From: Tildeniella nuda ZEHNDER 1965/U140 | GTDB taxonomy: Bacteria; Cyanobacteriota; Cyanobacteriia; Leptolyngbyales; Leptolyngbyaceae | Length of the DNA: 64,000 nt | Direction: 5' to 3' | Assembly: GCA_019358895.1 (NCBI GenBank) | Contig: JAHHIG010000012.1 | Location: 1-64,000 of the forward strand | Shown: in pieces, positions 1 to 64,000 of the stretch | How positions within the stretch are numbered: the stretch's first letter is position 1 | Layout of the letters: every line of letters begins with the position of its first letter | Position numbers and translations under genes: made by a program | The notes under the pieces: model-generated | Databases searched by the model: none | The model's input: only the letters and a program-made list of their open reading frames with translations | What the model was told of the DNA's origin: nothing

Positions 1-79
1 TGGCAAGCTCGACTTTTCCCAGTCTCTAGCGCAACAACCGATATGGTAAAAATACCAAAAGTCTTATTAGACTGCTGTT

Positions 80-349
80 TCAGCCTATTGTGCTACGCTG
101 CCTAATTGGATAAAGTCGAGCTAAGGTGTGAGGAATGAGCAATTCAACTTGCGCTTCGCCCTGATACGGTCTTTCGAGTGCTTTAAAGTGCCGATTGTAC
201 GTTTTTAAGTCAATTGTAACTTCCAAAATTCCGTCTTTGTAATAGCGATGATATTCTTCAGCTAGACTTCGGCTCTGTGGTGCAGCGAAATAAGACTTAC
301 CGTCAGCGTTTGGAGGGTGGTTAAGGAAAATCAGCAGGCTGAAAGCCAT
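80..349 (-). CDS. Hypothetical protein, probably the 3' part of a decayed gene
   Basis: An 89-residue frame starting MAFSLLIFLNHPP with no family I recognise; the middle (PQSRSLAEEYHRYYKDG) and the end (AQVELLIPHTLARLYP) read like a real soluble protein. The DNA just upstream, to about position 478, also looks coding on this strand but in other frames: one contains VTIYKATQKGMGQRLMEHGF and another LAEFGLNPGWQHTDAIGD. Joined with two frame changes, these give one continuous protein-like sequence. I therefore infer a frameshifted gene of which this ORF is only the last part. It could instead be a genuine small gene with chance similarity upstream. No ribosome site is obvious. Confidence 0.35.
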   Translation of the reverse strand: MAFSLLIFLNHPPNADGKSYFAAPQSRSLAEEYHRYYKDGILEVTIDLKTYNRHFKALERPYQGEAQVELLIPHTLARLYPIRQRSTIG

Positions 350-499
350 GTTCCATCAGTCGCTGCCCCATCCCTTTCTGGGTTGCCTTGTAAATTGTGA
401 CGGTTGCTACTCCATCCATCTCTTGCGTAAAAAGAGCTGTCTCCAATAGCATCTGTATGCTGCCAACCTGGATTCAGTCCAAACTCTGCAAGGATAATT

Positions 500-597
500 G
501 CTGCTTAGGATCGTGGATTAAATAACCTGAAATTCTGTGTAGGATGCTGTATAGCCGTTCCGGCATTCAAGAAAAGCGTAGCGTAACGCATCGACTC
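500..597. repeat. Dispersed repeat, copy 1
   Basis: Begins with the run GCTTAGGATCGTGGATTAAA and continues through TATAGCCGTTCCGGCATTCA to an AAAGCGTAGCG segment. A diverged copy lies at 13081-13180 in the same orientation, and partial copies of the TATAGCC/CATTCAAGAAAAG part lie at 26638-26672 and 56228-56262. It supplies the last 30 or so codons of the truncated selU frame. Confidence 0.6.
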
Positions 598-903
598 CAG
601 GCTGCCGCTACGCATTCCACCCCGCCAGCAGTGCACTCGTACTGTGCGATCGGGTGACAGTACTTTAGCTTGCGCGACGAAGGACGCTAATTTGGGTCCG
701 GCGATCGACAGCCCCAACTCCACCGCGTCATCCCGCCCCTGCTGTTTGTAACACGTGCCAACCTGCGCCCGTTCTTCATTGCTAAACAGGGGAAAACTCA
801 CGGCTCCGGGGATGCGTCCCTGCTCATGCTCAGTCGGACTTCGTACATCCAGAAGCGCTCCGGGTGCAGTGAGAAAAGCGGCAATAGGCAATGTTTTGGG
901 CAT
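505..903 (-). pseudogene. mnmH: Truncated tRNA 2-selenouridine synthase (rhodanese part only)
   Basis: MnmH/SelU replaces sulfur with selenium in 2-thiouridine at the tRNA wobble position, using selenophosphate. The 132-residue frame has the family N-terminal rhodanese domain: LLDVRSPTEHEQGRIPGA, then ERAQVGTCYKQQGRDDAVELG, then the active-site loop HCWRGGMRSGS with the catalytic cysteine. Family members are about 350 residues long and continue with a P-loop domain; here homology stops right after the rhodanese loop and the frame runs into the dispersed repeat at 500-597. The start chosen is the ATG at 903; an ATG at 933 would add ten low-complexity residues. The P-loop half is not visible downstream. 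I infer loss of function by rearrangement, although selD is intact 650 bases away. Confidence 0.8.
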
Positions 904-944
904 GAAAAAAAGGGGAGAGAGGAGGAACGACAATAAGTTTAGGA

Positions 945-1325
945 CTACAAGCCGCCACCTTTGACTTCGCTGAGTTCAATTTCGTAGCCATTGGGATCGA
1001 CAATGTAGATGGAGCGCGATTTTTCCCAATTGACAATACCGTACGGCATCGGCACACCTAAAGATTCGCATTTCTCAACAATCTCTGAGAAGTTTTGCAC
1101 ATGCAAACCAAAATGGGCAATGCCACCAGGTTTAGCCTTTTCAGGGTCTTCATAGAGACAGAGTTTGATCGCATCGTTACCAATAATTAAAGAGCGATCG
1201 GCGGGTTGTTCTTTCTTGATTTCAAAGCCAAAAAGGGTGGTGTAAAAGTTGACACTTTCAGCCAGATTGTTGACATACAAGGTGACGTGATCGAGGGTCG
1301 TAGCATGTAAAGGATGAAGCTTCAT
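945..1325 (-). CDS. VOC-family (glyoxalase/bleomycin resistance-like) protein
   Basis: A 126-residue single-domain protein of the vicinal oxygen chelate superfamily, starting MKLHPLHATTLDHVTLYV. The fold signature is clear: the opening DHVTLYVNNLAESVNFYTTL, the middle GGIAHFGLHVQNFSEIVE, and the end IYIVDPNGYEIELSEVK. Likely metal ligands are the histidine in DHV (strand 1), the histidine in AHFGLHV, and the glutamate in YEIEL. VOC enzymes include lactoylglutathione lyases, dioxygenases and antibiotic-inactivating enzymes; sequence alone does not decide the substrate. The longer frame from 1436 adds 37 residues not typical of the family, so the ATG at 1325 is preferred. It sits on the same strand between selU and selD but has no evident link to selenium. 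Confidence 0.8.
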   Translation of the reverse strand: MKLHPLHATTLDHVTLYVNNLAESVNFYTTLFGFEIKKEQPADRSLIIGNDAIKLCLYEDPEKAKPGGIAHFGLHVQNFSEIVEKCESLGVPMPYGIVNWEKSRSIYIVDPNGYEIELSEVKGGGL

Positions 1326-1551
1326 TTGAAATCTACCTATAGATAAACGACTGATGCCATAGCGGTTCCTAATCCAGTGAAGTACAGTCGCAAAGAGGCA
1401 GAAGGTAGAGGGCAGAGGGCAGAAGTGAAAGAGCACGGCGGCTTTCCTTCTGCCTGAAAACCTTAGCCCTTGTACCGCACTCTAATGGGAACCGCTATAT
1501 CAGTGCCTAGTCAACGATTCCAATAGTGACTAATGCAATTTCTATCGGTTT

Positions 1552-3852
1552 CTACACGATCGTAATCGGTTTTGCTTGAGCGGATAGAGGCGTTGTGTGA
1601 CCGATGATGGCACTGTGTGCATAGCCAAGCGCACGAAGGGCAGTCAGACAACGATCGCTCTCCTCTACAGGAACGGAAGCTAGTAACCCACCTGACGTTT
1701 GCGGATCGAAGAGGAGTGGGAAATGGGGATGCGTGTTGACAGCAGATGCATTGGCGATCGCTTGAACAGCGTGAAGATTTTGAGGTTGTAGCGAACTGGT
1801 GATACCTTTTTCCACTGTTTCCAGAGCACCTTGAAGCAAAGGAATAGCGGCTAAATTTAGCGTTACGGCAACCTTAGAGGCTTGCACCATTTCCACCAGA
1901 TGCCCGATTAAGCCAAAACCTGTAACATCCGTACAGGCAGTGGCGTGATGCTCCAATAAACAGGTTGCCGCTTGCTGATTGGATTGCTGCATAGAGGCGA
2001 TCGCGTCATCCAGCCAGCGTCCTTTGGCTCGAAGCTGCATGTGGGCGGCAAAAAGTGTACCCGTGCCGATCGCCTTCGTTAAGAGCAACACCTGTCCCGG
2101 TTTCATGCCGCCTTTCCGAAGCAGGCGATCGGGCTGTGCCAACCCGTTACACGACAATCCAAACGCCAGTTCTGCGCCTTCGGTGGTGTGTCCGCCAATG
2201 AGCACTGCCTGCGCCTGATGCAGAACAGATATTGCGCCCGAAAGGAGCTGATAGAGAGTTTCTTCGACGTTTGCAGGCTGTGCGTAAGGAATCGTGGCGA
2301 TCGCCAGCGCACTCTGCGGTTGGGCACCCATCGCAAACAGATCGCTCAGGGCATGGTTCGCGCTAACCTGCCCAAAGACAAATGGGTCATTCAGCAGTGC
2401 CGGAAAGTAGTCAATGGTTTGCACCATCACCAAGCCTGCCGGGACTTGCACCACTGCCGCATCATCTGGAGCCTCCAAGCCGACGAGAATATCCGATCGC
2501 TCAGCAAGCCCTCCGCTTTCCTGCTGCACTCGCCGCAACACACGCGATAAAATGCTGCTGCCCACCTTCGCACCACACCCCGCACAGCGCATGGTTGGGA
2601 CGTTCTGATCCGGAACCTTAGACAGCAGGAAGGCATCAACTACACGCTCTAGCTGACCGCTGACGGCTGACGGCTGACCGCTCTCCTCCATCTGCGGCAA
2701 ATCACTAAACCGCTGCATAAACGCCCGATCGATCCGATCTTTCCAGCGCCACAACAATGGTGACTGCCAACCAAATGATCCACGCGCCGCGATCGCCTCA
2801 CCATTACCTGTACCAATCAAGCTGAGATATTGCGCCTGCGGTCGAAACGGTTTTAGGGACTGGTTTTGCAGCGATCGACGCAAATTGTCAACCAGGGGTT
2901 TTCCCTGACGCACCGCAAACACGCCTGCTTTTGGGCGAGGATGATTGAGCATCGTTGCGCTATCGCCAGCCGCGAAGATGTCGGGGTGAGACAGCGATCG
3001 CAGCGTATCATTTACCAAAACAAAGCCGTTTTCATCAACAGCTAAACCAGCCTTTGCCAGCCAGTCGGGAGCCGAAGCCTGCGTGACCCAAAAAATGTAG
3101 TCACACGCGATCGTTAGACCTGATGCACAGATAACGCGATGCGACTCTACTGAGCGAACAGGCTCCTGCAAATGAAGCTGAATGCCACGTTGCGTTAAAA
3201 GAGTCTGAAAGCGATCGCGCACCCAGTGGTTTTGGGTGGGTAACAAGGTCGCTTCTTTTTGAAAAAGATGCACAGTCAAATTGCTAAACGGCTGTTGCGC
3301 GGCGCTCAAAATTTGCTGAAGGCGATGTTGTATCGTGAGCGCCAGTTCCACACCACCTGCACCACCGCCCACAATGCTGATGGTCACAGCCTTCTCAGGT
3401 TTTTGCGAGAGGTCATCGACAACCTGATCCCAGCGCTCTAGAAATTGACGAATGGGTTTAGCTGGAATGAGCGCCTCCCGATCGCCAATGACATCAGGCA
3501 GTCTGGGCGCACTCCCAAGATTGATAGACAGCAAATCAAAGCCAACAGGCGGACGGTTGGCGCAAAGAATCTGCTTCTTCGCCAGATCTAAGCCGATCGC
3601 GCGATCGAGATAAAGCTGTGCGCCCGCAAATTGAGCCAATCGACGCAGATCAATATGGCACTCTTCTCGACTATAGAAACCCGCTACATGCCCCGGCAGC
3701 ATTCCCGAATAAGCGGTATCCGATGCTTCCGTCAGTAGTGTAATGCGGACTCCTGACATCGGTTTCATGCCAAACAGCCGCAGGGCGATCGCATGAGCAT
3801 GCCCACCACCCAGCAGCACTAAATCTCTGCCGATCGGCTGTGATTGGTTCAT
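1552..3852 (-). CDS. selD: NDH-like oxidoreductase fused to selenophosphate synthase
   Basis: A 766-residue fusion known from cyanobacteria. Residues about 1-385 are a pyridine-nucleotide-disulfide oxidoreductase resembling type 2 NADH dehydrogenase: an N-terminal FAD site (LVLLGGGHAHAIAL), a second dinucleotide site (SIVGGGAGGVELALTIQ) and a C-terminal FAD motif (DIFAAGDSATM). Residues from about 410 to the end are SelD, which makes selenophosphate from selenide and ATP. The active-site segment reads MRCAGCGAKVGSS, with cysteine rather than selenocysteine and the conserved lysine; GIGTGTLFAA- and DPQTSGG-type motifs follow. Start: the ATG at 3852 has GAGG seven bases upstream, while the ATG at 3858 is too close to it. 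The linker at about residues 388-400 is encoded by GCTGACGG-type heptamer repeats. Its expected user, SelU, is truncated nearby. Confidence 0.93.
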   Translation of the reverse strand: MNQSQPIGRDLVLLGGGHAHAIALRLFGMKPMSGVRITLLTEASDTAYSGMLPGHVAGFYSREECHIDLRRLAQFAGAQLYLDRAIGLDLAKKQILCANRPPVGFDLLSINLGSAPRLPDVIGDREALIPAKPIRQFLERWDQVVDDLSQKPEKAVTISIVGGGAGGVELALTIQHRLQQILSAAQQPFSNLTVHLFQKEATLLPTQNHWVRDRFQTLLTQRGIQLHLQEPVRSVESHRVICASGLTIACDYIFWVTQASAPDWLAKAGLAVDENGFVLVNDTLRSLSHPDIFAAGDSATMLNHPRPKAGVFAVRQGKPLVDNLRRSLQNQSLKPFRPQAQYLSLIGTGNGEAIAARGSFGWQSPLLWRWKDRIDRAFMQRFSDLPQMEESGQPSAVSGQLERVVDAFLLSKVPDQNVPTMRCAGCGAKVGSSILSRVLRRVQQESGGLAERSDILVGLEAPDDAAVVQVPAGLVMVQTIDYFPALLNDPFVFGQVSANHALSDLFAMGAQPQSALAIATIPYAQPANVEETLYQLLSGAISVLHQAQAVLIGGHTTEGAELAFGLSCNGLAQPDRLLRKGGMKPGQVLLLTKAIGTGTLFAAHMQLRAKGRWLDDAIASMQQSNQQAATCLLEHHATACTDVTGFGLIGHLVEMVQASKVAVTLNLAAIPLLQGALETVEKGITSSLQPQNLHAVQAIANASAVNTHPHFPLLFDPQTSGGLLASVPVEESDRCLTALRALGYAHSAIIGHTTPLSAQAKPITIV

Positions 3853-3932
3853 TGCCATAGCCTCATTGTAGAAGAGGGGAAAGCGGAAGGGGCGAAGGAG
3901 CAGAAGGAGCGAGGGAGGTTTTGAGTTAAATA

Positions 3933-4078
3933 ACGCGATGTGCAACTAATTCGCCCTCATCCCCACCCTTCTCCCCAGGGAGAAGGGCTTCCAGACCGTT
4001 CCGGTTCCTTCTCCCATCGGGAGAGGGCTAGGGTGAGGGCAGTTTTGGCAGGCATTGCAGGAAAGTCGCACATCGCGT
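3933..4078. mobile_element. 146-bp MITE-like element, copy 1
   Basis: Ends in perfect 11-bp inverted repeats, ACGCGATGTGC at 3933-3943 and GCACATCGCGT at 4068-4078. It is flanked by the 7-bp direct repeat TTAAATA (3926-3932 and 4079-4085), as expected from a target duplication. The interior has palindromic CTTCTCCC/GGGAGAAG and CTCTCCC/GGGAGAG segments. A second copy of identical length with only a few differences lies at 50134-50279. There is no coding capacity, so it would need a transposase supplied in trans. Confidence 0.85.
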
Positions 4079-4101
4079 TTAAATACAGAATTTGTTCCTG
4101 C

Positions 4102-4152
4102 TTCCCCTGCCTCTCCTGCCTCCCCTGCCTCTCCTGCCTCCCCTGCCTCCCC
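4102..4152. repeat. 9-bp tandem repeat (TCCCCTGCC/TCTCCTGCC)
   Basis: About five alternating copies of a 9-base pyrimidine-rich unit between the MITE and the next gene. Read on the minus strand it gives a Gly-Glu-Ala frame, which I do not consider a gene. Similar CCCCTGC-rich tracts occur in many gaps of this window. Confidence 0.7.
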
Positions 4153-4202
4153 CACTTCCCCTCTAATAACTAACAACTAACAACCAACCACTTCTTCCCT
4201 TC

Positions 4203-4481
4203 TCAATCAACCCGCTCTAGCTGCCAGAGAATCTGATTCCCTTCTCGCCGCACACGGGAGACGACCCAGTTACGCCAGACCCAATTATCGCCGCGACTGG
4301 TGACGGCACTGGCGTTAATATCCATCAGATCTGCGAGTTCAGAACTGGTAATTAAGTAGCCCTTACTAGAAATTTCGTCAGCAAAATGGAGCGTGTCTAC
4401 CAGATCGCGTAGTTGTTCAACTCTAATTTCACGCGGTAAATTATCGATCGCATCAGTCTGAGAGGGAGGATGGGCATCCAT
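4203..4481 (-). CDS. Small conserved hypothetical, possible DNA-binding protein
   Basis: A 92-residue acidic protein, MDAHPPSQTDAIDNLP onward. The middle (KGYLITSSELADLMDINASA) looks like a helix-turn-helix, and the end is rich in Trp and Arg (NWVWRNWVVSRVRREGNQIL). I recall similar short proteins in cyanobacterial genomes but no assigned function. An in-frame upstream ATG at 4496 would add MWTHP. Neither start has a strong ribosome site. It lies 61 bases downstream of rnhA on the same strand, so the two may be cotranscribed. Its function is unknown; a regulatory role is only a guess from the helix-turn-helix look. Confidence 0.6.
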   Translation of the reverse strand: MDAHPPSQTDAIDNLPREIRVEQLRDLVDTLHFADEISSKGYLITSSELADLMDINASAVTSRGDNWVWRNWVVSRVRREGNQILWQLERVD

Positions 4482-4542
4482 CGGGTGAGTCCACAAAGTA
4501 TGGAACAGGAAAAAATTGAGACTCTAGAAGTGACTGATAGAG

Positions 4543-5031
4543 TTACTGCAAAGGAAGAGCAAGCTGTTTTAAGTTCGGCACTCTACCCAGTGAGAACGCA
4601 CGGGCGATCGCGTCACACCGTTCGTTGCCAACATTACCCGTATGACCTCGCACGTAGCGCCACTGGATTTTTGGTGAATTCAAAGCATCCATCTGCTGCC
4701 ACAGGTCAGGATTGAGGACGGCTTTGCCAGTTGAGGTTTTCCAGCCTTTCTTCTTCCAGCCGTGAATCCATTGTGTGATGCCGTTTTTGACGTATTCGCT
4801 ATCGGTGTAGAGTTCGATTGGCTCTGTGTAGCCAACGTCTTTGAGGAACTGAAGCGCTGCGATCGCTGCCTGCATCTCCATTTGATTATTGGTCGTGTGC
4901 GCCTTGGCTCCACCCATCTCGTGAACGGCACCATCTACAAAGTAAACGACCGTGCCCCAACCACCGGGACCAGGGTTGCCAGAGCACGCGCCATCGGTGT
5001 AAATCGCCTGGATCTTTGTGCAGTCAGCCAT
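4543..5031 (-). CDS. rnhA: Ribonuclease HI
   Basis: Degrades the RNA strand of RNA-DNA hybrids such as R-loops and lagging-strand primers in the cytoplasm. The 162-residue protein is of normal family length. The DEDD metal-binding set is visible: D13 in IYTDGACSGNPGPGGWG, E52 in NNQMEMQAA, D77 in ELYTDSEYV and D140 in NERCDAIAR, with the flexible-loop histidine H130 in YVRGHTGN. A basic handle region (GWKKKGWK) is present. It is divergent from crtW, and a 9-bp inverted repeat (5042-5050 and 5087-5095) lies just upstream of its start. Confidence 0.95.
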   Translation of the reverse strand: MADCTKIQAIYTDGACSGNPGPGGWGTVVYFVDGAVHEMGGAKAHTTNNQMEMQAAIAALQFLKDVGYTEPIELYTDSEYVKNGITQWIHGWKKKGWKTSTGKAVLNPDLWQQMDALNSPKIQWRYVRGHTGNVGNERCDAIARAFSLGRVPNLKQLALPLQ

Positions 5032-5041
5032 AAATCATACG

Positions 5042-5095
5042 TTCGGTAATGTTCAGCAATGGACTATTCAGGTTAGCATACGAACGATTACCGAA
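5042..5095. promoter_or_regulatory. 9-bp inverted repeat upstream of rnhA
   Basis: TTCGGTAAT at 5042-5050 and ATTACCGAA at 5087-5095 form a perfect inverted repeat with a 36-base spacer, 11 bases upstream of the rnhA start and between divergent genes. It could bind a dimeric regulator, but nothing else supports that. The rest of the gap to crtW (5096-5317) shows nothing recognisable; a frame through it lacks any family resemblance. Confidence 0.3.
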
Positions 5096-5317
5096 AGAGT
5101 CGTCTCAGTGTTTAAGCTGCTTTGCTTCGGCATGGTTTACAAGAAAAGGCTCGCGATCGTGTCGTCGATCGGGCACTTTTTTTGCCATTCGTAGCGATGG
5201 TGAAGGCGAAACCAGGTACGTTGGTCATAAGGACGGTCGACCCGTGTTCACGTCTGCCTACTCAGAGGTTTTGACCTACCATCGGTTCTGCGGTCATCTC
5301 ATTATGGAAGTGTCATA

Positions 5318-6118
5318 GTGCTTGAAAAAGAAAGAAGCGTTCATGCAGCGTCAGGTTTGACACAGCCAAGGCAGCAGTTTGCACCATCAACGTCATCTAT
5401 CACAAACAAGAACAGATATTGGGGATTAAGCGTAGCTAGTTTAATCATCGCCACTTGGGCAGCTAGTTTGGTGAGTCTGCTCAGGCTGGAGGTTCAGCAT
5501 TTGCAGATCACTTGGCTTACTCTCGCTATACTTTGGCAAACATTTCTGTATACGGGGCTATTTATTACGGCTCATGATGCGATGCATGGCTGTATCGTGC
5601 CGCAACGCCCTCGGCTTAACCATGCGATCGGGTTTCTGGTGCTGCTGTGCTATGGGTTTCTGCCGTACTACAAGTTACGCACTGCCCACTGGCAGCATCA
5701 TCAGCATCCTGCGAGCGATCGTGACCCCGATTTTCATGATGGCAAGCACACGCATATGTTGCTCTGGTATGCGCGGTTTATGTACCGTTATTGGGGCTTT
5801 TGGCAGTGCATTGGCATTACAGGAGCGTATCACTTCATCCATCGTGTGCTGCATGTGCCTGAAGCGAATCTGCTCTTGTTTTGGGCAGTGCCATCACTCT
5901 TAAGTTCCTTCCAGTTGTTCTATTTCGGCACATTTTTGGTGCATCGTGAACCAACAGACGGCTACCAGAATGCGTCGCGTGCCACCAGCAACTATCGTCC
6001 GCTGGTTTGGTCGTTTCTCACGTGCTATCACTTTGGCTACCATCAAGAGCATCATGAACAGCCGAATCTACCCTGGTGGCAGTTGCCTGCGATCGCGCTC
6101 ACACAGTTCGGTAAGTGA
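5318..6118 (+). CDS. crtW: Beta-carotene ketolase (CrtW type)
   Basis: A membrane di-iron oxygenase that adds keto groups at C4 of beta-ionone rings, producing echinenone, canthaxanthin or related ketocarotenoids. The 266-residue protein has the three histidine clusters of the fatty-acid-desaturase superfamily: HDAMH at 86-90, HWQHHQH at 124-130 and HFGYHQEHH at 238-246. CrtW-type context flanks them (HPASDRDPDFHD and NLPWWQLP). Several hydrophobic helices lie between the clusters. The start is GTG at 5318, preceded by GGAAG about ten bases upstream. Ketocarotenoids are the chromophores of the orange carotenoid protein in cyanobacteria, but no ocp gene is in this window. The downstream ABC genes are on the same strand but separated by repeats. 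Confidence 0.92.
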   Translation: MLEKERSVHAASGLTQPRQQFAPSTSSITNKNRYWGLSVASLIIATWAASLVSLLRLEVQHLQITWLTLAILWQTFLYTGLFITAHDAMHGCIVPQRPRLNHAIGFLVLLCYGFLPYYKLRTAHWQHHQHPASDRDPDFHDGKHTHMLLWYARFMYRYWGFWQCIGITGAYHFIHRVLHVPEANLLLFWAVPSLLSSFQLFYFGTFLVHREPTDGYQNASRATSNYRPLVWSFLTCYHFGYHQEHHEQPNLPWWQLPAIALTQFGK

Positions 6119-6120
6119 GC

Positions 6121-6320
6121 AACTAGCTATCAGCTATCAGCTATCAGCTACTCAGACATTGCTAAGCATGAATCCAGAAACTGCATTCTGCTTCCCCCGC
6201 TCCCTCTGCCCCCCCGCTCCCCCTGCTGACCGCTCCCTCTGCTCCTCTGCTCCTCTCGCTCCCTCTGCTCCCCCGCTCCCTCTGCTCCCCCATTCCCCCG
6301 CTCCTACTGCTGACCGCTTC
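6121..6320. repeat. Heptamer repeats and pyrimidine-rich low-complexity gap
   Basis: Starts with several AGCTATC heptamers directly after crtW (6121-6150), then a long CCCGCTCCCTCTGC-type tract interrupted by two copies of GCTGACCGCT. This is the common filler of intergenic regions here. No gene or terminator is evident before the ABC permease at 6364. Confidence 0.6.
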
Positions 6321-6363
6321 CAAAACGCTTATAGTTTTCACGCTACGGCATCTGTAACAATCC

Positions 6364-7164
6364 ATGCAAGGACACATCACACGACAATTAAGACGCGACT
6401 GGTTGGGCATGATGGCGATCGCGCGACGCACCTTACTGGAACTGTGGCGACGTAAAGTAAGTCTTGTCTGCTGGGTGATCTTTCCGGCATCGATTTTGAT
6501 TGTGAATAGTTTGATTCTGACGGAACGATCGCAGCTTTCAACGGCAGCCGCCTTTGCCCAATCGGTACCGCCTTGTCTGGTAGGTACAGCGCTGTTTTTT
6601 AGCTGCCTGGGTGGTAGCATTGCAACGATCGTGGCAGAGCGTGAGCAGCGGACGCTCAAACAGTTGATGATTTCGCCCCTTCGAGGGGTCGCTTACTTTC
6701 TGGGGATTTTTCTAGCATACGGGGCGATCGGGCTGGGGCAGACGCTGCTGGTTTACGCGATCGCGGCGTTCACTGGCTCTGAGTTTAAAGGATCACTGTC
6801 TCTGAGTTTGCTGACTATCAGCTTGAGCATGATGGCGTATGTCGGCACGGGCTTTTGCATTGGTGCCAAGCTGGCTCGTCGCACAGAGGATGTCAATGCA
6901 TTGATTGCGGCGCTGGGCGTGCCGTTATTGCTACTGAGTGGTGCGTTTATTCCCATTAATTTCTTCCCTGAGGCACTACGACAAATTGCCCGCTACAACC
7001 CGATTTATCACATGATTGAGGCACTAGCAGCCGTCTCTGTAGCGGATTTCAGTATGGCTGACGTGGCACCACATTTATGGTTTTTGGTTGGCTTTACGGG
7101 CTTGATGGTACTGGCTGGCTGGTTAGCCTACCATCAAATGCTCAGCAGTGAAAGGAGACTGTAG
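6364..7164 (+). CDS. ABC-2 type transporter permease
   Basis: The 266-residue membrane half of an ABC exporter. It has a cytoplasmic basic N-terminus, then about six hydrophobic segments (for example VCWVIFPASILIVNSLIL and LIAALGVPLLLLSGAFIPI). The ABC-2 loop signature between helices is recognisable as AEREQRTLKQLMISPL. The segment GAFIPINFFPEALRQIARYNPIYH matches the conserved C-terminal region of drug/lipid exporter permeases of the DrrB/NodJ type. It lies five bases upstream of the ATPase gene, so the two form one export system. The substrate cannot be read from the sequence. Confidence 0.88.
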   Translation: MQGHITRQLRRDWLGMMAIARRTLLELWRRKVSLVCWVIFPASILIVNSLILTERSQLSTAAAFAQSVPPCLVGTALFFSCLGGSIATIVAEREQRTLKQLMISPLRGVAYFLGIFLAYGAIGLGQTLLVYAIAAFTGSEFKGSLSLSLLTISLSMMAYVGTGFCIGAKLARRTEDVNALIAALGVPLLLLSGAFIPINFFPEALRQIARYNPIYHMIEALAAVSVADFSMADVAPHLWFLVGFTGLMVLAGWLAYHQMLSSERRL

Positions 7165-7169
7165 GGTTC

Positions 7170-8111
7170 ATGCTGCATATTCAAAGCCTCTACAAATCCT
7201 ACGGCGATCGTGCCGTCTTACAAAACCTGAACCTGAGCATCGCTCCGGGTGAAATCTACGGGTTGTTGGGACCCAACGGAGCAGGCAAAACCACCACCAT
7301 TCGCATTCTTTGCCATCTGTTAGCCGCAGATAGCGGTCGTGTAATGCTGTCTGGTCAGCCGCTTTCAGACGCTACAAAGCCGCTCATTGGTCTGGTGCCG
7401 CAAGAAAACTTGCAGTATGCCAGCCTGACGTGTGAGGAAAATCTCCACTTTTTTGCGCGGTTGTATGGTCGATCGCGTCAGCAACGGAAGGAACAGGTGC
7501 CTGCATGTCTGGATGCAGTGGGTCTGCTGTCACGGGCAAAGAGTCCCGCTGAAACCTTGAGCGGTGGGATGAAACGTCGCCTGAGTCTGGCGATCGCGCT
7601 GGTGCATCATCCTAAACTACTGATCCTGGATGAGCCGACGACGGGCTTGGACATGGAAGCACGGATCGACCTCTGGCGGCTGATACGACAGTTGCAGAGT
7701 CAGGGCATGACAATCTTGCTCACCACACATTTGCTGGATGAAGCAGAACGATTATGCGATCGCCTCGGCATCCTCAAAAACGGCTATCTTCTGGCTGAAG
7801 GGAGTTTAGCGCAACTGCGGCAGTGCATTACCGCTCAAGAAATCGTCGTGGTGCGAACTGGTGCTGAAGAGCAGGCGATCGCCCGTGCCCAGACCTATGG
7901 CTTTCCCCATCGTCGCTATGGCGACGAGCTTGCCTTCTGGCTACCGGAACCACTGGGAATGAAAGAGATTATCGATCGTTTTGATGGCATTCCGCTAGAG
8001 TCGATCGCACGTCAACCCGTGCGTCTGGAACACATCTACGATGAAGTCTTACGGTCAGAACGGGATGAGCGATCGCAAGCCGTACCACAACCACTGGAAG
8101 CCATCAGTTAA
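7170..8111 (+). CDS. ABC transporter ATP-binding protein (ABC-2 exporter)
   Basis: The 313-residue ATPase partner of the preceding permease. The Walker A motif is GPNGAGKT at 34-41, the ABC signature LSGGMKRRLS starts near residue 130, Walker B is LLILDEPTTGLD near 150, and the switch histidine is in LLTTHLLDEAERL. About 90 residues follow the nucleotide-binding domain, as in DrrA/CcmA-type ATPases where this extension contacts the permease. It probably drives export of a hydrophobic compound; the particular substrate is unknown. Confidence 0.92.
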   Translation: MLHIQSLYKSYGDRAVLQNLNLSIAPGEIYGLLGPNGAGKTTTIRILCHLLAADSGRVMLSGQPLSDATKPLIGLVPQENLQYASLTCEENLHFFARLYGRSRQQRKEQVPACLDAVGLLSRAKSPAETLSGGMKRRLSLAIALVHHPKLLILDEPTTGLDMEARIDLWRLIRQLQSQGMTILLTTHLLDEAERLCDRLGILKNGYLLAEGSLAQLRQCITAQEIVVVRTGAEEQAIARAQTYGFPHRRYGDELAFWLPEPLGMKEIIDRFDGIPLESIARQPVRLEHIYDEVLRSERDERSQAVPQPLEAIS

Positions 8112-8290
8112 TTCAGACATCCGAGGTCTTACTGACAGCCATTTCCATTCCCTACACCCTACACCCTACGCCCCACACCCCCTTTGATAGACTGTGGCTG
8201 ACTCAATTGAGCACCGCTGCAAATGAAAATAGTGCATACGTTCGCATCAACTGTCGCTTACGCTAGAGAGTAAGGATTTGCTGTAGATCG

Positions 8291-10294
8291 ATGACCTATC
8301 AACCGCTCCATCACAAATACCGTCCGCAGAGTTTTGGTGATCTGGTCGGGCAGGAGGCGATCGCCACGACGCTCACGAACGCGCTTCAGCAGCAGCGGAT
8401 TGCGCCTGCGTATTTGTTCACAGGCGCACGAGGCACAGGCAAAACGTCGAGTGCGCGCATTCTAGCAAAATCGCTGAACTGTCTGAAGTCCGACGTGCCC
8501 ACCGCACAACCTTGTGGCGTGTGCGAAGTGTGTCAGTCGATCGCTAAAGGCTCAGCGTTAGATGTGATTGAAATTGACGCTGCCAGCAATACAGGTGTTG
8601 ACAACATTCGTGAGCTAATCGAGCGATCGCAGTTTGCACCTGTCCAATGTCGCTATAAGGTGTATGTGATCGATGAATGTCATATGCTCAGCACCGCCGC
8701 GTTTAATGCCTTGCTAAAAACGCTGGAGGAACCACCCGATCGCGTGGTGTTTGTGCTGGCAACCACCGATCCCCAACGGGTGCTACCAACCATTATTTCG
8801 CGTTGTCAGCGGTTTGACTTTCGGCGCATTCCCCTAGCGGCAAGTGCTAGCCATCTCCGCTCGATCGCAGACAAAGAAGCGATCGCGATTACCGACGATG
8901 CCATCACCCTGATCGCCCAAATTTCTCAAGGTGGGATGCGTGATGCCGAAAGCCTGCTGGATCAACTAAGTTTGCTGCCCAGTGAGGTCACGGTTGATAA
9001 AGTGTGGGATCTGGTGGGGTCAGTGCCAGAGCGCGATTTGATGAGTTTGCTAGAGGCGATCGCGCAAGACAGCCCCGAGACCCTACTCGATAGCGTCCGC
9101 CGACTGATGGATCGAGGACGCGAGCCGCTAATCGTGCTGCAAAACCTTGCCAGCTTCTACCGGGATTTGCTCATTGCCAAAACTGCTCCCGATCGTAATG
9201 ATCTCGTTGCACTCACTCCACCCACATGGGAAGCGCTCTGCCACTTCGCTCAAACGTTGACCTTGCAAACCATCCTGGCAGGGCAGCAGCAGCTTCGTAA
9301 AAGTGAAGATCAAATTAAAAGCACAACGCAACCGAGGTTGTGGTTAGAAGTGACGTTGATGGGGTTGTTGCCGTCGGCAGTCAGCGGTCAGTGGTCAGCG
9401 GTTAGCCCGACGAGAGCGGCTGATGTGGTAGTGCCTGCTAGTCCTCCTGTTGAAGCAGTGAAGCCTCTGCAAGCCGAGGCGATCGCTTCAGAAAACCCCG
9501 TGGAGCCAGCAGAAGCAGTGGCGATCGCAGAACTAGCCACTCGTACCGTAGAAGCAACTCCGTCTAACGTGGTGAACCAGCCAGCCAATAGCGCCAGCGG
9601 TAATCTCAGCCAAACCTGGCAGGAAATCTTGAGTCATATTGACCTACCAGGTACGCGCGGTATGTTGAGTGCGAATTGCTACTTACTCAACCAGAACGAC
9701 CATGAAATTCTGGTGGGCGTGAAGTCTCAAGGGATACTCAAAATGATCAACGGGATGCTGCCTCAGCTTGAAAAGGCTGCTGCTAAAGCGTTTAAGGCGA
9801 AGGTTAAAGTTGTCCTTCAAGTAGCGGAAACAATACCTCAAGCTGGTCAAATAGTGCAACAGCAAGAGACAACCGATCGCCTACCCTCGTCTGAAGGTGA
9901 TTCCAGCGATCGCACCGCACAAGCTGCTCCCCGTGATGCAGCGCCAGCATCAAGTGCTGATCAACCGATCGCGCCGATCGCTTCAAGCGACGCTCAAGCA
10001 GGTACAAATTCGCAAGCCCCCGCAGCACCGAAACAACTGTCCTCTAACCATGTCACAGAGTCGGCAGCGGATTACGCTACGCCTGATCAATGGCAGCAAG
10101 ACGACGACGTGACCCGCGCTTCCAAACAACTGGCTGACTTTTTTGGCGGCAAAGTGGTCGATATGAGCGACAGTGACACCGTAGCAGAAGCCCCTAAACT
10201 ATCCGAAATCGACTCAGCCAGTCTTCAAGAAAAAACAACAGCGTTACCGGAGACAGACTATGAACCAGAGTCAGATGATGACGTACCGTTTTAA
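8291..10294 (+). CDS. dnaX: DNA polymerase III subunits gamma and tau
   Basis: The clamp-loader ATPase of the replicative polymerase. The 667-residue protein opens with the family sequence YRPQSFGDLVGQEAI, Walker A GARGTGKT at 45-52, the zinc site C64/C75/C78/C81 (GVCEVC) and Walker B VIDECHMLS near 127-134. The arginine-finger/sensor region LATTDPQRVLPTIISRCQRF follows. Residues after about 375 are a low-complexity linker rich in Ala and Glu, then a folded tau-like segment (SGNLSQTWQEILSHIDLPG) and an acidic tail. Residues about 360-373 (AVSGQWSAVS) are encoded by the GTCAGCGG heptamer repeat. Some cyanobacterial dnaX genes carry inteins; none is present here. Confidence 0.95.
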   Translation: MTYQPLHHKYRPQSFGDLVGQEAIATTLTNALQQQRIAPAYLFTGARGTGKTSSARILAKSLNCLKSDVPTAQPCGVCEVCQSIAKGSALDVIEIDAASNTGVDNIRELIERSQFAPVQCRYKVYVIDECHMLSTAAFNALLKTLEEPPDRVVFVLATTDPQRVLPTIISRCQRFDFRRIPLAASASHLRSIADKEAIAITDDAITLIAQISQGGMRDAESLLDQLSLLPSEVTVDKVWDLVGSVPERDLMSLLEAIAQDSPETLLDSVRRLMDRGREPLIVLQNLASFYRDLLIAKTAPDRNDLVALTPPTWEALCHFAQTLTLQTILAGQQQLRKSEDQIKSTTQPRLWLEVTLMGLLPSAVSGQWSAVSPTRAADVVVPASPPVEAVKPLQAEAIASENPVEPAEAVAIAELATRTVEATPSNVVNQPANSASGNLSQTWQEILSHIDLPGTRGMLSANCYLLNQNDHEILVGVKSQGILKMINGMLPQLEKAAAKAFKAKVKVVLQVAETIPQAGQIVQQQETTDRLPSSEGDSSDRTAQAAPRDAAPASSADQPIAPIASSDAQAGTNSQAPAAPKQLSSNHVTESAADYATPDQWQQDDDVTRASKQLADFFGGKVVDMSDSDTVAEAPKLSEIDSASLQEKTTALPETDYEPESDDDVPF

Positions 10295-10637
10295 CAGAAG
10301 TGTGTTCTGCTAAGGCAAACGCATACAAAAGCACATATCTCAATAAGCGCCAATTTCGTCTGCTTTACTGCGAATAGTCTCATCAATCAGAGCTTATTGC
10401 GAAAAAAAATTGTCTACTTTAGCGTTGTGTAAGTCTGAATTGTGCTATCCCTAGCGTGTTAAGAAGCGTATGCGTTCGCCCAATGTGTTCTGCGGGAAAG
10501 CTCTACCTATTTACCGATATGGGGTACTATGTCGAATCATTCTGCCTATCCACCCGCTGCGGGATCTTAGGCGGAGAGTTTCAGTCTATTAATAGTTCTA
10601 CGGCTTAAGATTTCTATAAAGACAATTCGCATCAGCT
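10295..10637. other. Intergenic gap downstream of dnaX
   Basis: No gene is visible. The first 190 bases are AT-rich and unremarkable, with an A-run at about 10402-10410. The second half holds the dispersed repeat listed at 10489-10601. The last 35 bases before the next start have no clear ribosome site. Confidence 0.6.
10489..10601. repeat. Dispersed ~115-bp repeat, copy A
   Basis: The reverse complement of this segment matches 14894-15010 along its length. Shared landmarks are TTCTGCGG, CTACCTA, GAATCATTCTG, GCGGGATCTTAGGC and AATAGTTC. Identity is roughly 75 percent by eye. It encodes nothing evident. Confidence 0.65.
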
Positions 10638-11063
10638 ATGGCATTTAACGAAGAGAAGCAACGTCAGATGGAAATTCGGGGAGGTATTGGAAATCGAAAG
10701 GTTGGAGTTTCTCAATCTCTACATCATTCTTTCTACCCGTACCCGTATTTAGGCGCTCATGCCTGTTTCAATTGTCAAAAAAGTTTTAAGCTGAGTTACG
10801 AAAAGGAGCATATTTGCCCAGATTGTGGCAGCAAGATTTATTTAATGGGGCGTTCATTTAAAGCTCTCAAACGTAGTCATCGTGAGCAGTGGAAGAAAGT
10901 CCAAAAACTGTACGCTTTAGGTTTCCGATTTCATCGCTATGGTGAAGATTATCCACCACTGCCGGAACGTCTACGAGAGGTCGATCGATTTGTTGAGCAG
11001 CACCCTGATCATGAACTCCAAATTGCAGCGCCAAATCGATCGCTGCTACCAGATGAGCAGTAA
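10638..11063 (+). CDS. Four-cysteine zinc-ribbon-like hypothetical protein
   Basis: A 141-residue basic protein. Two CxxC pairs (ACFNCQKSF and HICPDCGSK), separated by about 15 residues, look like a zinc ribbon at residues 48-70. A Lys/Arg-rich helix (FKALKRSHREQWKKVQKL) and a Pro/Glu-rich tail follow. I do not recognise a named family; a nucleic-acid-binding role is plausible from the zinc ribbon and charge but not shown. It stands alone between two repeat-rich gaps. Confidence 0.6.
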   Translation: MAFNEEKQRQMEIRGGIGNRKVGVSQSLHHSFYPYPYLGAHACFNCQKSFKLSYEKEHICPDCGSKIYLMGRSFKALKRSHREQWKKVQKLYALGFRFHRYGEDYPPLPERLREVDRFVEQHPDHELQIAAPNRSLLPDEQ

Positions 11064-11139
11064 CTCTACCCAGACTCGCAAATATTAGTTGCTAAAATAG
11101 AGAAGGATTCTTTTTTACTGAATCATTCCAAATCGGCTT

Positions 11140-11370
11140 ATGTCTTCCCCTGCTATCACAACAATTGTCAAGATGGTTGAATCTTTACCGGATGACTTGC
11201 AAGAAAAAGTTGCAGATCACATTCGGGAATACATTGCTGATTTGGAAGATGAGCAGCGATGGGATGCTTCATTTAAGCGAACACAAGAGAATTTAGTTGC
11301 GGCAGCTCGGAAAGCAAAACAAGAGATTGCAGCGGGTCAATCAGTCCCGATGAATTATGAGCAGCTATGA
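11140..11370 (+). CDS. Small antitoxin-like protein of a TA pair
   Basis: A 76-residue acidic helical protein (MVESLPDDLQEKVADHIREYI in the first half, KRTQENLVAAARKAKQEIAAG in the second). Its stop overlaps the start of the next gene by four bases (ATGA), the usual arrangement for antitoxin and toxin. Similar short proteins precede RelE/ParE-type toxins in cyanobacteria. A TAAAAT box about 45 bases upstream may be its -10 element. Antitoxin function is inferred from size, charge and coupling. Confidence 0.65.
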   Translation: MSSPAITTIVKMVESLPDDLQEKVADHIREYIADLEDEQRWDASFKRTQENLVAAARKAKQEIAAGQSVPMNYEQL

Positions 11371-11630
11371 AGTCAGCAACGCTGCCCGCCTTTTGGGAGA
11401 ATTATCGAGAACTGAGTGATGAAGCAAGAGCAGGAGCAAGAAAAGCATACCGATTGTGGTCAGAGAACCCATTTCATCCATCGCTACATTTCAAGTGCAT
11501 CAACAGCAAAGAAGGAATTTGGTCAGTACGAGTGACGCGAAGCCATCGTGCGCTTGGTGTTCTAGAGAGGGACACAGTTACATGGTTTTGGATTGGTGAC
11601 CATGATGAGTACGAAGAATTCTATTCATAA
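11367..11630 (+). CDS. RelE/ParE-like toxin
   Basis: An 87-residue protein with the compact RelE/ParE pattern: an N-terminal helix pair (FWENYRELSDEARAGARKAYRLW), then strands with KCINSKEGIWSVRVTRSHRALGVLERDTVTWFWIGDHDEYEEFY. The RVTRSHRAL and WIGDHDEYE blocks match the family consensus (SVRVGRGYRALG, WIGHHDEY). Members cleave mRNA on ribosomes or inhibit gyrase; the target here is unknown. It is translationally coupled to the upstream antitoxin-like gene by a 4-base overlap. Confidence 0.75.
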   Translation: MKSATLPAFWENYRELSDEARAGARKAYRLWSENPFHPSLHFKCINSKEGIWSVRVTRSHRALGVLERDTVTWFWIGDHDEYEEFYS

Positions 11631-11762
11631 GTGCCAACAGTAGAACAACCCGCTTAGAGCGGACAATTGAAAGTCTTCTCATTTGTTGTGCGAGGCAATC
11701 TGCAACCGCTCAACCGAACCGTTAACCAAAAGCCTAGTTCTTTTCTCTTTAAAGACAATTTC

Positions 11763-13061
11763 ATGATACGTGTGGTTATCCAACAACTAAGTCGATCGCT
11801 GCATGATGCCAGGCAATTTCTACTAAACAGTAGATATCAGCAGGCATGGCAGTCCAGGCTGAGAGTTTTCTTGCTGCTATTGGTGGGGAGTTTATTACTG
11901 CTGGTCAGTGTGGTGATGCCAACAACTGCACAACCCACTTCTCGACGTACGATCGCCCCTCGCAGTGAAATTCGTGGCGTTTGGCTAACCAATGTTGATA
12001 GTGCGGTGCTGTTTAGCCCGACAGTGCTCAAGGATGCGGTACAGCAACTGGCTCAGCTTCATTTCAATACCGTGTATCCTGCTGTTTGGAACTGGGGTTA
12101 CACAACCTATCCCAGTGCTGTCGCAAAGCAGGCGATCGGTGCTGCCGTTGACCCACGACCGATCGGGCTAGAGGGGCGCGATTCTCTAGCAGAACTCGTG
12201 CAGCAGGCTCACCAGAAGGGGATCGCAGTGCTTCCCTGGTTTGAGTTTGGCTTCATGGCACCCGAAGATTCGGCACTGGCAATCCGGCATCCCGATTGGT
12301 TGACGCAGCAGCAGGACGGTACACAGGTTTGGCAAGAAGGCATTTATCCTCGCGTTTGGCTCAACCCCTTTAAACCAGAGGTGCAGCAGTTGATTCAGAC
12401 CCTCATTCTGGAACTGGTCACCAAGTACGACATCGACGGTATTCAGCTGGACGACCATTTTGGGCTGCCTTACCAGTTTGGCTATGATGATTACACCGTG
12501 CAGCTTTACAAGCGTGAACATCAGGGTAAAGCGCCGCCAACTAATCCTAAAGATCCTGCCTGGGTACGCTGGCGGGCAAACAAAATCACCCGCTTCACAA
12601 CGCAGCTTTTTCGTGCCATCAAAGCGCGGAAGAACGATGTTTTACTCACGCTGTCACCCAATAACTACGACTTTTCATACAACAACTCGCTGCAAGACTG
12701 GCGCACATGGGAGCAGCAAGGGCTGATCGAAGAATTAGTGCTTCAGGTCTATGGGAATGATCTGCAAGCGTTTACGGCACAGCTTAAAGCACCAGAACTT
12801 CAAGCGGCTCGACAACATATTCCAACGGGCATCGGCATTTTAACCGGGCTGAAGAAGCGTACCGTACCGATGCGGCAGGTACGCGATCAAGTCCAGGCAG
12901 TGCGGCAACAGGAGTTTGCAGGCGTGTCGTTCTTCTTCTACGAGACGCTGTGGCGGTTAGCGGCTGAACCGCAAGTCGATCGCAAAGCCGCCTTCCAGAT
13001 GCTTTTTCCGCTCTCTGTACCTCGACCCAATGTGATGCAAGGTTGGACACCATCCAATTAA
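11763..13061 (+). CDS. GHL10 (DUF187) family glycosyl hydrolase-like protein
   Basis: A 432-residue exported protein. Residues about 35-57 form a hydrophobic signal or anchor (LRVFLLLLVGSLLLLVSVVM) followed by PTTAQPT, so it probably acts in the periplasm or outside. The catalytic-type TIM-barrel domain follows: SEIRGVWLTNVDSAVL, FNTVYPAVWNWGYT, GIAVLPWFEFGFM, and the acidic signature YDIDGIQLDDHFGLP. This matches the glycosyl-hydrolase-like 10 family, whose members are thought to act on bacterial polysaccharides. A TTG at 11667 would add 32 residues lacking family similarity, so the ATG at 11763 is chosen. No partner genes are adjacent; the preceding genes are a TA pair. Confidence 0.82.
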   Translation: MIRVVIQQLSRSLHDARQFLLNSRYQQAWQSRLRVFLLLLVGSLLLLVSVVMPTTAQPTSRRTIAPRSEIRGVWLTNVDSAVLFSPTVLKDAVQQLAQLHFNTVYPAVWNWGYTTYPSAVAKQAIGAAVDPRPIGLEGRDSLAELVQQAHQKGIAVLPWFEFGFMAPEDSALAIRHPDWLTQQQDGTQVWQEGIYPRVWLNPFKPEVQQLIQTLILELVTKYDIDGIQLDDHFGLPYQFGYDDYTVQLYKREHQGKAPPTNPKDPAWVRWRANKITRFTTQLFRAIKARKNDVLLTLSPNNYDFSYNNSLQDWRTWEQQGLIEELVLQVYGNDLQAFTAQLKAPELQAARQHIPTGIGILTGLKKRTVPMRQVRDQVQAVRQQEFAGVSFFFYETLWRLAAEPQVDRKAAFQMLFPLSVPRPNVMQGWTPSN

Positions 13062-13080
13062 GATGACTACTTTAGGCGGT

Positions 13081-13180
13081 TGCTTAGGATCGTGGATTTA
13101 ATAAAACCGGATGCTTGCGTACGATATGTAAAGCCGTGCCAGCATCGCAGAAAAGCGCAGTGTCACGCATCGCTTCCGGG
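13081..13180. repeat. Dispersed repeat, copy 2
   Basis: Diverged copy of the repeat at 500-597, sharing GCTTAGGATCGTGGATT, AAAGCCGTGCCAGCAT and the AGAAAAGCGCAGTGTCACGC region. A short inverted piece of the same family (AGGCTATACACATCCTAC) lies at about 13246-13263. The DNA up to 13380 looks like fragmented repeat material and contains no gene. Confidence 0.55.
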
Positions 13181-13382
13181 GCTTGTGATGCGTTACGGCT
13201 GTCGCCTTTAGCGCAGCCATGCCGTAGCTTGCTTCTCGAAGAGTAGGCTATACACATCCTACAAAAACCTGCCGCAACCGTAATCCAGCGGGCTAACGAT
13301 TGAGATGAGCGGACGCAGGTAACTTTGAACTCCCACAAATAACCTTTATACGTTCCGGTGCAGCGACTTGTTAGCTGGCTGG

Positions 13383-13612
13383 CTACGAGGATTTAGGTTT
13401 GACTTCAAACTCCAGTTTTGAACGGTAGAAGCAAACATCGAATTCGAGGAAAAATTTGAATGATGGCTCTGAGATCGTCCCAAATCCCTCCCAACTCTAA
13501 ACCAAATTCGTAGGGTAAGACATTCACTGTAGCTCCACTATCCACCAACCCAACCGCTCCAATTCCTGATTTTCTCGACGCAGCAGTAATGGAAGTCTTG
13601 GCAAGCTGTCAA
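13383..13612 (-). pseudogene. Retropepsin-like aspartyl protease family remnant
   Basis: Translating the minus strand gives a frame containing GLVDSGATVNVLPYEFGLEL, the DSGA active-site loop of cyanobacterial retropepsin-like proteins. After IWDDLRAIIQ this frame runs to a stop. A frame offset by one then continues with FFLEFDVCFYRSKLEFEVKP and ends at 13383, which looks like the normal C-terminus. The central part expected of a roughly 120-residue protein is missing, and no start is visible. I conclude it is a deleted and frameshifted remnant. The reading is by eye. Confidence 0.7.
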
Positions 13613-13736
13613 ATTCGTTTTGGGCTGGGCTAGTGGTTGAATACTTGAATCGCATACATTATTGCCGATTTGCATCTGACTGTCTGAAGGCTTCCATCAA
13701 AACTGCACCCGCCCCAAAGCAATCATAGGGAGTGGA

Positions 13737-14000
13737 TCATGATATTGGACTAGATTGAATGTCTCCAATTACAGAATCGGTAATCTCAATCGGATCAAGA
13801 TGCACTGTCGCTTTAGCAGTGCGCCATAGCCATCTTGCAAATAGAAATGAGAGAGTGCCGATAATAAAAAGGAATATATCGCTAAAGATCTTGTCTTCGC
13901 CCGTAATGGTGCTATCAATTGAAACGGCAAATAGAACAATTGCAGTCAAAAAGCAGAAAATGAAGACTGCGATCGAGAGGAGTCTCTTGATAAAGGTCAT
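13737..14000 (-). CDS. Small two-helix membrane protein
   Basis: An 87-residue protein. Residues 7-27 (LLSIAVFIFCFLTAIVLFAV) and 42-60 (IFLFIIGTLSFLFARWLW) are clear membrane helices, and a short polar tail follows (TVHLDPIEITDSVIGD). A GGAG ribosome site lies seven bases before the ATG at 14000, which supports a real gene. I do not recognise the family. It stands alone between the retropepsin remnant and ohr. Confidence 0.55.
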   Translation of the reverse strand: MTFIKRLLSIAVFIFCFLTAIVLFAVSIDSTITGEDKIFSDIFLFIIGTLSFLFARWLWRTAKATVHLDPIEITDSVIGDIQSSPIS

Positions 14001-14236
14001 GTATGAACTCCAGTGCTTTTCATCTATCCATAATCAAAGAGTGATGCCTTCAACTACTCTCCAAGCATAAAACTCCGACAGATAGCCTCCCAACTACCGC
14101 CCCACCCGTAACCGAAGCCAGCTAACGATGCGGTTCAGCGGCGACCAACCAATTTTAGCGATAGACGAAAACATTTCACGTCCGCTGCAACCGAATTGTT
14201 CGACTGCTGACCGTAACCGATGCACCAATGCACCCA

Positions 14237-14731
14237 TCAAACTACTGTCAGCTTCACGTCAACATTACCAGCAATTGCTTTGGAGTATGGGCAGAGTTGA
14301 TGGGCTTGAACCACAACCTGCTCTGCTTTTTCGCGGTCTGAGTTTGGCATCTCCACTTTCAAATCAGCCGCAAGTCTATATCCACCATCTGCTGGATCTC
14401 TGCCGATCGTGATTGCACACGTCACTGCTGATTGAGACGCATCAACCCGCATTTTTCTGGCAACTAATGCAAGTGCTCCATGAAAACAAGCGGCGTATCC
14501 AGCAGCAAATAGTTGTTCTGGATTGGTTCCTTGACCACGCCCTCCCAACTCTTGTGGCATCGCGAGGTCTAAAGTTAGTAATCCATCAGCACTTTTCGCA
14601 TGACCCGACATCCGAGCATGGCCTTCTTGACCAGGCGTTACCGTGACCACAGCCGTATACAAAGGCTTCATTTCAACCCCTTCGTATGGCTGTTCTAATT
14701 GCTGCATCAGTTTTTCTGTTTCAGGATTCAT
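14237..14731 (-). CDS. ohr: Organic hydroperoxide resistance protein (Ohr)
   Basis: A thiol peroxidase that reduces organic and fatty-acid hydroperoxides. The 164-residue protein has the Ohr/OsmC fold with both redox cysteines, C82 in GYAACFHGAL and C147 in HQLCPYSKA. The motif GTNPEQLFAAGYAACF is Ohr-like. Most Ohr proteins begin at about residue 20 here (MKPLYTAVVTVTPG). The ATG at 14731 is chosen because GGGAG lies six bases upstream, although a start at 14671 is possible. No MarR-type ohrR is adjacent. Confidence 0.9.
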   Translation of the reverse strand: MNPETEKLMQQLEQPYEGVEMKPLYTAVVTVTPGQEGHARMSGHAKSADGLLTLDLAMPQELGGRGQGTNPEQLFAAGYAACFHGALALVARKMRVDASQSAVTCAITIGRDPADGGYRLAADLKVEMPNSDREKAEQVVVQAHQLCPYSKAIAGNVDVKLTVV

Positions 14732-15190
14732 GATTTCTCCCTTTTACTGACGATACTGCAAGCAGCCTAACACTAAATCCAATACCGAGCGTCGAGCGAT
14801 GATCTCAAGACATAATCATATCTGCCTTACAACAACATTAATGCTGAACGCTAACCGAAAATTCTGAAACTACGTTTTACCACGAGAACAAAGCAGTCGA
14901 ACTATTATTAGACGGAAACTTTCTGCCTAAGATCCCGCACTGGGTAGATGGTCAGAATGATTCAGCATAATGCCCTAAATTTAGTGGTTAGGTAGAATCT
15001 TTCCGCAGAATACGCGGCTGAAGGTGGATAGGCAGAATCTTTCCGTATATTTTCCAGGTTTACCACAAATATGAGCAAATGTACTATTAAATACACCGTA
15101 TATCACTCCTATCTCGCTACCTGGCTGTAAGCGATCGATCGCTTTCACTGCTTGTCTCAAACATTCAAGAAAGCGCACCAATAAAATGGC
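14732..15190. other. Intergenic region between ohr and birA
   Basis: Contains the dispersed repeat at 14894-15010 and a second partial run of its GGCAGAATCTTTCCG segment at 15026-15046. Frames crossing it show no family resemblance. The ohr promoter must lie in the first 100 bases, but I cannot assign boxes. Confidence 0.5.
14894..15010. repeat. Dispersed ~115-bp repeat, copy B
   Basis: Inverted relative to copy A at 10489-10601. Shared landmarks read on this strand are GAACTATTA, GCCTAAGATCCCGC, CAGAATGATTC, TAGGTAGA and CCGCAGAA. Tandem partial units follow it. Confidence 0.65.
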
Positions 15191-16042
15191 TTAAGCGTCT
15201 TGCGGCACTGCAAGGACTTTGGCTTCAAGTAGGGTAGCCTCATACGACGATCGCCCCTCACGCTCTTTCCAAAGAATGTGTCCTGATACGAACGATTGCA
15301 CTTCGCCGTTGGGCAGTTGCAACAGGAGATGACCGCGATCACTGATTCCGGCTGCTTCTCCGGCAACCCGTTCGCTACCTGTATCGACGCAAATGAGATG
15401 ACCTAACAGTGCATCACGATTTCGGAGTGCGGGTAATAATACCGTTAATCCAGTACTTTCAGTGTCGTGTTCTGGCTTAAGTAAACCTGCTGTTTGCAGT
15501 AAATAATGACGTAGGCGTTCTAATAGCAGCAGTGTGTCAGGGACGATCGGGATAACCTGGTGCAAACTAATTGCCTGATCGATCGTGTCAGCATCCAGAC
15601 CAGCTTGCTCAAAATCAACGCAACAGTTTAGCCCAATACCGACGATAACGCGTCCCATGTTGCTATTGGCAGTCGCTTCGCACAGAATACCTGCTAGCTT
15701 GCACCCGTTTAGTAGCACGTCATTTGACCACTTCAAGCGTAGAGTGCCTTGCAAAGCGGGCAACAAATCTTCAACAGCATAAATTACGCTTAGCCCTGCT
15801 CCCAGGCTGATCACAGGCAATTGTGCAACGGGAATCGGCTCCAGAACGAAGCTAGCGGTCAGTACGCCAGGTGGAGAATGCCAGACTCGTCCATACTGCC
15901 CGCGCCCAGAGGTTTGATGGGGAGTGTATACCACATCGCCGTGCTGAAGCTTGAAGCAATGGGCGATCGCCCAGGTGTTTGTACTGGGGCATGAGTCTAA
16001 CCAATGCAACCACTCCGGCAGTTGGGACTGCGATCGTGCCAT
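15191..16042 (-). CDS. birA: Biotin--[acetyl-CoA-carboxylase] ligase
   Basis: Attaches biotin to the carrier protein of acetyl-CoA carboxylase through biotinyl-AMP. The 283-residue protein has the catalytic domain directly at the N-terminus: SCPSTNTWA, then the biotin/AMP loop GRGQYGRVWHSPPGVL (46-61), then LRLKWSNDVLLNGCKLAGIL with catalytic lysine K104, and VIVGIGLNC. The C-terminal SH3-like domain ends GEVQSFVSGHI. The DNA-binding HTH of E. coli-type BirA is absent, so it is a monofunctional class I ligase. An ATG three bases upstream (16045) is equally possible. It lies downstream of pnp on the same strand with a hairpin between them. Confidence 0.92.
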   Translation of the reverse strand: MARSQSQLPEWLHWLDSCPSTNTWAIAHCFKLQHGDVVYTPHQTSGRGQYGRVWHSPPGVLTASFVLEPIPVAQLPVISLGAGLSVIYAVEDLLPALQGTLRLKWSNDVLLNGCKLAGILCEATANSNMGRVIVGIGLNCCVDFEQAGLDADTIDQAISLHQVIPIVPDTLLLLERLRHYLLQTAGLLKPEHDTESTGLTVLLPALRNRDALLGHLICVDTGSERVAGEAAGISDRGHLLLQLPNGEVQSFVSGHILWKEREGRSSYEATLLEAKVLAVPQDA

Positions 16043-16124
16043 CAAAACCGCACCTGCTACCAGTGAGTGTATAAAGTCTAGGTAGCGATCGAGCTAAAAC
16101 AGTCGCTCGAAGCGCTTGAGCGGT

Positions 16125-16152
16125 CGATCCCCCTTAAAACGGTGGGGGATCG
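16125..16152. terminator. Hairpin between pnp and birA
   Basis: CGATCCCCC at 16125-16133 and GGGGGATCG at 16144-16152 form a perfect 9-bp stem with a 10-base loop. It sits 24 bases after the pnp stop. There is no T-run on the pnp-sense side, so it may be a weak terminator or a 3' stabilising or processing structure. Confidence 0.45.
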
Positions 16153-16175
16153 TTCTTGCTTCAGCCCGAACTGGC

Positions 16176-18326
16176 TTAAACTACAGCCGCCGCTTCACGA
16201 GCTGCCGACGCTTCGTCAGGGTGAATCCCTAAACGCGTGAGGTTGACGCGTCCCCGGCTGTCGATTTCGCGCACCTTGACAATTACTTCATCGCCAAGAT
16301 TCACTTCATCTTCCACCTTGCCCACGCGGTAGTCTGCCAACTGCGAGATATGGATCATGCCTTCCTTGCCGGGAAGGAACTCGACAAACGCACCGATCGG
16401 AATCACACGAGTCACTTTACCGACATACACATCACCCTGGTTGAGCTTGCGCGTCATCCCCTGGATGATGCTGCGTGCTTTTTTCGCCGATTCGCCATCG
16501 ATCGACGAAATCGTGACAATGCCACTATCTTCGATGTCGATTTTGGCTCCGGTTTCTTCAGTAATACCTTTGATGGTCTTACCACCGGGACCAATGATCA
16601 TACCGATCATATCGGGATCAATCTTGATGGTCAGCAAGCGCGGTGCGAAGAGCGACATTTCAGCGCGTGGCTGATTGATTGCCTCCAGCATCTTGGACAG
16701 GATGTGCAGTCGGGCAGGCTTTGCCTCGTTGATTGCCTGAGCGATAACCGCCAACGGTAGACCGTTCAGCTTCATGTCAAGCTGGAGAGCGGTGATGCCC
16801 GTATCCGTACCCGCTACTTTGAAGTCCATGTCGCCCAGGAAGTCTTCAATGCCCTGAATATCGGTCAGAATGCGGATTTCGTCGCCTTCTTTGATCAAAC
16901 CCATCGCCGCACCGCTCACAGGCTTAGTAATGGGAACGCCTGCATCCATCAGCGCCAGGGTGGAGCCGGAGACCGATCCCATTGATGTGGAACCGTTGGA
17001 GGACAGTACTTCGGAGACGACCCGCAGGACATACGGAAAATCTTCTTTCTTGGGCAAAACGGGAATGAGGGCACGTTCTGCCAGGGCACCATGACCGACT
17101 TCACGACGACCAGGGGTTCGCATAGGGCGTGTCTCACCCACCGAGTAGGGCGGGAAGTTGTAGTGATGCAGGTAGCGTTTTTTCTCATCAGGATGGAGGT
17201 CATCCATTTCCTGGGCATCACCAGGCGTACCCAGCGTGACGACTGATAGAACCTGCGTGAGTCCCCGGTTAAACAACCCGCTGCCATGTACGCGTGGTGG
17301 CAAAACGCCAACCCGACACGAAATCGGACGCACTTCATCCAGTTGGCGACCGTCTACCCGCACTTTGTCTTCAATCACCTGGCGACGCATGAGCGTTTTG
17401 GTGACTTCTTTGAAGGTGTTGCTCAACGCTTTGGGCGCTTTAGCGGCTGCCAGTTTGACCGGATCTTCATCAGGCAGTTCGGCGATCGCCGCCACCACCG
17501 ATGCCTTAATCTCATCCAATGCCGTATCCCGCACCGCTTTATCTTTCTCAAAGCGACCCAGCACCTCTTTCACTGGTTGCGTGGCTCGCTCTTTGATGAA
17601 ATTTTCGAGTGTCAAATCGACCTCCGGAGGTGCTTCTTTGACCTGCTCAATGCCCAATTCTTGCAGCAAGTCTAGCTGTGCTTGAATCAAGTCACGCACT
17701 GCCTCGTAGCCGAAGTCGATCGCTTCAATAATGTCCTGCTCTGGTAGCTGGTTTGCACCCGCTTCGACCATGATCACACCATCTGGCGTACCTGCAACCA
17801 CCAGATCCAGGTCACCCGCTTCGATTTCGCTAAAGGTGGGATTAATGACGAAATCATCACCAACCAAGCCCACACGCACGGCAGCCATTGGTCCGTTAAA
17901 CGGTAGCTTTGCCAGCAGTACGGCGATCGACGCGCCTGTAACAGCCAGCACATCGGGCGGCACGCGATCGTCCATCGACATCGTGGTCGCAACAACTTGA
18001 ATATCATCGCGCAGCCAACCGGGAAAGAGAGGACGCAAGGGGCGATCGATCAAACGGCTTGTCAACGTGGCGCGTTCGGGCGGGCGACCTTCACGCCGCA
18101 AAAAGCCACCAGGAATGCGCCCAGCGGCATACAAACGTTCTTCGTAATCGACCAGCAGCGGGAGGAAGTCAATCCCTTCTCGTCCAGCGGCGCGGGTTGC
18201 AGTGACCAATACAGCAGTGTCTTCCGATTCAATGAGGACGGTTCCGCCTGCTTGTGGAGCGAGTAAACCAACCTTCAGCCGAATATCCCTACCATCAAAG
18301 GATATCGACTTCTCAAATTCTTTCAT
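16176..18326 (-). CDS. pnp: Polyribonucleotide nucleotidyltransferase (PNPase)
   Basis: A 3'-5' phosphorolytic exoribonuclease that also synthesises RNA tails, which matters in cyanobacteria because they use PNPase for polyadenylation. The 716-residue protein has two RNase PH-like domains: the first opens [17 protein letters not shown] with [22 protein letters not shown], and the second opens [15 protein letters not shown] with [15 protein letters not shown]. Catalytic acidic residues lie in [21 protein letters not shown] domain ([17 protein letters not shown], near residue 575) and an S1 domain ([20 protein letters not shown]) close the protein. Its length and domain order are normal. Confidence 0.96.
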
Positions 18327-19155
18327 GTAGTGTGTTATCCTTCTTCATCGCTCTTTTTGTTTTCTTTCGCAATCGTAGCATTGATATTCAGATACGGCTT
18401 TGAATGCAACCGATCGCCAAAAGTAAGCCATTCAAAATGTTAAAGAATTTGAAAAGGCGCTTGAACGAAAATTCAAAGATAGTGGCGAACAGCAAGGAGC
18501 AGCAGATGTTTTAGCGTTAGGGTCTATGCTGAAGCAGTCCGTGGAAGTAAACCAAGCTTACGCGCTTTCGGTACTCTGACATCAGGTTTCAGGTTGTACA
18601 ATAAAGATGGATGATGCAGTGGCGATCGCGGCGGCTAAACCTGGATTTGCGAATTTTCAGGAGGTTGTCCATCATTTCGCTTTGAGCGCTATGAATGTCT
18701 ACACTTGATTAGTTTTGTAAGGAAATGTGTAGAAAAAAGGCACACCATGAACGATGTCGTGTACATCAATTTTGCAGTGACAATGGCTTTCGGCTGGACG
18801 GTTTGCTGTCTTTAAAAACTGTGATAGCGGCACCTTAAACCTGACTCTTTTCGCTTTTTGGACTTCCACATCGGCAAACGATTGCAACGTTGATTCTCGC
18901 AAACGTCCTGGACATTGCTTTAACAGCGGCGAATGTACTGTTCAATGCCATCAATTGACACCGTTGCAGTAGCAACACTGATTGCATGAGATGGAGTTAA
19001 TCAAGCTTGAAGCAGGTAAAGCATGATCTGAAAATCGCGCGGCATAAGTTTCTTTCTTGGAGAGCTTATTGTCTTTATTGATCACCACAGCGCTTTTACA
19101 ACATCGTTTCAAACGCTCAACTTCTTTCAGCGCAGTCTGAACTTCTCTAACGCGC
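18327..19155. other. 829-base gap with ORF remnants
   Basis: There is no convincing gene. On the plus strand a startless frame at about 18427-18579 reads VKEFEKALERKFKDSGEQQG and continues for some 28 codons, which looks like a C-terminal gene fragment. A 34-codon frame from ATG 18609 also looks protein-like, with little support. On the minus strand a frame at 18951-19155 contains VREVQTALKEVERLKRCCKS without known family. The codon-like but broken texture suggests gene decay between pnp and the helicase. Base composition is more AT-rich than the flanking genes. Confidence 0.45.
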
Positions 19156-22100
19156 ATGGCAATTTTACACGGTAGCTGGTTCATTTACTCTCAGGCAGAG
19201 GCGGAAACGAGGCACGGTTCTGGTGAACACGCTGCCTCAGCTCAAGGCTACCTCTTTCTTTGGGGCGAGGTCTGGCGCAGAATCACACCTGAGATACCCT
19301 ACGCTGCTGGGTTGACTCATCTAGACATGACTCTGCAAACCCACCCCTTTGCAATGTCTCCCACGGAGTTGCAGGCGCTGTTGCGATCGCGACAGCAAAC
19401 CAATCACCTTCACCTTCCAGAATCGTTTTTACAACCGATCGCTGATCGATCCACTGCTACTGCCTCTAAAGCAAGACGATCGCGCTCCACTCAAGAAGCA
19501 GCGGTAGCGACACTTGCCACCACGATGTCTGGTCAATGGCAGACGCAGGTATTGGCAGTGCCATCCTATCTGGCAGAGGATGAACTGGAACTGCCGACGG
19601 GCGCGATCGTCCCGCAGCATTCTGCCGTGGTGGAGAATGCCACTGTCGACGATCGCGATCGCTTCCTTTATCCGTGGCGCGTCGAGGGGCTTTGTCTTGA
19701 CCCGATCGCCGCCATTACCTTTCTCAATTCCTTGCCGTTAGGCACCGTTGATGTGGATGACTCCTTTCTCAGTGGTGATCTGCGCTTTTGGTCTCATACT
19801 GCTCGCTGGAGTTTGGATTTGCTGGCGCGATCAAAGTTTTTGCCAGGGTTAGAGCGAGGAGAGCGAACTGCCTGGGCGCGTTGGCAACCGCTGTTGGATA
19901 GTGCCGTTGATCAGGTGCGATGGAAGCATTTTGTCGATCGAATGCCTGTTGCCTGTCGGTTGTATGAGCAGGAGGACGAAGGTAACGGGCAGGCAACCGC
20001 AGAGACGCAGAGACGCAGAGAGGAGGCAAATAACGCAAAAGCAGTCAAAACGCAAAGCTGCTCTCTCGCTCTCCCACTGCCTACGCCGCCCCAGGCTCTC
20101 CTCCAAGCTTTTCTCAGCAGCACTCTGGATGCTCAAATCAGGCTCTTGGCTCAGCAGCACTCGTTATCAGCTTCGGCAGAAAAAACAATGTCGGGTGCGG
20201 TGCGATCGTGGCTACAGGCATTAGGGCAAGAGGGGGCGATCGTACCTGTTGCTGAGAATGTGGCTGGGCTGGATGCTCTAGAGACCGCGCTGGCAAACTG
20301 GACGGCACCTTTGCAGCTTCAGGGCGTACAGCAAAATCTGTTTCGCACCTGTCTGTATTTGCATCCACCTCAAGTGGGTCAGCCTCGATCAGGTCAGAGT
20401 CAAGCAGGTCAGAATCAGTGGAGACTAGAATACTTCTTACAGTCAGCGGATGATGAGACGTTTTTGGTGAATGCACCCACGATTTGGGGCAACCCGGTGG
20501 AGCAATTGCATTACCAGGGTCGATCGATCGATCGTCCGCAGGAAACGCTGCTGATGGGTTTGGGGCTTGCGTCTCGCCTCTATGCGCCAATTGAACCGAG
20601 TTTGCAGGCACCACGTCCCCAGTTTTGTGCGCTCACGGCACTGCAAGCATACGAATTTATCAAAGCAACGGCGTGGCGCTTGCAGGATAGCGGGCTTGGT
20701 GTAGTGCTGCCGCCGAGTCTGGCAAATCAGGGCGGCTGGGCAAGTCGTTTGGGGCTAAAAATTCAGGCACAGTCGGCAAAGCTCAACAAAGGTCAGGTAC
20801 GGCTGGGCTTGCAAAGTCTGCTTAACTTTCGGTGGGAGTTATCGATTGGTGGGCAAAGCCTGTCTAAAGCGGAATTCGATCGCCTGGTTGCCCTCAACGC
20901 GCCCCTGGTTGAAATCAACGGCGAATGGGTCGAACTCCGTCCCCAAGACATTCGCGCTGCCCAAACCTTTTTCGCCAGCCGCAAAGACCAGACCGCCCTG
21001 TCTCTGGAGGATGCGCTGCGGATTAGTACCGGGGATACGCAGACGATCGAAAAGCTACCCGTAGTGAGCTTCGAGGCATCGGGTCCGTTGCAAGAACTGA
21101 TCACCACCCTCAGCGGCAATCGCCAGATTGAGGCATTACCCACACCCAAAAACTTTCGGGGCACACTGCGTCCCTACCAGTCACGAGGCGTTGGCTGGCT
21201 GGCATTCCTGGAACAATGGGGCTTGGGTGCCTGCCTTGCGGACGATATGGGCTTGGGCAAAACCATTCAGCTCCTCGCCTTTCTGCTGCACCTCAAAGAG
21301 CAGAAAACCTTGGAGCATCCCACACTGCTGGTTTGCCCAACGTCAGTACTCGGCAACTGGGAGCGTGAGGTCAAAAAATTTGCTCCCACGTTGATCGCTT
21401 TCTTGTATCACGGCGACAAGCGACCGCAAGGGAAAGCCTTTGCCAAAGCAGCACAGGGTAAGGATCTCATTATTACGAGCTACGCGCTGGTGCAGCGGGA
21501 TAGCAAAGATCTGCAAACGATCGTGTGGCAAGGTGTGGTGCTGGATGAAGCGCAAAACATCAAAAACCCCGATGCCAAACAATCACAGGCAGTCCGGGAG
21601 CTTGACGCGCAGTTTCGCATTGCGCTAACGGGCACCCCGGTCGAAAATCGCTTGTCTGAACTATGGTCAATTCTGGACTTCCTGAATCCAGGCTATCTGG
21701 GACCCAAAAACTTCTTCCAGCGGCGCTTTGCTACCCCGATCGAGCGCTATGGCGATACCGCCTCTCTGCAAACCCTTCGATCGCTCGTCCAGCCCTTCTT
21801 GCTCCGTCGCCTCAAGACCGATCGCGACATCATCCAAGATTTGCCTGATAAGCAAGAAATGACGGTTTTCTGCGGACTCTCGTCTGAACAAGCATCCCTT
21901 TACCAGCACACCGTCGATCGCTCCTTAGCTGAGATCGAAGCCGCCGAAGGCATTCAGCGCAAAGGCATCATTCTCGCGCTGCTGGTGAAGTTGAAGCAAA
22001 TCTGCAACCATCCAGCCCTCTTTTTGAAGGAAGAAGGCAGGGAAGGAAAGGATAAAGGCTCAAGGATCAAGGATAAAAGCAGTGACGGTGATTTAGCCTT

Positions 22101-22680
22101 TAGCCTTCATACTTCAGCCTTTCTCACCCGCTCTGGCAAGCTTCAGCGGCTTGAAGAAATGCTGGAAGAAGTGGTGGCAGAGGGCGATCGCGCGCTCATC
22201 TTTACCCAGTTTGCCGAATGGGGCAAGCTGTTGAAAGCGCATCTGGAGCGTCAGTTGGGACGAGAAACGTTGTTCCTTTACGGCAGCACGTCGAAGAAAC
22301 AGCGCGAGGAAATGGTCGATCGCTTCCAGCATGATCCTCAAGGACCTCGCATCTTTATTCTGTCGCTGAAAGCAGGTGGTGTAGGCTTAAACCTGACTCG
22401 TGCCAATCACGTCTTCCACTTCGATCGCTGGTGGAATCCCGCAGTGGAAAATCAGGCAACCGATCGCGTCTTTCGCATCGGGCAAACCAAGAATGTGCAA
22501 GTACACAAATTCGTCTGCAACGGCACATTGGAAGAGAAAGTCCATGAACTCATCGAAAGCAAAAAGGCACTGGCAGAAAACGTCATCGGTGCAGGCGAAA
22601 ACTGGCTCACTGAGTTGGACACCAATAGTTTGCGAGATTTGCTCTTGCTCGATCGCAGTGCCATCATTGGCGATGAATAA
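19156..22680 (+). CDS. SNF2/Rad54-family DEAD/DEAH helicase
   Basis: A 1174-residue SNF2-type ATPase like the cyanobacterial HepA/Rad54-related helicases. The first 650 residues are a family-specific N-terminal region (opening AILHGSWFIYSQ). The motor follows: RPYQSRGVGWLAFLEQWGLG, Walker A DDMGLGKTIQ near residue 697, Walker B DEAQNIKNP near 797 and ALTGTPVENRLSELW. Lobe 2 contains ALIFTQFAEWGKLLK, FILSLKAGGVGLNLTRANHV and ATDRVFRIGQTKNVQVHKF. Residues about 278-310 and 958-986 (EGREGKDKGSRIKDKSSDG) look like intergenic repeats read in frame; both sit at domain or loop boundaries. SNF2 proteins remodel or translocate on DNA; the target here is unknown. Confidence 0.92.
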   Translation: MAILHGSWFIYSQAEAETRHGSGEHAASAQGYLFLWGEVWRRITPEIPYAAGLTHLDMTLQTHPFAMSPTELQALLRSRQQTNHLHLPESFLQPIADRSTATASKARRSRSTQEAAVATLATTMSGQWQTQVLAVPSYLAEDELELPTGAIVPQHSAVVENATVDDRDRFLYPWRVEGLCLDPIAAITFLNSLPLGTVDVDDSFLSGDLRFWSHTARWSLDLLARSKFLPGLERGERTAWARWQPLLDSAVDQVRWKHFVDRMPVACRLYEQEDEGNGQATAETQRRREEANNAKAVKTQSCSLALPLPTPPQALLQAFLSSTLDAQIRLLAQQHSLSASAEKTMSGAVRSWLQALGQEGAIVPVAENVAGLDALETALANWTAPLQLQGVQQNLFRTCLYLHPPQVGQPRSGQSQAGQNQWRLEYFLQSADDETFLVNAPTIWGNPVEQLHYQGRSIDRPQETLLMGLGLASRLYAPIEPSLQAPRPQFCALTALQAYEFIKATAWRLQDSGLGVVLPPSLANQGGWASRLGLKIQAQSAKLNKGQVRLGLQSLLNFRWELSIGGQSLSKAEFDRLVALNAPLVEINGEWVELRPQDIRAAQTFFASRKDQTALSLEDALRISTGDTQTIEKLPVVSFEASGPLQELITTLSGNRQIEALPTPKNFRGTLRPYQSRGVGWLAFLEQWGLGACLADDMGLGKTIQLLAFLLHLKEQKTLEHPTLLVCPTSVLGNWEREVKKFAPTLIAFLYHGDKRPQGKAFAKAAQGKDLIITSYALVQRDSKDLQTIVWQGVVLDEAQNIKNPDAKQSQAVRELDAQFRIALTGTPVENRLSELWSILDFLNPGYLGPKNFFQRRFATPIERYGDTASLQTLRSLVQPFLLRRLKTDRDIIQDLPDKQEMTVFCGLSSEQASLYQHTVDRSLAEIEAAEGIQRKGIILALLVKLKQICNHPALFLKEEGREGKDKGSRIKDKSSDGDLAFSLHTSAFLTRSGKLQRLEEMLEEVVAEGDRALIFTQFAEWGKLLKAHLERQLGRETLFLYGSTSKKQREEMVDRFQHDPQGPRIFILSLKAGGVGLNLTRANHVFHFDRWWNPAVENQATDRVFRIGQTKNVQVHKFVCNGTLEEKVHELIESKKALAENVIGAGENWLTELDTNSLRDLLLLDRSAIIGDE

Positions 22681-22763
22681 GCTTCAACCTGTCTCTGGTG
22701 CACCGACGATCGCCTAAAGCCACTCAAGTTCCCGAACACTCTGTGCCGCAACGCGATCGTGCC

Positions 22764-22886
22764 TCAATCCACTGCTGCTTCCAGTGCTTGCAACACCGAT
22801 CGCGTCATGAGGTCATCTGTGCGATGCGTTTGCATGGCTTTTTGAAGGAGAGTGCGAACGTTTTGTGCTCTTTCTTGCATCCAGCG
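22764..22886 (-). pseudogene. C-terminal fragment of a lost TPR/STAND gene
   Basis: The minus strand encodes WMQERAQNVRTLLQKAMQTH followed by RTDDLMTRSVLQALEAAVD and a stop at 22764. This aligns over its length with the C-terminus of the TIR/NB-ARC/TPR protein encoded at 23650-26529 (WVQEGTQNFRALLQKAIQEQ, then RSDEL..DVMTRGVLRVLEE). It begins immediately after the xisI stop, with an in-frame stop upstream and no start. It is a remnant of a paralogous gene whose 5' part is gone. Confidence 0.8.
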
Positions 22887-22889
22887 AAA

Positions 22890-23222
22890 CTAACTCACGG
22901 CATAACCCGTTAGCGGTCTACGATGGGGAGCCTGGAAACCAAGCACAATATCCGACTTCGGAACGCCGCGATCGAGGAGTGCCTGAGCGAAATCGATCTC
23001 GGTGCCATTGTATTGCAACCAGATTTTGCCGTCTTTAATGTCGAAATGGATCACACAGCCGTAAGTGCGGTGATGATTAGACCAACCCACATTGACAACT
23101 TGGTAGTGATCGCGCTGAAGATCGAAGATGCATTGGGATTCGACCTCTTGATCGGAACGACGATCGCTGTATTCAGTAAGCAGGTTTTGAATCATGTCTC
23201 GATAGGCGGTTAGTTTATCCAT
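22890..23222 (-). CDS. xisI: XisI family protein
   Basis: A 110-residue protein matching the XisI family, first described as a factor controlling excision of the fdxN DNA element in Anabaena heterocysts. Features include MDKLTAYRDMIQNLLTEYS at the start, then VVNVGWSNHHRTYGCVIHFD and DGKIWLQYNGTEIDFAQALLD, and GVPKSDIVLGFQAPHRRP at the end. Its start overlaps xisH by 13 bases. Many xisHI pairs occur in cyanobacteria without any fdxN element; a general role as a two-gene mobile or defence-type module has been suspected but is not established. Confidence 0.9.
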   Translation of the reverse strand: MDKLTAYRDMIQNLLTEYSDRRSDQEVESQCIFDLQRDHYQVVNVGWSNHHRTYGCVIHFDIKDGKIWLQYNGTEIDFAQALLDRGVPKSDIVLGFQAPHRRPLTGYAVS

Positions 23223-23626
23223 GCGTCAATCGTCTCCTGTTGTTCATCATAAATGAGGAGTTTGAGTTGCATTCTTCGTATGACTTTTTGAATAAAAAGT
23301 AGGGTAAAAAATTCATTGTAGATAGCGAGCGGAGCGTCTAAATACAAGGTTCGTGTCGGTTCTTTTTCTTCAAGGGCAAGTTGATAGTTGATAAATTGCC
23401 CCAGTGCGGTATGAAATTCTGAAATTGAAGATGCACCGAGAAAACTTTTGATTTCAACCGCAATTTTTTGATCATCGCGTTCTGCGGCGATCATCAGTTC
23501 TGCTCCCAAATCGATGTACATTTCAACGCCACCCACTTTGAGATAGTAGGGATCATGGGTGATTGTCCAACCGTCTTTTTCGAGCGCGCATTTAACAATA
23601 GCGTGAGTAATGTCTTTAGCAGACAT
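23210..23626 (-). CDS. xisH: XisH family protein (nuclease-like)
   Basis: A 138-residue XisH family protein. MSAKDITHAIVKCALEKDGW, then IDLGAELMIAAERDDQKIAVEIKSFLGASS and EFHTALGQFINYQLAL are family hallmarks. The E..AAERDDQKIAVEIKS segment fits a PD-(D/E)xK-type nuclease core (Glu, then Glu-x-Lys), which suggests DNA cleavage. It is translationally coupled to xisI by a 13-base overlap and lies 23 bases downstream of the stop of the TIR/NB-ARC/TPR gene on the same strand, so the three may be one transcript. Confidence 0.9.
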   Translation of the reverse strand: MSAKDITHAIVKCALEKDGWTITHDPYYLKVGGVEMYIDLGAELMIAAERDDQKIAVEIKSFLGASSISEFHTALGQFINYQLALEEKEPTRTLYLDAPLAIYNEFFTLLFIQKVIRRMQLKLLIYDEQQETIDAWIN

Positions 23627-23649
23627 GAGATGCCATATCGCAACTATTG

Positions 23650-26529
23650 CTATTTTCGCTGAAATGGTGCGATCGCGTCATTGCGATCGCCCTCCCTTCC
23701 TACACGATCGCCCTCTCCCACACCCCACACCCCATACCCCTCTTCTAACACCCTCAACACCCCCCGCGTCATCACATCATCCGACAGTTCATCCGATCGC
23801 TGCTCCTGAATGGCTTTTTGGAGGAGAGCGCGAAAGTTTTGTGTGCCTTCCTGCACCCAGGGATGATTGGCTTCCAGTTTTGTCAAAAAGATCGGGAGTG
23901 CTTGCAGATAAAGGCGTTCTGCCTCTCGATAGCGTCTTTGCTGATCGTAAACTCCTGCCAGATTGTGCAAAGACCTTGCAAGATGAGGATGATCGGCAGG
24001 AAGTTGTTTCTGCCTTATGGAAATGGCTTTTAGGAAAAATGATTCTGCTTCCGTGTAACGCTCTTGCAATCGGTAGAGCGCTGCCAAATTGTTCAAGCTC
24101 GTTGCCACACCGGGATGGTCATCGCCCAATTGACATTGTCGAATTGAGAGCGATCGCAGATAGAGCGGTTCCGCTTCCCTATACCGTCCTTGAGAATAGT
24201 ACAAGAAAGCCAAATTGTTTAGGCTCGATGTCACATAGAGATGGTCATCGCCCAACTGCCATTGCTGAATTTCCAGCGATCGTACATATAGCGGTTCCGC
24301 TTCCCCGTACCGTCCTTGAGAATTGTACAAGATTGCTAAGTCATTCAGGTTCCGTGCCACATCGAGATGGTTGTCGCCCAACTGCCGTTGCTGAATTTCC
24401 AGCGATCTCATAAACAGCGGTTCCGCTTCTCCATACCGTCCTTGAGAACTGTACAAGACTGCCAAGTCATTCAGGTTCTGTGCCACGTCAAGATGGTCGT
24501 CGCCCAACTGCCGTTGCTGAATTTCCAGCGACCTCATAAACAGCGGTTCGGCTTCCCCATACCGTCCTTGGAAGTAGTACAAGTGAGCTAAATTATTCAG
24601 GCTCGTTGCCACATCGGGATGGTCATCGCCCAACTGCCGTTGTCGAATTAAGAGCGATCGCGCAAACAGCGGCTCTGCTTCTGCATAGCGTCCTTTAGCT
24701 TGGTAAAGTGTTGCCAAACCATTGAGGCTGGTTGCCACGTCGAGATGATCGTTGCCCAACTGTTGTTCCCGAATCGAGAGCGATCGGACATAGAGCGGTT
24801 CTGCTTCTACATAGCGCCCTTGACCGTGATAGAGGCTTGCTGTCCAATGTAGACATGTTGCTAAATCAAGTGCTTGCTCTGGTCTGGCTAACCGTTCCAT
24901 CGCCGCTTGCAAATGGGAAATCATGATGGTCGATTCCTTGGTCAGCGATCGCTCCGGCTTCTCCTGAACTCTTTCCGCCTCAGCAATCACCCCCTCATAA
25001 AACCTCTGCTGCAATGCCGAGTCATCTGCTCGTTGCGATCGCTTCGCCGCAAAAAATTCCCGCAGCAGTTGATGCAGTTGGTACATCCCCTGATCCACGC
25101 GCTTCAGCAGATGGGTGCCCAATAGCTGCTCATCGCGGATTTCCTCCAGCTCCTCCGCATCCAGGGTTGGCAAACACTGTTCTACCAGCGTCCAGGGGAT
25201 TTCTACCAGGGCAAACAGGCTCAACACGGCGGCGACTTGCTGCGCGGACTCGTCCAATGCCTGCCAGCTCAACTCAAATGCAGCGGCTACTCCCAACGAT
25301 GCGGTCATACCCGGTTCGGCTTGCTTAAAGGCGATCGCGTCCAGGCGTTTGTCTTGCAACCGTTGCCACAAGACGGCGAGGGAAAGATCGGGCTTGCGGG
25401 CTAAATACCGTCCCACTAGCTCCACTCCCAACGGCAAATAGCCCAACCACTCACAAAGCTGCCGTTCTAGATCCCCGACTTCTTGAAGAAGTCGGGGATC
25501 TGTGGTGTCTCTACCCTGGCTGACGATCGCTCTCAACAATTCCAGCGCTTTTGCCTCCGACAGCACCTCCAGTTGTATATCCTGCACGGGCGAACCAAAG
25601 TGCGATCGCGTCGTGAGCAATACCTTAAAGCGCGAGTCTTGCGGTGGCAGAAACGGTGCAATATCGTCGTACTCCTGCACATCATCAAAAATAAGTAATG
25701 CGGCTCCTTCGCGCCACCGTCTCCAGCACCACCGCACTTTTTCGATTAATTCCAGGTCGTCTGGGGGAATTAATTCCAGGCACGATCGCACGAAGCTAAT
25801 AATTTGCGTGCCTACGTCTTCCCGTGCCCGTATCCAGCAGAGTCCACCAGGATAATCACTCTCGCGGCAGTGTTGGCGGGCGTACTGCAACGCGAGTTCG
25901 GTCTTGCCAATGCCGCCCATCCCGGAGATTGCCGAAATGGCAACGGTTGAACCCCGCTGCAACTGCTCATGAATCTGCGCGAGTTCCGTCTCTCGCCCGA
26001 CAAAGTTCGTGCTGCCGTAGGGGAGGTTCTGTAGGATACTCGGCGGATAGATCGGTTTGGTATGAGGTGTAGAGTCTGGATAAATTGGTTTCTGAGTCGG
26101 CTTACCGCGCTCTTTCTTGACGGCTTTTTTTGCCTCTTGCCGCACCAGTTCTGTGGCGATGTCCTCCGGCTTGCCCACCAGATCGACATACAAAATCTGC
26201 GCCCACAGTCCCTGGGGGGTACAGTCTGCTACCCGAATGGGGATAAGCCGTCGTGCCTTCCCCGTGGCATCTTTTGCAAAGGCGGCTGCCCATTCTGCCT
26301 GCACAAACCCCGATCGCAACGAATGGTTCGATAAAACGGCGATCGTCCGTTCTGCTTCGGCGGCTGCCGTTTGCATCTCTAGTACAAAGTTTCCCCCTGC
26401 GCCAAAATCCCACGCCTGAATGATGGTGGTATAGCCCTCACTTTCCAGTATCCAGGCAATCCATTCGGCGAAGGCGCGATCGTTTTGGTTGTAGCTGACA
26501 AAAAAATCCGTCTTCGCTTTAGCGTCCAT
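23650..26529 (-). CDS. TIR / NB-ARC / TPR STAND protein
   Basis: A 959-residue multidomain signalling NTPase. Residues about 6-135 form a TIR-like domain (DFFVSYNQNDRAFAEWIAWI; the likely catalytic Glu is E79 in GFVQAEWAAAF). Residues about 165-520 are NB-ARC: NFVGRETELAQIHEQL, P-loop SGMGGIGKTELA (202-213), Walker B LLIFDDVQ, and the winged-helix region CEWLGYLPLGVELVG. Residues about 565-900 hold eight 42-residue kinesin-light-chain-type TPRs (LYxxQGRYxEAEPL, LGDDHxDVA). Known bacterial TIR-STAND proteins sense phage and deplete NAD; that role is inferred here. The ATG at 26529 is chosen over 26556 because the added residues lie outside the TIR domain. The gene is collinear with xisH-xisI. 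Confidence 0.88.
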   Translation of the reverse strand: MDAKAKTDFFVSYNQNDRAFAEWIAWILESEGYTTIIQAWDFGAGGNFVLEMQTAAAEAERTIAVLSNHSLRSGFVQAEWAAAFAKDATGKARRLIPIRVADCTPQGLWAQILYVDLVGKPEDIATELVRQEAKKAVKKERGKPTQKPIYPDSTPHTKPIYPPSILQNLPYGSTNFVGRETELAQIHEQLQRGSTVAISAISGMGGIGKTELALQYARQHCRESDYPGGLCWIRAREDVGTQIISFVRSCLELIPPDDLELIEKVRWCWRRWREGAALLIFDDVQEYDDIAPFLPPQDSRFKVLLTTRSHFGSPVQDIQLEVLSEAKALELLRAIVSQGRDTTDPRLLQEVGDLERQLCEWLGYLPLGVELVGRYLARKPDLSLAVLWQRLQDKRLDAIAFKQAEPGMTASLGVAAAFELSWQALDESAQQVAAVLSLFALVEIPWTLVEQCLPTLDAEELEEIRDEQLLGTHLLKRVDQGMYQLHQLLREFFAAKRSQRADDSALQQRFYEGVIAEAERVQEKPERSLTKESTIMISHLQAAMERLARPEQALDLATCLHWTASLYHGQGRYVEAEPLYVRSLSIREQQLGNDHLDVATSLNGLATLYQAKGRYAEAEPLFARSLLIRQRQLGDDHPDVATSLNNLAHLYYFQGRYGEAEPLFMRSLEIQQRQLGDDHLDVAQNLNDLAVLYSSQGRYGEAEPLFMRSLEIQQRQLGDNHLDVARNLNDLAILYNSQGRYGEAEPLYVRSLEIQQWQLGDDHLYVTSSLNNLAFLYYSQGRYREAEPLYLRSLSIRQCQLGDDHPGVATSLNNLAALYRLQERYTEAESFFLKAISIRQKQLPADHPHLARSLHNLAGVYDQQRRYREAERLYLQALPIFLTKLEANHPWVQEGTQNFRALLQKAIQEQRSDELSDDVMTRGVLRVLEEGYGVWGVGEGDRVGREGDRNDAIAPFQRK

Positions 26530-26626
26530 AGGGGCAACTCGGAGACAGCGCTGCATTTTTTCTACCTCAGCATTCTAGCTTTCTCCGCAAAGTGTCAGAG
26601 TTTCTCCAGAAAGGATGAAGATTCTG

Positions 26627-26715
26627 GGTAGTAGCGCGTATAGCCTACGGCATTCAAGAAAAGCGAAGCGTTCCGTTCGCGTAGCGTTCCGTTCGCATAG
26701 CGTTCCGAAGGAAAG
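26627..26715. repeat. Dispersed repeat with GCGTTCCGTTCGC units
   Basis: Contains TATAGCCTACGGCATTCAAG followed by AAAAGCG, the motif shared with 548-585 and 56228-56262, then three short AGCGTTCCGTTCGC-type units. It lies upstream of the TIR/NB-ARC gene, inside the 900-base gap to the TIR/WD40 gene. Confidence 0.6.
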
Positions 26716-26777
26716 GAAAGGAACCGTTCTGGTTTGAAGTCTGCTGGGTTTGTACCAGTTCTGTGGGAATCCGATCC

Positions 26778-26830
26778 TTGGGGGGCTGCCCCCCAAACCC
26801 CCGAATTTGAGGGACGGCTGCGTCCCCCAA
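26778..26830. repeat. Double hairpin repeat
   Basis: TTGGGGGG-CTG-CCCCCCAA (26778-26796) and GGGACG-GCTG-CGTCCC (26811-26826) are perfect stems. This paired G/C-rich hairpin is a REP-like sequence seen in many cyanobacterial gaps. No gene is associated. Confidence 0.65.
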
Positions 26831-26913
26831 GCCCCCTCCAGAAGGTGTTAAAGCGGGGAGTTTCAAAAGCGCTTCGCATTGCATAAACGGCGAGGGTTCT
26901 ACCGTTCTGGATT

Positions 26914-27220
26914 GTTCCGATTTCGACTCGCATCGTTTCGGTTTGGAAGTGAATCATTGCTGTTGCAAGCGCGATCGCTCCTGTTTGAAGTGAGCACGTT
27001 CCTATCTGAAATGCGTTCGCGCAGCACTCCAGCGGAATCGTTCCTACTTGAAACACGATCGTTCCGATTTGAAGTGAGAACGTTCCGATTTGAAGTAAGA
27101 ACGTTCCGGTTTGAAGTAAGAACGTTCCGATTTGAAGTGAGAACGTTCCTGTTTGAAGTGAGAACGTTCCGGTTCAAAGCGAGAACGATCGCGGTTGAGA
27201 TAAGGAGATTCTCGTTTTGA
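26914..27220. repeat. 21-bp tandem repeat array (minisatellite)
   Basis: About fourteen or fifteen consecutive 21-base units of consensus GTTCCGATTTGAAGTGAGAAC, with unit starts at 26914, 26935, 26956, 26977, 26998, 27019, 27040, 27061 and every 21 bases to 27187. The units from 27061 to 27165 are nearly identical; outer units are eroded. Because 21 is seven codons, frames stay open on both strands (for example a repeated FRFEVRT on plus and NRNVLTS on minus). Unit ends joined together create AACGTT palindromes. It lies between the two TIR genes, upstream of one and downstream of the other. Confidence 0.85.
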
Positions 27221-27432
27221 GTGGCAATGGTCTAAGTTTTTCTTAGAGTATTGCTGTTTGGAGTGCGATTGTTCCTGTTTGAGATGAGAAAAGCTGCTGT
27301 CCACCGATCGGACTTGCACCATCGAGCGACAGTGCTGGCAGTCAGGGCGCGATCGCTGCAAATCGGAACACGATCGCTGCTAGAAATAGTCGCTCACGGT
27401 GCGACCAAGACATGAGCGATCGTGGCTATAGC

Positions 27433-30222
27433 TTAAGGACAGAGGGCACGTTCAGGTTCGGTGACGTTTGGATTAGTTGTGAGGTAAGGGCGTATCCAGG
27501 TACAGCCACGCGTTAGCATGTCATCAAGGTTCAGGTTCCACAAGACCACGGTGCCGTCCTTTCTGGCAGAGGCAAGGGTTTTACCATCGGGGCTAAAACT
27601 GACGCTTCTGACCCAATTTTCGTGCTCGTCGAAGGATTCTAACTGCTGCCCGTCGATGCTCCACAGGCGAACGGTTTTGTCCGTGCTGGCGGTGGCGATC
27701 GCCGCACCATCGGGGCTAAACGCTACGCCCATAATGAAACCACCGTGTCCTCGCAGCGTAAAGAGTTGATCACCGCCCCGGTTCCAGAGCTTAACAGTGC
27801 CGTCATCGCTGCCCGTCGCCAGGATCTGACTATCGGGGCTAAAGGTCACTGCACCGATGGGTCCACTGTGCCCTGCAAGCGTCCTGATTTCATCGCCGTT
27901 GCTGCTCCAAAGTATAGTAGTGGAGTCACTATTGCCAGAGAGCAAGAAGCGACCATCGGGGCTGAAGGCAATGCTAAGGACGGCTCCGCTTTGCCCTTGT
28001 AGGGTCTTGAGTAATTGCCCGTCACGGTGCCAGAGTTTGATGGTGCCATCCTGACTGGCAGAGGCAACGGTCTGACCATCGGGGCTAAACGCGACACTCC
28101 AAACGGTACCTTGATGTCCTTGCAGAGTTTTGAGGGGTTGTCCAGTGATACTCCAGAGTCTAGCGGTGCCGTCTTCGCTGCCAGAAGCAATGGTTTGACT
28201 ATCGGGGCTAACGGCAATGCTGAGAATCCGCTTTTGATGCCCAGTTAGCGTCAGGCGCTCTTTACCATGACGGTGCCAGAGCTTGATGGTGTTGTCGCTG
28301 CTGCCTGTGACAAGGGTTTGACCATCGGGGCTAAAGCGAACGCTGTTCACCATGTCGCTGTGACCGTTGAGCCTGACGAGGGGCTGTGGCTCGATCGCCC
28401 AGAGCTTGATGGTGCGATCGCCGCTGGCAGAGATCAGCGTTTGACCATCGGGGCTAAAATTAACGCTGTTGACCCAGTTGCTATGTCCCTGAAAGGTTTT
28501 GATCACTTCACCCTTTAGATTCCAGAGTTTGATGGTGCTGTCTGTGCTCGCAGAAGCCAGGAGTTGACCGTTCGGGCTAAAGCTCACGCTTTTGACTGCG
28601 TCGCTATGTCCAGTCAACGTCTGTAGCTCTCGTCCAAACTGTTGGGGTCTTGCCCGATCGATTGACCATAGTTTGATGGTTTGGTCTTCACTAGCAGAGG
28701 CAAGTCGCTTACCATCGGGGCTGAAACGTACGCTAATGACTGGCTCAGTGTGTCCTGAGAGCGTTTTGAGGATCTGTCCGTCAAGCGTCCAGAGCCGTAC
28801 GGTGAAATCGCCATCAGCCGTGGCGATCGTTTGCCCATCGGGGCTGAACTGAACGCTAGAAACCGCAAAAGCGTGTGCTTTGAATGTTCTTACCGCTTTC
28901 CCGTTGCTGTCCCATAGCTTGACAGAACCATCTTCGTCGGAAGAGGCAAGCAAATTGCCATTGGGGCTGAAGCTCACACTCATGACGTTTGTTCTGTGCC
29001 CTTTGAGGGTGCGTAAGAGCTGCCCTTCACGGCTCCATACTCTGACGGTACGATCGGTGCTGGCAGAGGCGATCGTTTTGCCATCGGGGCTAAAGCTGAC
29101 GCTGTTGACGCGATCGCTATGCCCAGTCAACGTTTTTAGCTGTCGTCCCTCCCGGTTCCAGAGCTTGATGGTTTGGTCAGCGCTGGCGGAGGCGATCAGT
29201 TCTCCAGGCATGGCTCCGCTTACCGTTCCACCGGGGCTAAAACTGGCGCTCATCACATACCCTCGATGCCCCTGGAGCGTGTTCTGTGCCGTAACGCTAT
29301 ACAGAACCTGTCGTAACGCTGTGATGGCGCGTAGCTGGGTGCTTGGTTCTAGAAACCAGCTCATTTGCTGAAGCTGCCGTCCTGTTTGCAACCCTTTGCT
29401 CAGCGCTTCTAGCTCCAGCCCCGACGTGAGAAAATTTTTGGCAGCCCACGTTTGAGAGACGATTTCAGCTTTAATTTTTTGCTTGAAGGCAAAGCCTGTC
29501 ATGCCCAAAGCCGCTACAGAGAAGGCACTGACAACGCCCGTTAAAAACCGCTGACGAAGCACTTCAGCCTTTTGTCGGCTTGTCTCGGCTTTGCGGCTGA
29601 TGTTGATAAATGCCCCTTGCAGCTCCGTTGGCTCAGGCTTCTTGCCCGCTGTCTGCGCCAGCCACAGCTCTGCATCTTCCAGATCGGTGCCGCGCAAGAG
29701 AAAGCTATCGTTATGGCTTTTTCGCTCCCATTCGATCGCCCGTGTTTGTAAGCGCGTGTGAGCGCGAACGTGTGCCAAATCAGTGTTTAGCGCCGTTACC
29801 AAAACTTGAAGGGCGCGATCGTAGTGATCACTCTCTCGAAAGAATAGCCAGTTGTGGGTCGCCAGCATCGGATGAATGGTTGCCACATCGAACCCTTCGC
29901 ACCGCATAATCGGCACCAGTCGTTTCTGGTTGGCGATCGCGTGCTCCAGTTCCTGCCCGCAGACTTTGGACGCGATTGAGTCTGGGCTAAGCACAAAGAT
30001 AAAATTATTTGCTGCTTCAATCCCTGCCTGGATCGCTACCCACCAGTCTTCTGTTGGCTGGATGTCCTCCCAGTCAACCCAGGGATTGTAGCCAAGCTGC
30101 CGCAGCGATGCGTCTAAAGTTTGCACAAAGTCTTTATCTTTACGGGAGTAAGAGATAAAAATCTCGTTATTTTGCCGCTCGATCGCGCCGCTTTGAACCA
30201 TCTCAACATCCACAATAGCCAT
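27433..30222 (-). CDS. TIR domain / transmembrane / WD40 repeat protein
   Basis: A 929-residue protein. Residues about 20-150 are a TIR domain (EIFISYSRKDKDFVQTLDAS; LGYNPWVDWEDI; candidate catalytic E91 in SKVCGQELEHAI). Residues about 150-320 are helical, with one likely membrane segment (FLTGVVSAFSVAALGMTGFAF) and a region common to cyanobacterial WD40 sensors (SGLELEALSKGLQTGRQL). The rest is fourteen WD40 repeats (TLxGHxxxVxSVxFSPDGxxxASAS, then KLW), enough for two seven-bladed propellers. A GGAG site precedes the ATG at 30222. The propellers probably bind a ligand or partner and the TIR domain acts as effector. A link to defence is inferred from domain type and neighbours. Confidence 0.9.
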   Translation of the reverse strand: MAIVDVEMVQSGAIERQNNEIFISYSRKDKDFVQTLDASLRQLGYNPWVDWEDIQPTEDWWVAIQAGIEAANNFIFVLSPDSIASKVCGQELEHAIANQKRLVPIMRCEGFDVATIHPMLATHNWLFFRESDHYDRALQVLVTALNTDLAHVRAHTRLQTRAIEWERKSHNDSFLLRGTDLEDAELWLAQTAGKKPEPTELQGAFINISRKAETSRQKAEVLRQRFLTGVVSAFSVAALGMTGFAFKQKIKAEIVSQTWAAKNFLTSGLELEALSKGLQTGRQLQQMSWFLEPSTQLRAITALRQVLYSVTAQNTLQGHRGYVMSASFSPGGTVSGAMPGELIASASADQTIKLWNREGRQLKTLTGHSDRVNSVSFSPDGKTIASASTDRTVRVWSREGQLLRTLKGHRTNVMSVSFSPNGNLLASSDEDGSVKLWDSNGKAVRTFKAHAFAVSSVQFSPDGQTIATADGDFTVRLWTLDGQILKTLSGHTEPVISVRFSPDGKRLASASEDQTIKLWSIDRARPQQFGRELQTLTGHSDAVKSVSFSPNGQLLASASTDSTIKLWNLKGEVIKTFQGHSNWVNSVNFSPDGQTLISASGDRTIKLWAIEPQPLVRLNGHSDMVNSVRFSPDGQTLVTGSSDNTIKLWHRHGKERLTLTGHQKRILSIAVSPDSQTIASGSEDGTARLWSITGQPLKTLQGHQGTVWSVAFSPDGQTVASASQDGTIKLWHRDGQLLKTLQGQSGAVLSIAFSPDGRFLLSGNSDSTTILWSSNGDEIRTLAGHSGPIGAVTFSPDSQILATGSDDGTVKLWNRGGDQLFTLRGHGGFIMGVAFSPDGAAIATASTDKTVRLWSIDGQQLESFDEHENWVRSVSFSPDGKTLASARKDGTVVLWNLNLDDMLTRGCTWIRPYLTTNPNVTEPERALCP

Positions 30223-30572
30223 GCCGTCTTCTCCAGTGGCAATCTACATCACAGCTCTTATGTTCTTCATTCACAATATGAGAGTTTACGCAACTTAAAT
30301 GTGACAAAAGAATTCATGCGTCGTGATTCGATCGCCAGTTGCACGTGATGGCAAGAGACGAATGCGGTGATTGAATTAGTGGGATTAAGGTTTGCTCGTC
30401 ATTGCCATGCACTCAGGAATTGTACAGAAATAACAGCATGGTCTGTAGCCGTCAGCCGTCAGCCGTCAGCCGTCAGCGAAAAGCTATCAGCTTTTCGCTG
30501 ATCCAAAAGTGTGCAGTTATTTTTTAGCAAGCTCTTAGCAAGCGGTTGGAGTCAGGCATAAAACTGTGATTG
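30223..30572. other. Gap between the TIR/WD40 gene and galE
   Basis: Holds the likely promoter region of the TIR/WD40 gene (AT-rich, 30240-30320), four GTCAGCC heptamers at 30451-30477 and the hairpin listed at 30474-30500. No gene is visible; a short plus-strand frame from 30121 overlaps the TIR coding region and is rejected. Confidence 0.5.
30474..30500. terminator. 12-bp perfect hairpin downstream of galE
   Basis: CAGCGAAAAGCT (30474-30485), loop ATC, AGCTTTTCGCTG (30489-30500). The stem is perfect and abuts a run of GTCAGCC heptamers, from which its base seems derived. It lies about 70 bases beyond the galE stop. No T-run follows on the minus strand, so terminator function is only possible. 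Confidence 0.45.
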
Positions 30573-31574
30573 CTAGGACGCATGGCGCGTTTGATGCCAC
30601 TTCCAGGCGTGAGTAAGAATGGTCTGTAGATCGGCATATTGAGGATTCCAGCCCAGGATACTACGGGCACGATCGCCGCTGCCAACCAGCGCAGGTGGAT
30701 CACCAGGGCGACGATCGTGCTCGATCGCGGTGATTTCGTGTCCTGTCACCTGACGCGCCGTATCAATCACCTCGCGCACCGAAAAGCCATTGCCGTTGCC
30801 TAGGTTAAAGGTGGTCGTGTTGCCACCGTTGAGTAGATAGGACAGTCCCAACACGTGAGCCTGTGCCAAATCAGTGACATGGATATAGTCGCGAATGCAA
30901 GTGCCATCGGGCGTAGGGTAGTCGGTGCCAAAAATGGCGATCGAGTCACGCAACCCTAGTGCCGTCTGCAAGACCAGCGGAATTAGGTGGGTTTCGGGGT
31001 TGTGATCTTCTCCTAAACGACCTTCAGGATCGGCACCCGCTGCATTAAAGTAGCGAAAGCAGACCGATTTAAAGTCGTAGGCTTTGTCAAAATCGGTTAG
31101 TACGCGCTCCACCATCAACTTCGTTGCGCCGTAAGGATTGATCGGGTTCTGGGGATGATCTTCAGGAATCGGAATGATCGTGGGCACACCATACGTAGCA
31201 CAGGTAGACGAGAAGACGAAGTGCTTCACCTTGGCTGCGAGCATTGCTTCTAATAGCGTCAAGGTGCCCACAAAATTATTTTGGTAGTACTTTGCAGGAT
31301 CAGTCACTGATTCACCTACGTAAGCATACGCGGCAAAATGCATGACAGCGCTGATGTTGTGGGTGGCAAAGAGCTTGTCTAGAAGGGCGCGATCGTTCGT
31401 ATCCCCTTCCACCAATTCAACCTTTAGTACCGCTTCGGCGATGTCTCGATGCCCGTATACCAGATTATCTAGCACAATGACGCGATAACCTGCCTGCTGA
31501 AGTGCCAGGACGGCATGAGAGCCGATGTAGCCTGCACCACCAGTGACAAGAATGGTTGCTTGACTCTGTGACAT
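30573..31574 (-). CDS. galE: UDP-glucose 4-epimerase
   Basis: Interconverts UDP-glucose and UDP-galactose using bound NAD, supplying galactose for glycolipids and polysaccharides. The 333-residue protein is of normal length, with the NAD-binding motif VTGGAGYIGSH (10-20), the Ser in FSSTCATYG, the catalytic Tyr and Lys in NPYGATKLMVE near residue 150, and the RYFNAAGADPEGRLGEDH and GDGTCIRDYIHVTDLA-type blocks typical of GalE. The gene lies downstream of a Gfo/Idh/MocA oxidoreductase on the same strand with a 125-base gap, so joint expression is possible. Confidence 0.94.
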   Translation of the reverse strand: MSQSQATILVTGGAGYIGSHAVLALQQAGYRVIVLDNLVYGHRDIAEAVLKVELVEGDTNDRALLDKLFATHNISAVMHFAAYAYVGESVTDPAKYYQNNFVGTLTLLEAMLAAKVKHFVFSSTCATYGVPTIIPIPEDHPQNPINPYGATKLMVERVLTDFDKAYDFKSVCFRYFNAAGADPEGRLGEDHNPETHLIPLVLQTALGLRDSIAIFGTDYPTPDGTCIRDYIHVTDLAQAHVLGLSYLLNGGNTTTFNLGNGNGFSVREVIDTARQVTGHEITAIEHDRRPGDPPALVGSGDRARSILGWNPQYADLQTILTHAWKWHQTRHAS

Positions 31575-31699
31575 GCTGAATAGCCTGCTGCTTAATGTTG
31601 TTAATTTCTGGACTCAGTCTAATCCAAGTTTTGTGAAGACCCGGTAAATTACATGAGCAGTTGGCAGCATAAACGTGAGGTAGTGATTTAGTTTTCGCG

Positions 31700-32794
31700 T
31701 CACGCCACAGCGACCCATCGTCCACTTTGATGCGACTCATGTGCCCGATCCATCAACCGCTGTGCTTTATAACCGTCCTCTAAGGAAGGTGCGATCGCCC
31801 CTCCTGCATCAATCCCTTCTACCCAGCGATCGATAATGCGTACAAATGGCGCAATCCGCCCATCCTGAAACGTTTCAGGAAATTCTAGCCGCTTAGGAAT
31901 TTCTAATTCTTGCAGTGTCTCGCCCTGATGGCTGCCCCAGAGTTTGAAGCCGTGGACATAATCTTTTTGATTCCCGCTGCCGAGGACGAGCGTGCCGCGA
32001 TCGCCATACACTTCTAGCCAGTGTCCTCGCCCTTGATACGTCGCCGCACTCAAGCACATTTGGCAGGGCGTACCATCGGCTAACTCCAATAGAATCGTGC
32101 AAACATCATCGGCATCGACAGGTTTGAGTTGTCCACTGGCGGGATCGAGACGTACTGGTACAGAGACACTTAGACGGGCGCAAAGCTGTTTGATATCACC
32201 AAACAACCAGGCGATATAGTCAAAGGTATGGGAGCCGATCGCACCCAGCGCACCACCACCCAGCGCTTTCTGTGCATACCAGTTCCACGGACGAGACGCA
32301 TCGGCACGACTGGATACGAGCCAGTCCACTTTAATCAAGCGCGGCTTACCAACGTAGCCTTCTGCCAGTAGCTCTGCCAACCGCAACCAGGCTGGAATGC
32401 AGCGAAACTCGAAGTTGAGGTTGGCAACGACCCCCTTGGCGATCGCTAATTGCTGCAACTCTAGCGCTTCTCTGGCTGAAAGCGTCGTTGGTTTTTCGAG
32501 CAGTAAATGTTTCCCGGCATTCAACACTATTTTTGCCTGTTCGTAATGCAGAAATGGTGGCGTAGAGATACTTACACCCTGAACGTCAGGCAGGGCAACA
32601 ATGGCTTCGATCGTGGTACACGCGTGAGGAATCTCGTATTGCTGCGCGATCGACTCTGCTTTGGCGCGATCGCGATGGTAGACCGCTACAGTCTGCGTCC
32701 GAGGATGTGCTTGAAAGCCCGGAATGTGGACTTTTTGCCCAAACCCCGTACCGACGATCGCAATACCAAGAGTGGGCTGAGGGGAAGAAGTCAT
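31700..32794 (-). CDS. Gfo/Idh/MocA family oxidoreductase
   Basis: A 364-residue NAD(P)-dependent dehydrogenase-like protein. The N-terminal Rossmann fold opens GIAIVGTGFGQKVHIPGFQA, followed by the EKP motif in LLLEKPTTLSAREALEL, which carries the family's catalytic lysine. The second domain has WNWYAQKALGGGALGAIGSH, where the GGG(A)L..GSH segment is the substrate-site signature. Family members oxidise or epimerise sugars and inositols; the substrate here is unknown. The start at 32794 is chosen because 34 upstream residues are low complexity. Nearness to galE suggests sugar metabolism, weakly. Confidence 0.87.
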   Translation of the reverse strand: MTSSPQPTLGIAIVGTGFGQKVHIPGFQAHPRTQTVAVYHRDRAKAESIAQQYEIPHACTTIEAIVALPDVQGVSISTPPFLHYEQAKIVLNAGKHLLLEKPTTLSAREALELQQLAIAKGVVANLNFEFRCIPAWLRLAELLAEGYVGKPRLIKVDWLVSSRADASRPWNWYAQKALGGGALGAIGSHTFDYIAWLFGDIKQLCARLSVSVPVRLDPASGQLKPVDADDVCTILLELADGTPCQMCLSAATYQGRGHWLEVYGDRGTLVLGSGNQKDYVHGFKLWGSHQGETLQELEIPKRLEFPETFQDGRIAPFVRIIDRWVEGIDAGGAIAPSLEDGYKAQRLMDRAHESHQSGRWVAVA

Positions 32795-33049
32795 GTGGGA
32801 GGAGTTGTTAGTTGTTAGAGGGCTGGAGCGGAGGGAGCAGGGGAGGCAAGGGGAGCGGCGGCGGCGGGGGAAGCGGTTGTAGGAATCAGTCTCCAATCCT
32901 CAATTTTCTTTCACTGATCACTGCTCACTGGTTAAATTTTTAGCCTTCTTCCTTTAGCCTTCTTCCTTTTACCTTCTTCCTTTTACCGTCCCTCATCCAA
33001 TTCTCTACCGAAACCGCTACTATTGCAGGTAGCACGAGAGGATATGCCC
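32795..33049. other. Low-complexity divergent gap
   Basis: Purine-rich GGAGCGGAGGGAGCAGGGGA-type tract (32820-32875) followed by three CCTTCTTCCTTTTA-type units (32942-32990). Both kinds of sequence recur in gaps across the window. Promoters for the flanking divergent genes must lie here, but no boxes can be assigned. Confidence 0.5.
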
Positions 33050-33844
33050 ATGTCTCCAGAAGTGGTAATTGAGGCTGACGTGTCGCCAGATATTAGCGAG
33101 TTGGCGATCGAAGACGATGACCTGGAAGGGGTGATCGACGCTGACCTGTTGCCAGATATTAGCGAGTTGGCGATCGAAGACGATGTACCTGTGGATAATC
33201 TCATCTCCGAAAAGCAGCAACGCTTACTGACCGAACCGCTGTACAGTAATCCGTCCGTATTGCCTGAGCGATCGTTTTTACTAGCGGCTAACGTAGGCGT
33301 ATTTTACGCGGTTCGCCAGCCTCCGCTAGTGCCAGACGTTTTTCTGAGTCTGGATGTGGAAGTGCCACAAGATTGGCGTGAGAAGAAAAATCGCACCTAC
33401 TTTGTTTGGGAGTTTGGCAAACCACCCGATGTGGTCATCGAAATTGTTTCTAACAAAGAAGGTAACGAGTTGGGTAGTAAGCTCAACAACTATGCGCGGA
33501 TGGGCGTGGCGTATTACCTTGTGTTTGACCCACTTCAGCGGTTAGGCGATATGCTGCTGCGATCGTTTGAACTACGGGCAGGTCGCTATGAAGCAATGTC
33601 TACGTCCTGGTTAGAGGCGATCGGCGTTGGTCTAACGCTGTGGGACGGCACGTTTGAAGGTAAAGCCGATCGCTGGCTGCGCTGGTGTAATGCTGAGGGC
33701 GTGGTCATTCCCACTGGAGCCGAAAATGCAGAGCAAGAACGGCAACGGGCAGAGCAAGAACGGCAACGGGCAGAACGTGCCGAGGCAAAAGCCGCACAAT
33801 TAGCAGAGCAACTGAGGGCAATGGGGATCGATCCCGATGCTTAG
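33050..33844 (+). CDS. Uma2 family (DUF820) putative endonuclease
   Basis: A 264-residue member of the Uma2/DUF820 family, very common in cyanobacteria and with a PD-(D/E)xK nuclease fold. The core has PPLVPDVFLSLDV (Asp), then KPPDVVIEIVSNKEGNELG (Glu-x-x-Ser) and YARMGVAYYLVFDP. The C-terminus is a Gln/Arg/Glu-rich coil (EQERQRAEQERQRAERAEAK). Residues about 9-52 contain two copies of a 22-residue acidic unit (ISELAIEDD), from a 66-base DNA duplication starting at 33074 and 33140. The ATG at 33050 is preferred because AGAGG lies eight bases upstream; 33044 is too close. The role of the family is not known. Confidence 0.85.
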   Translation: MSPEVVIEADVSPDISELAIEDDDLEGVIDADLLPDISELAIEDDVPVDNLISEKQQRLLTEPLYSNPSVLPERSFLLAANVGVFYAVRQPPLVPDVFLSLDVEVPQDWREKKNRTYFVWEFGKPPDVVIEIVSNKEGNELGSKLNNYARMGVAYYLVFDPLQRLGDMLLRSFELRAGRYEAMSTSWLEAIGVGLTLWDGTFEGKADRWLRWCNAEGVVIPTGAENAEQERQRAEQERQRAERAEAKAAQLAEQLRAMGIDPDA

Positions 33845-33855
33845 GTAGAGATTTT

Positions 33856-35373
33856 ATGGCTCGAACTCCTACACTGTCGTACGATCGCGGCACTCTCATC
33901 CTTCACCCACCACCGCGCGGCAAAGAGTGGCTAGACTTCGCTACCTGGGACGATCGCGTTGAGCGCTTTCGCATCCCGGCGATGCAGTATCGCAACCTCG
34001 TCACGGCATTGCGAGCAGCAGGAACGGAGTTGGACGATCGCGCCAAAGCCTTTCACGATGCGGAACTCATCCCGAAGCTGGAAATGGAACCCTACCCACA
34101 CCAGCAAGAAGCTCTAGCGGCGTGGGTAGCTGCTGGTCGAATGGGGTTAGTCGTATTGCCCACTGCCGCTGGCAAAACCTATCTGGCGCAAATGGCGATG
34201 CAGGCAACTAAACGTAGCACGCTGATCATGGTGCCAACGCTAGACCTGATGCATCAGTGGTACGCCCACCTTGTTGCGGCGTTTCCCGATGTTGAGATTG
34301 GCTTATTGGGAGGCGGTTCTAGAGATCGAACGCCTATTCTCGTCTCCACCTACGATAGTGCGGCGATTAATGCGGAAACCTTGGGCAATCAATATGCGCT
34401 GCTGATTTTTGATGAGTGTCACCATTTGCCCAGTGACTTTAATCGGGTCATTGCCGAATATGCGATCGCGCCCTATCGTTTGGGATTAACTGCAACGCCC
34501 GATCGCACGGACGGCAGACACGAAGACCTGAACACCCTGATTGGAGCAGAGGTCTACCGCAGAAGCGCTGAGGAACTGTCGGGCACAGCGCTTGCGAGGC
34601 ACAAAGCGGTACAAATTAAGGTACGGCTGTCGCAAAAAGAGCGCGATCGCTACGATGAGCTGATCCAGCTACGGAACCAGTTTTTGCAAGATGCCAAAAT
34701 CTTTCTCGGTTCCGTCCAGGGCTGGCAGCGGTTTGTGCAAGCAAGTGCTGGTTCCAAAGCGGGACGACGGGCAATGCTGGCACATCGAGAAGCACGAGCG
34801 ATCGCTTTTGGTACTGAAGGCAAACTACGCGTCCTCGCCGATTTGCTAGCCACGCACTATCCCGATCGCACGCTCATCTTTACAGACGATAATGCGACGG
34901 TCTATCGCATTTCTCAGGAGTTTTTAGTTCCTGCCATTACCCACCAAACAGGCGTGAAGGAACGGCACGACATTCTGACAAGCTTTAAAGCAGGTGACTA
35001 TCGCACCCTGGTTGCTTCACGGGTGCTGAACGAAGGTGTGGACGTACCCGAAGCGAGTGTGGCGATCGTCCTCTCAGGCACAGGTTCTACCCGCGAACAT
35101 ATTCAGCGGTTAGGGCGAGTGCTACGCAAAGGCAAAACCTCTGACAAGCTTGCTTTACTCTATGAAGTGGTTGCTGAAGACACAAACGAAGAAAACGTTT
35201 CTCGTCGCCGTCGAGGAGAACCACCTCGATCACAGACTCAGCAGCTAGAACTGGTGCCGTTTCAACCGCTCTATACCGCAAGCTCTATAAAAGTACCCCG
35301 TGCTGCCGAGCCGTCATTAGAGTGGAACCCAGAACCTGTTGAAACGCCTGCAACGCCATTCGATGACGAGTAG
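33856..35373 (+). CDS. XPB-like DEAD/DEAH box helicase
   Basis: A 505-residue superfamily 2 helicase resembling archaeal/bacterial XPB (RAD25). The order is a damage-recognition-like N-terminus, EPYPHQQEALAAWVAAGRMG, Walker A LPTAAGKTYLA (101-111), Walker B IFDECHHLPS (184-193), motif III GLTATPDRTDGR, then lobe 2 with RTLIFTDDNATVYRI, VASRVLNEGVDVPEA and the arginine-finger block STREHIQRLGRVLRKG. In archaea and some bacteria the partner nuclease Bax1 (DUF790) is encoded next to XPB; no such gene follows here. It lies 11 bases after the Uma2 gene, so they are probably cotranscribed. It may act in DNA repair or transcription-coupled processes. Confidence 0.9.
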   Translation: MARTPTLSYDRGTLILHPPPRGKEWLDFATWDDRVERFRIPAMQYRNLVTALRAAGTELDDRAKAFHDAELIPKLEMEPYPHQQEALAAWVAAGRMGLVVLPTAAGKTYLAQMAMQATKRSTLIMVPTLDLMHQWYAHLVAAFPDVEIGLLGGGSRDRTPILVSTYDSAAINAETLGNQYALLIFDECHHLPSDFNRVIAEYAIAPYRLGLTATPDRTDGRHEDLNTLIGAEVYRRSAEELSGTALARHKAVQIKVRLSQKERDRYDELIQLRNQFLQDAKIFLGSVQGWQRFVQASAGSKAGRRAMLAHREARAIAFGTEGKLRVLADLLATHYPDRTLIFTDDNATVYRISQEFLVPAITHQTGVKERHDILTSFKAGDYRTLVASRVLNEGVDVPEASVAIVLSGTGSTREHIQRLGRVLRKGKTSDKLALLYEVVAEDTNEENVSRRRRGEPPRSQTQQLELVPFQPLYTASSIKVPRAAEPSLEWNPEPVETPATPFDDE

Positions 35374-36074
35374 GCAAACTCGCTGCGATCGCAGTCAGGC
35401 ATCGTGAGATTCCACTAGTTTGCTTTTCATACCATGCTTAATGTAACGGCTTCAGATTGGTTCTGTTGCAGTTCTTCTTGGCTAGGCATAGTCACCGCTA
35501 GGCTTAGGCGATCGAGGGAAGTCCGCTTTCGCATCAATGAACCAAGATACAGTTTGCTCACCTGCATAGGCAATCCGTCTCTGTAGCCACGCTTCCTAAT
35601 TGCTACTTACTCAGAAAAATTAGCTTCTAACGAGGCAGGATTTGAAGATTTTTGCAATAATAAGGGCACTTGGCTTCTGTAAGCTTTATGGTTCCATCTC
35701 TTGGGCATAGAACTACTGTTCAGGCTTCTAGTAATGCTTCTCAAATGAGCAGCTACTGATTCTAATGTTCACTGGTCGATCGTCTTATGCCAAACCATAA
35801 CTGTCTCTTTAGAGAGGTCTTGAGCGATACATCCTTCTATAGGGGGATGCATTGAATTAGAAAGCCTCTGTCTAAGAGCGAGTTATTTGATTAAAAAAGT
35901 CAGGAAATAGAGAGCTGGCAGGGCTTACAGGCAAATTTAACCATTAGTTTCTGTCTTTGCATTAAGTCCAAGTCATTACTTCATGACTGTATTGCCTTTT
36001 TGGTAACAGCTCTAAAACAAGTTGTTACAATAGTCATTCATTTATTTTCTACAAAGTTTAGGTCTTTAGTTTCT
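35374..36074. other. 700-base gap upstream of the labA-like gene
   Basis: No gene is visible. On the minus strand a frame around 35480-35610 reads YAGEQTVSWFIDAKADFPRS before a stop, perhaps a decayed gene fragment without recognisable family. The last 300 bases are AT-rich and probably contain the promoter of the next gene. No DUF790/Bax1 remnant was found by eye. Confidence 0.45.
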
Positions 36075-36593
36075 ATGACTTATGCAACAAGCCGTCTTTC
36101 TATTTTTGTGGACGGGAATAATATGTTTTATGCTCAACAAAAAAATGGCTGGTTCTTTGATCCAAAACGAGTGTTAGAGCATTTCACCAATGATACAGAC
36201 GTAAACTTGATCAACGCCTTTTGGTATACAGGGCTAAAAGACCCCCAGGATCAAAGGGGGTTTAGGGATGCCTTGATCAGTCTGGGCTACACGGTGAGAA
36301 CGAAAATCCTGAAGGAATACTACGACGACAATTCCGGTCGTTACTCGCAGAAAGCGAACCTGGACATTGAAATCGTGGTGGATATGTTCAATACCGTTGA
36401 GCAGTATAACCGAGTCATCCTTTTTAGCGGTGATGGCGATTTTGAGCGGGCGATCGAACTCCTGCGCTCCAAAAATACCCACATCACCGTTGTCTCCACC
36501 GAAGGCATGATCGCCCGCGAACTGCGGAACGTGACCGATCGCTACATCGACCTGAACGCGATCCGCAAAGAAATCGAGAAATCAGACTACTAA
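36075..36593 (+). CDS. LabA-like NYN domain protein
   Basis: A 172-residue NYN/PIN-fold protein of the LabA/DUF88 family. Motifs are LSIFVDGNNMFYAQQKNGWF (D13 and N15-N16 region), NLDIEIVVDMF, and ILFSGDGDFERAIELLRSKN, whose aspartates form the expected metal site of an RNase-like fold. In Synechococcus elongatus, LabA affects negative feedback in circadian gene expression through RpaA; whether this gene is the orthologue or a paralogue cannot be told here. A TTG start at 36000 would add a hydrophobic stretch unlike the family, so the ATG at 36075 is used. Confidence 0.85.
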   Translation: MTYATSRLSIFVDGNNMFYAQQKNGWFFDPKRVLEHFTNDTDVNLINAFWYTGLKDPQDQRGFRDALISLGYTVRTKILKEYYDDNSGRYSQKANLDIEIVVDMFNTVEQYNRVILFSGDGDFERAIELLRSKNTHITVVSTEGMIARELRNVTDRYIDLNAIRKEIEKSDY

Positions 36594-36721
36594 ATTGCTC
36601 AATCTCAGCGCCTCTGCGTCTCTGCGGTCTTTGCTTTCCACAACCATAAATCGCCCACGCCCTTCCTCCTACCTCTAGAATAATTAAAGTGTTGCTTGCA
36701 TAACAGCAGGAATTTTGCTCT

Positions 36722-38365
36722 ATGGAAACCCAATCTCAACCCAATCATGATCGCGTCATTATTTTCGACACCACACTCCGGGATGGCGAACAGGCTCCCG
36801 GTGCCGCACTTAACATCGACGAAAAGCTGACGATCGCCCGCCAACTGGCACGATTGGGTGTGGATGTGATTGAGGCAGGGTTTCCCTATTCCAGTCCTGG
36901 CGACTTTGAAGCAGTGCAAAAAATTGCCGAGATCGTGGGCGCTGAGGGTGGTCCGATTATCTGCGGCTTGGCACGAACGACCCACAACGACATCAAAGCA
37001 GCGGCTGAAGCACTGAAACCAGCGGCGCGATCGAGAATTCATACATTCATTGCCACATCAGACATTCACTTGCAGTACAAGCTGAAAAAATCCCGTGCCG
37101 AAGTGCTGGCGATCGCGGGTGAAATGGTCGCCTATGCCAAATCCTTCGTCAACGATGTGGAGTTTTCGCCCGAAGATGCGGGACGCTCTGAGCCAGAATT
37201 TCTCTATCAAGTGCTGGAACGGGCGATCGCGGCAGGTGCCACCACCGTCAACATTCCCGATACGGTTGGCTACACCACGCCTGCGGAATTTGGCGCGTTG
37301 ATTCGGGGCATCAAAGAGAATGTGCCGAATATCGATCGGGCTGTCATCTCTGTTCACGGGCACAATGACCTGGGGCTTGCCGTCGCCAACTTCCTGGAAG
37401 CGGTGAAGAACGGTGCCCGACAGCTAGAATGCACCATCAACGGTATCGGCGAACGGGCAGGGAATGCCGCGCTGGAAGAATTGGTGATGGGGCTGCATGT
37501 GCGACGACAGTACTTCAATCCCTTTTTGGGTCGTCCGGTGGACTCTGAAGCACCGCTCACCAACATCGATACGCGCCAGATTTACAAAACCTCACGCTTG
37601 GTGTCGAACCTGACCGGAATGCTGGTGCAGCCGAACAAGGCGATCGTCGGTGCCAATGCCTTTGCTCACGAATCCGGCATTCACCAGGATGGCGTGCTGA
37701 AAAATCGGTTGACCTACGAAATCATGGATGCTCAATCCATTGGTCTCACCGACAACCAGATCGTGCTGGGCAAACTGTCGGGACGTAATGCGTTTCGATC
37801 GCGCCTCAAAGAATTGGGCTTTGACCTTGCCGATCAGGAACTCAACAAGGCATTCGTTCGCTTCAAGGAACTGGCAGACAAAAAGAAAGACGTGACCGAT
37901 TGGGATCTGGAGGCGATCGTCAACGACGAAATTCAGCAGGCTCCCGAACTGTTCCGACTGGAACTGGTGCAGGTGTCCTGTGGCGATCGCGCCCACCCTA
38001 CCGCCACGATCGCCATCCGCACTCCCGATGGTCAAGAACTCACCGATGCTGCGACGGGTACAGGACCAGTCGATGCCGTCTACAAAGCCATCAACCGCGT
38101 GGTGAACGTGCCCAACGAACTGATCGAGTTCTCGGTGCAATCCGTCACCGCTGGCATTGACGCGATCGGCGAAGTTACTATCCGCCTCCGTCAGGGCGAT
38201 CGCATCTTCTCTGGTCACGCCGCCAACACGGATATCATCGTCGCATCCGCGCAGGCATACGTAAACGCGCTGAACCGCCTCTATGCTTCGATGCAGCGGC
38301 AGGATGGGGCAGGGAAGGTGGCGATTGAAAGGAAAGGGGAAGGAGTAGTGGCGATCGAAAGCTAG
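36722..38365 (+). CDS. leuA: 2-isopropylmalate synthase
   Basis: Catalyses condensation of acetyl-CoA with 2-oxoisovalerate, the first committed step of leucine synthesis. The 547-residue protein has the TIM-barrel signature [16 protein letters not shown] (15-30), catalytic [15 protein letters not shown] near 212-226 and metal/substrate motif [30 protein letters not shown] and [16 protein letters not shown] mark the linker, and the C-terminal regulatory domain (about 390-515) should bind leucine. The last 20 or so residues ([17 protein letters not shown]) are low-complexity and differ from normal ends. A CGCCTCTGCGTCTCTGCGG repeat lies between the labA-like gene and leuA. Confidence 0.94.
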
Positions 38366-38515
38366 AACCGGACAAGAGATTTACCGCAGAGGCGCAAAGT
38401 TAAATGCTCTACATTCTCTGCGGTGAGAATTGATTGTTATGCAGTTTCGGTTAGCAGTAGTGATTCTTTTGCGCCTTATTGATGAATATTCAATCTCTAA
38501 AAGCAGTAGACGTTG
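38366..38515. other. Gap with imperfect hairpin after leuA
   Basis: ACCGCAGAG near 38382 and CTCTGCGGT near 38413 form a 9-bp stem with a loop of about 22 bases, 15 bases after the leuA stop. It belongs to the CAGAGGCGCAGAG repeat type common in these gaps and could serve as a weak terminator. Confidence 0.35.
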
Positions 38516-39142
38516 ATGAGTTCACTGACCCAAATGCAGGCTGTTATAGAAACGCCTTATTACAAAGGTAAATTTGTTTGCCCTTGGGAAGTTTCAGAAT
38601 TTGAACCCTTTTCCATGATCCGCTTGTGTGGAGAGATGACATATCCAGAAATCGGGTTGGTCTTTGCACAATTAGCTGTATACAATCAAATAGAACTTTT
38701 AGGTAATCAACAAACCGTCATAGAGCAAATCCTAGAAACGGAGAGTTTGGCTTTACCAGGCGGAATACAGATTTTATCTGAAAGGCAAGGCACCATTTCT
38801 CCAAGTTGTTGCTGTGGTCTTGAGACATGGCGAGAGTGGCTAGATTTTTTGCAGACAGGCGAAACACCCTGGTTAGGGCATGACCCAAGCCCGTGGGTTG
38901 AGATGCAAGGCGATGTCATTCATATTTGGTCAGATGGAGGCATTGAGTCTGTTAGCAAAGCCTTTTGTATCAGCGTATCGCGCTCTCATTTTGAGAAGGC
39001 AATAACACTCGTGGAACGAGATCTTCAGGCATTTCTGTTCTGCATTGAAAGTTGGGCGCAAGAGGTTGGAATTGCAGAGTCAAACGAGTTATTTCAAAAG
39101 TTTGATGAGTGTTTTAGTATTAGAAGATACGTAAAAAATTAG
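38516..39142 (+). CDS. Hypothetical protein
   Basis: A 208-residue soluble acidic protein, MSSLTQMQAVIETPYYKGKF. Recognisable features are a CCC cluster (ISPSCCCGLETWREWLDFL), a Trp-rich middle (GETPWLGHDPSPWVEMQGDV) and a helical C-terminal half (SRSHFEKAITLVERDLQAFL). Similar proteins occur in filamentous cyanobacteria and other bacteria, but I cannot name a family. It could be an immunity or SMI1-like accessory protein, judging only by texture. It begins a run of accessory genes ending at 40637. Confidence 0.6.
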   Translation: MSSLTQMQAVIETPYYKGKFVCPWEVSEFEPFSMIRLCGEMTYPEIGLVFAQLAVYNQIELLGNQQTVIEQILETESLALPGGIQILSERQGTISPSCCCGLETWREWLDFLQTGETPWLGHDPSPWVEMQGDVIHIWSDGGIESVSKAFCISVSRSHFEKAITLVERDLQAFLFCIESWAQEVGIAESNELFQKFDECFSIRRYVKN

Positions 39143-39241
39143 TGATTTCCGGGGGCAGTTGTGTTTTCAATAGAGTACTGTCTGCCCAGCCTTTCACAAG
39201 CTGAATGTTAGAATAAGCGGTGTGTAGGATGAGTGACTTGA

Positions 39242-39418
39242 ATGCCGACTGATGCTCAATTGAAGGGATTGTACCGTCTTAGTTATTGGCTAACCTACGT
39301 CATGCTTCAACCTATACATCTTGTCTGTATTGACGATCGAACCAGCAACCTATATGTTTTGGCTGGAAACATGGAAACGCTTGAATTTCAGATTGTGCCC
39401 AATGGGGAGGTATTCTGA
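39242..39418 (+). CDS. Small DUF6888-like protein
   Basis: A 58-residue frame, MPTDAQLKGLYRLSYWLTYV, then PIHLVCIDDRTSNLYVLAGN and IVPNGEVF. The pattern PI.L..ID.RT..LY.LAG resembles the DUF6888 family of short cyanobacterial proteins that precede DUF6887 genes; this is my recollection, not a search. The stop overlaps the next start (TGATG), so the two are translationally coupled. Function is unknown; the pair behaves like a small two-gene module. Confidence 0.65.
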   Translation: MPTDAQLKGLYRLSYWLTYVMLQPIHLVCIDDRTSNLYVLAGNMETLEFQIVPNGEVF

Positions 39419-39642
39419 TGAGCCAGGTCAATTACGCTGCAATGTCTGACAAGGAATTGAGACAATACTTTCTCAGACATCGTGAAGACAAGGCAGCGCT
39501 TCGGGCGTATCTGGATCGATTGGGCGATCGTCCACGCAACATTATTACAACCGTAGACGATCCTGATTTTGATGCCAAAATTCAAGCTGCTATTCTGCGA
39601 CAAATGCAAGCAGCGGAAAACAATAGCGATGGGGCAATTTAG
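39418..39642 (+). CDS. Small DUF6887-like protein
   Basis: A 74-residue protein, MSQVNYAAMSDKELRQYFLR with HREDKAALRAYLDRLGDRPR and an acidic end. MS..EL..Y.L.HR.D..A..AY.DR is the pattern of DUF6887 proteins (recollection). It shares one base with hicB on the downstream side, so the order DUF6888-DUF6887-hicB-hicA is a packed cluster, possibly a single operon of toxin-antitoxin-like modules. Confidence 0.7.
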   Translation: MSQVNYAAMSDKELRQYFLRHREDKAALRAYLDRLGDRPRNIITTVDDPDFDAKIQAAILRQMQAAENNSDGAI

Positions 39643-39852
39643 ATGAAAAGCCGTGGCTTTACAGTGATTCTTCACAAAGAAGAGGATATGTATATCGCTG
39701 AGTGTCCAGAGGTTGGTACGGTTGATCAAGGGGACACGATCGAGCAGGCGATCGCGGGAGTCACAGAGGCAACGCGGCTTTACTTGGAGGAATTTTCTCT
39801 TCCTGAAACCTCTCCCCGCTTTGTGACAAGCATTGAAGTCAGCTATGCCTAG
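39643..39852 (+). CDS. hicB: HicB-like antitoxin
   Basis: A 69-residue protein with the HicB partial RNase H fold: GFTVILHKEEDMYIAECPEV then GTVDQGDTIEQAIAGVTEAT and RLYLEEFSLPE. It lacks a clear C-terminal DNA-binding domain, like many short cyanobacterial HicB proteins. It starts one base after the preceding stop and overlaps the hicA remnant by eight bases. The partner toxin appears broken, so this antitoxin is probably an orphan. Confidence 0.82.
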   Translation: MKSRGFTVILHKEEDMYIAECPEVGTVDQGDTIEQAIAGVTEATRLYLEEFSLPETSPRFVTSIEVSYA

Positions 39853-40060
39853 ACTGCCGCGAATCTCAAGCAGAGAAGCAATTCGGGCACTGGAGCGTTT
39901 GGGATTTGAGCAAAGCCGCCAAGTGGAGGCATCTATCGTCGCCTTCACTCCTTACAAGAAATCGGGAAACTGCTTGCATAGAGCAACTCTGTCCAAAGGC
40001 AACAAGTGGCAAGGTGCAACCAGATTGAGCATGGCTCAATCTGGTTGCACTCCAACTTAA
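39845..40060 (+). pseudogene. hicA: Broken HicA toxin gene
   Basis: The frame opens like HicA, MPRLPRISSREAIRALERLG then FEQSRQ, but the next part should read close to RGSH and the mRNA-interferase strand pattern, and instead runs VEASIVAFTPYKKSGN and on into unrelated sequence. The catalytic histidine of HicA toxins (GSH) is absent from all three frames I translated. The 71-codon ORF continues into a 17-bp palindrome at 40014-40050. I infer that the 3' two thirds were replaced, inactivating the toxin. Confidence 0.7.
40014..40050. repeat. 17-bp perfect inverted repeat
   Basis: GTGCAACCAGATTGAGC (40014-40030), loop ATG, GCTCAATCTGGTTGCAC (40034-40050). The stem has no mismatch. No T-run follows, so a standard terminator is unlikely. 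It lies at the end of the hicA remnant and may mark the junction of the rearrangement. Confidence 0.85.
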
Positions 40061-40164
40061 AGGAGCGTTTCGAGCTAAGCGTTACCTAGCTTCACGAGAG
40101 GGGAAGACTGAAGCTGTACTGAATTGAATATCTGGTTCAAATCAACAGCCAACTAGGAGAACGT

Positions 40165-40637
40165 ATGGCACCCTCACGGGATAGATAGCTCGACCAAATC
40201 AAGAAAGAATGTAGCTCAATGGTTACTAAAAGAGCCTTGATTGCCGGAGGCGTTGCAATCATTCCAGTTCCTGGTGTTGATATTGCTGCTGATGTTGGAT
40301 GCTTAATAGAGTTGCTTCCCAAGATTAGTGGTCGGTTTGGCTTACTGCCTGAGCAAATTGAATATCTAGATACTCAAACAAAGACACTGGTTTATAGCCT
40401 AGCGATGCAATGGGTAATCAGATGCTTGGAAAGGTTTTGACCAAACAATTAATTATGCAAGTACTTAAAAAAGTTGGGGTACGTCTAGCCGCAAAGCAAG
40501 TTGCTAAATATATTCCAATTGCTGGACAGGCTGTGTCTGCAACTCTAAGTTTCGCTGCAATGAAGTATGTTTGTAATTCCCACATAGACGACTATTATAA
40601 AATAGCTCAACGAGTAATCACACAAATAGAGCATTAG
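40165..40637 (+). pseudogene. Frameshifted gene with two glycine-rich hydrophobic segments
   Basis: AGGAGA just before ATG 40165 is a good ribosome site, but codon 8 is a TAG (MAPSRDR, stop, LDQIKKECSSMVTKR). The same frame then reads ALIAGGVAIIPVPGVDIAAD and LPKISGRFGLLPEQIEYLDT, ending at 40440. The rest, MGNQMLGKVLTKQLIMQVLK then KQVAKYIPIAGQAVSATLSF, is in another frame from about 40400. Both parts resemble one protein type I recall downstream of GTPase-like domains (the IPVPGVDIA and PIAGQAV elements). One premature stop and one frameshift suggest decay. A coupled two-gene reading (40219-40440 and 40410-40637) is the alternative. Confidence 0.65.
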
Positions 40638-40672
40638 TACCATCATTAATTGCCGATCGCCATTCATCACAA

Positions 40673-42616
40673 TCACCCTTTCCGTGAAGCTCTGGTTTTT
40701 GTGGCTTTCGGCTTTGCTTCAGCAGCGGGCTTTGGTTCCGTAATAAGCTTTGGTTCGCCCGATCGCATCTCCCGCAAATTCGCGGCTTGTTTCAAAAGCG
40801 AGTCAGCGAAGGCATAGGCAACGTCATCGATCGCGCCGCTGGCTTCAGAGGTTGACTGACCGCCTGCAAGCTGTGCCAGTTCTTCCCGTCGTTGTTGACT
40901 GTCGAGGGTTGTGACACGAACGACGGTACGGACGGCATTGGGGGAGTGGGGAGTGGGAAGAGTGTTTGAAGGTTTGAGGTTTGAGGTTTGAGCCTCCGTA
41001 TCTTCCCCTGCTCCCTCTGCTCCCCCATCCCCCTCATCCCCCATCCCCCCACCTCCATTCCCCGCCTCAATCACCTGCTTGCTCACGCGCAAGTGCTGAT
41101 CTGCCATCGCAGCCACGATCGGCTGGTGGGTGACACAGAGCACTTGATGATGTTGGCTAAGCTGATGGAGTTTTTCGGCGATCGCCTGTGTGACTCGTCC
41201 CGAAACGCCCACGTCGATCTCGTCAAACACCAGAGTACCAACGGGATCGATCTGGGAAAAGCTGGCTTGTAAGGCGAGTAGAAAACGGCTCATTTCGCCA
41301 CCGGAGGCAATTTCGGTCAGCGGTTGCAGCGGTTCACCCGGATTGGGGCTAAAAAGAAAGGTGACGCGATCGGCTCCCAGCGCAGATGGAGAAGCTGGCG
41401 AAATACCGACCTGAAATTTCACCTTTTCCATTGCCAGTGGTTTGAGTTCGTTCACCAGTCGCTCTTCCAAATCCTTGGCTGTTGCTTGTCGGAGTTGAGT
41501 GAGTGCAGCACAGGCTTCGGTCAACGCAAGCTGCCGTTCCTGATAGGTACGTTCCAAATCTTCTAGAGATTGACCGCCGCCTGTGAGTTCGTCCATGTCA
41601 GCCTGGAGGCGCTGGTAAAGAGCGATCGCGTCTCCCAACGTGGGACCATACTTGCGGCAAAGTTGCTTCAGTTCAACGATGCGTTCCTGCACTTCCTGAA
41701 GGCGCTGCGGGTCAGATTCCAGCGTTTCGCCATAGACGTTGATTTCGCGTCCGGCTTGCTCTACTTGCGCCAGAGCAGTGCTGACGAGTTCAAGAATCGG
41801 CTGAAGCTGCGTGTCATATTCAGCCATCGCCGTCAGTGTCGTTTCGGCTTTGCCCAACAGGTCGGCGCACGCTTCAGTACCGTCATCATTCTGATAGAGA
41901 GCCTGATACACCTGATAGCTCTGGTGCTGAAGCTCAACGCTGTGCCCGAGGCGCTTGCGTTCTTGCTCCAACTGATCCAATTCATCAGGTTCAGTGAGAT
42001 TGGCAGCGCTCAATTCTTTAAGCTGATACTCAAACAGGTCAAGCTGCTGGAGGCGTTCTTGTTCCGATTTGCGGCGCTTTTCTAATGCCTGTAGCGCTTG
42101 TTGATAGGCAGAGAAAGCTGTAGCAACGAGCGATCGCTGCTGTAACAACGTCTCACCACCGTAACTATCGAGCCATTCGCGCTGGAGAGGCGGTTGCCCA
42201 ATCTGCACGGTTTGTCCCTGCGCTGTGAGTTCTACCAGCCGATCGCGCAGTTGCTCCATTTGCTGCTTGTTGACCAACGTACCATTGATGCGCGATCGGC
42301 TTCGCTGGCTGCTTTGACTGGCGATAATCTCGCGGCTACAGATCAGTTGAGCGTCGTCAGACGGTTGAATTTCGTGCTGTTCCAGCAAGGATACGAGGTC
42401 AGGCTCTAGCCGAAAGACTGCCTCTACAACAGCGCGATCGGCTCCTGTACGAACCGCACGACTGGTCACTTTGCCCCCTAAAACGGCATCGATCGCGTCG
42501 AGGATAATCGACTTACCTGCGCCCGTTTCGCCTGTCAGCACAGTCAGTCCTGTACTTAAATCTAGCTCTAAGTAGTCTACCAGGGCGAAATTTTCGATTC
42601 GCAGGGAAAGCAGCAT
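40673..42616 (-). CDS. recN: DNA repair protein RecN
   Basis: An SMC-like ATPase that tethers DNA ends during double-strand break repair. The 647-residue protein has Walker A TGETGAGKSIILDAI (28-42), two coiled-coil arms from about 150-390 (Gln/Glu/Leu-rich, for example RLQEVQERIVELKQL), the RecN signature SGGEMSRFLLALQ near 440 and Walker B LVFDEIDVGVSGR near 465. QVLCVTHQPIVAAMADQHL follows. Residues about 517-560 (GGGGMGDEGDGGAEGAGEDT and onward) are an insert encoded by gap-type G-rich and TTGAGGTTTGAGG repeats, between the last strands of the head domain. Confidence 0.94.
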   Translation of the reverse strand: MLLSLRIENFALVDYLELDLSTGLTVLTGETGAGKSIILDAIDAVLGGKVTSRAVRTGADRAVVEAVFRLEPDLVSLLEQHEIQPSDDAQLICSREIIASQSSQRSRSRINGTLVNKQQMEQLRDRLVELTAQGQTVQIGQPPLQREWLDSYGGETLLQQRSLVATAFSAYQQALQALEKRRKSEQERLQQLDLFEYQLKELSAANLTEPDELDQLEQERKRLGHSVELQHQSYQVYQALYQNDDGTEACADLLGKAETTLTAMAEYDTQLQPILELVSTALAQVEQAGREINVYGETLESDPQRLQEVQERIVELKQLCRKYGPTLGDAIALYQRLQADMDELTGGGQSLEDLERTYQERQLALTEACAALTQLRQATAKDLEERLVNELKPLAMEKVKFQVGISPASPSALGADRVTFLFSPNPGEPLQPLTEIASGGEMSRFLLALQASFSQIDPVGTLVFDEIDVGVSGRVTQAIAEKLHQLSQHHQVLCVTHQPIVAAMADQHLRVSKQVIEAGNGGGGMGDEGDGGAEGAGEDTEAQTSNLKPSNTLPTPHSPNAVRTVVRVTTLDSQQRREELAQLAGGQSTSEASGAIDDVAYAFADSLLKQAANLREMRSGEPKLITEPKPAAEAKPKATKTRASRKG

Positions 42617-42865
42617 GGGCAGGGGGAGAGGAGTGAGGAGTGAGGAGTAAGAAAGTTTTGAGTTTTGGGTTAATTTAGCCTTTAGCCCTTGCCCTAACGA
42701 AAGGGGACGATCGGACGTGCGTTTGAACTAAAATTTGGGGATGCAGTTGCAGTGTACTACCAGTGCGTCAATGTACTACTAATGTTCAGGACTTCTTGAG
42801 ATCTTTTCCCATACCCTACACCCTCTACCCTACACCCCATTCCCTACGCCCTACTCCCTCTTTAA
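42617..42865. other. Divergent gap between recN and the TPR gene
   Basis: Contains GGAGTGAGGAGTGAGG repeats after the recN start and several CCTACACCC-type units (42810-42860) running directly into the TPR-gene ATG, leaving no ribosome site. No gene is visible. Confidence 0.5.
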
Positions 42866-44785
42866 ATGGTAGCGATCTCTGAAGCAATGGCGACGGCTTT
42901 GCAAGCATATCGGTTGGGGAATCTAGTACAAGCAGAATGGCTATGCAGTCAGGTGCTGGAACAACAGCCTCATATGATCGCAGCGCTACATTTGCTGGGC
43001 GCGATCGCGGCTCAAACAGGCAGGCTTGAATCAGCCGTCAAGCACTACCAGACGGTCATTACCCTTGACCCGAATCATTTTGAAGCGCACGGCAACCTGG
43101 CTGTAGTCTTGCAGGATCAGGGAGAGTGGAATACCGCAGCGGCACATTTTCAGCGATCGCTCAGGCTCAATCCATCTCATGCTCCTACGCATTTTAACGC
43201 GGGCAATCTGGCGCTGAAGCAAAACCAACTTGAGCAGGCGATCGCGCACTATCAGCAGGCAATTGTACTAAAACCCAATTATGCCAAAGCGTACAACAAT
43301 CTGGGTCACGCTTTACGACAGCAAGGAAACCTGGAGGCGGCGATCGCGCAGTATCGGCAGGCGATCGCGCTGATACCGGACGATGCACAGGCGCATAACA
43401 ATTTGGGTAATGCACTGCAAGCACAGGGACAGTTTGAAGCGGTGATCGCGCACTATCAAACCGCTTTAGCACTTCAACCAGGTAATGCTGAGGTGCAGTT
43501 TAACTTGGGCAATGCGTTCAGGTTGATGGAGCAGAGTGAGCAAGCGATCAACCATTATCAACAGGCACTGACGCTTAAACCGGATTGGGCAGCAGTACAC
43601 AACAATCTGGCGCTTTGTTTGCAGGAGCAGCAGCAGTTTGAGGCAGCGATCGCTCATTTTCGGCAAGCGCTTGCCCTGGAGCCAGAGAATGCCGACGCGC
43701 ACAACAATCTAGGGGTGGCGTTCTACGAAATGAACCAGTTGGAGGACGCGATCGAGCAGTGTCAACAGGCGATCGACCTGAGACCACAATTTGCCGAGGC
43801 ACACTTAAACCTGAGCATGGCGCTACTTGCAGCAGGTGACTATCAGAGGGGCTTGAGCGAATATGAGTGGCGCTGGGACGCTCAGGATCTGCAACGCCCA
43901 TCATTGCCAGGAGCCGTTTGGGATGGCTCTGCTTTAGAGGGGCGAACCCTATTGCTCTACACCGAGCAAGGGCTTGGCGATGCTATTCAGTACATACGCT
44001 ACGTGCCTTTTCTAGCAGAGCAGAGTCGCGTGATGGTCGAGTGCCCTGACAACCTGATCCGTCTCTTTGCCACCATGCCCGCGATCGCTCAACTGATTCC
44101 GCAAGGTTCACCCCTGCCTGAGTTTGATGTTCACCTGCCGCTGATGAGCTTGCCCTACGTTCTGAACGAATCGCTAGCGACGATCCCTAACCGGGTGCCC
44201 TATCTATCTGTACCGGAGGCTGATCGATCGCAGCGTGTCGATCAACAGTTGCCCGTTGAAGCAAGCCTCGATCGCCCGCTCAGCGATCGCCCGTTCAAAA
44301 TCGGCATTGTCTGGGCGAGTGTGGCGCTCAACCATCCCAGACAGCGTAAGTCTTACCGCAACCGCACCGCCTCTTTAGCCGTCTTTATGCAGGCGTTATG
44401 CCCTCTCAATGTGGAGTTGTACAGCCTTCAGGTTGGCGCTCATGCAGCAGAGATTGCTGAGTATGGGTTTCAGCATCGTTTGCATGATTTAAGTCCGCAG
44501 CTTCAGGACTTTGCGGCTACGGCAGGGGCGATCGCGCAGCTAGACCTTGTTATCTCAGTCGATACCGCTGTCGCTCATCTAGCAGGAGCATTAGCAAAGC
44601 CTGTGTGGGTTGTTTTACCGTTTGCAGGCGATTGGCGCTGGCTGCTGCACCGTGAGGATAGCCCCTGGTATCCCACCATGCGGCTGTTTCGGCAGCATAC
44701 TCCTGGCGATTGGGACGGGGTAATGGCAACCGTTGCACAGGCACTCGCACTTGATCAATCCCGCATCGACAAATCTGGGGCTTAA
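42866..44785 (+). CDS. TPR protein with glycosyltransferase-like domain
   Basis: A 639-residue protein. Residues about 1-325 are about nine or ten canonical 34-residue TPRs (for example AYNNLGHALRQQGNLEAAIAQYRQAIALIPDDAQ). Residues about 330-630 resemble glycosyltransferase family 9/41-like domains: EYEWRWDAQDLQRPSLPGAVWDGS, LLYTEQGLGDAIQYIRYVPF, FKIGIVWASVALNHPRQRKS and DLVISVDTAVAHLAGALAKP. This TPR plus GT arrangement is common in cyanobacteria; substrate and acceptor are unknown. The DNA directly upstream is CCTACACCC low-complexity sequence, so the start is uncertain. Gene 44786 onward begins with a duplicated fragment unrelated to it. Confidence 0.85.
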   Translation: MVAISEAMATALQAYRLGNLVQAEWLCSQVLEQQPHMIAALHLLGAIAAQTGRLESAVKHYQTVITLDPNHFEAHGNLAVVLQDQGEWNTAAAHFQRSLRLNPSHAPTHFNAGNLALKQNQLEQAIAHYQQAIVLKPNYAKAYNNLGHALRQQGNLEAAIAQYRQAIALIPDDAQAHNNLGNALQAQGQFEAVIAHYQTALALQPGNAEVQFNLGNAFRLMEQSEQAINHYQQALTLKPDWAAVHNNLALCLQEQQQFEAAIAHFRQALALEPENADAHNNLGVAFYEMNQLEDAIEQCQQAIDLRPQFAEAHLNLSMALLAAGDYQRGLSEYEWRWDAQDLQRPSLPGAVWDGSALEGRTLLLYTEQGLGDAIQYIRYVPFLAEQSRVMVECPDNLIRLFATMPAIAQLIPQGSPLPEFDVHLPLMSLPYVLNESLATIPNRVPYLSVPEADRSQRVDQQLPVEASLDRPLSDRPFKIGIVWASVALNHPRQRKSYRNRTASLAVFMQALCPLNVELYSLQVGAHAAEIAEYGFQHRLHDLSPQLQDFAATAGAIAQLDLVISVDTAVAHLAGALAKPVWVVLPFAGDWRWLLHREDSPWYPTMRLFRQHTPGDWDGVMATVAQALALDQSRIDKSGA

Positions 44786-44788
44786 CTG

Positions 44789-44948
44789 ATGGATCATGAC
44801 TTCTTCGAGTGGACGCTGAGTTGCCTGGACAGTGTTAACCAGGCGTTGATACAGTCGTTCTGGAAGTTGCAGGGTGATCGGTGCAGGTACAAAGCTAACC
44901 CCTTTAAATTACTTGCATTCTATCGAATCACGGCGATCGCCGTACTCA
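44789..44948. repeat. 160-bp duplication, dead copy
   Basis: Matches 45820-45979 over 160 bases with about three differences. It carries the 5' 100 bases and upstream region of the gene encoded at 45520-45921 but nothing further. The GTG start of the original reads GTA here on the minus strand. It starts four bases after the stop of the TPR-glycosyltransferase gene. Confidence 0.85.
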
Positions 44949-45087
44949 CTGGAACACATTTACGAGAAGTTTGGGGTGTAAACTCGCGTGGCTGCGTTCA
45001 TGGTCGCCTTACAGCATTTAGGCATTGTCAGTCCTTGTCGACGTAAAAGAGTACAGCCTATAGCCCCTACTGTTTGAGCAGCATAGC

Positions 45088-45513
45088 TTAGCCTTTGGGT
45101 GGATGCCACCCACCGGATACCCACCGTTTTCGGGCGACTCGGATCGTTGCCCGATTCATCTGTAAGGCTACAACCGTAGCTCTTCCAATTGTAGTTAGCC
45201 CTTCCATTCGTATGCCATCCTCACTCCAGACAAAGTGATCTGTCCACTTCTGACGACGAGGGTTGAACAGAAGCACAACAGCTTCAGTGAGAGGATCGGC
45301 AAATTCGGTCAGGTCAGATTTGAATTCGTTGCAGGCTCGACACGCCAAACAAACGTTGTCAAAGGTTGTTTCTCCACCTTTTGAGCGCGGAAGAATGTGA
45401 TCAAATGACAAATCAATGCCACTGTTGACGGCTTGAGTCAAACAGTAACAACATTGATTGCGATCGCTGACCCCAATCTGATTGCGTAACTCAACTGGAA
45501 TGTAGCTGGACAC
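45088..45513 (-). CDS. HNH endonuclease family protein
   Basis: A 141-residue protein. The HNH core is complete: RNQCCYCLTQAVNSGIDLSFDHILPRSKGG with two CxxC cysteines and the catalytic DH, then NVCLACRACNEFKSDLT with the Asn and the second cysteine pair. The C-terminal half (QKWTDHFVWSEDGIRMEGL) is typical of short cyanobacterial HNH proteins. These nucleases cut DNA; natural roles are mostly unknown. The gene begins six bases after the stop of the preceding 133-residue gene, a pairing I recall in other cyanobacteria, which suggests a two-gene module. Confidence 0.88.
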   Translation of the reverse strand: MSSYIPVELRNQIGVSDRNQCCYCLTQAVNSGIDLSFDHILPRSKGGETTFDNVCLACRACNEFKSDLTEFADPLTEAVVLLFNPRRQKWTDHFVWSEDGIRMEGLTTIGRATVVALQMNRATIRVARKRWVSGGWHPPKG

Positions 45514-45519
45514 AAAACT

Positions 45520-45921
45520 TTAAGGATTAGGAACCATGTGACCGCGCCAGCGCAACAGTACGGCAGCATGAGCTTTACGCAGCATAAAGGCATCGGCGGA
45601 CTGTCGGAGTTGGCTTAACTCAAACTTCTCGGAATCGCTCAAGATACCATCCTGATTGAGATCTAGTAGCGCATCGTAGCGAACCATTTCAGTTGAAGGT
45701 TGATGACTGCGGGCGATCGTCCACAACGCAGCATCATCCAGGCGATCGAGAGCAGCTAAAGCAGCCTGGAATTCTTCTGGAACATCGTCCCAATCAGGAG
45801 GGCTACCCACTTCTAAGGCATGGATCATGACTTCTTCGAGTGGACGCTGAGTTGCCTGGGCAGTGTTAACCAGGCGTTGATACAGTCGTTCTGGAAGTTG
45901 CAGGGTGATCGGTGCAGGCAC
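45520..45921 (-). CDS. Antitoxin-like conserved protein paired with HNH gene
   Basis: A 133-residue protein starting with GTG at 45921 (MPAPITLQLPERLYQRLVNT). The opening TLQLPERLYQRLVNTAQATQRPLEEVMIHAL resembles ribbon-helix-helix antitoxin starts. The middle is acidic (DDVPEEFQAALAALDRLDDA) and the end reads LRKAHAAVLLRWRGHMVP. It is immediately upstream of the HNH gene. Its first 100 bases and promoter region are duplicated at 44789-44948. A regulatory or immunity role for the HNH partner is inferred from the pairing only. Confidence 0.7.
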   Translation of the reverse strand: MPAPITLQLPERLYQRLVNTAQATQRPLEEVMIHALEVGSPPDWDDVPEEFQAALAALDRLDDAALWTIARSHQPSTEMVRYDALLDLNQDGILSDSEKFELSQLRQSADAFMLRKAHAAVLLRWRGHMVPNP

Positions 45922-46092
45922 AAAGCTAACCCCTTTAAATTACTTGCATTCTATCGAATCACGTCGATCGCCGTACTCAATTGTTAAGCAGCACCATTTT
46001 CTCAGTGGCGCGACTGTTTGAGTGCCTGCGATCGCTTTTGAAGGGTAAGCAGCTTGCTAGAATAAGGGGCAATCGCAGCCCTAGCAGCCACC

Positions 46093-46299
46093 ATGAACTA
46101 CCAAGACATCATTACCCTTGAACCTGGCAAACGCAGTGGAAAACCCTGCATCCGAGGAATGCGGATCACCGTATATGATGTCCTTTCCTATCTCGCCTCT
46201 GGCATGACGATCGAGGAAGTCCTTGCTGACTTCTCCTACCTCACCCGCGAGGATATCCCAGCTTCTACCAATGGCGCTGCCCCTGCAACCGTTGCCTGA
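46093..46299 (+). CDS. DUF433 antitoxin-like protein with altered C-terminus
   Basis: A 68-residue protein. The first 53 residues match DUF433 well: MNYQDIITLEPGKRSGKPCI, RGMRITVYDVLSYLASGMTI and EEVLADFSYLTREDI. The family normally ends with ILACLAYAADRE-type sequence; here it ends PASTNGAAPATVA, so the final helix was replaced. DUF433 genes usually precede a PIN-like DUF5615 toxin gene; instead the convergent PEP-synthase-like gene ends 26 bases downstream. It is probably an orphan remnant of a TA pair. Confidence 0.75.
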   Translation: MNYQDIITLEPGKRSGKPCIRGMRITVYDVLSYLASGMTIEEVLADFSYLTREDIPASTNGAAPATVA

Positions 46300-46324
46300 T
46301 ACCAGTTCCAAGACTGCATCTCGT

Positions 46325-49096
46325 TTAAGAATGCTGTTGTTCAGCGCGTGCGATCGCCCAGTAAGTAGACTCGACTGCATCAGGGTCAACCGAGATCGAA
46401 GTAATGCCCCAGCGGACGAGCGTTTCGACAAGCTCAGGATCACGAGAGGGAGCTTGCCCACACACCGAACAGGGGATACCTGCTTGATGGGCTTGTTGAA
46501 TCAGTTGGGCGATCGCGGCTCTGACGGCTGGATGTCGGGCATCAAAGGTAGATGCCATGTTAGCGTTATCACGGTCAACCCCTAAAAGTAACTGGGTGAG
46601 GTCATTGGTGCCGATCGCAATACCCTGAACACCTGCACGAACGTAGTCTGGCAGCAAAAACAACACCGACGGCACCTCTGCCATAATCCAAAGCTGAAAC
46701 TGGGGATTGTTCGCCAGCCCAGCTTTTTGCACCCGCTGACGGCAAAAAGAGAACTCCTCCACCGTGCGAACAAAGGGCAGCAAGAGGTGAATATTGGAGT
46801 AAGCAGATTGCACCTGCGCCAGTGCGGTCAGTTCCAACTCAAATAGGGTTGGATCGAGGCAGTAGCTAAACGTACCGTGTAGACCCAACGTAGGGTTGAC
46901 CTCAAGCGGGACTGCTTCACCACCTGGCAATCCTCTAGACTCGTGCGATCGCAAATCAAGCGAACGGTAGAACACAGGTCGCGGTGCCAAAGCCGCTGCA
47001 AATTGACTGATGCGAGTCGCCAGACATTCAACCAGGGCAGCACTGCGCCCACTCTGTAGCCACTGCAAAGGATGCTGATACTCTAACGCTGAAAGCGCCA
47101 TCAGCTCTCCGCGCAGCAGACCAATGCCATCGATCGGCAAGGCAGCGATGGACTCAAGGCGATCGGGTTGACTGAGATTCACCATCAGTCGCGTCCTCAG
47201 CGGTGGGCGATCGCTGGGAGCAATCGTTCTGGCAGGTAAAGCAGGCGCACTCGCTACAGAATCGGGCATACCTGCTAACCGATAAACAGCGCCTCGATCG
47301 CCATCAATGAGGATGAGATCATCGGTTTGAATACGCTGAGTGGCATTGGCAGCCGCTATCACTGCCGGGACACCTAACTCTCTTGCAATGATGGCACTGT
47401 GCGATGTCATGCTGCCCTGCTCAAGCACAATGCCAACCGCCTGTTTGATCGACCCTAGCCAGTGTGGCGGTAACATTTCAGCCACCAAAATGGTGCCAGG
47501 AGGAATGGGATCGATCGCGTCAAGCTGTGAAATGACTCTAGCTCTGGCGATCGCTTGCCCCTGTGCTGCCGCCAGCCCGTTTACCAGTAATGTTTGCGAC
47601 TGGCTGATTGGAGACGATTGGGAAGTCATTATTGCTGAACTCGCTGTTTCTGCCTGTTGCTTCAAGGGTGGCTCTGAGGCTGCTGTCATCAGAGTCGGTG
47701 TCAACGCCAGGTTGTGAAGCGTTTGCGTCCGTAACGAGAGCATAATGACTTGAGTCAGGCAAAACTGTGTCGATTCATCTGGTTCTGCCAGGAGTGTCCA
47801 CTCTAAAACCGATACGTTGCTGAAGTCTGCCATCACACGTTGAACAAGCGTCACTAGAGCGCCGATTTGTGTGTCATTCAGCGAAAAGTGCGTTCGTTGA
47901 GCTTCGTCTGGCAAGTAGGCGAGCAGTGGGAGAGCGTGGGGATGCGCGGCTAAAGGCGTTGAATAATGGGTTAGAGCGACTTCAGCCGTTGGTACGGTTG
48001 GTTCATCAAGGCTAGGTGCAGTAACAAAGGGGTGAGACCTCCGATCGCTGGCGCTAGTGCGATCGTGTGTCTCTAGTGCTTGTATCTCGCTGGCGTTCTG
48101 ATGCGCGGCAATACTCTCTGCCACCTGATAGACAATTGTCCGCTTGCCCAACTGCTGCGCCTGCACGATACCACTTGTTGCGTCAGCCTGATACACATCC
48201 GGCAAAACCTCTCCCCAGGCGATCGCCACACCCAGTCCATTGGTGGCTTGGATCTGTAACATATCATCCAGAATTTGAACGCTACCAGACGCGATCGCGG
48301 AACGAAGCGGTTGCACCAGCACGGCTAGCTTGACCTGTTGCAAATGAATGTTTAAACGCTGCCAGTAAAACAGGCTCTTTGCCCGAAAGAGCTGTGCCCA
48401 TAAGCGCTTTAACCCTTGAGCAACATCGGCTTCAGTGGCGCAACAGATCTGGATATCAAACAACGCCGAACTTCTCCCATCTGCGATCGCGCCTACTTTG
48501 GTAGCAGTGCTAGCAGTGGTTTTGACAAACAGAGAGGGACGCAAGACAACGATCGGCGTGTGCAACTGTCGTATTGCGTCGTTGATTTCTGCCAACCACG
48601 CGGCTGGCAAAGCTGGCACCTCAATCGACTGGCGCAACTGTCGAGCGATCGCCTGTAGCTGCCGTGGATTCTCAATGTCTAACCGTAGCGACGAGTGGGG
48701 CAGATCAGCAAAGAGCGGTTCTGACCAGTCGATCGCTTCTAGAAACTGGCGCAACATGTGAGCCGAGACAACAAACCCTGGCGCGACGGGGATCTCTTTT
48801 TGCAGCAACTGGCTCAGGTAGAACGCTTTGTTCCCAACCAAAGCACGATGGTGCGGTTGAATCTGATTGAGCCAGTAGAGATTAGCCACAGTAGCAAGGG
48901 ATAGCAAACATGAATCAATCTTCAGTTTTTCGCCTCTACCATCATGCGGTTGGGAGACGGTGAGGGGAGAGGAGTGAGGTTTAGATGCTTTGTTCCTGCC
49001 TCTGCTCTCCTCTGAAGAACCTAGATGATCATCAGTGCTTTGAGCATTGGGCGTTGAGTGCTGGCGATCGGCTGAGCGAACAACCAATCGAACCAC
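46325..49096 (-). CDS. Divergent phosphoenolpyruvate synthase-like protein
   Basis: A 923-residue protein (854 from an alternative GTG at about 48889, where family similarity begins VANLYWLNQIQPHHRALVGN). Domains are an N-terminal ATP-grasp-like region, a swivelling phosphohistidine domain with VLEQGSMTSHSAIIARELGV (His present), and a TIM barrel with LMAEVPSV-type, GTNDLTQLLLGVDRDN and PCSVCGQAPSRDPELVETLV (catalytic Cys present). In PpsA the ATP-binding part reads VAVRSSATAEDLP and ASFAGQ; here the region reads IVVLRPSLFVKTTASTATKV and has no ASFAGQ. A long inserted stretch (about residues 330-520) is Ser/Thr/Gln-rich. The TIM-barrel chemistry may survive, but classical pyruvate-phosphorylating activity is doubtful. 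Confidence 0.75.
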   Translation of the reverse strand: MVRLVVRSADRQHSTPNAQSTDDHLGSSEESRGRNKASKPHSSPLTVSQPHDGRGEKLKIDSCLLSLATVANLYWLNQIQPHHRALVGNKAFYLSQLLQKEIPVAPGFVVSAHMLRQFLEAIDWSEPLFADLPHSSLRLDIENPRQLQAIARQLRQSIEVPALPAAWLAEINDAIRQLHTPIVVLRPSLFVKTTASTATKVGAIADGRSSALFDIQICCATEADVAQGLKRLWAQLFRAKSLFYWQRLNIHLQQVKLAVLVQPLRSAIASGSVQILDDMLQIQATNGLGVAIAWGEVLPDVYQADATSGIVQAQQLGKRTIVYQVAESIAAHQNASEIQALETHDRTSASDRRSHPFVTAPSLDEPTVPTAEVALTHYSTPLAAHPHALPLLAYLPDEAQRTHFSLNDTQIGALVTLVQRVMADFSNVSVLEWTLLAEPDESTQFCLTQVIMLSLRTQTLHNLALTPTLMTAASEPPLKQQAETASSAIMTSQSSPISQSQTLLVNGLAAAQGQAIARARVISQLDAIDPIPPGTILVAEMLPPHWLGSIKQAVGIVLEQGSMTSHSAIIARELGVPAVIAAANATQRIQTDDLILIDGDRGAVYRLAGMPDSVASAPALPARTIAPSDRPPLRTRLMVNLSQPDRLESIAALPIDGIGLLRGELMALSALEYQHPLQWLQSGRSAALVECLATRISQFAAALAPRPVFYRSLDLRSHESRGLPGGEAVPLEVNPTLGLHGTFSYCLDPTLFELELTALAQVQSAYSNIHLLLPFVRTVEEFSFCRQRVQKAGLANNPQFQLWIMAEVPSVLFLLPDYVRAGVQGIAIGTNDLTQLLLGVDRDNANMASTFDARHPAVRAAIAQLIQQAHQAGIPCSVCGQAPSRDPELVETLVRWGITSISVDPDAVESTYWAIARAEQQHS

Positions 49097-49297
49097 TACA
49101 GCATGCGAAATTTAAACCAACCGATCAGCAAGGCTCTTCCAGGTATAGCAGTATCGCTAGTTGGGCATACTTGAGCCAGCCATGTCACGTATCCAGCGCC
49201 GTTAATTGCGATCGCTGACTGCTGCACTCCTGCCCCTGTCTTCTGCGCTCTACCAAATTTACATTCCAAATTTTACAGCTTTGAGGTGCCTCTAACT

Positions 49298-49981
49298 ATG
49301 AGCGGCTTTGTCAAACGATTCAATGGGCTGCTTGATTTGGTGTTGCAGGCGCAATGTCCGCTTTGCCACCGCACGACCGCCGCTGCTTTTTGCCAAGCCT
49401 GTCAGCGTCAGCTTCAGCAATGCCAGCTTCCCAACCCTGCCTGGTCGCAGGAGGAGCAACTGCCTGTATTTGCCTGGGGACGTTACAGTGGTGCGCTACG
49501 ACGGACGATCGCCGCCTTCAAATATGAAAACAAGCCACATCTGGCGCGTCCTCTTGGAGAATGGCTGGCACTTGCCTGGTTAGGTGCAACAAAGCAAGCG
49601 ACAACCTTTACAGTCGTGCCCATTCCCATGCATCCGACGAAGCAACAGCAACGGGGCTTTAACCAGGCAGATCTGTTAGCAGAACAGTTCTGTGAGCAAA
49701 CGCGATTGCCGCTACAAAAACAAGGACTGAGTCGATCGCGCGAAACCACCGCTCAGTTTCAGCTCTCGGCGGGCGATCGTGAACAAAACCTGGCAGATGC
49801 TTTCAGCCTTGGCAAGGCCTTTCGCAAACGCCATCCTACTGGTTCCGTGCTCTTACTCGACGACATCTACACCACTGGCGCAACCGCTCGCTCTGCTGCC
49901 CAGACCCTTCGTCGCCACGGCATTCGAGTGCAGGGGCTAATTGTGCTGGCAAGGGCAGCGTTGGAGAAGGATGAGGGATGA
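49298..49981 (+). CDS. comF: ComF family protein (phosphoribosyltransferase fold)
   Basis: A 227-residue ComF family protein. It has an N-terminal four-cysteine zinc site (CPLCHRTTAAAFCQACQRQL) and a type I phosphoribosyltransferase fold: FTVVPIPMHPTKQQQRGFNQ, then VLLLDDIYTTGATARSAAQT, the PRPP-binding loop. In naturally competent bacteria ComF assists uptake of single-stranded DNA; in others its role is unclear. A GTG at 49286 is in frame, but the ATG at 49298 matches family starts better. It is divergent from the PEP-synthase-like gene. Confidence 0.9.
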   Translation: MSGFVKRFNGLLDLVLQAQCPLCHRTTAAAFCQACQRQLQQCQLPNPAWSQEEQLPVFAWGRYSGALRRTIAAFKYENKPHLARPLGEWLALAWLGATKQATTFTVVPIPMHPTKQQQRGFNQADLLAEQFCEQTRLPLQKQGLSRSRETTAQFQLSAGDREQNLADAFSLGKAFRKRHPTGSVLLLDDIYTTGATARSAAQTLRRHGIRVQGLIVLARAALEKDEG

Positions 49982-50133
49982 AGGATGAAGGATAAAAGTT
50001 GTGAGTTGTGAGTTAGCGTTCCTCTGCCGCCTCTGCTCTCTTCTTTTCTTGGATGCCCTTTCTTGGATGCCCTTTCTTGTATGACTGAAAGGCTTTACGG
50101 GCTTTACAACTAACGACCAAAAACTAACAACTA

Positions 50134-50279
50134 ACGCGATGTGCAACTAATTCGCCCTCATCCCCACCCTTCTCCCCAGGGAGAAGGGCTTCCAGACCGT
50201 TCCGGTTCCCTCTCCCATCGGGAGAGGGCTAGGGTGAGGGCAGTTTTGGCAGGCTTTTCAGGAAAGTCGCACATCGCGT
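50134..50279. mobile_element. 146-bp MITE-like element, copy 2
   Basis: The same ends as copy 1: ACGCGATGTGC at 50134-50144 and GCACATCGCGT at 50269-50279. AACTA flanks both sides (50129-50133 and 50280-50284), though the surrounding AACTAACA repeats make this duplication less certain than that of copy 1. Length is identical to copy 1 and only a few bases differ (for example TTCCTTCTCCC against TTCCCTCTCCC). Confidence 0.85.
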
Positions 50280-50302
50280 AACTAACAACTAACAACCAAA
50301 AA

Positions 50303-50992
50303 CTACTTCATCAGCCCATGTTCCAACGCATAGCGCACCAGTTCTGTCCGGCTGCTGGTGCCTGTTTTGCTGAAGAGTCGGCTGACGTACTTTTCGACGT
50401 TACGGACGCTGGTTTCGAGGCGGCGGGCAATTTCTTTGTTCATCAAACCATCCACGACGAGATTGAGGACGCTTTGCTCTCTGGGTGTGAAATCAATTTG
50501 GACGGTGTTGGGCAACTGGGCGATCGAGCCTCCTTTCGTCAACAGCCGCTTGATTTCTTCGATTTCTCGAATCACGTCGTCAATGTTGCGCGGTTCGTCT
50601 TCGCCAGCAGCACGCACGACATCACGCTTTTGCAACAGATTGGTGACGATCGCCACCAATTCATCGGGATCAAAGGGTTTCGATAAGTAGGCATCGGCAC
50701 CTGCGTTGTAGCCCTGAATGCGATCGGAAGTCATGCCTCTAGCAGTCAGAAACACCACTGGCACTGTTTTGAACTGTGGCTCATCGCGCAACTGTTTGAG
50801 AAACTGATAGCCATCGACCTGAGGCATCATGATGTCGGTGATGACCAAATCGGGTAGCGTTTGCTTTGCCAGAGCTAAGCCTTCATTGGCATTGCTGGCA
50901 ACCGCAACGATAAAGCCGCTATCTTCAAGGTACGCCTGCACCGCCTCACGCAAGCCTGGTTCATCATCCACTAGCAAGAGTTGACCTGGCAT
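50303..50992 (-). CDS. NarL/LuxR-type response regulator, Rre1/Ycf29-like
   Basis: A 229-residue two-component regulator. The receiver domain (1-125) has D10, phosphoacceptor D53 in LVITDIMMPQVDG, T81 in FLTARG and K105 in AYLSKPFDPDE. A linker helix (IDDVIREIEEIKRLLTKGG) leads to a LuxR-type helix-turn-helix, FTPREQSVLNLVVDGLMNKE and RNVEKYVSRLFSKTG. This matches the Rre1 regulator of cyanobacteria (Synechocystis slr1783), related to plastid Ycf29 and linked to heat and osmotic stress with Hik34; orthology is from recollection. No kinase gene is adjacent. Confidence 0.87.
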   Translation of the reverse strand: MPGQLLLVDDEPGLREAVQAYLEDSGFIVAVASNANEGLALAKQTLPDLVITDIMMPQVDGYQFLKQLRDEPQFKTVPVVFLTARGMTSDRIQGYNAGADAYLSKPFDPDELVAIVTNLLQKRDVVRAAGEDEPRNIDDVIREIEEIKRLLTKGGSIAQLPNTVQIDFTPREQSVLNLVVDGLMNKEIARRLETSVRNVEKYVSRLFSKTGTSSRTELVRYALEHGLMK

Positions 50993-51080
50993 GAAGACCG
51001 CGCGCTCCTATAGTGCTTTGTATCATCCTTATTGTAGCGATCGGCTTGCTTGATCGCTGTCCTAAATCATTGAGTCTTTG

Positions 51081-51248
<168 letters not shown>

Positions 51249-51254
51249 CTTTAC

Positions 51255-52148
51255 TCACGGCTTCTTTCGGTCAGCAGTGCCATCTGGCTTTGGATTCTGC
51301 ATGGGTGTTGCGATCGGCTTTTTGCCTTCGATCGGCTTTACTGGTATTGGCTTTTTGTTGCCGATGGGTGGAGCACTGGCTGGTTTTTTCGGTGCTGCTG
51401 TACTGGCTGGCTTCTGACCAGTCTGCACTTTAAAGGATTGAATGCTTTGCTCAAACATTGCCAGTCGCTGCTGGTAGTCACCTGCTCTGGTTGAATACGC
51501 GACTGTCCACAGTGTCTTGCCTTGCTTGATGACATAAATCAACTGTCTCAAGGCATCGGACTGAGCGGCGCTGGACGGCACGCTGGCTTCTGTCACCAAC
51601 CGTCCGGCTGAGTTTTGCCCTACCTGCACCGTTTTGCGCTCGATCGTCCGAATGGGTGTAGGCAATGACTGTACAGCGGCATCAATATAAGCATCGACCG
51701 TAACGGTTTCGGGTACATTAACAGCGCTAATCACAACATTGGTGACCCCGCCTGTACGATCGGGCTTTGGGTCTACGGCAATGAGCAGAAAGGTGCTGGG
51801 ATTTTGTTCCACCATGCTGGCAATCTGCTCGTAATCGGTTCCGAGCGATCGAATGCCCTTAATCAGCGTCTGCAAGCCTGTCGTATTGGGACTACCACCG
51901 CGATAATTTTCTGGTAACGCTAGTTCAACACCCGGTGCCTTAAAGGTTTGCCACTTTTCGACAAGCGCACCTGCCCCTGCTGGTTGAACGCGCGACCTGG
52001 CACCCGATGTCCCTGTTAAGGCATCTGCACCCGAAGGCTTGGTCTGTGCTGCGCCACCTGATGTTGTTGGTTTGGGTGTTGCCGCTTCACTGGAGACAGC
52101 ACCCAAACTCAAAAGGATTAAGCCAATACTAATGAGAGTTTTTTGCAT
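51255..52148 (-). CDS. Secreted hypothetical protein with Lys/Pro-rich tail
   Basis: A 297-residue protein with a signal peptide (MQKTLISIGLILLSLGAVSSEA). A Thr/Gly/Ser-rich linker to residue 60 is followed by a folded domain of about 170 residues: WQTFKAPGVELALPENYRGG, IASMVEQNPSTFLLIAVDPK, GRLVTEASVPSS and KQGKTLWTVAYSTRAGDYQQ. This resembles PsbP/LpqN-like folds but I cannot name it. The last 60 residues are Lys/Pro/Gly-rich. It is probably periplasmic or thylakoid-lumenal. It lies between two heptamer repeat arrays. Confidence 0.7.
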   Translation of the reverse strand: MQKTLISIGLILLSLGAVSSEAATPKPTTSGGAAQTKPSGADALTGTSGARSRVQPAGAGALVEKWQTFKAPGVELALPENYRGGSPNTTGLQTLIKGIRSLGTDYEQIASMVEQNPSTFLLIAVDPKPDRTGGVTNVVISAVNVPETVTVDAYIDAAVQSLPTPIRTIERKTVQVGQNSAGRLVTEASVPSSAAQSDALRQLIYVIKQGKTLWTVAYSTRAGDYQQRLAMFEQSIQSFKVQTGQKPASTAAPKKPASAPPIGNKKPIPVKPIEGKKPIATPMQNPKPDGTADRKKP

Positions 52149-54220
<2,072 letters not shown>

Positions 54221-54286
54221 GGTATCGTAGGCGTGCAGCCACGATCGGTACCCAGAACCGCAAACTGGCAGAAACAAGGATGTTTT

Positions 54287-54499
54287 GTGGCTTACTGGAT
54301 CAAACTTAACTATGAGCGCAGTACCTACGTGATCGACCTGGATCGAGTCACCGCGTTTTGCTATACGCCGAATGCAAAGGTGTCGTTTTCGCTCTTGGAT
54401 GGCAACACGACGATCGTCGTGACGCAGCAAAGTGACCCTGAGTCCTACCAGCACATGCTGGACTACGTAGAAAAACGCACCGGATTTTCGTTGCCATAA
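54287..54499 (+). CDS. Small conserved hypothetical protein
   Basis: A 70-residue beta-rich protein, AYWIKLNYERSTYVIDLDRV then FSLLDGNTTIVVTQQSDPES. The GTG start at 54287 has AAGGA six bases upstream and is preferred to the GTG at 54233. It resembles short cyanobacterial proteins of unknown function. It lies 66 bases after pyrG on the same strand. Confidence 0.65.
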   Translation: MAYWIKLNYERSTYVIDLDRVTAFCYTPNAKVSFSLLDGNTTIVVTQQSDPESYQHMLDYVEKRTGFSLP

Positions 54500-54521
54500 A
54501 GCGCTAAAGGGCAGAAAGACG

Positions 54522-55307
54522 CTATGAGTCAGTCAGCGTGATCTGCTCACCGACTCGCAAAACCTTTCCTGCTTGCGAAGCCAGGGTGCGCGTATTCACT
54601 GCTAACCTAAAAAAGTGGTTGAAACGCGAAGCCTCTGCCCACGTGGGCAAGGTTTCCTGGCGCTTGGTGACAAAGGTTTTTTGAAAGTGGGGCAAACCTG
54701 TGCCCGTTACGGGATCGCGGGTGACCACAACGCAGCGCTGACACGGATTAACGCCTGCAAACGGCACATCACCAATTTGAAAGGGCACTGTGCGATCGCC
54801 CTCACTAAAGAGTCTATCTTCCCAAAACGCCTCTACGCCAGCAATTTCCAGGTTCGATCGAAAGCGGCGACGCACTTCTTCCACACTCAGGTTGGGAAAC
54901 CAGTCTGCGATCGCTTGTAGTGTGGCAGTGCTGACAACGGTTGGTCCAGGCGAATCTGTATCATCAGGAAACCCTACCTGCGTATTTTGAATCAGTTGCA
55001 CTGGGAAGCCAAAGTAAGCACTAAGCCATGCTTCTAGCGCCACCCGTTCAGCATCCAAATGAAAGGTCGTTACTTGAAGCTTGTCTTGCACGCTAAGCGA
55101 AACGGTACGGGCACTCAGGTCGATGCTAGAGCGAATGCCATGCACCGCTGCGGTTCGTTTGCCGTTGACAAATTTGCCCTGTGAGTCGACGATCGCAAAC
55201 TCACGATCGTGCTTTAGCGCTCCACTTGCTAGCATAGTTGTTTGGGCGATCGTCACCCCATCAAGAGCTTTGATAGGATAGACGACGATCTGGGCTAATT
55301 CAGGCAT
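54522..55307 (-). CDS. MOSC domain protein
   Basis: A 261-residue protein with the MOSC N-terminal beta-barrel (PELAQIVVYPIKALDGVTIA, FAIVDSQGKFVNGKR) and the MOSC domain (FRSNLEIAGVEAFWEDRLFS, FAGVNPCQRCVVVTRDPVTG). The conserved cysteine in PCQRC is the molybdenum-sulfur ligand region of mARC-like enzymes, which reduce N-hydroxylated compounds. Cyanobacterial members lack characterised substrates. It converges with the small gene ending at 54499. Confidence 0.87.
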   Translation of the reverse strand: MPELAQIVVYPIKALDGVTIAQTTMLASGALKHDREFAIVDSQGKFVNGKRTAAVHGIRSSIDLSARTVSLSVQDKLQVTTFHLDAERVALEAWLSAYFGFPVQLIQNTQVGFPDDTDSPGPTVVSTATLQAIADWFPNLSVEEVRRRFRSNLEIAGVEAFWEDRLFSEGDRTVPFQIGDVPFAGVNPCQRCVVVTRDPVTGTGLPHFQKTFVTKRQETLPTWAEASRFNHFFRLAVNTRTLASQAGKVLRVGEQITLTDS

Positions 55308-55370
55308 ACAGATTCAGGCGATCGGGGAAAGGTAGACAGGCTTTGGTGAATGAACAAGGATTGATATTAG

Positions 55371-55649
55371 CTATCAGCTATTAGCTATCAGCTATCAGCT
55401 ATCAGCTATCAGCTATCAGCTATCAGCTATTAGCTATCAGCTATCAGCTATCAGCTTTTAATTTACTCTCTGGCAAGTAAGTTATAGCTTGAGAAGCCGC
55501 TGACCGCTGACCGCTGACCGCCGACCGCTGACCGCTGACTGCTGACCACTGACCGCTAACTGCTGACCGCTGACCGCTAACTGCTGACCGCTGACCGCTG
55601 ACCGCTGACCACTGACCGCTGACCGCCGACCGCTGACCGCTGACCGCCA
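55371..55649. repeat. Compound heptamer repeat, copy 2 (inverted)
   Basis: TATCAGCTAT units (55371-55458), then the core TTTACTCTCTGGCAAGTAAG with TATAGCTTGAGAAGCC (55462-55499), then about twenty GCTGACC/GCCGACC/GCTAACT units to 55649. It is the reverse of the array at 51082-51248, with the core differing at one or two bases. It lies between the MOSC gene and the 55686 gene. Confidence 0.85.
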
Positions 55650-55685
55650 TAACTATACTTTGCCTAATCAATTAGATTGTTAACC

Positions 55686-56084
55686 ATGACTGGACTGCGA
55701 TGGACTCAAGTACTGCGATCGTTAGGGCTAGAGTTTTGGCTCTTGTTGCCATTGCTAGGACTTAGCTTTTGGTTGACCAGTGGCATGTTGACAGACCGAA
55801 TATTAGCTCGATCGAACAAGGTAACGCCTTACCTGGAAGGCAATCGCCAACCCAAACAACCGCTGCGCACTGTGCAGTCCATTACAGTCGTCACCGCCGC
55901 ACGACAGGGGTACTCGACTGTCACGATCAAAACAGCCAACTCGGCGCTTAAGACCGTAACGTTTGAGTTTCCAACCACTCAACCAGAACAAATCGAAGCC
56001 GCGATCAGTCGAGAATTGGGGTTGCCACGCGATCGTATCCGTAAATTGGTTCGTTACCAGTCTGGTCAAGGGAGTGGGGAGTAG
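55686..56084 (+). CDS. Hypothetical single-pass membrane protein
   Basis: A 132-residue protein. A membrane helix at about residues 14-34 (LEFWLLLPLLGLSFWLTSGM) is followed by a soluble domain (RTVQSITVVTAARQGYSTVT, FEFPTTQPEQIEAAISRELG, RDRIRKLVRYQSG). I recall similar proteins in cyanobacteria without function. The ATG at 55686 is chosen over the TTG at 55677. Its promoter must lie within or beside the heptamer array. Confidence 0.65.
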   Translation: MTGLRWTQVLRSLGLEFWLLLPLLGLSFWLTSGMLTDRILARSNKVTPYLEGNRQPKQPLRTVQSITVVTAARQGYSTVTIKTANSALKTVTFEFPTTQPEQIEAAISRELGLPRDRIRKLVRYQSGQGSGE

Positions 56085-56227
56085 GCTAACTCCTGGTAGG
56101 CTCGGTCGTCATCGCGCAGACGGGCACGACTACTTTTGCCGTCTACGGCTCCTACCATTTCACTAAACTGTGGCTACACAGGCAAGCTTCGGCTGGCGGT
56201 CTACCTCTCTGGTTTTTAAGATACAAG

Positions 56228-56262
56228 GGTATAGCCCTTCAGTCATTCAAGAAAAGGGATGA
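56228..56262. repeat. Dispersed repeat, short copy
   Basis: TATAGCCCTTCAGTCATTCA followed by AGAAAAGGGATG, matching the motif at 548-585 and 26638-26672. Confidence 0.5.
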
Positions 56263-56322
56263 GAGCAATTCATCCCGCCATTCAGCAACGCCGAGAAAAA
56301 CAAGAGAAAGTTTTGAGTTTAA

Positions 56323-56493
56323 GAGGTTGTTTGAAAAGTGTCTGGCGGTTAAAACCGCGACTACGTAAACAAAGTCCGCCTGCGCGGACTACCGCAGAGG
56401 AAGGGTTTTATAACCTGCGTAGGCAGGTTTTGTGCGTGTAGCCGCGACTTCAGTCGCCAGAGCTACACGCATCTGGACTTTTAAAACATCCTC
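56323..56493. mobile_element. 171-bp MITE with 17-bp inverted ends
   Basis: The left end is GAGGTTGTTTGAAAAGT (56323-56339) and the right end ACTTTTAAAACATCCTC (56477-56493), pairing at 15 of 17 positions. TAA flanks both sides (56320-56322 and 56494-56496), as for elements that target TNA. The interior contains at least four perfect hairpins: GCGGTT-AACCGC, AGTCCGC-GCGGACT, AACCTGC-GCAGGTT and GCGTGTAGC-GCTACACGC. It has no coding capacity. Confidence 0.8.
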
Positions 56494-56703
56494 TAAGAGC
56501 AGTCAGTTGCCAGCGATCGCTTTTACCTTGTGCCTTCTGCCCTCTGCGTTTCTTCCTAAAATTTCTTTCCCCTTGCACCAAGCTGGCATAAACTGATTAG
56601 CCTATACTGAACTCAAATTTATTTAGGTCTCATTCTTCTTCTCCCGCTCCCCCTGCTTCCCCCCTCTCCCTGCCTCCCCCTCTCTCCTCTCCCCCTAACT
56701 GTC

Positions 56704-57900
56704 GTGAACCTGCGCCTCTTTATTCCCTTTTTCGATACATCTGCTCAGGGCTGGGCATCGGAAGCACGGTGGCTACGGTGGTTGACGTTTTTGTGGCTGT
56801 TGATTGGGCTAGCGGTTTTGTTTTCGGCATCCTATGCGATCGCGGATGCCGATCGTAACGATGGTCTTTACTACTTCAAGGTGCAGATCATCTGGATTTT
56901 GGTAGGACTGGTAGGGTTTAACCTGGTCGTGCATTCGCCATTGCGCTACATCGTGGGCATTGCCGATTGGTTTCTGGTCATTATTTTGGGATTGATTCTG
57001 ATCACGGCGATTCCCGGTGCTGGTACGTCCGTCAACGGTGCCACGCGCTGGCTCTTTCTTGGTTCCTTTCAGATTCAGCCATCCGAGCTGATCAAACCAT
57101 TTCTAGTACTGCAAAGCGCCCGCATTTTTGGGCAGTGGGAGCGGTTAAAGCGGGGCACTCGTGTTCTGTGGTTGGGCATCTTTGGGTTAGTGCTGGTGGG
57201 CATTTTGCTGCAACCAAACCTCAGTACGGCGGCACTTTGCGGCATGTTGCTGTGGTTTGTGGCGCTGGCAGCAGGGTTGCCCTACACCTACATGAGTGGC
57301 ACGGCACTGGCAGGCATTGGTCTGGCAGTAATCAGCGTCAGCTTTAGAAGCTATCAGCGCCGACGGATTCTATCGTTTCTGAATCCCTGGGCAGATGCGA
57401 CCGGGGACGGCTACCAATTGGTGCAAAGCCTGCTGGCTGTTGGCTCTGGCGGACATTGGGGCACAGGCTTTGGACTATCGCAGCAAAAGCTATTCTATCT
57501 CCCCATTCAGTACACAGACTTCATCTTTTCAGTGTTTGCAGAAGAGTTTGGTTTTATTGGCTGTTTGGCGCTGATGCTGATGCTGTTGGCATACTCAACG
57601 CTGGCGCTCCGGGTAGCAATGAAGACACAAAATCCGGTGTATCGTCTCGTGGCGATCGGCGTGATGGTGCTGATGGTGGGACAATCGCTGCTCAATATCG
57701 GCGTAGCAACAGGTGCATTGCCCACAACAGGCTTACCGCTACCATTGTTCAGCTACGGCGGCAGTTCCATGATTTCTAGTCTCGTCTCAGCGGGGCTGCT
57801 GATTCGGGTGGCGCGAGAAAGTAATGAAGCAAAGGTTGTTCGATTGGACGATCGCAGGCAGCAAGGCAAGGGGCGATCGTTGTCACCAAAGGCGACATGA
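56704..57900 (+). CDS. ftsW: FtsW/RodA/SpoVE family peptidoglycan polymerase
   Basis: A SEDS-family glycosyltransferase of septal peptidoglycan synthesis. The 398-residue protein, with GTG start at 56704, has about ten membrane helices and the family blocks GAGTSVNGATRWLFLGSFQIQPSELIKPFLVL, FLNPWADATGDGYQLVQSLLAVGSGG and the C-terminal ATGALPTTGLPLPLFSYGGSSM. The catalytic aspartate of SEDS proteins lies in the NPWADATGDGYQ loop. Ftsw rather than RodA is preferred from the CTF-like end, but the two are hard to separate. The 5' gap ends in CCCCCTCTC low complexity. Confidence 0.9.
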   Translation: MNLRLFIPFFDTSAQGWASEARWLRWLTFLWLLIGLAVLFSASYAIADADRNDGLYYFKVQIIWILVGLVGFNLVVHSPLRYIVGIADWFLVIILGLILITAIPGAGTSVNGATRWLFLGSFQIQPSELIKPFLVLQSARIFGQWERLKRGTRVLWLGIFGLVLVGILLQPNLSTAALCGMLLWFVALAAGLPYTYMSGTALAGIGLAVISVSFRSYQRRRILSFLNPWADATGDGYQLVQSLLAVGSGGHWGTGFGLSQQKLFYLPIQYTDFIFSVFAEEFGFIGCLALMLMLLAYSTLALRVAMKTQNPVYRLVAIGVMVLMVGQSLLNIGVATGALPTTGLPLPLFSYGGSSMISSLVSAGLLIRVARESNEAKVVRLDDRRQQGKGRSLSPKAT

Positions 57901-58008
57901 TGGCAAGGGGAGCAGGGGAGCGGAGGGGCAAGGAAGAGAGTTTTGCGTTTTGAAGTCCTGCGCCCCCTGCTTCCTCTGCCCCCCTCTGCTTCCTCCGCTC
58001 TCCTTGCC

Positions 58009-58881
58009 TCACCCCTTCACCATCACAGGCTCACGCACCGACATTTGAGTCATCCCTGGTTCTTCTTCAGTGCTGTAGACTTCGCAGGAATTATTGGGGC
58101 TTTCGATCAGTTTGATTTTGTGCAACTGTGCGCCGACCTCGCGTATAGGCTGTTGCAAGAGTGATCGAATGTGAACGGCAATGTTCTCAGCGGTCGGCAC
58201 AACTTCAGCGAAGTAGGGAATATCTTTGTTCAAAAAAGTGTGATCAAAGGGTTCCACGACATAATCATCAATCGCTTTTTGGACGGCAACGAGGTCGGCG
58301 ATCATGCCTGTGCGGGGATCAATTTCGCCCTTGATGGTGACTTCAAGATGGTAGTTGTGACCATGCCCATTGGGACGAGCGCACTTGCCGTAGATTTCGC
58401 AGTTTTTCTCGTAGCTTAAATCAGGACGAGCCAAACGGTGCGCGGCGCTGAAGTGGGTGCTGATGGTGAGATAGGCTTCCATGTTGTTTCCGTAGTAATC
58501 TGCCCAGAGTTCGGGATGTTCAAAAAGCTGGATGTGAACGATCGGCAAATGGGTCGCCAACCGCTGCCAGATGGTACGAGCGATCGCCTCGGTGGTCGGC
58601 AGCGTCTCCTGAAACTCAGACCAGGCATCGTTGAGATACGAAAAATCAAGCTGACTGGTCACTTCGCGCTTGATGACCTGCTTTACATCCGACAGGTTTA
58701 AGACCATGCCGTATTCGTCTAAATCGCCTGCCATTGAGGCGTAGAGGACGTAGTTGTGTCCATGACCGGGCGATCGGGCACAGGCACCAAACCGCTCAAA
58801 ATTTTCAGCCTCACTGAGTTCTGGCAACCAGTAACGGTGACTGGCGGAGAATTGGGCGCGGCGATCAATAATGCATTTCAT
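58009..58881 (-). CDS. Tandem-domain 6-pyruvoyl-tetrahydropterin synthase/QueD protein
   Basis: A 290-residue protein made of two PTPS/QueD domains. Domain 1 (1-125) has FSASHRYWLPEL, the catalytic-type cysteine C34 in GACARSPGHGHNYVLYASM and the zinc histidines H40 and H42. Domain 2 (from about 134) has STHFSAAHRLARPDL, then GKCARPNGHGHNYHLEVTI and FDHTFLNKDIPYFAEVVPTA with ENIAVHIRSLL. Single-domain members are about 120-140 residues. The products feed tetrahydropterin or queuosine routes; cyanobacteria also make glycosylated pterins. Both domains keep their metal ligands, so both may be active. The fusion seems known in cyanobacteria. Confidence 0.88.
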   Translation of the reverse strand: MKCIIDRRAQFSASHRYWLPELSEAENFERFGACARSPGHGHNYVLYASMAGDLDEYGMVLNLSDVKQVIKREVTSQLDFSYLNDAWSEFQETLPTTEAIARTIWQRLATHLPIVHIQLFEHPELWADYYGNNMEAYLTISTHFSAAHRLARPDLSYEKNCEIYGKCARPNGHGHNYHLEVTIKGEIDPRTGMIADLVAVQKAIDDYVVEPFDHTFLNKDIPYFAEVVPTAENIAVHIRSLLQQPIREVGAQLHKIKLIESPNNSCEVYSTEEEPGMTQMSVREPVMVKG

Positions 58882-59189
58882 AGGTAGACGAGGGACAAAT
58901 TGGCTCTGTTAAGTTCCGTTAACAGTATTCCTCCAGGATAAACCAATTGCACGGCTAGGAAAGTCCGTTTCTGCACTAGCACTCATCGCTTCATGAGCCT
59001 GGCTAACGCTTTGGAGTGTGCAGAGGTAGCTGGTTAGGGCGATTACGGAGAATTGACTGGTAGGTATCTTACGCCAAAACCAGGGGTTTCCCACACCAGA
59101 AATTTTAAGAGAGATTTGCGACTATGAATGAGCGAAAGCAATGACTGCTAATGCTTTTGAGTCTAGTCGTTTAAGGAGATCAATCAATC
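58882..59189. other. Gap between the QueD fusion and the Pmp3 gene
   Basis: There is no gene. It contains the promoter region of the membrane-protein genes downstream; TTAAGGAGATC just before 59190 is the ribosome site. No clear promoter boxes or repeats are visible. Confidence 0.5.
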
Positions 59190-59384
59190 ATGATGACATT
59201 ACTTCGCTATGTGCTTGCTGTTGTGTTGCCGCCTGTGGGTGTTTTTCTCACCTACGGTCTGAGCAGCGCTCTGGTCATTAATGTTCTACTCACACTATTG
59301 GGTTGGGTACCTGGCATTGTCCACGCTGTGTGGGCGATCGCCAAGCATGACGAAACGATCAAACAGCAACAAACCACTGTCTAG
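59190..59384 (+). CDS. YqaE/Pmp3 family membrane protein
   Basis: A 64-residue protein with two hydrophobic helices, MTLLRYVLAVVLPPVGVFLT and VLLTLLGWVPGIVHAVWAIA. The VLPP.GVF....G and LTLLGW.PG..HA pattern is that of the UPF0057/Pmp3 family, small membrane proteins induced by salt, cold and other stress. AAGGAG lies upstream of ATG 59190; the next codon is also ATG. The following gene is another small membrane protein 78 bases on, so they may form a unit. Confidence 0.9.
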   Translation: MMTLLRYVLAVVLPPVGVFLTYGLSSALVINVLLTLLGWVPGIVHAVWAIAKHDETIKQQQTTV

Positions 59385-59462
59385 TGCGTGTACACAATGT
59401 TTGTTTTGAATGGCTGTGACAACGCACAGTCGCCTGTTTACCTAATTTTTGGAGGATAATTT

Positions 59463-59867
59463 ATGTTTGGCTTTGCTTTGACTACGTTAATTACGGCGTT
59501 AAGTCTGTTGATTGTTGACCTGGCTGTGCCTGGAGTGACGATCGCAACGTTTCCTGCCGCTTTGTTGGCTGGGGTTTCAATCGGGTTTGTCAATGCGGTT
59601 GTCAAACCAGTACTCAGTGTTCTGTCGCTACCCGTTAACTTTGTGACCTTTGGTCTGTTTTCGCTGGTGGTGAACGGTATTTGCTTCTGGTTAGCATCCG
59701 TTTTTGTCCCTGGCTTTGCCGTCCACGGCTTGCTGGCATTGATTCTCGCTCCTGTTGTGCTGTCGTTTGCCAGCACGTTTCTCAACAGCTACTTTATTGA
59801 GCGAGGCTTTGGGCAACCACTGGCTGATCAAAAGGCTGATGTGATGCTTGAGTCTGGTAGTAAATAA
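59463..59867 (+). CDS. Phage holin family 4-type membrane protein
   Basis: A 134-residue protein with four hydrophobic stretches (FALTTLITALSLLIVDLAVP, FPAALLAGVSIGFVNAVVKP, LPVNFVTFGLFSLVVNGICF, LALILAPVVLSFASTFLNSY). The NAVVKPVLSVLSLPVNFVTFGLF block matches the YvlD/phage_holin_4 superfamily, which is widespread in bacteria and despite its name mostly not phage-borne. TTGGAGGA precedes ATG 59463. It follows the Pmp3-like gene; both suggest envelope stress functions. Confidence 0.88.
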   Translation: MFGFALTTLITALSLLIVDLAVPGVTIATFPAALLAGVSIGFVNAVVKPVLSVLSLPVNFVTFGLFSLVVNGICFWLASVFVPGFAVHGLLALILAPVVLSFASTFLNSYFIERGFGQPLADQKADVMLESGSK

Positions 59868-60104
59868 CTTGCTGTGACAAGGAGCGCAATCCTGAGAAGC
59901 TATCCGAAGTCCTTTAAGAACTGCGATCGTTGAGCGATTGCAACCACAGGCTATCTTTGTAAACTCACAAAGAACGGAATGCCGGGTTTTCAGATAGCTT
60001 CTAACGATAAGGCTTACCAAGACGATACGCTTCTAAGAAAATAATAAGGGCGATCGTTAACTCATATAATCAGCGCTGCGATCGCCGGATTGAACAAGAT
60101 ATTT

Positions 60105-61538
60105 TTATTTCTCTTTTTGTTGTTGATAAATTGCCTTAAACCGCTTTTGCTGTTGGTTATGATCGATGATCGGGGCTGGATAGCCACAGCGATCGCGCTC
60201 CAACGGTAAAATGTCACCTGTCACGAGGGCTTCTGTATCAATGCTTCGGAGTTCTGGTAGCCATTGACGAATGTATTCGGCTTCGGAGTCAAACTTCTTT
60301 GTTTGACTGGCAGGGTTGAAGATGCGAAGCGGTTTCGGATCCATGCCGCTTGAGGCGCTCCACTGCCAGCCGCCATTATTGGCAGACAGGTCGCCATCAA
60401 AAAGCTTCTGCATGAAATATTTTTCACCCCAGCGCCAATCGATGATCAGGTCTTTGGTGAGAAAGCTGGCAACAATCATGCGGCAACGGTTGTGCATCCA
60501 GCCGAGTTCGTTAAGCTGACGCATGGCAGCATCGACGATCGGATAGCCTGTTTTGCCCTCGCACCACGCTTGAAAGTGCTCTGGATTGTTATCCCATGGA
60601 AAATTTTGAAACGGTTTGCGATAGGCACCATCTGCTAGCTGAGGGAAAAAGTACATGACGTGCTGGTAGAACTCCCGCCATGCCAATTCTTGTCGCCACA
60701 CGCGGATGCCATCCTGAGCTTCATCGCTGCGGGTTTGCTCCACCGCTTCCGCAGTCTTTGCCCATACAGTGCGAACGCCGATCGCGCCAAACTTCAGCGC
60801 TGCACTGAGATGTGACGTTCCTTCGGGGTTGAAGGGAAAGTTGCGTTGCTCTTGATAATCGGCAATGGCGCGATCGCAAAATGCTTCCAGGCGTTCTTGT
60901 GCGGCGGCTTCTCCCGGCTCCAGCAGCAGCGCATTGTCCCAGACAAAACCCAAATCTTTCGCGGTTGGTAGCTCGATCGCACCTGCTTTGACGACAGCTT
61001 TTTGTTCGCTCTCTGTCAAGCCTTCTGCCTTAGCGAGTTCATCTACAGGCTCTGCTTTCGGCTTACTGCTCCAGTTGCGCCAAAAGGGCGTGTAAACCGT
61101 GTAGGGATCGCCAGCACCTGTGCGAATGTCATCGGGTCTATGTAAAAGCTGATCCCAGAAATTCTGGAAGGCGATCCCGGCTGTTTGAAGGGCTTTCTGA
61201 ACGGCGCGATCGCGTTCCTTTGCATAGGGTTCCACATCCAGATTCCAAAAAACGGCGCTGACATTGAGTGCCGTTGCCAGTGCAGGAATGCCCTTCTGCG
61301 GTTCAGCGTTCACGATCAAGAGCTGACTGCCTGCTTCGGTGTACCGCTTTTGAAGCGACTGCAAACAGCCGATCATATAGGTCACTCTTGCAGGTGCAAC
61401 ATCATCACGCTGCAAAATGTTTGGGTCGAGGCAAAACACACCGACGACTTTTTGCGTACGATCGCGAGCTGCTGCCAGACCAATGTTGTCTGAGATTCGC
61501 AAATCCCGACGGTGCCAAAACAGAATGAGGTCAGACAT
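60105..61538 (-). CDS. phr: Deoxyribodipyrimidine photolyase
   Basis: Repairs UV-induced cyclobutane pyrimidine dimers with blue light, using FAD and an antenna cofactor (8-HDF in cyanobacteria). The 477-residue protein starts [20 protein letters not shown], with the antenna-binding domain first and the FAD domain after: [56 protein letters not shown] and [24 protein letters not shown]. The signature ending [21 protein letters not shown] is class I photolyase. The ATG at 61538 fits family starts; 19 upstream residues are discarded. Confidence 0.94.
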
Positions 61539-61623
61539 GGGCAAAGTTTCTAGTTTTTGGTTTTTGGTTGTTAGTGACCAACAACTAACAACCAAGTGCT
61601 AACAGCTAAGCAACCGCTAGCAA

Positions 61624-62178
61624 CTATTGCAAAAAAGGACGTGCTAATACGAAGCTGCAAATCGATTTTGCATCGGCGATATCGCCTAGCTGAATGGCTT
61701 CTTCGACCTCTGCGATCGTCAGCACAACGGTTTCAATATCCTCATCAGGATCTTGACCCGGCGGGTGTTCCAGCAGTGTTAAATCCTGAGCTAAATAGGC
61801 GTAGATAATCTCATCAGAATAGCCAGGAGCGACGAAAAACTCGCCGAGCTTTTGCCAGCGATCGGCACGATAGCCCGTTTCTTCTTCAATTTCACGATAA
61901 ATTGTCTCTTCGGGCGTTTCACCGGGTTCAACGGTGCCAGCCGGAAATTCTAGCAGCCGTCCCTGCACTGCAAAGCGATACTGTTTGACCATCACCAATT
62001 TACCGTCAGGAGTCACAGGCACAGCCAGAGCGCCACCAGGGTGCCGAATGCATTCCCACTCGCCTTCATTGCTGTTGGGTAAGCGGTAACGGCTGGCTTC
62101 AAACGAAAATTTGCGCCCTTGGTAGAGTAGGCGTTGTTTGAGCAGTTGAGGGGGTTCACGACCGAGGGGCATAGACAA
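61624..62178 (-). CDS. Nudix hydrolase, ADP-ribose pyrophosphatase type
   Basis: A 184-residue Nudix protein. The Nudix box is complete: GTVEPGETPEETIYREIEEETGY (G, five residues, E, seven, REUxEExGU). LVMVKQYRFAVQGRLLEFPAG before it and FFVAPGYSDEIIYAYLAQDL after it match NudF-like ADP-ribose/ADP-sugar pyrophosphatases. An in-frame ATG at 62172 is an equally good start. It lies between phr and folK on the same strand; a short heptamer repeat (GGCTGATGGCTGACCGCTGA) separates it from folK at 62238-62272. Confidence 0.92.
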   Translation of the reverse strand: MSMPLGREPPQLLKQRLLYQGRKFSFEASRYRLPNSNEGEWECIRHPGGALAVPVTPDGKLVMVKQYRFAVQGRLLEFPAGTVEPGETPEETIYREIEEETGYRADRWQKLGEFFVAPGYSDEIIYAYLAQDLTLLEHPPGQDPDEDIETVVLTIAEVEEAIQLGDIADAKSICSFVLARPFLQ

Positions 62179-62268
62179 GTGAGGGGTTGAGGGGGCAAGG
62201 GGAAGCAGAGGGAGCGAGGGAGGGCGGGTTTGAGTTTCGGCTGATGGCTGACCGCTGACTGCTGACCG

Positions 62269-62757
62269 CTAAGCAAGTCTGACTTCTGAACAGTCTACCG
62301 TTTGTACTAATGCTGCGATCGCTTTTCCTGAAATTGGCTCAATCCAGTCAGGTGCGATTTCGGCTAAAGGCACCAGCACAAACGCCCGCTCGGTCATGCG
62401 CGGATGAGGAATTTGCAGCGTTGGCGTATCGAGTACGACATCACCAAACAATAACAAATCCAGGTCAAGGGTACGTGCCCCCCAACGCTCTCGACGAACG
62501 CGACCAAATTTGGCTTCTGTTTGCAGCAGGGTTTCGAGCAGCGCTTGTGGTGTCATTGTGACGTGCAGCAGCGCACAACCATTGAGGTAGTCGGGCTGTG
62601 GTGGTCCAACGGCTTTGGTAAAGTACCAGTGCGATCGCGCCTCCAAAGCAATCCCCGGAGTATGAGCCAAAACTTGCAGCGCCGATTCCAGTGTTGTGAG
62701 GGAATCGCCGAGATTGCTACCAAGGGCGATCGCGCAACGGGCAGAACCAACATACAC
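62269..62757 (-). CDS. folK: 6-hydroxymethyl-7,8-dihydropterin pyrophosphokinase
   Basis: Catalyses pyrophosphorylation of the pterin in folate synthesis. The 162-residue protein has the family motifs ALGSNLGDSLTTLESALQVL, the catalytic loop VGPPQPDYLNGC, FGRVRRERWGARTLDLDLLL with the metal-binding aspartates, and LQIPHPRMTERAFVLVPLAE. The start is GTG at 62757. It is a normal single-domain FolK, not fused to folB or folP. A promoter within the preceding 26 bases is unlikely, so it may share one with the upstream membrane gene. Confidence 0.93.
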   Translation of the reverse strand: MYVGSARCAIALGSNLGDSLTTLESALQVLAHTPGIALEARSHWYFTKAVGPPQPDYLNGCALLHVTMTPQALLETLLQTEAKFGRVRRERWGARTLDLDLLLFGDVVLDTPTLQIPHPRMTERAFVLVPLAEIAPDWIEPISGKAIAALVQTVDCSEVRLA

Positions 62758-62783
62758 GATGTCACAGATGCCTCAAATTATGA

Positions 62784-63365
62784 TCACCTTATGGAGTAAA
62801 GGGGTTTGCTTATCACCACAAAGATTACTCCCAATACTGCACAGATAAAACTAAGGTCGAACTTTTGCAAGAGGCTACTCATGCCAGAGCAAACAATGAG
62901 TATTCCTGTCGCTACTGGAAGAATAAGATATAGCCCCTTCATGCCTGCCCTAACTAAACTCTTAATCCAATTTCCTACTCCAAAACCAGCGATTGCGCCG
63001 TTAAACGTTCCAGCTAATGCATAGGAAAAATAGTCATCGTCCGAGACTGGTCCCGTATGGGCTTCGATAAGGATGCCAGTATTATACGTTGCCTCTCCAA
63101 CAAGCTTTCCTACACCTATACATAAAACTATTGCAAGAAGAAAGGTGATTTTCCTAGAGATTGTCAACTGATAAGTAGAAAGAGTCAGCAAAGAAATGAA
63201 CGCAATAATCAGAGCAGAAGAAAACGCTGAAAAAGATGCTATCGACAATCCAAAGTAAAAAATATCTACACCGCTAGCAAGTCCACACAAGGGAGCGATA
63301 ATTGAGGCTAGAATGGCTAGCCACGGAGTTATGACAGAAGATAAAGCTTCATTTCGGGGAGGCAT
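62784..63365 (-). CDS. Hypothetical multi-pass membrane protein
   Basis: A 193-residue protein with about five hydrophobic segments (WLAILASIIAPLCGLASGVD, FSAFSSALIIAFISLLTLST, KITFLLAIVLCIGVGKLVGE, GLYLILPVATGILIVCSGMS, FICAVLGVIFVVISKPLYSI). A charged loop (AHTGPVSDDDYFSYALAGTF) lies between. Family and function are unknown. Its base composition is more AT-rich than that of its neighbours, which hints at horizontal origin. Confidence 0.6.
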   Translation of the reverse strand: MPPRNEALSSVITPWLAILASIIAPLCGLASGVDIFYFGLSIASFSAFSSALIIAFISLLTLSTYQLTISRKITFLLAIVLCIGVGKLVGEATYNTGILIEAHTGPVSDDDYFSYALAGTFNGAIAGFGVGNWIKSLVRAGMKGLYLILPVATGILIVCSGMSSLLQKFDLSFICAVLGVIFVVISKPLYSIR

Positions 63366-63452
63366 AAGATCAAGTTCTTCTGCAAGAGTTCATCACTTGT
63401 ATGTAGTAAAACCAACTGTCTAAACTATCCGCTTAATCCAACTGCTAATCCT

Positions 63453-63623
63453 CTAACGCACTGTCGTCAAAATAGCAGTCAGGATGCTGAGCAAAATGAG
63501 TACCCAAAGCACCCAACCCGGAATGAAGGTCAGCAGCCCGATGCCTCGAAGAACCCAAACTAGCACTGTCATCGCCAGCACTGCGAGAAATGCCACCATG
63601 CTTGGCTTGAGCGATCGACCCAT
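63453..63623 (-). CDS. Small two-helix membrane protein A
   Basis: A 56-residue protein from ATG 63623 (MGRSLKPSMVAFLAVLAMTV); an upstream start at 63671 would overlap the next gene. Helices are MVAFLAVLAMTVLVWVLRGI and FIPGWVLWVLILLSILTAIL. It shares the pattern RGIGLLTFIPGWVLWVLILLS with the neighbour upstream (KGIGVLTTLPNYVIWALLLLS), so the two are tandem paralogues. Confidence 0.6.
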   Translation of the reverse strand: MGRSLKPSMVAFLAVLAMTVLVWVLRGIGLLTFIPGWVLWVLILLSILTAILTTVR

Positions 63624-63630
63624 AGCTGCT

Positions 63631-63831
63631 CTAGCGCCTCTGGCTGTTACGAAGTCCACCAATGATGCCAATCCCCGCAGACAGCAGCAGCAGTGCCCAA
63701 ATCACATAGTTGGGTAGCGTCGTCAACACGCCGATTCCCTTCAGCACAATGAGAACCGCCGTCAGCACCAGCATGATGCCGATGATGTACAGAATGATGG
63801 AAATGCCTACATTATTTGGACTGCCACTCAC
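63631..63831 (-). CDS. Small two-helix membrane protein B
   Basis: A 66-residue protein, MSGSPNNVGISIILYIIGIM, with helices ISIILYIIGIMLVLTAVLIV and YVIWALLLLSAGIGIIGGLR. The GVLTTLPNYVIWALLLLSAG part parallels the neighbouring gene at 63453-63623. Its stop is eight bases before the chosen start of that gene, so they are probably one operon. Function is unknown. Confidence 0.65.
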   Translation of the reverse strand: MSGSPNNVGISIILYIIGIMLVLTAVLIVLKGIGVLTTLPNYVIWALLLLSAGIGIIGGLRNSQRR

Positions 63832-64000
63832 AAAGTCGTCTCCTCAGACCGCTACGGCACCCAACTATTGTGGCACGTGGAGGGAGGAGTAAGGAAAGAC
63901 TAGAAGTAAACCGTCTTAGCGAAGTAACGAGCGTCGGCGATCGCGCGAGGTTTATCAGTACCAGAGCCTGGTGAGCTTCGATCGCTGCAACCCCTTTCTC
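63832..64000. other. Window end, no gene seen
   Basis: The 169 bases beyond the last small gene hold its probable promoter (AT-rich near 63885) and no recognisable coding sequence on either strand. Confidence 0.5.

Follow-up and report, generated by a model that had tools for sequence, protein, structure and literature searches.

The window examined here, a stretch of 64,000 nucleotides from Tildeniella nuda, raises the question of how tandem repeats with a unit of seven bases, of a type seen between genes, come to be read in frame inside genes. A preliminary description had pointed to such repeats in selD, dnaX, an SNF2-family gene and recN, at apparent linkers or loops, and had remarked that seven bases per unit would normally shift the frame. 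We followed these sites through the T. nuda genome and through its relatives.

In-frame repeats in the window

All four genes carry arrays detected by Tandem Repeats Finder, and all of these arrays lie within open frames. The features are listed by window position, with copy numbers from Tandem Repeats Finder.

1552-3945, minus strand: NDH-SelD fusion gene (selD)
2652-2682, minus strand: selD array, 4.4 copies of GCTGACC (91%), read as AGCGGTC/AGCCGTC in the gene; peptide SGQPSAVSGQ
8291-10294, plus strand: dnaX gene
9380-9406, plus strand: dnaX array, 3.9 copies of GTCAGCG (85%)
19156-22680, plus strand: SNF2-family gene
19998-20021, plus strand: first SNF2 site, 3 copies of CGCAGAGA
20369-20417, plus strand: 15-bp tandem repeat in the SNF2 gene
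22048-22074, plus strand: second SNF2 site, AAGGATC/AAGGATA, 3.9 copies of AAGGATC; peptide KDKGSRIKDK
40931-41065, minus strand: recN linker (residues 518-562), made of (CTCAAAC)n, a C-rich heptamer-like tract and ACTCCCC-like sequence
40964-40992, in the recN linker: array of 4 copies of GTTTGAG
41021-41049, in the recN linker: array of 3.9 copies of TCCCCCA
51081-51141, plus strand: intergenic AGCGGTC array, of the family seen in selD and dnaX
52278-52418, plus strand: intergenic mixed GCTGACC/GATAGCT array
55497-55647, plus strand: intergenic CCGCTGA array, the AGCGGTC family on the other strand

The selD and dnaX arrays belong to one AGCGGTC unit family, as had been proposed, and the AGCGGTC strand is the sense strand in both, selD being on the minus strand. 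Arrays of this family also lie between genes in the window, and a 23-base pattern of the family has 955 matches in the 6.08-Mb genome, spread over the genome and on both strands, compared to 15 for the reversed control; the in-gene segments are of the intergenic repeat type. The term “essential genes” used for the four carriers is only partly apt, as neither selD nor the SNF2 gene is usually regarded as essential, yet arrays are found elsewhere in the genome in the genes for GyrA, TopA, PurH and ClpC. Two tandem repeats with longer units also occur in the window, one of 126 bp with about six copies at 24083-24823, within a minus-strand gene (23650-26556), and one of 21 bp, CGTTCCGATTTGAAGTGAGAA, with about six copies at 27039-27187, between two genes.

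The placement of the repeats at linkers or loops is borne out, for the proteins examined, by domain boundaries, solved structures and a RecN model with a disordered segment. The selD array sits between two enzyme domains, with solved-structure matches that stop at residue 390 and restart at residue 451. The dnaX peptide, AVSGQWSAVS, follows directly after domain III, where the Pfam match ends at residue 359. The second SNF2 site lies between the Pfam domains SNF2-rel_dom (to residue 954) and Helicase_C (from residue 995). The first SNF2 site is built of an 8-mer rather than a heptamer and encodes AETQRRRE in a linker whose length differs between species in a seven-species alignment. The 15-bp repeat in the same gene gives a separate, frame-neutral insert of 10 residues that is missing in all six of the aligned same-genus relatives.

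The match of RecN to the solved structure 4ad8 ends at residue 517, and a further stretch, itself below significance (-0.9 bits), begins at residue 563, leaving 45 residues in place of 1. A structure model of RecN calculated from 43 sequences (mean pLDDT, 81.7) has pLDDT values of <50 at residues 520-558, between strands at residues 507-516 and 563-570, and so puts the recN array in a predicted disordered hairpin turn.

Arrays in genes across the T. nuda genome

Heptamer arrays were counted in 1.264 Mb of T. nuda sequence, including the window and amounting to about one-fifth of the genome. There are 158 period-7 arrays with a score of at least 14, compared to 0 to 16 at periods 4 to 6, 8 to 13 and 15; the 98 arrays at period 14 are a harmonic of period 7. 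Gene calling relied on codon pairs, with the arrays masked, and gave 1,115 genes and 83% coding sequence. With the score set at 12 or more, 192 arrays are found, of which 112 lie between genes, 31 at the edge of a gene and 49 within 29 of the 1,115 genes. Array density is 0.047/kb in coding and 0.519/kb in non-coding DNA, so that arrays are scarcer in genes, by about 11-fold, yet by no means missing there. The corresponding density ratios in samples of about 0.4 Mb each are 3.3 for Leptolyngbya sp. FACHB-321 (here G002), 17.8 for Lyngbya sp. HA4199-MV5 (G005) and 9.7 for Stenomitos frigidus ULC18 (G001). G002 has few heptamer arrays (13 in 400 kb), yet 7 of the 13 are in genes, as if in-gene copies outlast intergenic ones, although the numbers are small.

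The in-gene arrays are clustered, the 49 arrays occupying 29 genes compared to 47.0 under random placement, and neighboring in-gene pairs of differing families within 100 bp of each other number 7, compared to 0.3 at random. One WD40-repeat gene (G000:C11:346544-351124) has seven heptamer arrays, five of them inside the WD40 region.

Conserved sequence flanks an array on both sides in 22 of the 29 genes by a hand count based on Pfam, NCBIfam, solved structures and orthologs, with the gene at C24:399961 counted from its ortholog alone and AcrB from a split Pfam match. Counted by array, again by hand, 34 of the 49 have conserved sequence on both sides. The 22 include GyrA, TopA, PurH, ClpC, RecN, the NDH-SelD fusion, HisZ, NagA, LarC and MoeA; a MalK-type ABC ATPase, an oligopeptide-type double ABC ATPase, a HerA-type helicase and an aspartate-oxidase-like flavoprotein; and AcrB, an ArsP-type permease and several WD40, TPR and nSTAND proteins. 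Outside the count are RsgA, an M48 peptidase, a PMT_2 protein, a DUF1574 protein, cytochrome oxidase subunit III, an NrtD-type ATPase and PurS; some of the arrays not counted may lie upstream of the true gene start. In PurH, 29 residues separate the two enzyme domains, compared to 7 in structure 3zzm, and in the MalK-type ATPase about 65 residues are inserted within the nucleotide-binding domain after residue 142. The arrays of TopA and ClpC are in loops that are shorter in solved relatives.

Since 7 is prime to 3, a heptamer tract gives the same seven-residue peptide in any frame, and for five units that we tested the three frames are indeed rotations of one peptide. It follows that only orientation and net length matter. 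Of the frame-shift puzzle raised for these sites, one half remains, namely that the net added length must be a multiple of three, and the other half falls away because the phase of the array is irrelevant. The proposed check of insert lengths for multiples of three showed no such constraint on the visible tracts: among 81 in-gene tracts, the length leaves a remainder of 0, 1 or 2 in 27, 28 and 26 cases. The rule of three thus applies to the net insertion and not to the length of the tract.

Orientation matters through stop codons. About 69% of all heptamers are stop-free on a given strand; AGCGGTC is open, and on the complementary strand a TGA recurs at 21-base intervals. Across four genomes the sense strand is without a stop in 80 of 81 in-gene arrays, a result imposed in part by the gene caller, since it requires an open frame. 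At 3' gene edges, 13 of 26 arrays are closed in sense. Twelve T. nuda arrays are closed on both strands, and all of them are intergenic (0 of 49 in-gene arrays versus 12 of 112; P = 0.019). The in-gene arrays have a median length of 31 nt and peak at four units (33 of 81), and intergenic arrays peak at three (75 of 196) in the same four genomes. The median perfect run is 26 nt in genes versus 21 nt outside (P = 1.5e-4); these longer in-gene runs are not predicted by the simple view that slippage is harmful in genes.

The same linkers in relatives

The linkers were compared with those of the same-genus relatives G001 to G006, whose orthologs are 69 to 89% identical, with uneven coverage of genes (selD was not found in G001 and G002, nor dnaX in G004). 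As the preliminary description had led us to look for, the linkers differ in length between relatives, other heptamer families are often present in frame, and the aligned relatives keep the reading frame. Repeat-free linkers of the same length and composition are not what the relatives have, the exception being G003, in which no period-7 tract with a score of at least 7 occurs at any of five linkers. By hand count, 14 of 32 sequences over the five linkers have a period-7 score of at least 12.

The SelD linker, aligned across five species, has the units AGCCGTC, GGGGAGT, AGCGGTC and AGGCAGA, the last with two units only. G001 and G005 have heptamer arrays at the linker that corresponds to the first SNF2 site. 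At the second SNF2 linker the peptide is nearly identical in T. nuda, G001 and G002 and is therefore inherited; the units in G004, G005 and G006 differ. Peptides of unrelated sequence stand at one linker in different species, for example SAVSGQ, EWGVGS, RQKAE, TQNSKLK and PTPHSP. RecN has a period-7 array in six of seven genomes, with the units CTCAAAC, CACACCC, ACTCAAA (twice), AGGAGCA and AGGCAGG.

Beyond the genus, a full alignment of RecN covered 77 of 79 loci (76 cyanobacterial and one from Alkalihalobacillus), the other two being truncated. In 60 of the 77 the site has at most 25 residues (QVIE to RTV inclusive) and no array; a period-7 score of at least 12 occurs in 6 of the 77, and other periods give 0 or 1. 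Several long cyanobacterial RecN linkers (loci L242, L237, L239, L235 and L305) are without a heptamer array, so arrays are not the sole source of long linkers. The dnaX linker has a score of at least 12 in 4 of 22 anchorable relatives (24 loci), which are G027, G017, G018 and G034. The dnaX matches are split at about residues 126 to 148 in G005, G009, G016, G020 and G033, within open frames of 850 to 1,138 residues. This split is as would be expected for a putative DnaX intein; dnaX of T. nuda has no such split.

Recurrence is also seen gene by gene. For five of the eight T. nuda array genes that have an ortholog in the compared stretches, the ortholog also has an array with a score of at least 12, compared to 23 of 981 of the relatives' genes overall (binomial P = 4e-7); the gene at C24:399961, ClpC and TopA are the three without one. 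PurH has one family in T. nuda and in the ortholog and may be a case of inheritance, and the families of the MalK-type gene overlap partly with those of its ortholog. We also compared interior indels in 229 ortholog pairs with at least 70% identity. Among 83 indels of at least 3 gap columns, 9 fall at a period-7 array (score of at least 9), compared to 1.5 at random and 0 to 3 for other periods; most indels thus have another origin. Among 17 indels of at least 10 gap columns, 5 are at heptamer arrays, compared to 0.9 at random (6 of 20,000 simulations as high) and 0 to 2 for other periods.

The family at a linker was then set against the pool of its genome by whole-genome counts of three-unit patterns for four families, AGCNGTC, AACTCAA, AGGCAGR and GGGGAGT. 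AGCNGTC has 718 matches in T. nuda, 238 in G001, 2 in G004 and 0 in G003. AACTCAA has 4 in T. nuda and 176 in G004, with a reversed control that is uninformative because its counts are nearly equal to those of the pattern. AGGCAGR has 215 in T. nuda, 316 in G005 and 3 in G004, and GGGGAGT has 140 in T. nuda and 13 in G002. G003 is the poorest genome in the four patterns. Thirteen linker arrays, hand-picked and excluding arrays of uncounted families, match the family shares of their own genome better than shuffled assignments do (P = 0.0013), and 8 of the 13 are of the top family of the four in their genome (P = 0.023). Also outside the 13 are a second recN array of G005 and a 12-nt AGCCGTC remnant in dnaX of G003, which has a pool count of 0 and counts against pool matching; with both of these added, P is 0.0040. 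Some of the 13 may share descent, and with one array per family and linker (n = 9) P is 0.0056; with only scores of at least 12 (n = 9) it is 0.0066. An earlier, weaker test based on the census alone found the family of 59 of 81 in-gene arrays also outside genes in the same species, compared to a shuffle mean of 52.8, with 48 of 2,000 shuffles equally high.

Origin of the in-gene arrays and known systems

The explanation that we favor, and consider very probable, is that cyanobacterial short tandemly repeated repetitive (STRR) heptamers spread through the genome and are tolerated in disordered protein linkers. Heptamer tracts would multiply, disperse and at times land in or grow in genes, where a tract would survive at a flexible linker, a turn or a joint between domains, provided that the sense strand is without a stop and that the net added length is a multiple of three. 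As families come and go, one linker would acquire differing repeat peptides in different species, with mosaic growth possible. Most in-gene copies would be neutral passengers, and dispersal would probably proceed through tract copying by slippage and template switching or gene conversion, not through a transposon.

The best of the alternatives, though an unlikely one, is that each linker array grew where it now stands, starting from a seed that arose by chance and was extended by replication slippage, with no dispersal of units. MacGregor 2015 (PMC4679880) cites a proposal that heptanucleotide repeats favor polymerase slippage, and the mosaic linkers do resemble repeated local growth. However, one unit is present at very many loci (the 955 pattern matches of a single family), and the linker family tracks the species pool (P = 0.0013, with variants at 0.004 to 0.007), which is unexpected from chance seeds.

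We give a lower probability still to selection of the repeat peptides as flexible spacers or contact sites, with the DNA repeat secondary. Several species do have arrays at one and the same linker, and in-gene arrays are relatively common in G002, but the peptides at one linker are of unrelated composition between species and most RecN loci manage with a short site. Inside in-gene arrays, 27 mismatches affect codon position 1, 36 position 2 and 38 position 3 (chi-square P = 0.36), and this spread gives no sign of selection on the repeat peptide. The unrelated peptides and the flat distribution together favor tolerance over selection.

Slightly less probable again is insertion of the tracts by a specialized mobile element that supplies its own enzyme, a possibility to which the dispersal on both strands genome-wide would lend itself; MacGregor 2015 (PMC4679880) raises mobility for TAACTGA repeats. 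At 35 AGCNGTC-type arrays outside genes no fixed terminal sequences were found; the commonest shared 8-mers occur at only 4 or 5 of the 35 and are parts of a few longer repeats. These 35 main-family arrays have mostly unrelated flanks, which makes a transposon with fixed ends improbable.

Codon shuffles of each gene, compared by best period-7 score, served as the test of chance. That the sites are ordinary low-complexity linkers, repetitive-looking through chance or composition, is scarcely credible: although the scores of dnaX and the SNF2 gene alone are reached in 17 and 13 of 1,000 shuffles, those of selD and recN are matched in 0 of 1,000 each, a period of 7 nt is not a multiple of three, and period 7 stands out genome-wide from the other periods. 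With 17 shuffles reaching its score of 8, the dnaX site is weak on periodicity alone. It is firmer by unit family, three AGCNGTC units with at most three mismatches being found in 1 of 300 shuffles; G001 and G002 have arrays of an AGCGGTC-type unit, of 29 nt and 78 nt, at the same place in dnaX.

If heptamers are indeed dispersed and tolerated in linkers, a repeat class regarded as “intergenic” becomes a visible force on protein evolution, and it can be seen how a 7-bp repeat persists in genes such as gyrA, topA and recN. Annotators and structure modelers should be cautious with such linkers, which are repeat DNA and not conserved features. With sister species differing in family at a single site, a comparison of near-identical strains would offer a way to observe dispersal. 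A bolder version, which we put forward tentatively and hold to be doubtful, is that an active transposase-free process writes heptamer tracts from the pool into permissive sites, existing arrays first, so that linkers of core proteins grow and are rewritten species by species. Heptamer writing would then be a main source of large indels in these cyanobacterial proteins, and the heptamer period would suit tract writing, since the peptide is independent of frame.

STRR heptamers have long been known from filamentous cyanobacteria, and Elhai is said to have worked on small repeats in 2008. The arrays described here share with STRRs the 7-bp head-to-tail units and the many dispersed, mostly intergenic copies (955 matches; 112 of 192 arrays intergenic), and the genera of the host's relatives, Stenomitos, Leptolyngbya and Lyngbya, are filamentous, as are STRR hosts. 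The arrays described here differ in that they occupy a large number of protein genes, are read in frame, and stand at corresponding linkers with differing families in relatives. Three STRR heptanucleotides have been reported from Calothrix PCC 7601 (PMC4692102), and an STRR is reported to lie within the RNase P RNA gene (Vioque 1997).

Our search of the open-licence literature found no report of in-frame heptamers in cyanobacterial protein linkers, the nearest being MacGregor 2015 (PMC4679880), which describes TAACTGA direct repeats in Beggiatoaceae, cyanobacteria and Bacteroidetes. One orientation of TAACTGA gives stops and the reverse is open as the seven-residue peptide LSVISYQ; reverse repeats occur in 11 open reading frames, one of which encodes an RNA polymerase beta'-like protein with the repeat placed at a loop on the surface. 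The likeness to our arrays is in the heptamer unit with one stop-bearing and one open orientation. The TAACTGA repeats consist of one unit, mostly at protein ends or in hypothetical proteins, whereas the arrays here are internal, in core enzymes and of several units, and the comparison of species supports both their recurrence and their agreement with the genome pool.

G-rich GGGNATC heptamers of Xanthomonas and Nostoc have been studied as G-quadruplexes near gene ends (PMC4692102). They too form heptamer arrays that are under-represented in coding regions, in a cyanobacterium among others, but the available portion of that paper describes no in-frame use in linkers. The Rickettsia palindromic elements are the classic in-frame inserts in unrelated protein genes, thought to be compatible with the fold (Ogata 2000, 2002, as presented in PMC10969869). 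Presence in frame in unrelated protein genes is likewise seen here (22 of 29 genes). The Rickettsia elements are palindromes of about 150 bp with a conserved peptide; our arrays are direct tandem 7-mers, their reading is independent of frame, and their peptides differ between species. In phase-variable contingency loci a change in unit number switches the gene on and off within a population; the relatives aligned here all retain the frame. The repeat class and the principle are known. As far as our searches tell, the novelty is that core proteins use such repeats recurrently and interchangeably, and it lies in the scale, in the core genes affected, in the way that families replace one another at homologous linkers and in how they follow the pool of each genome.
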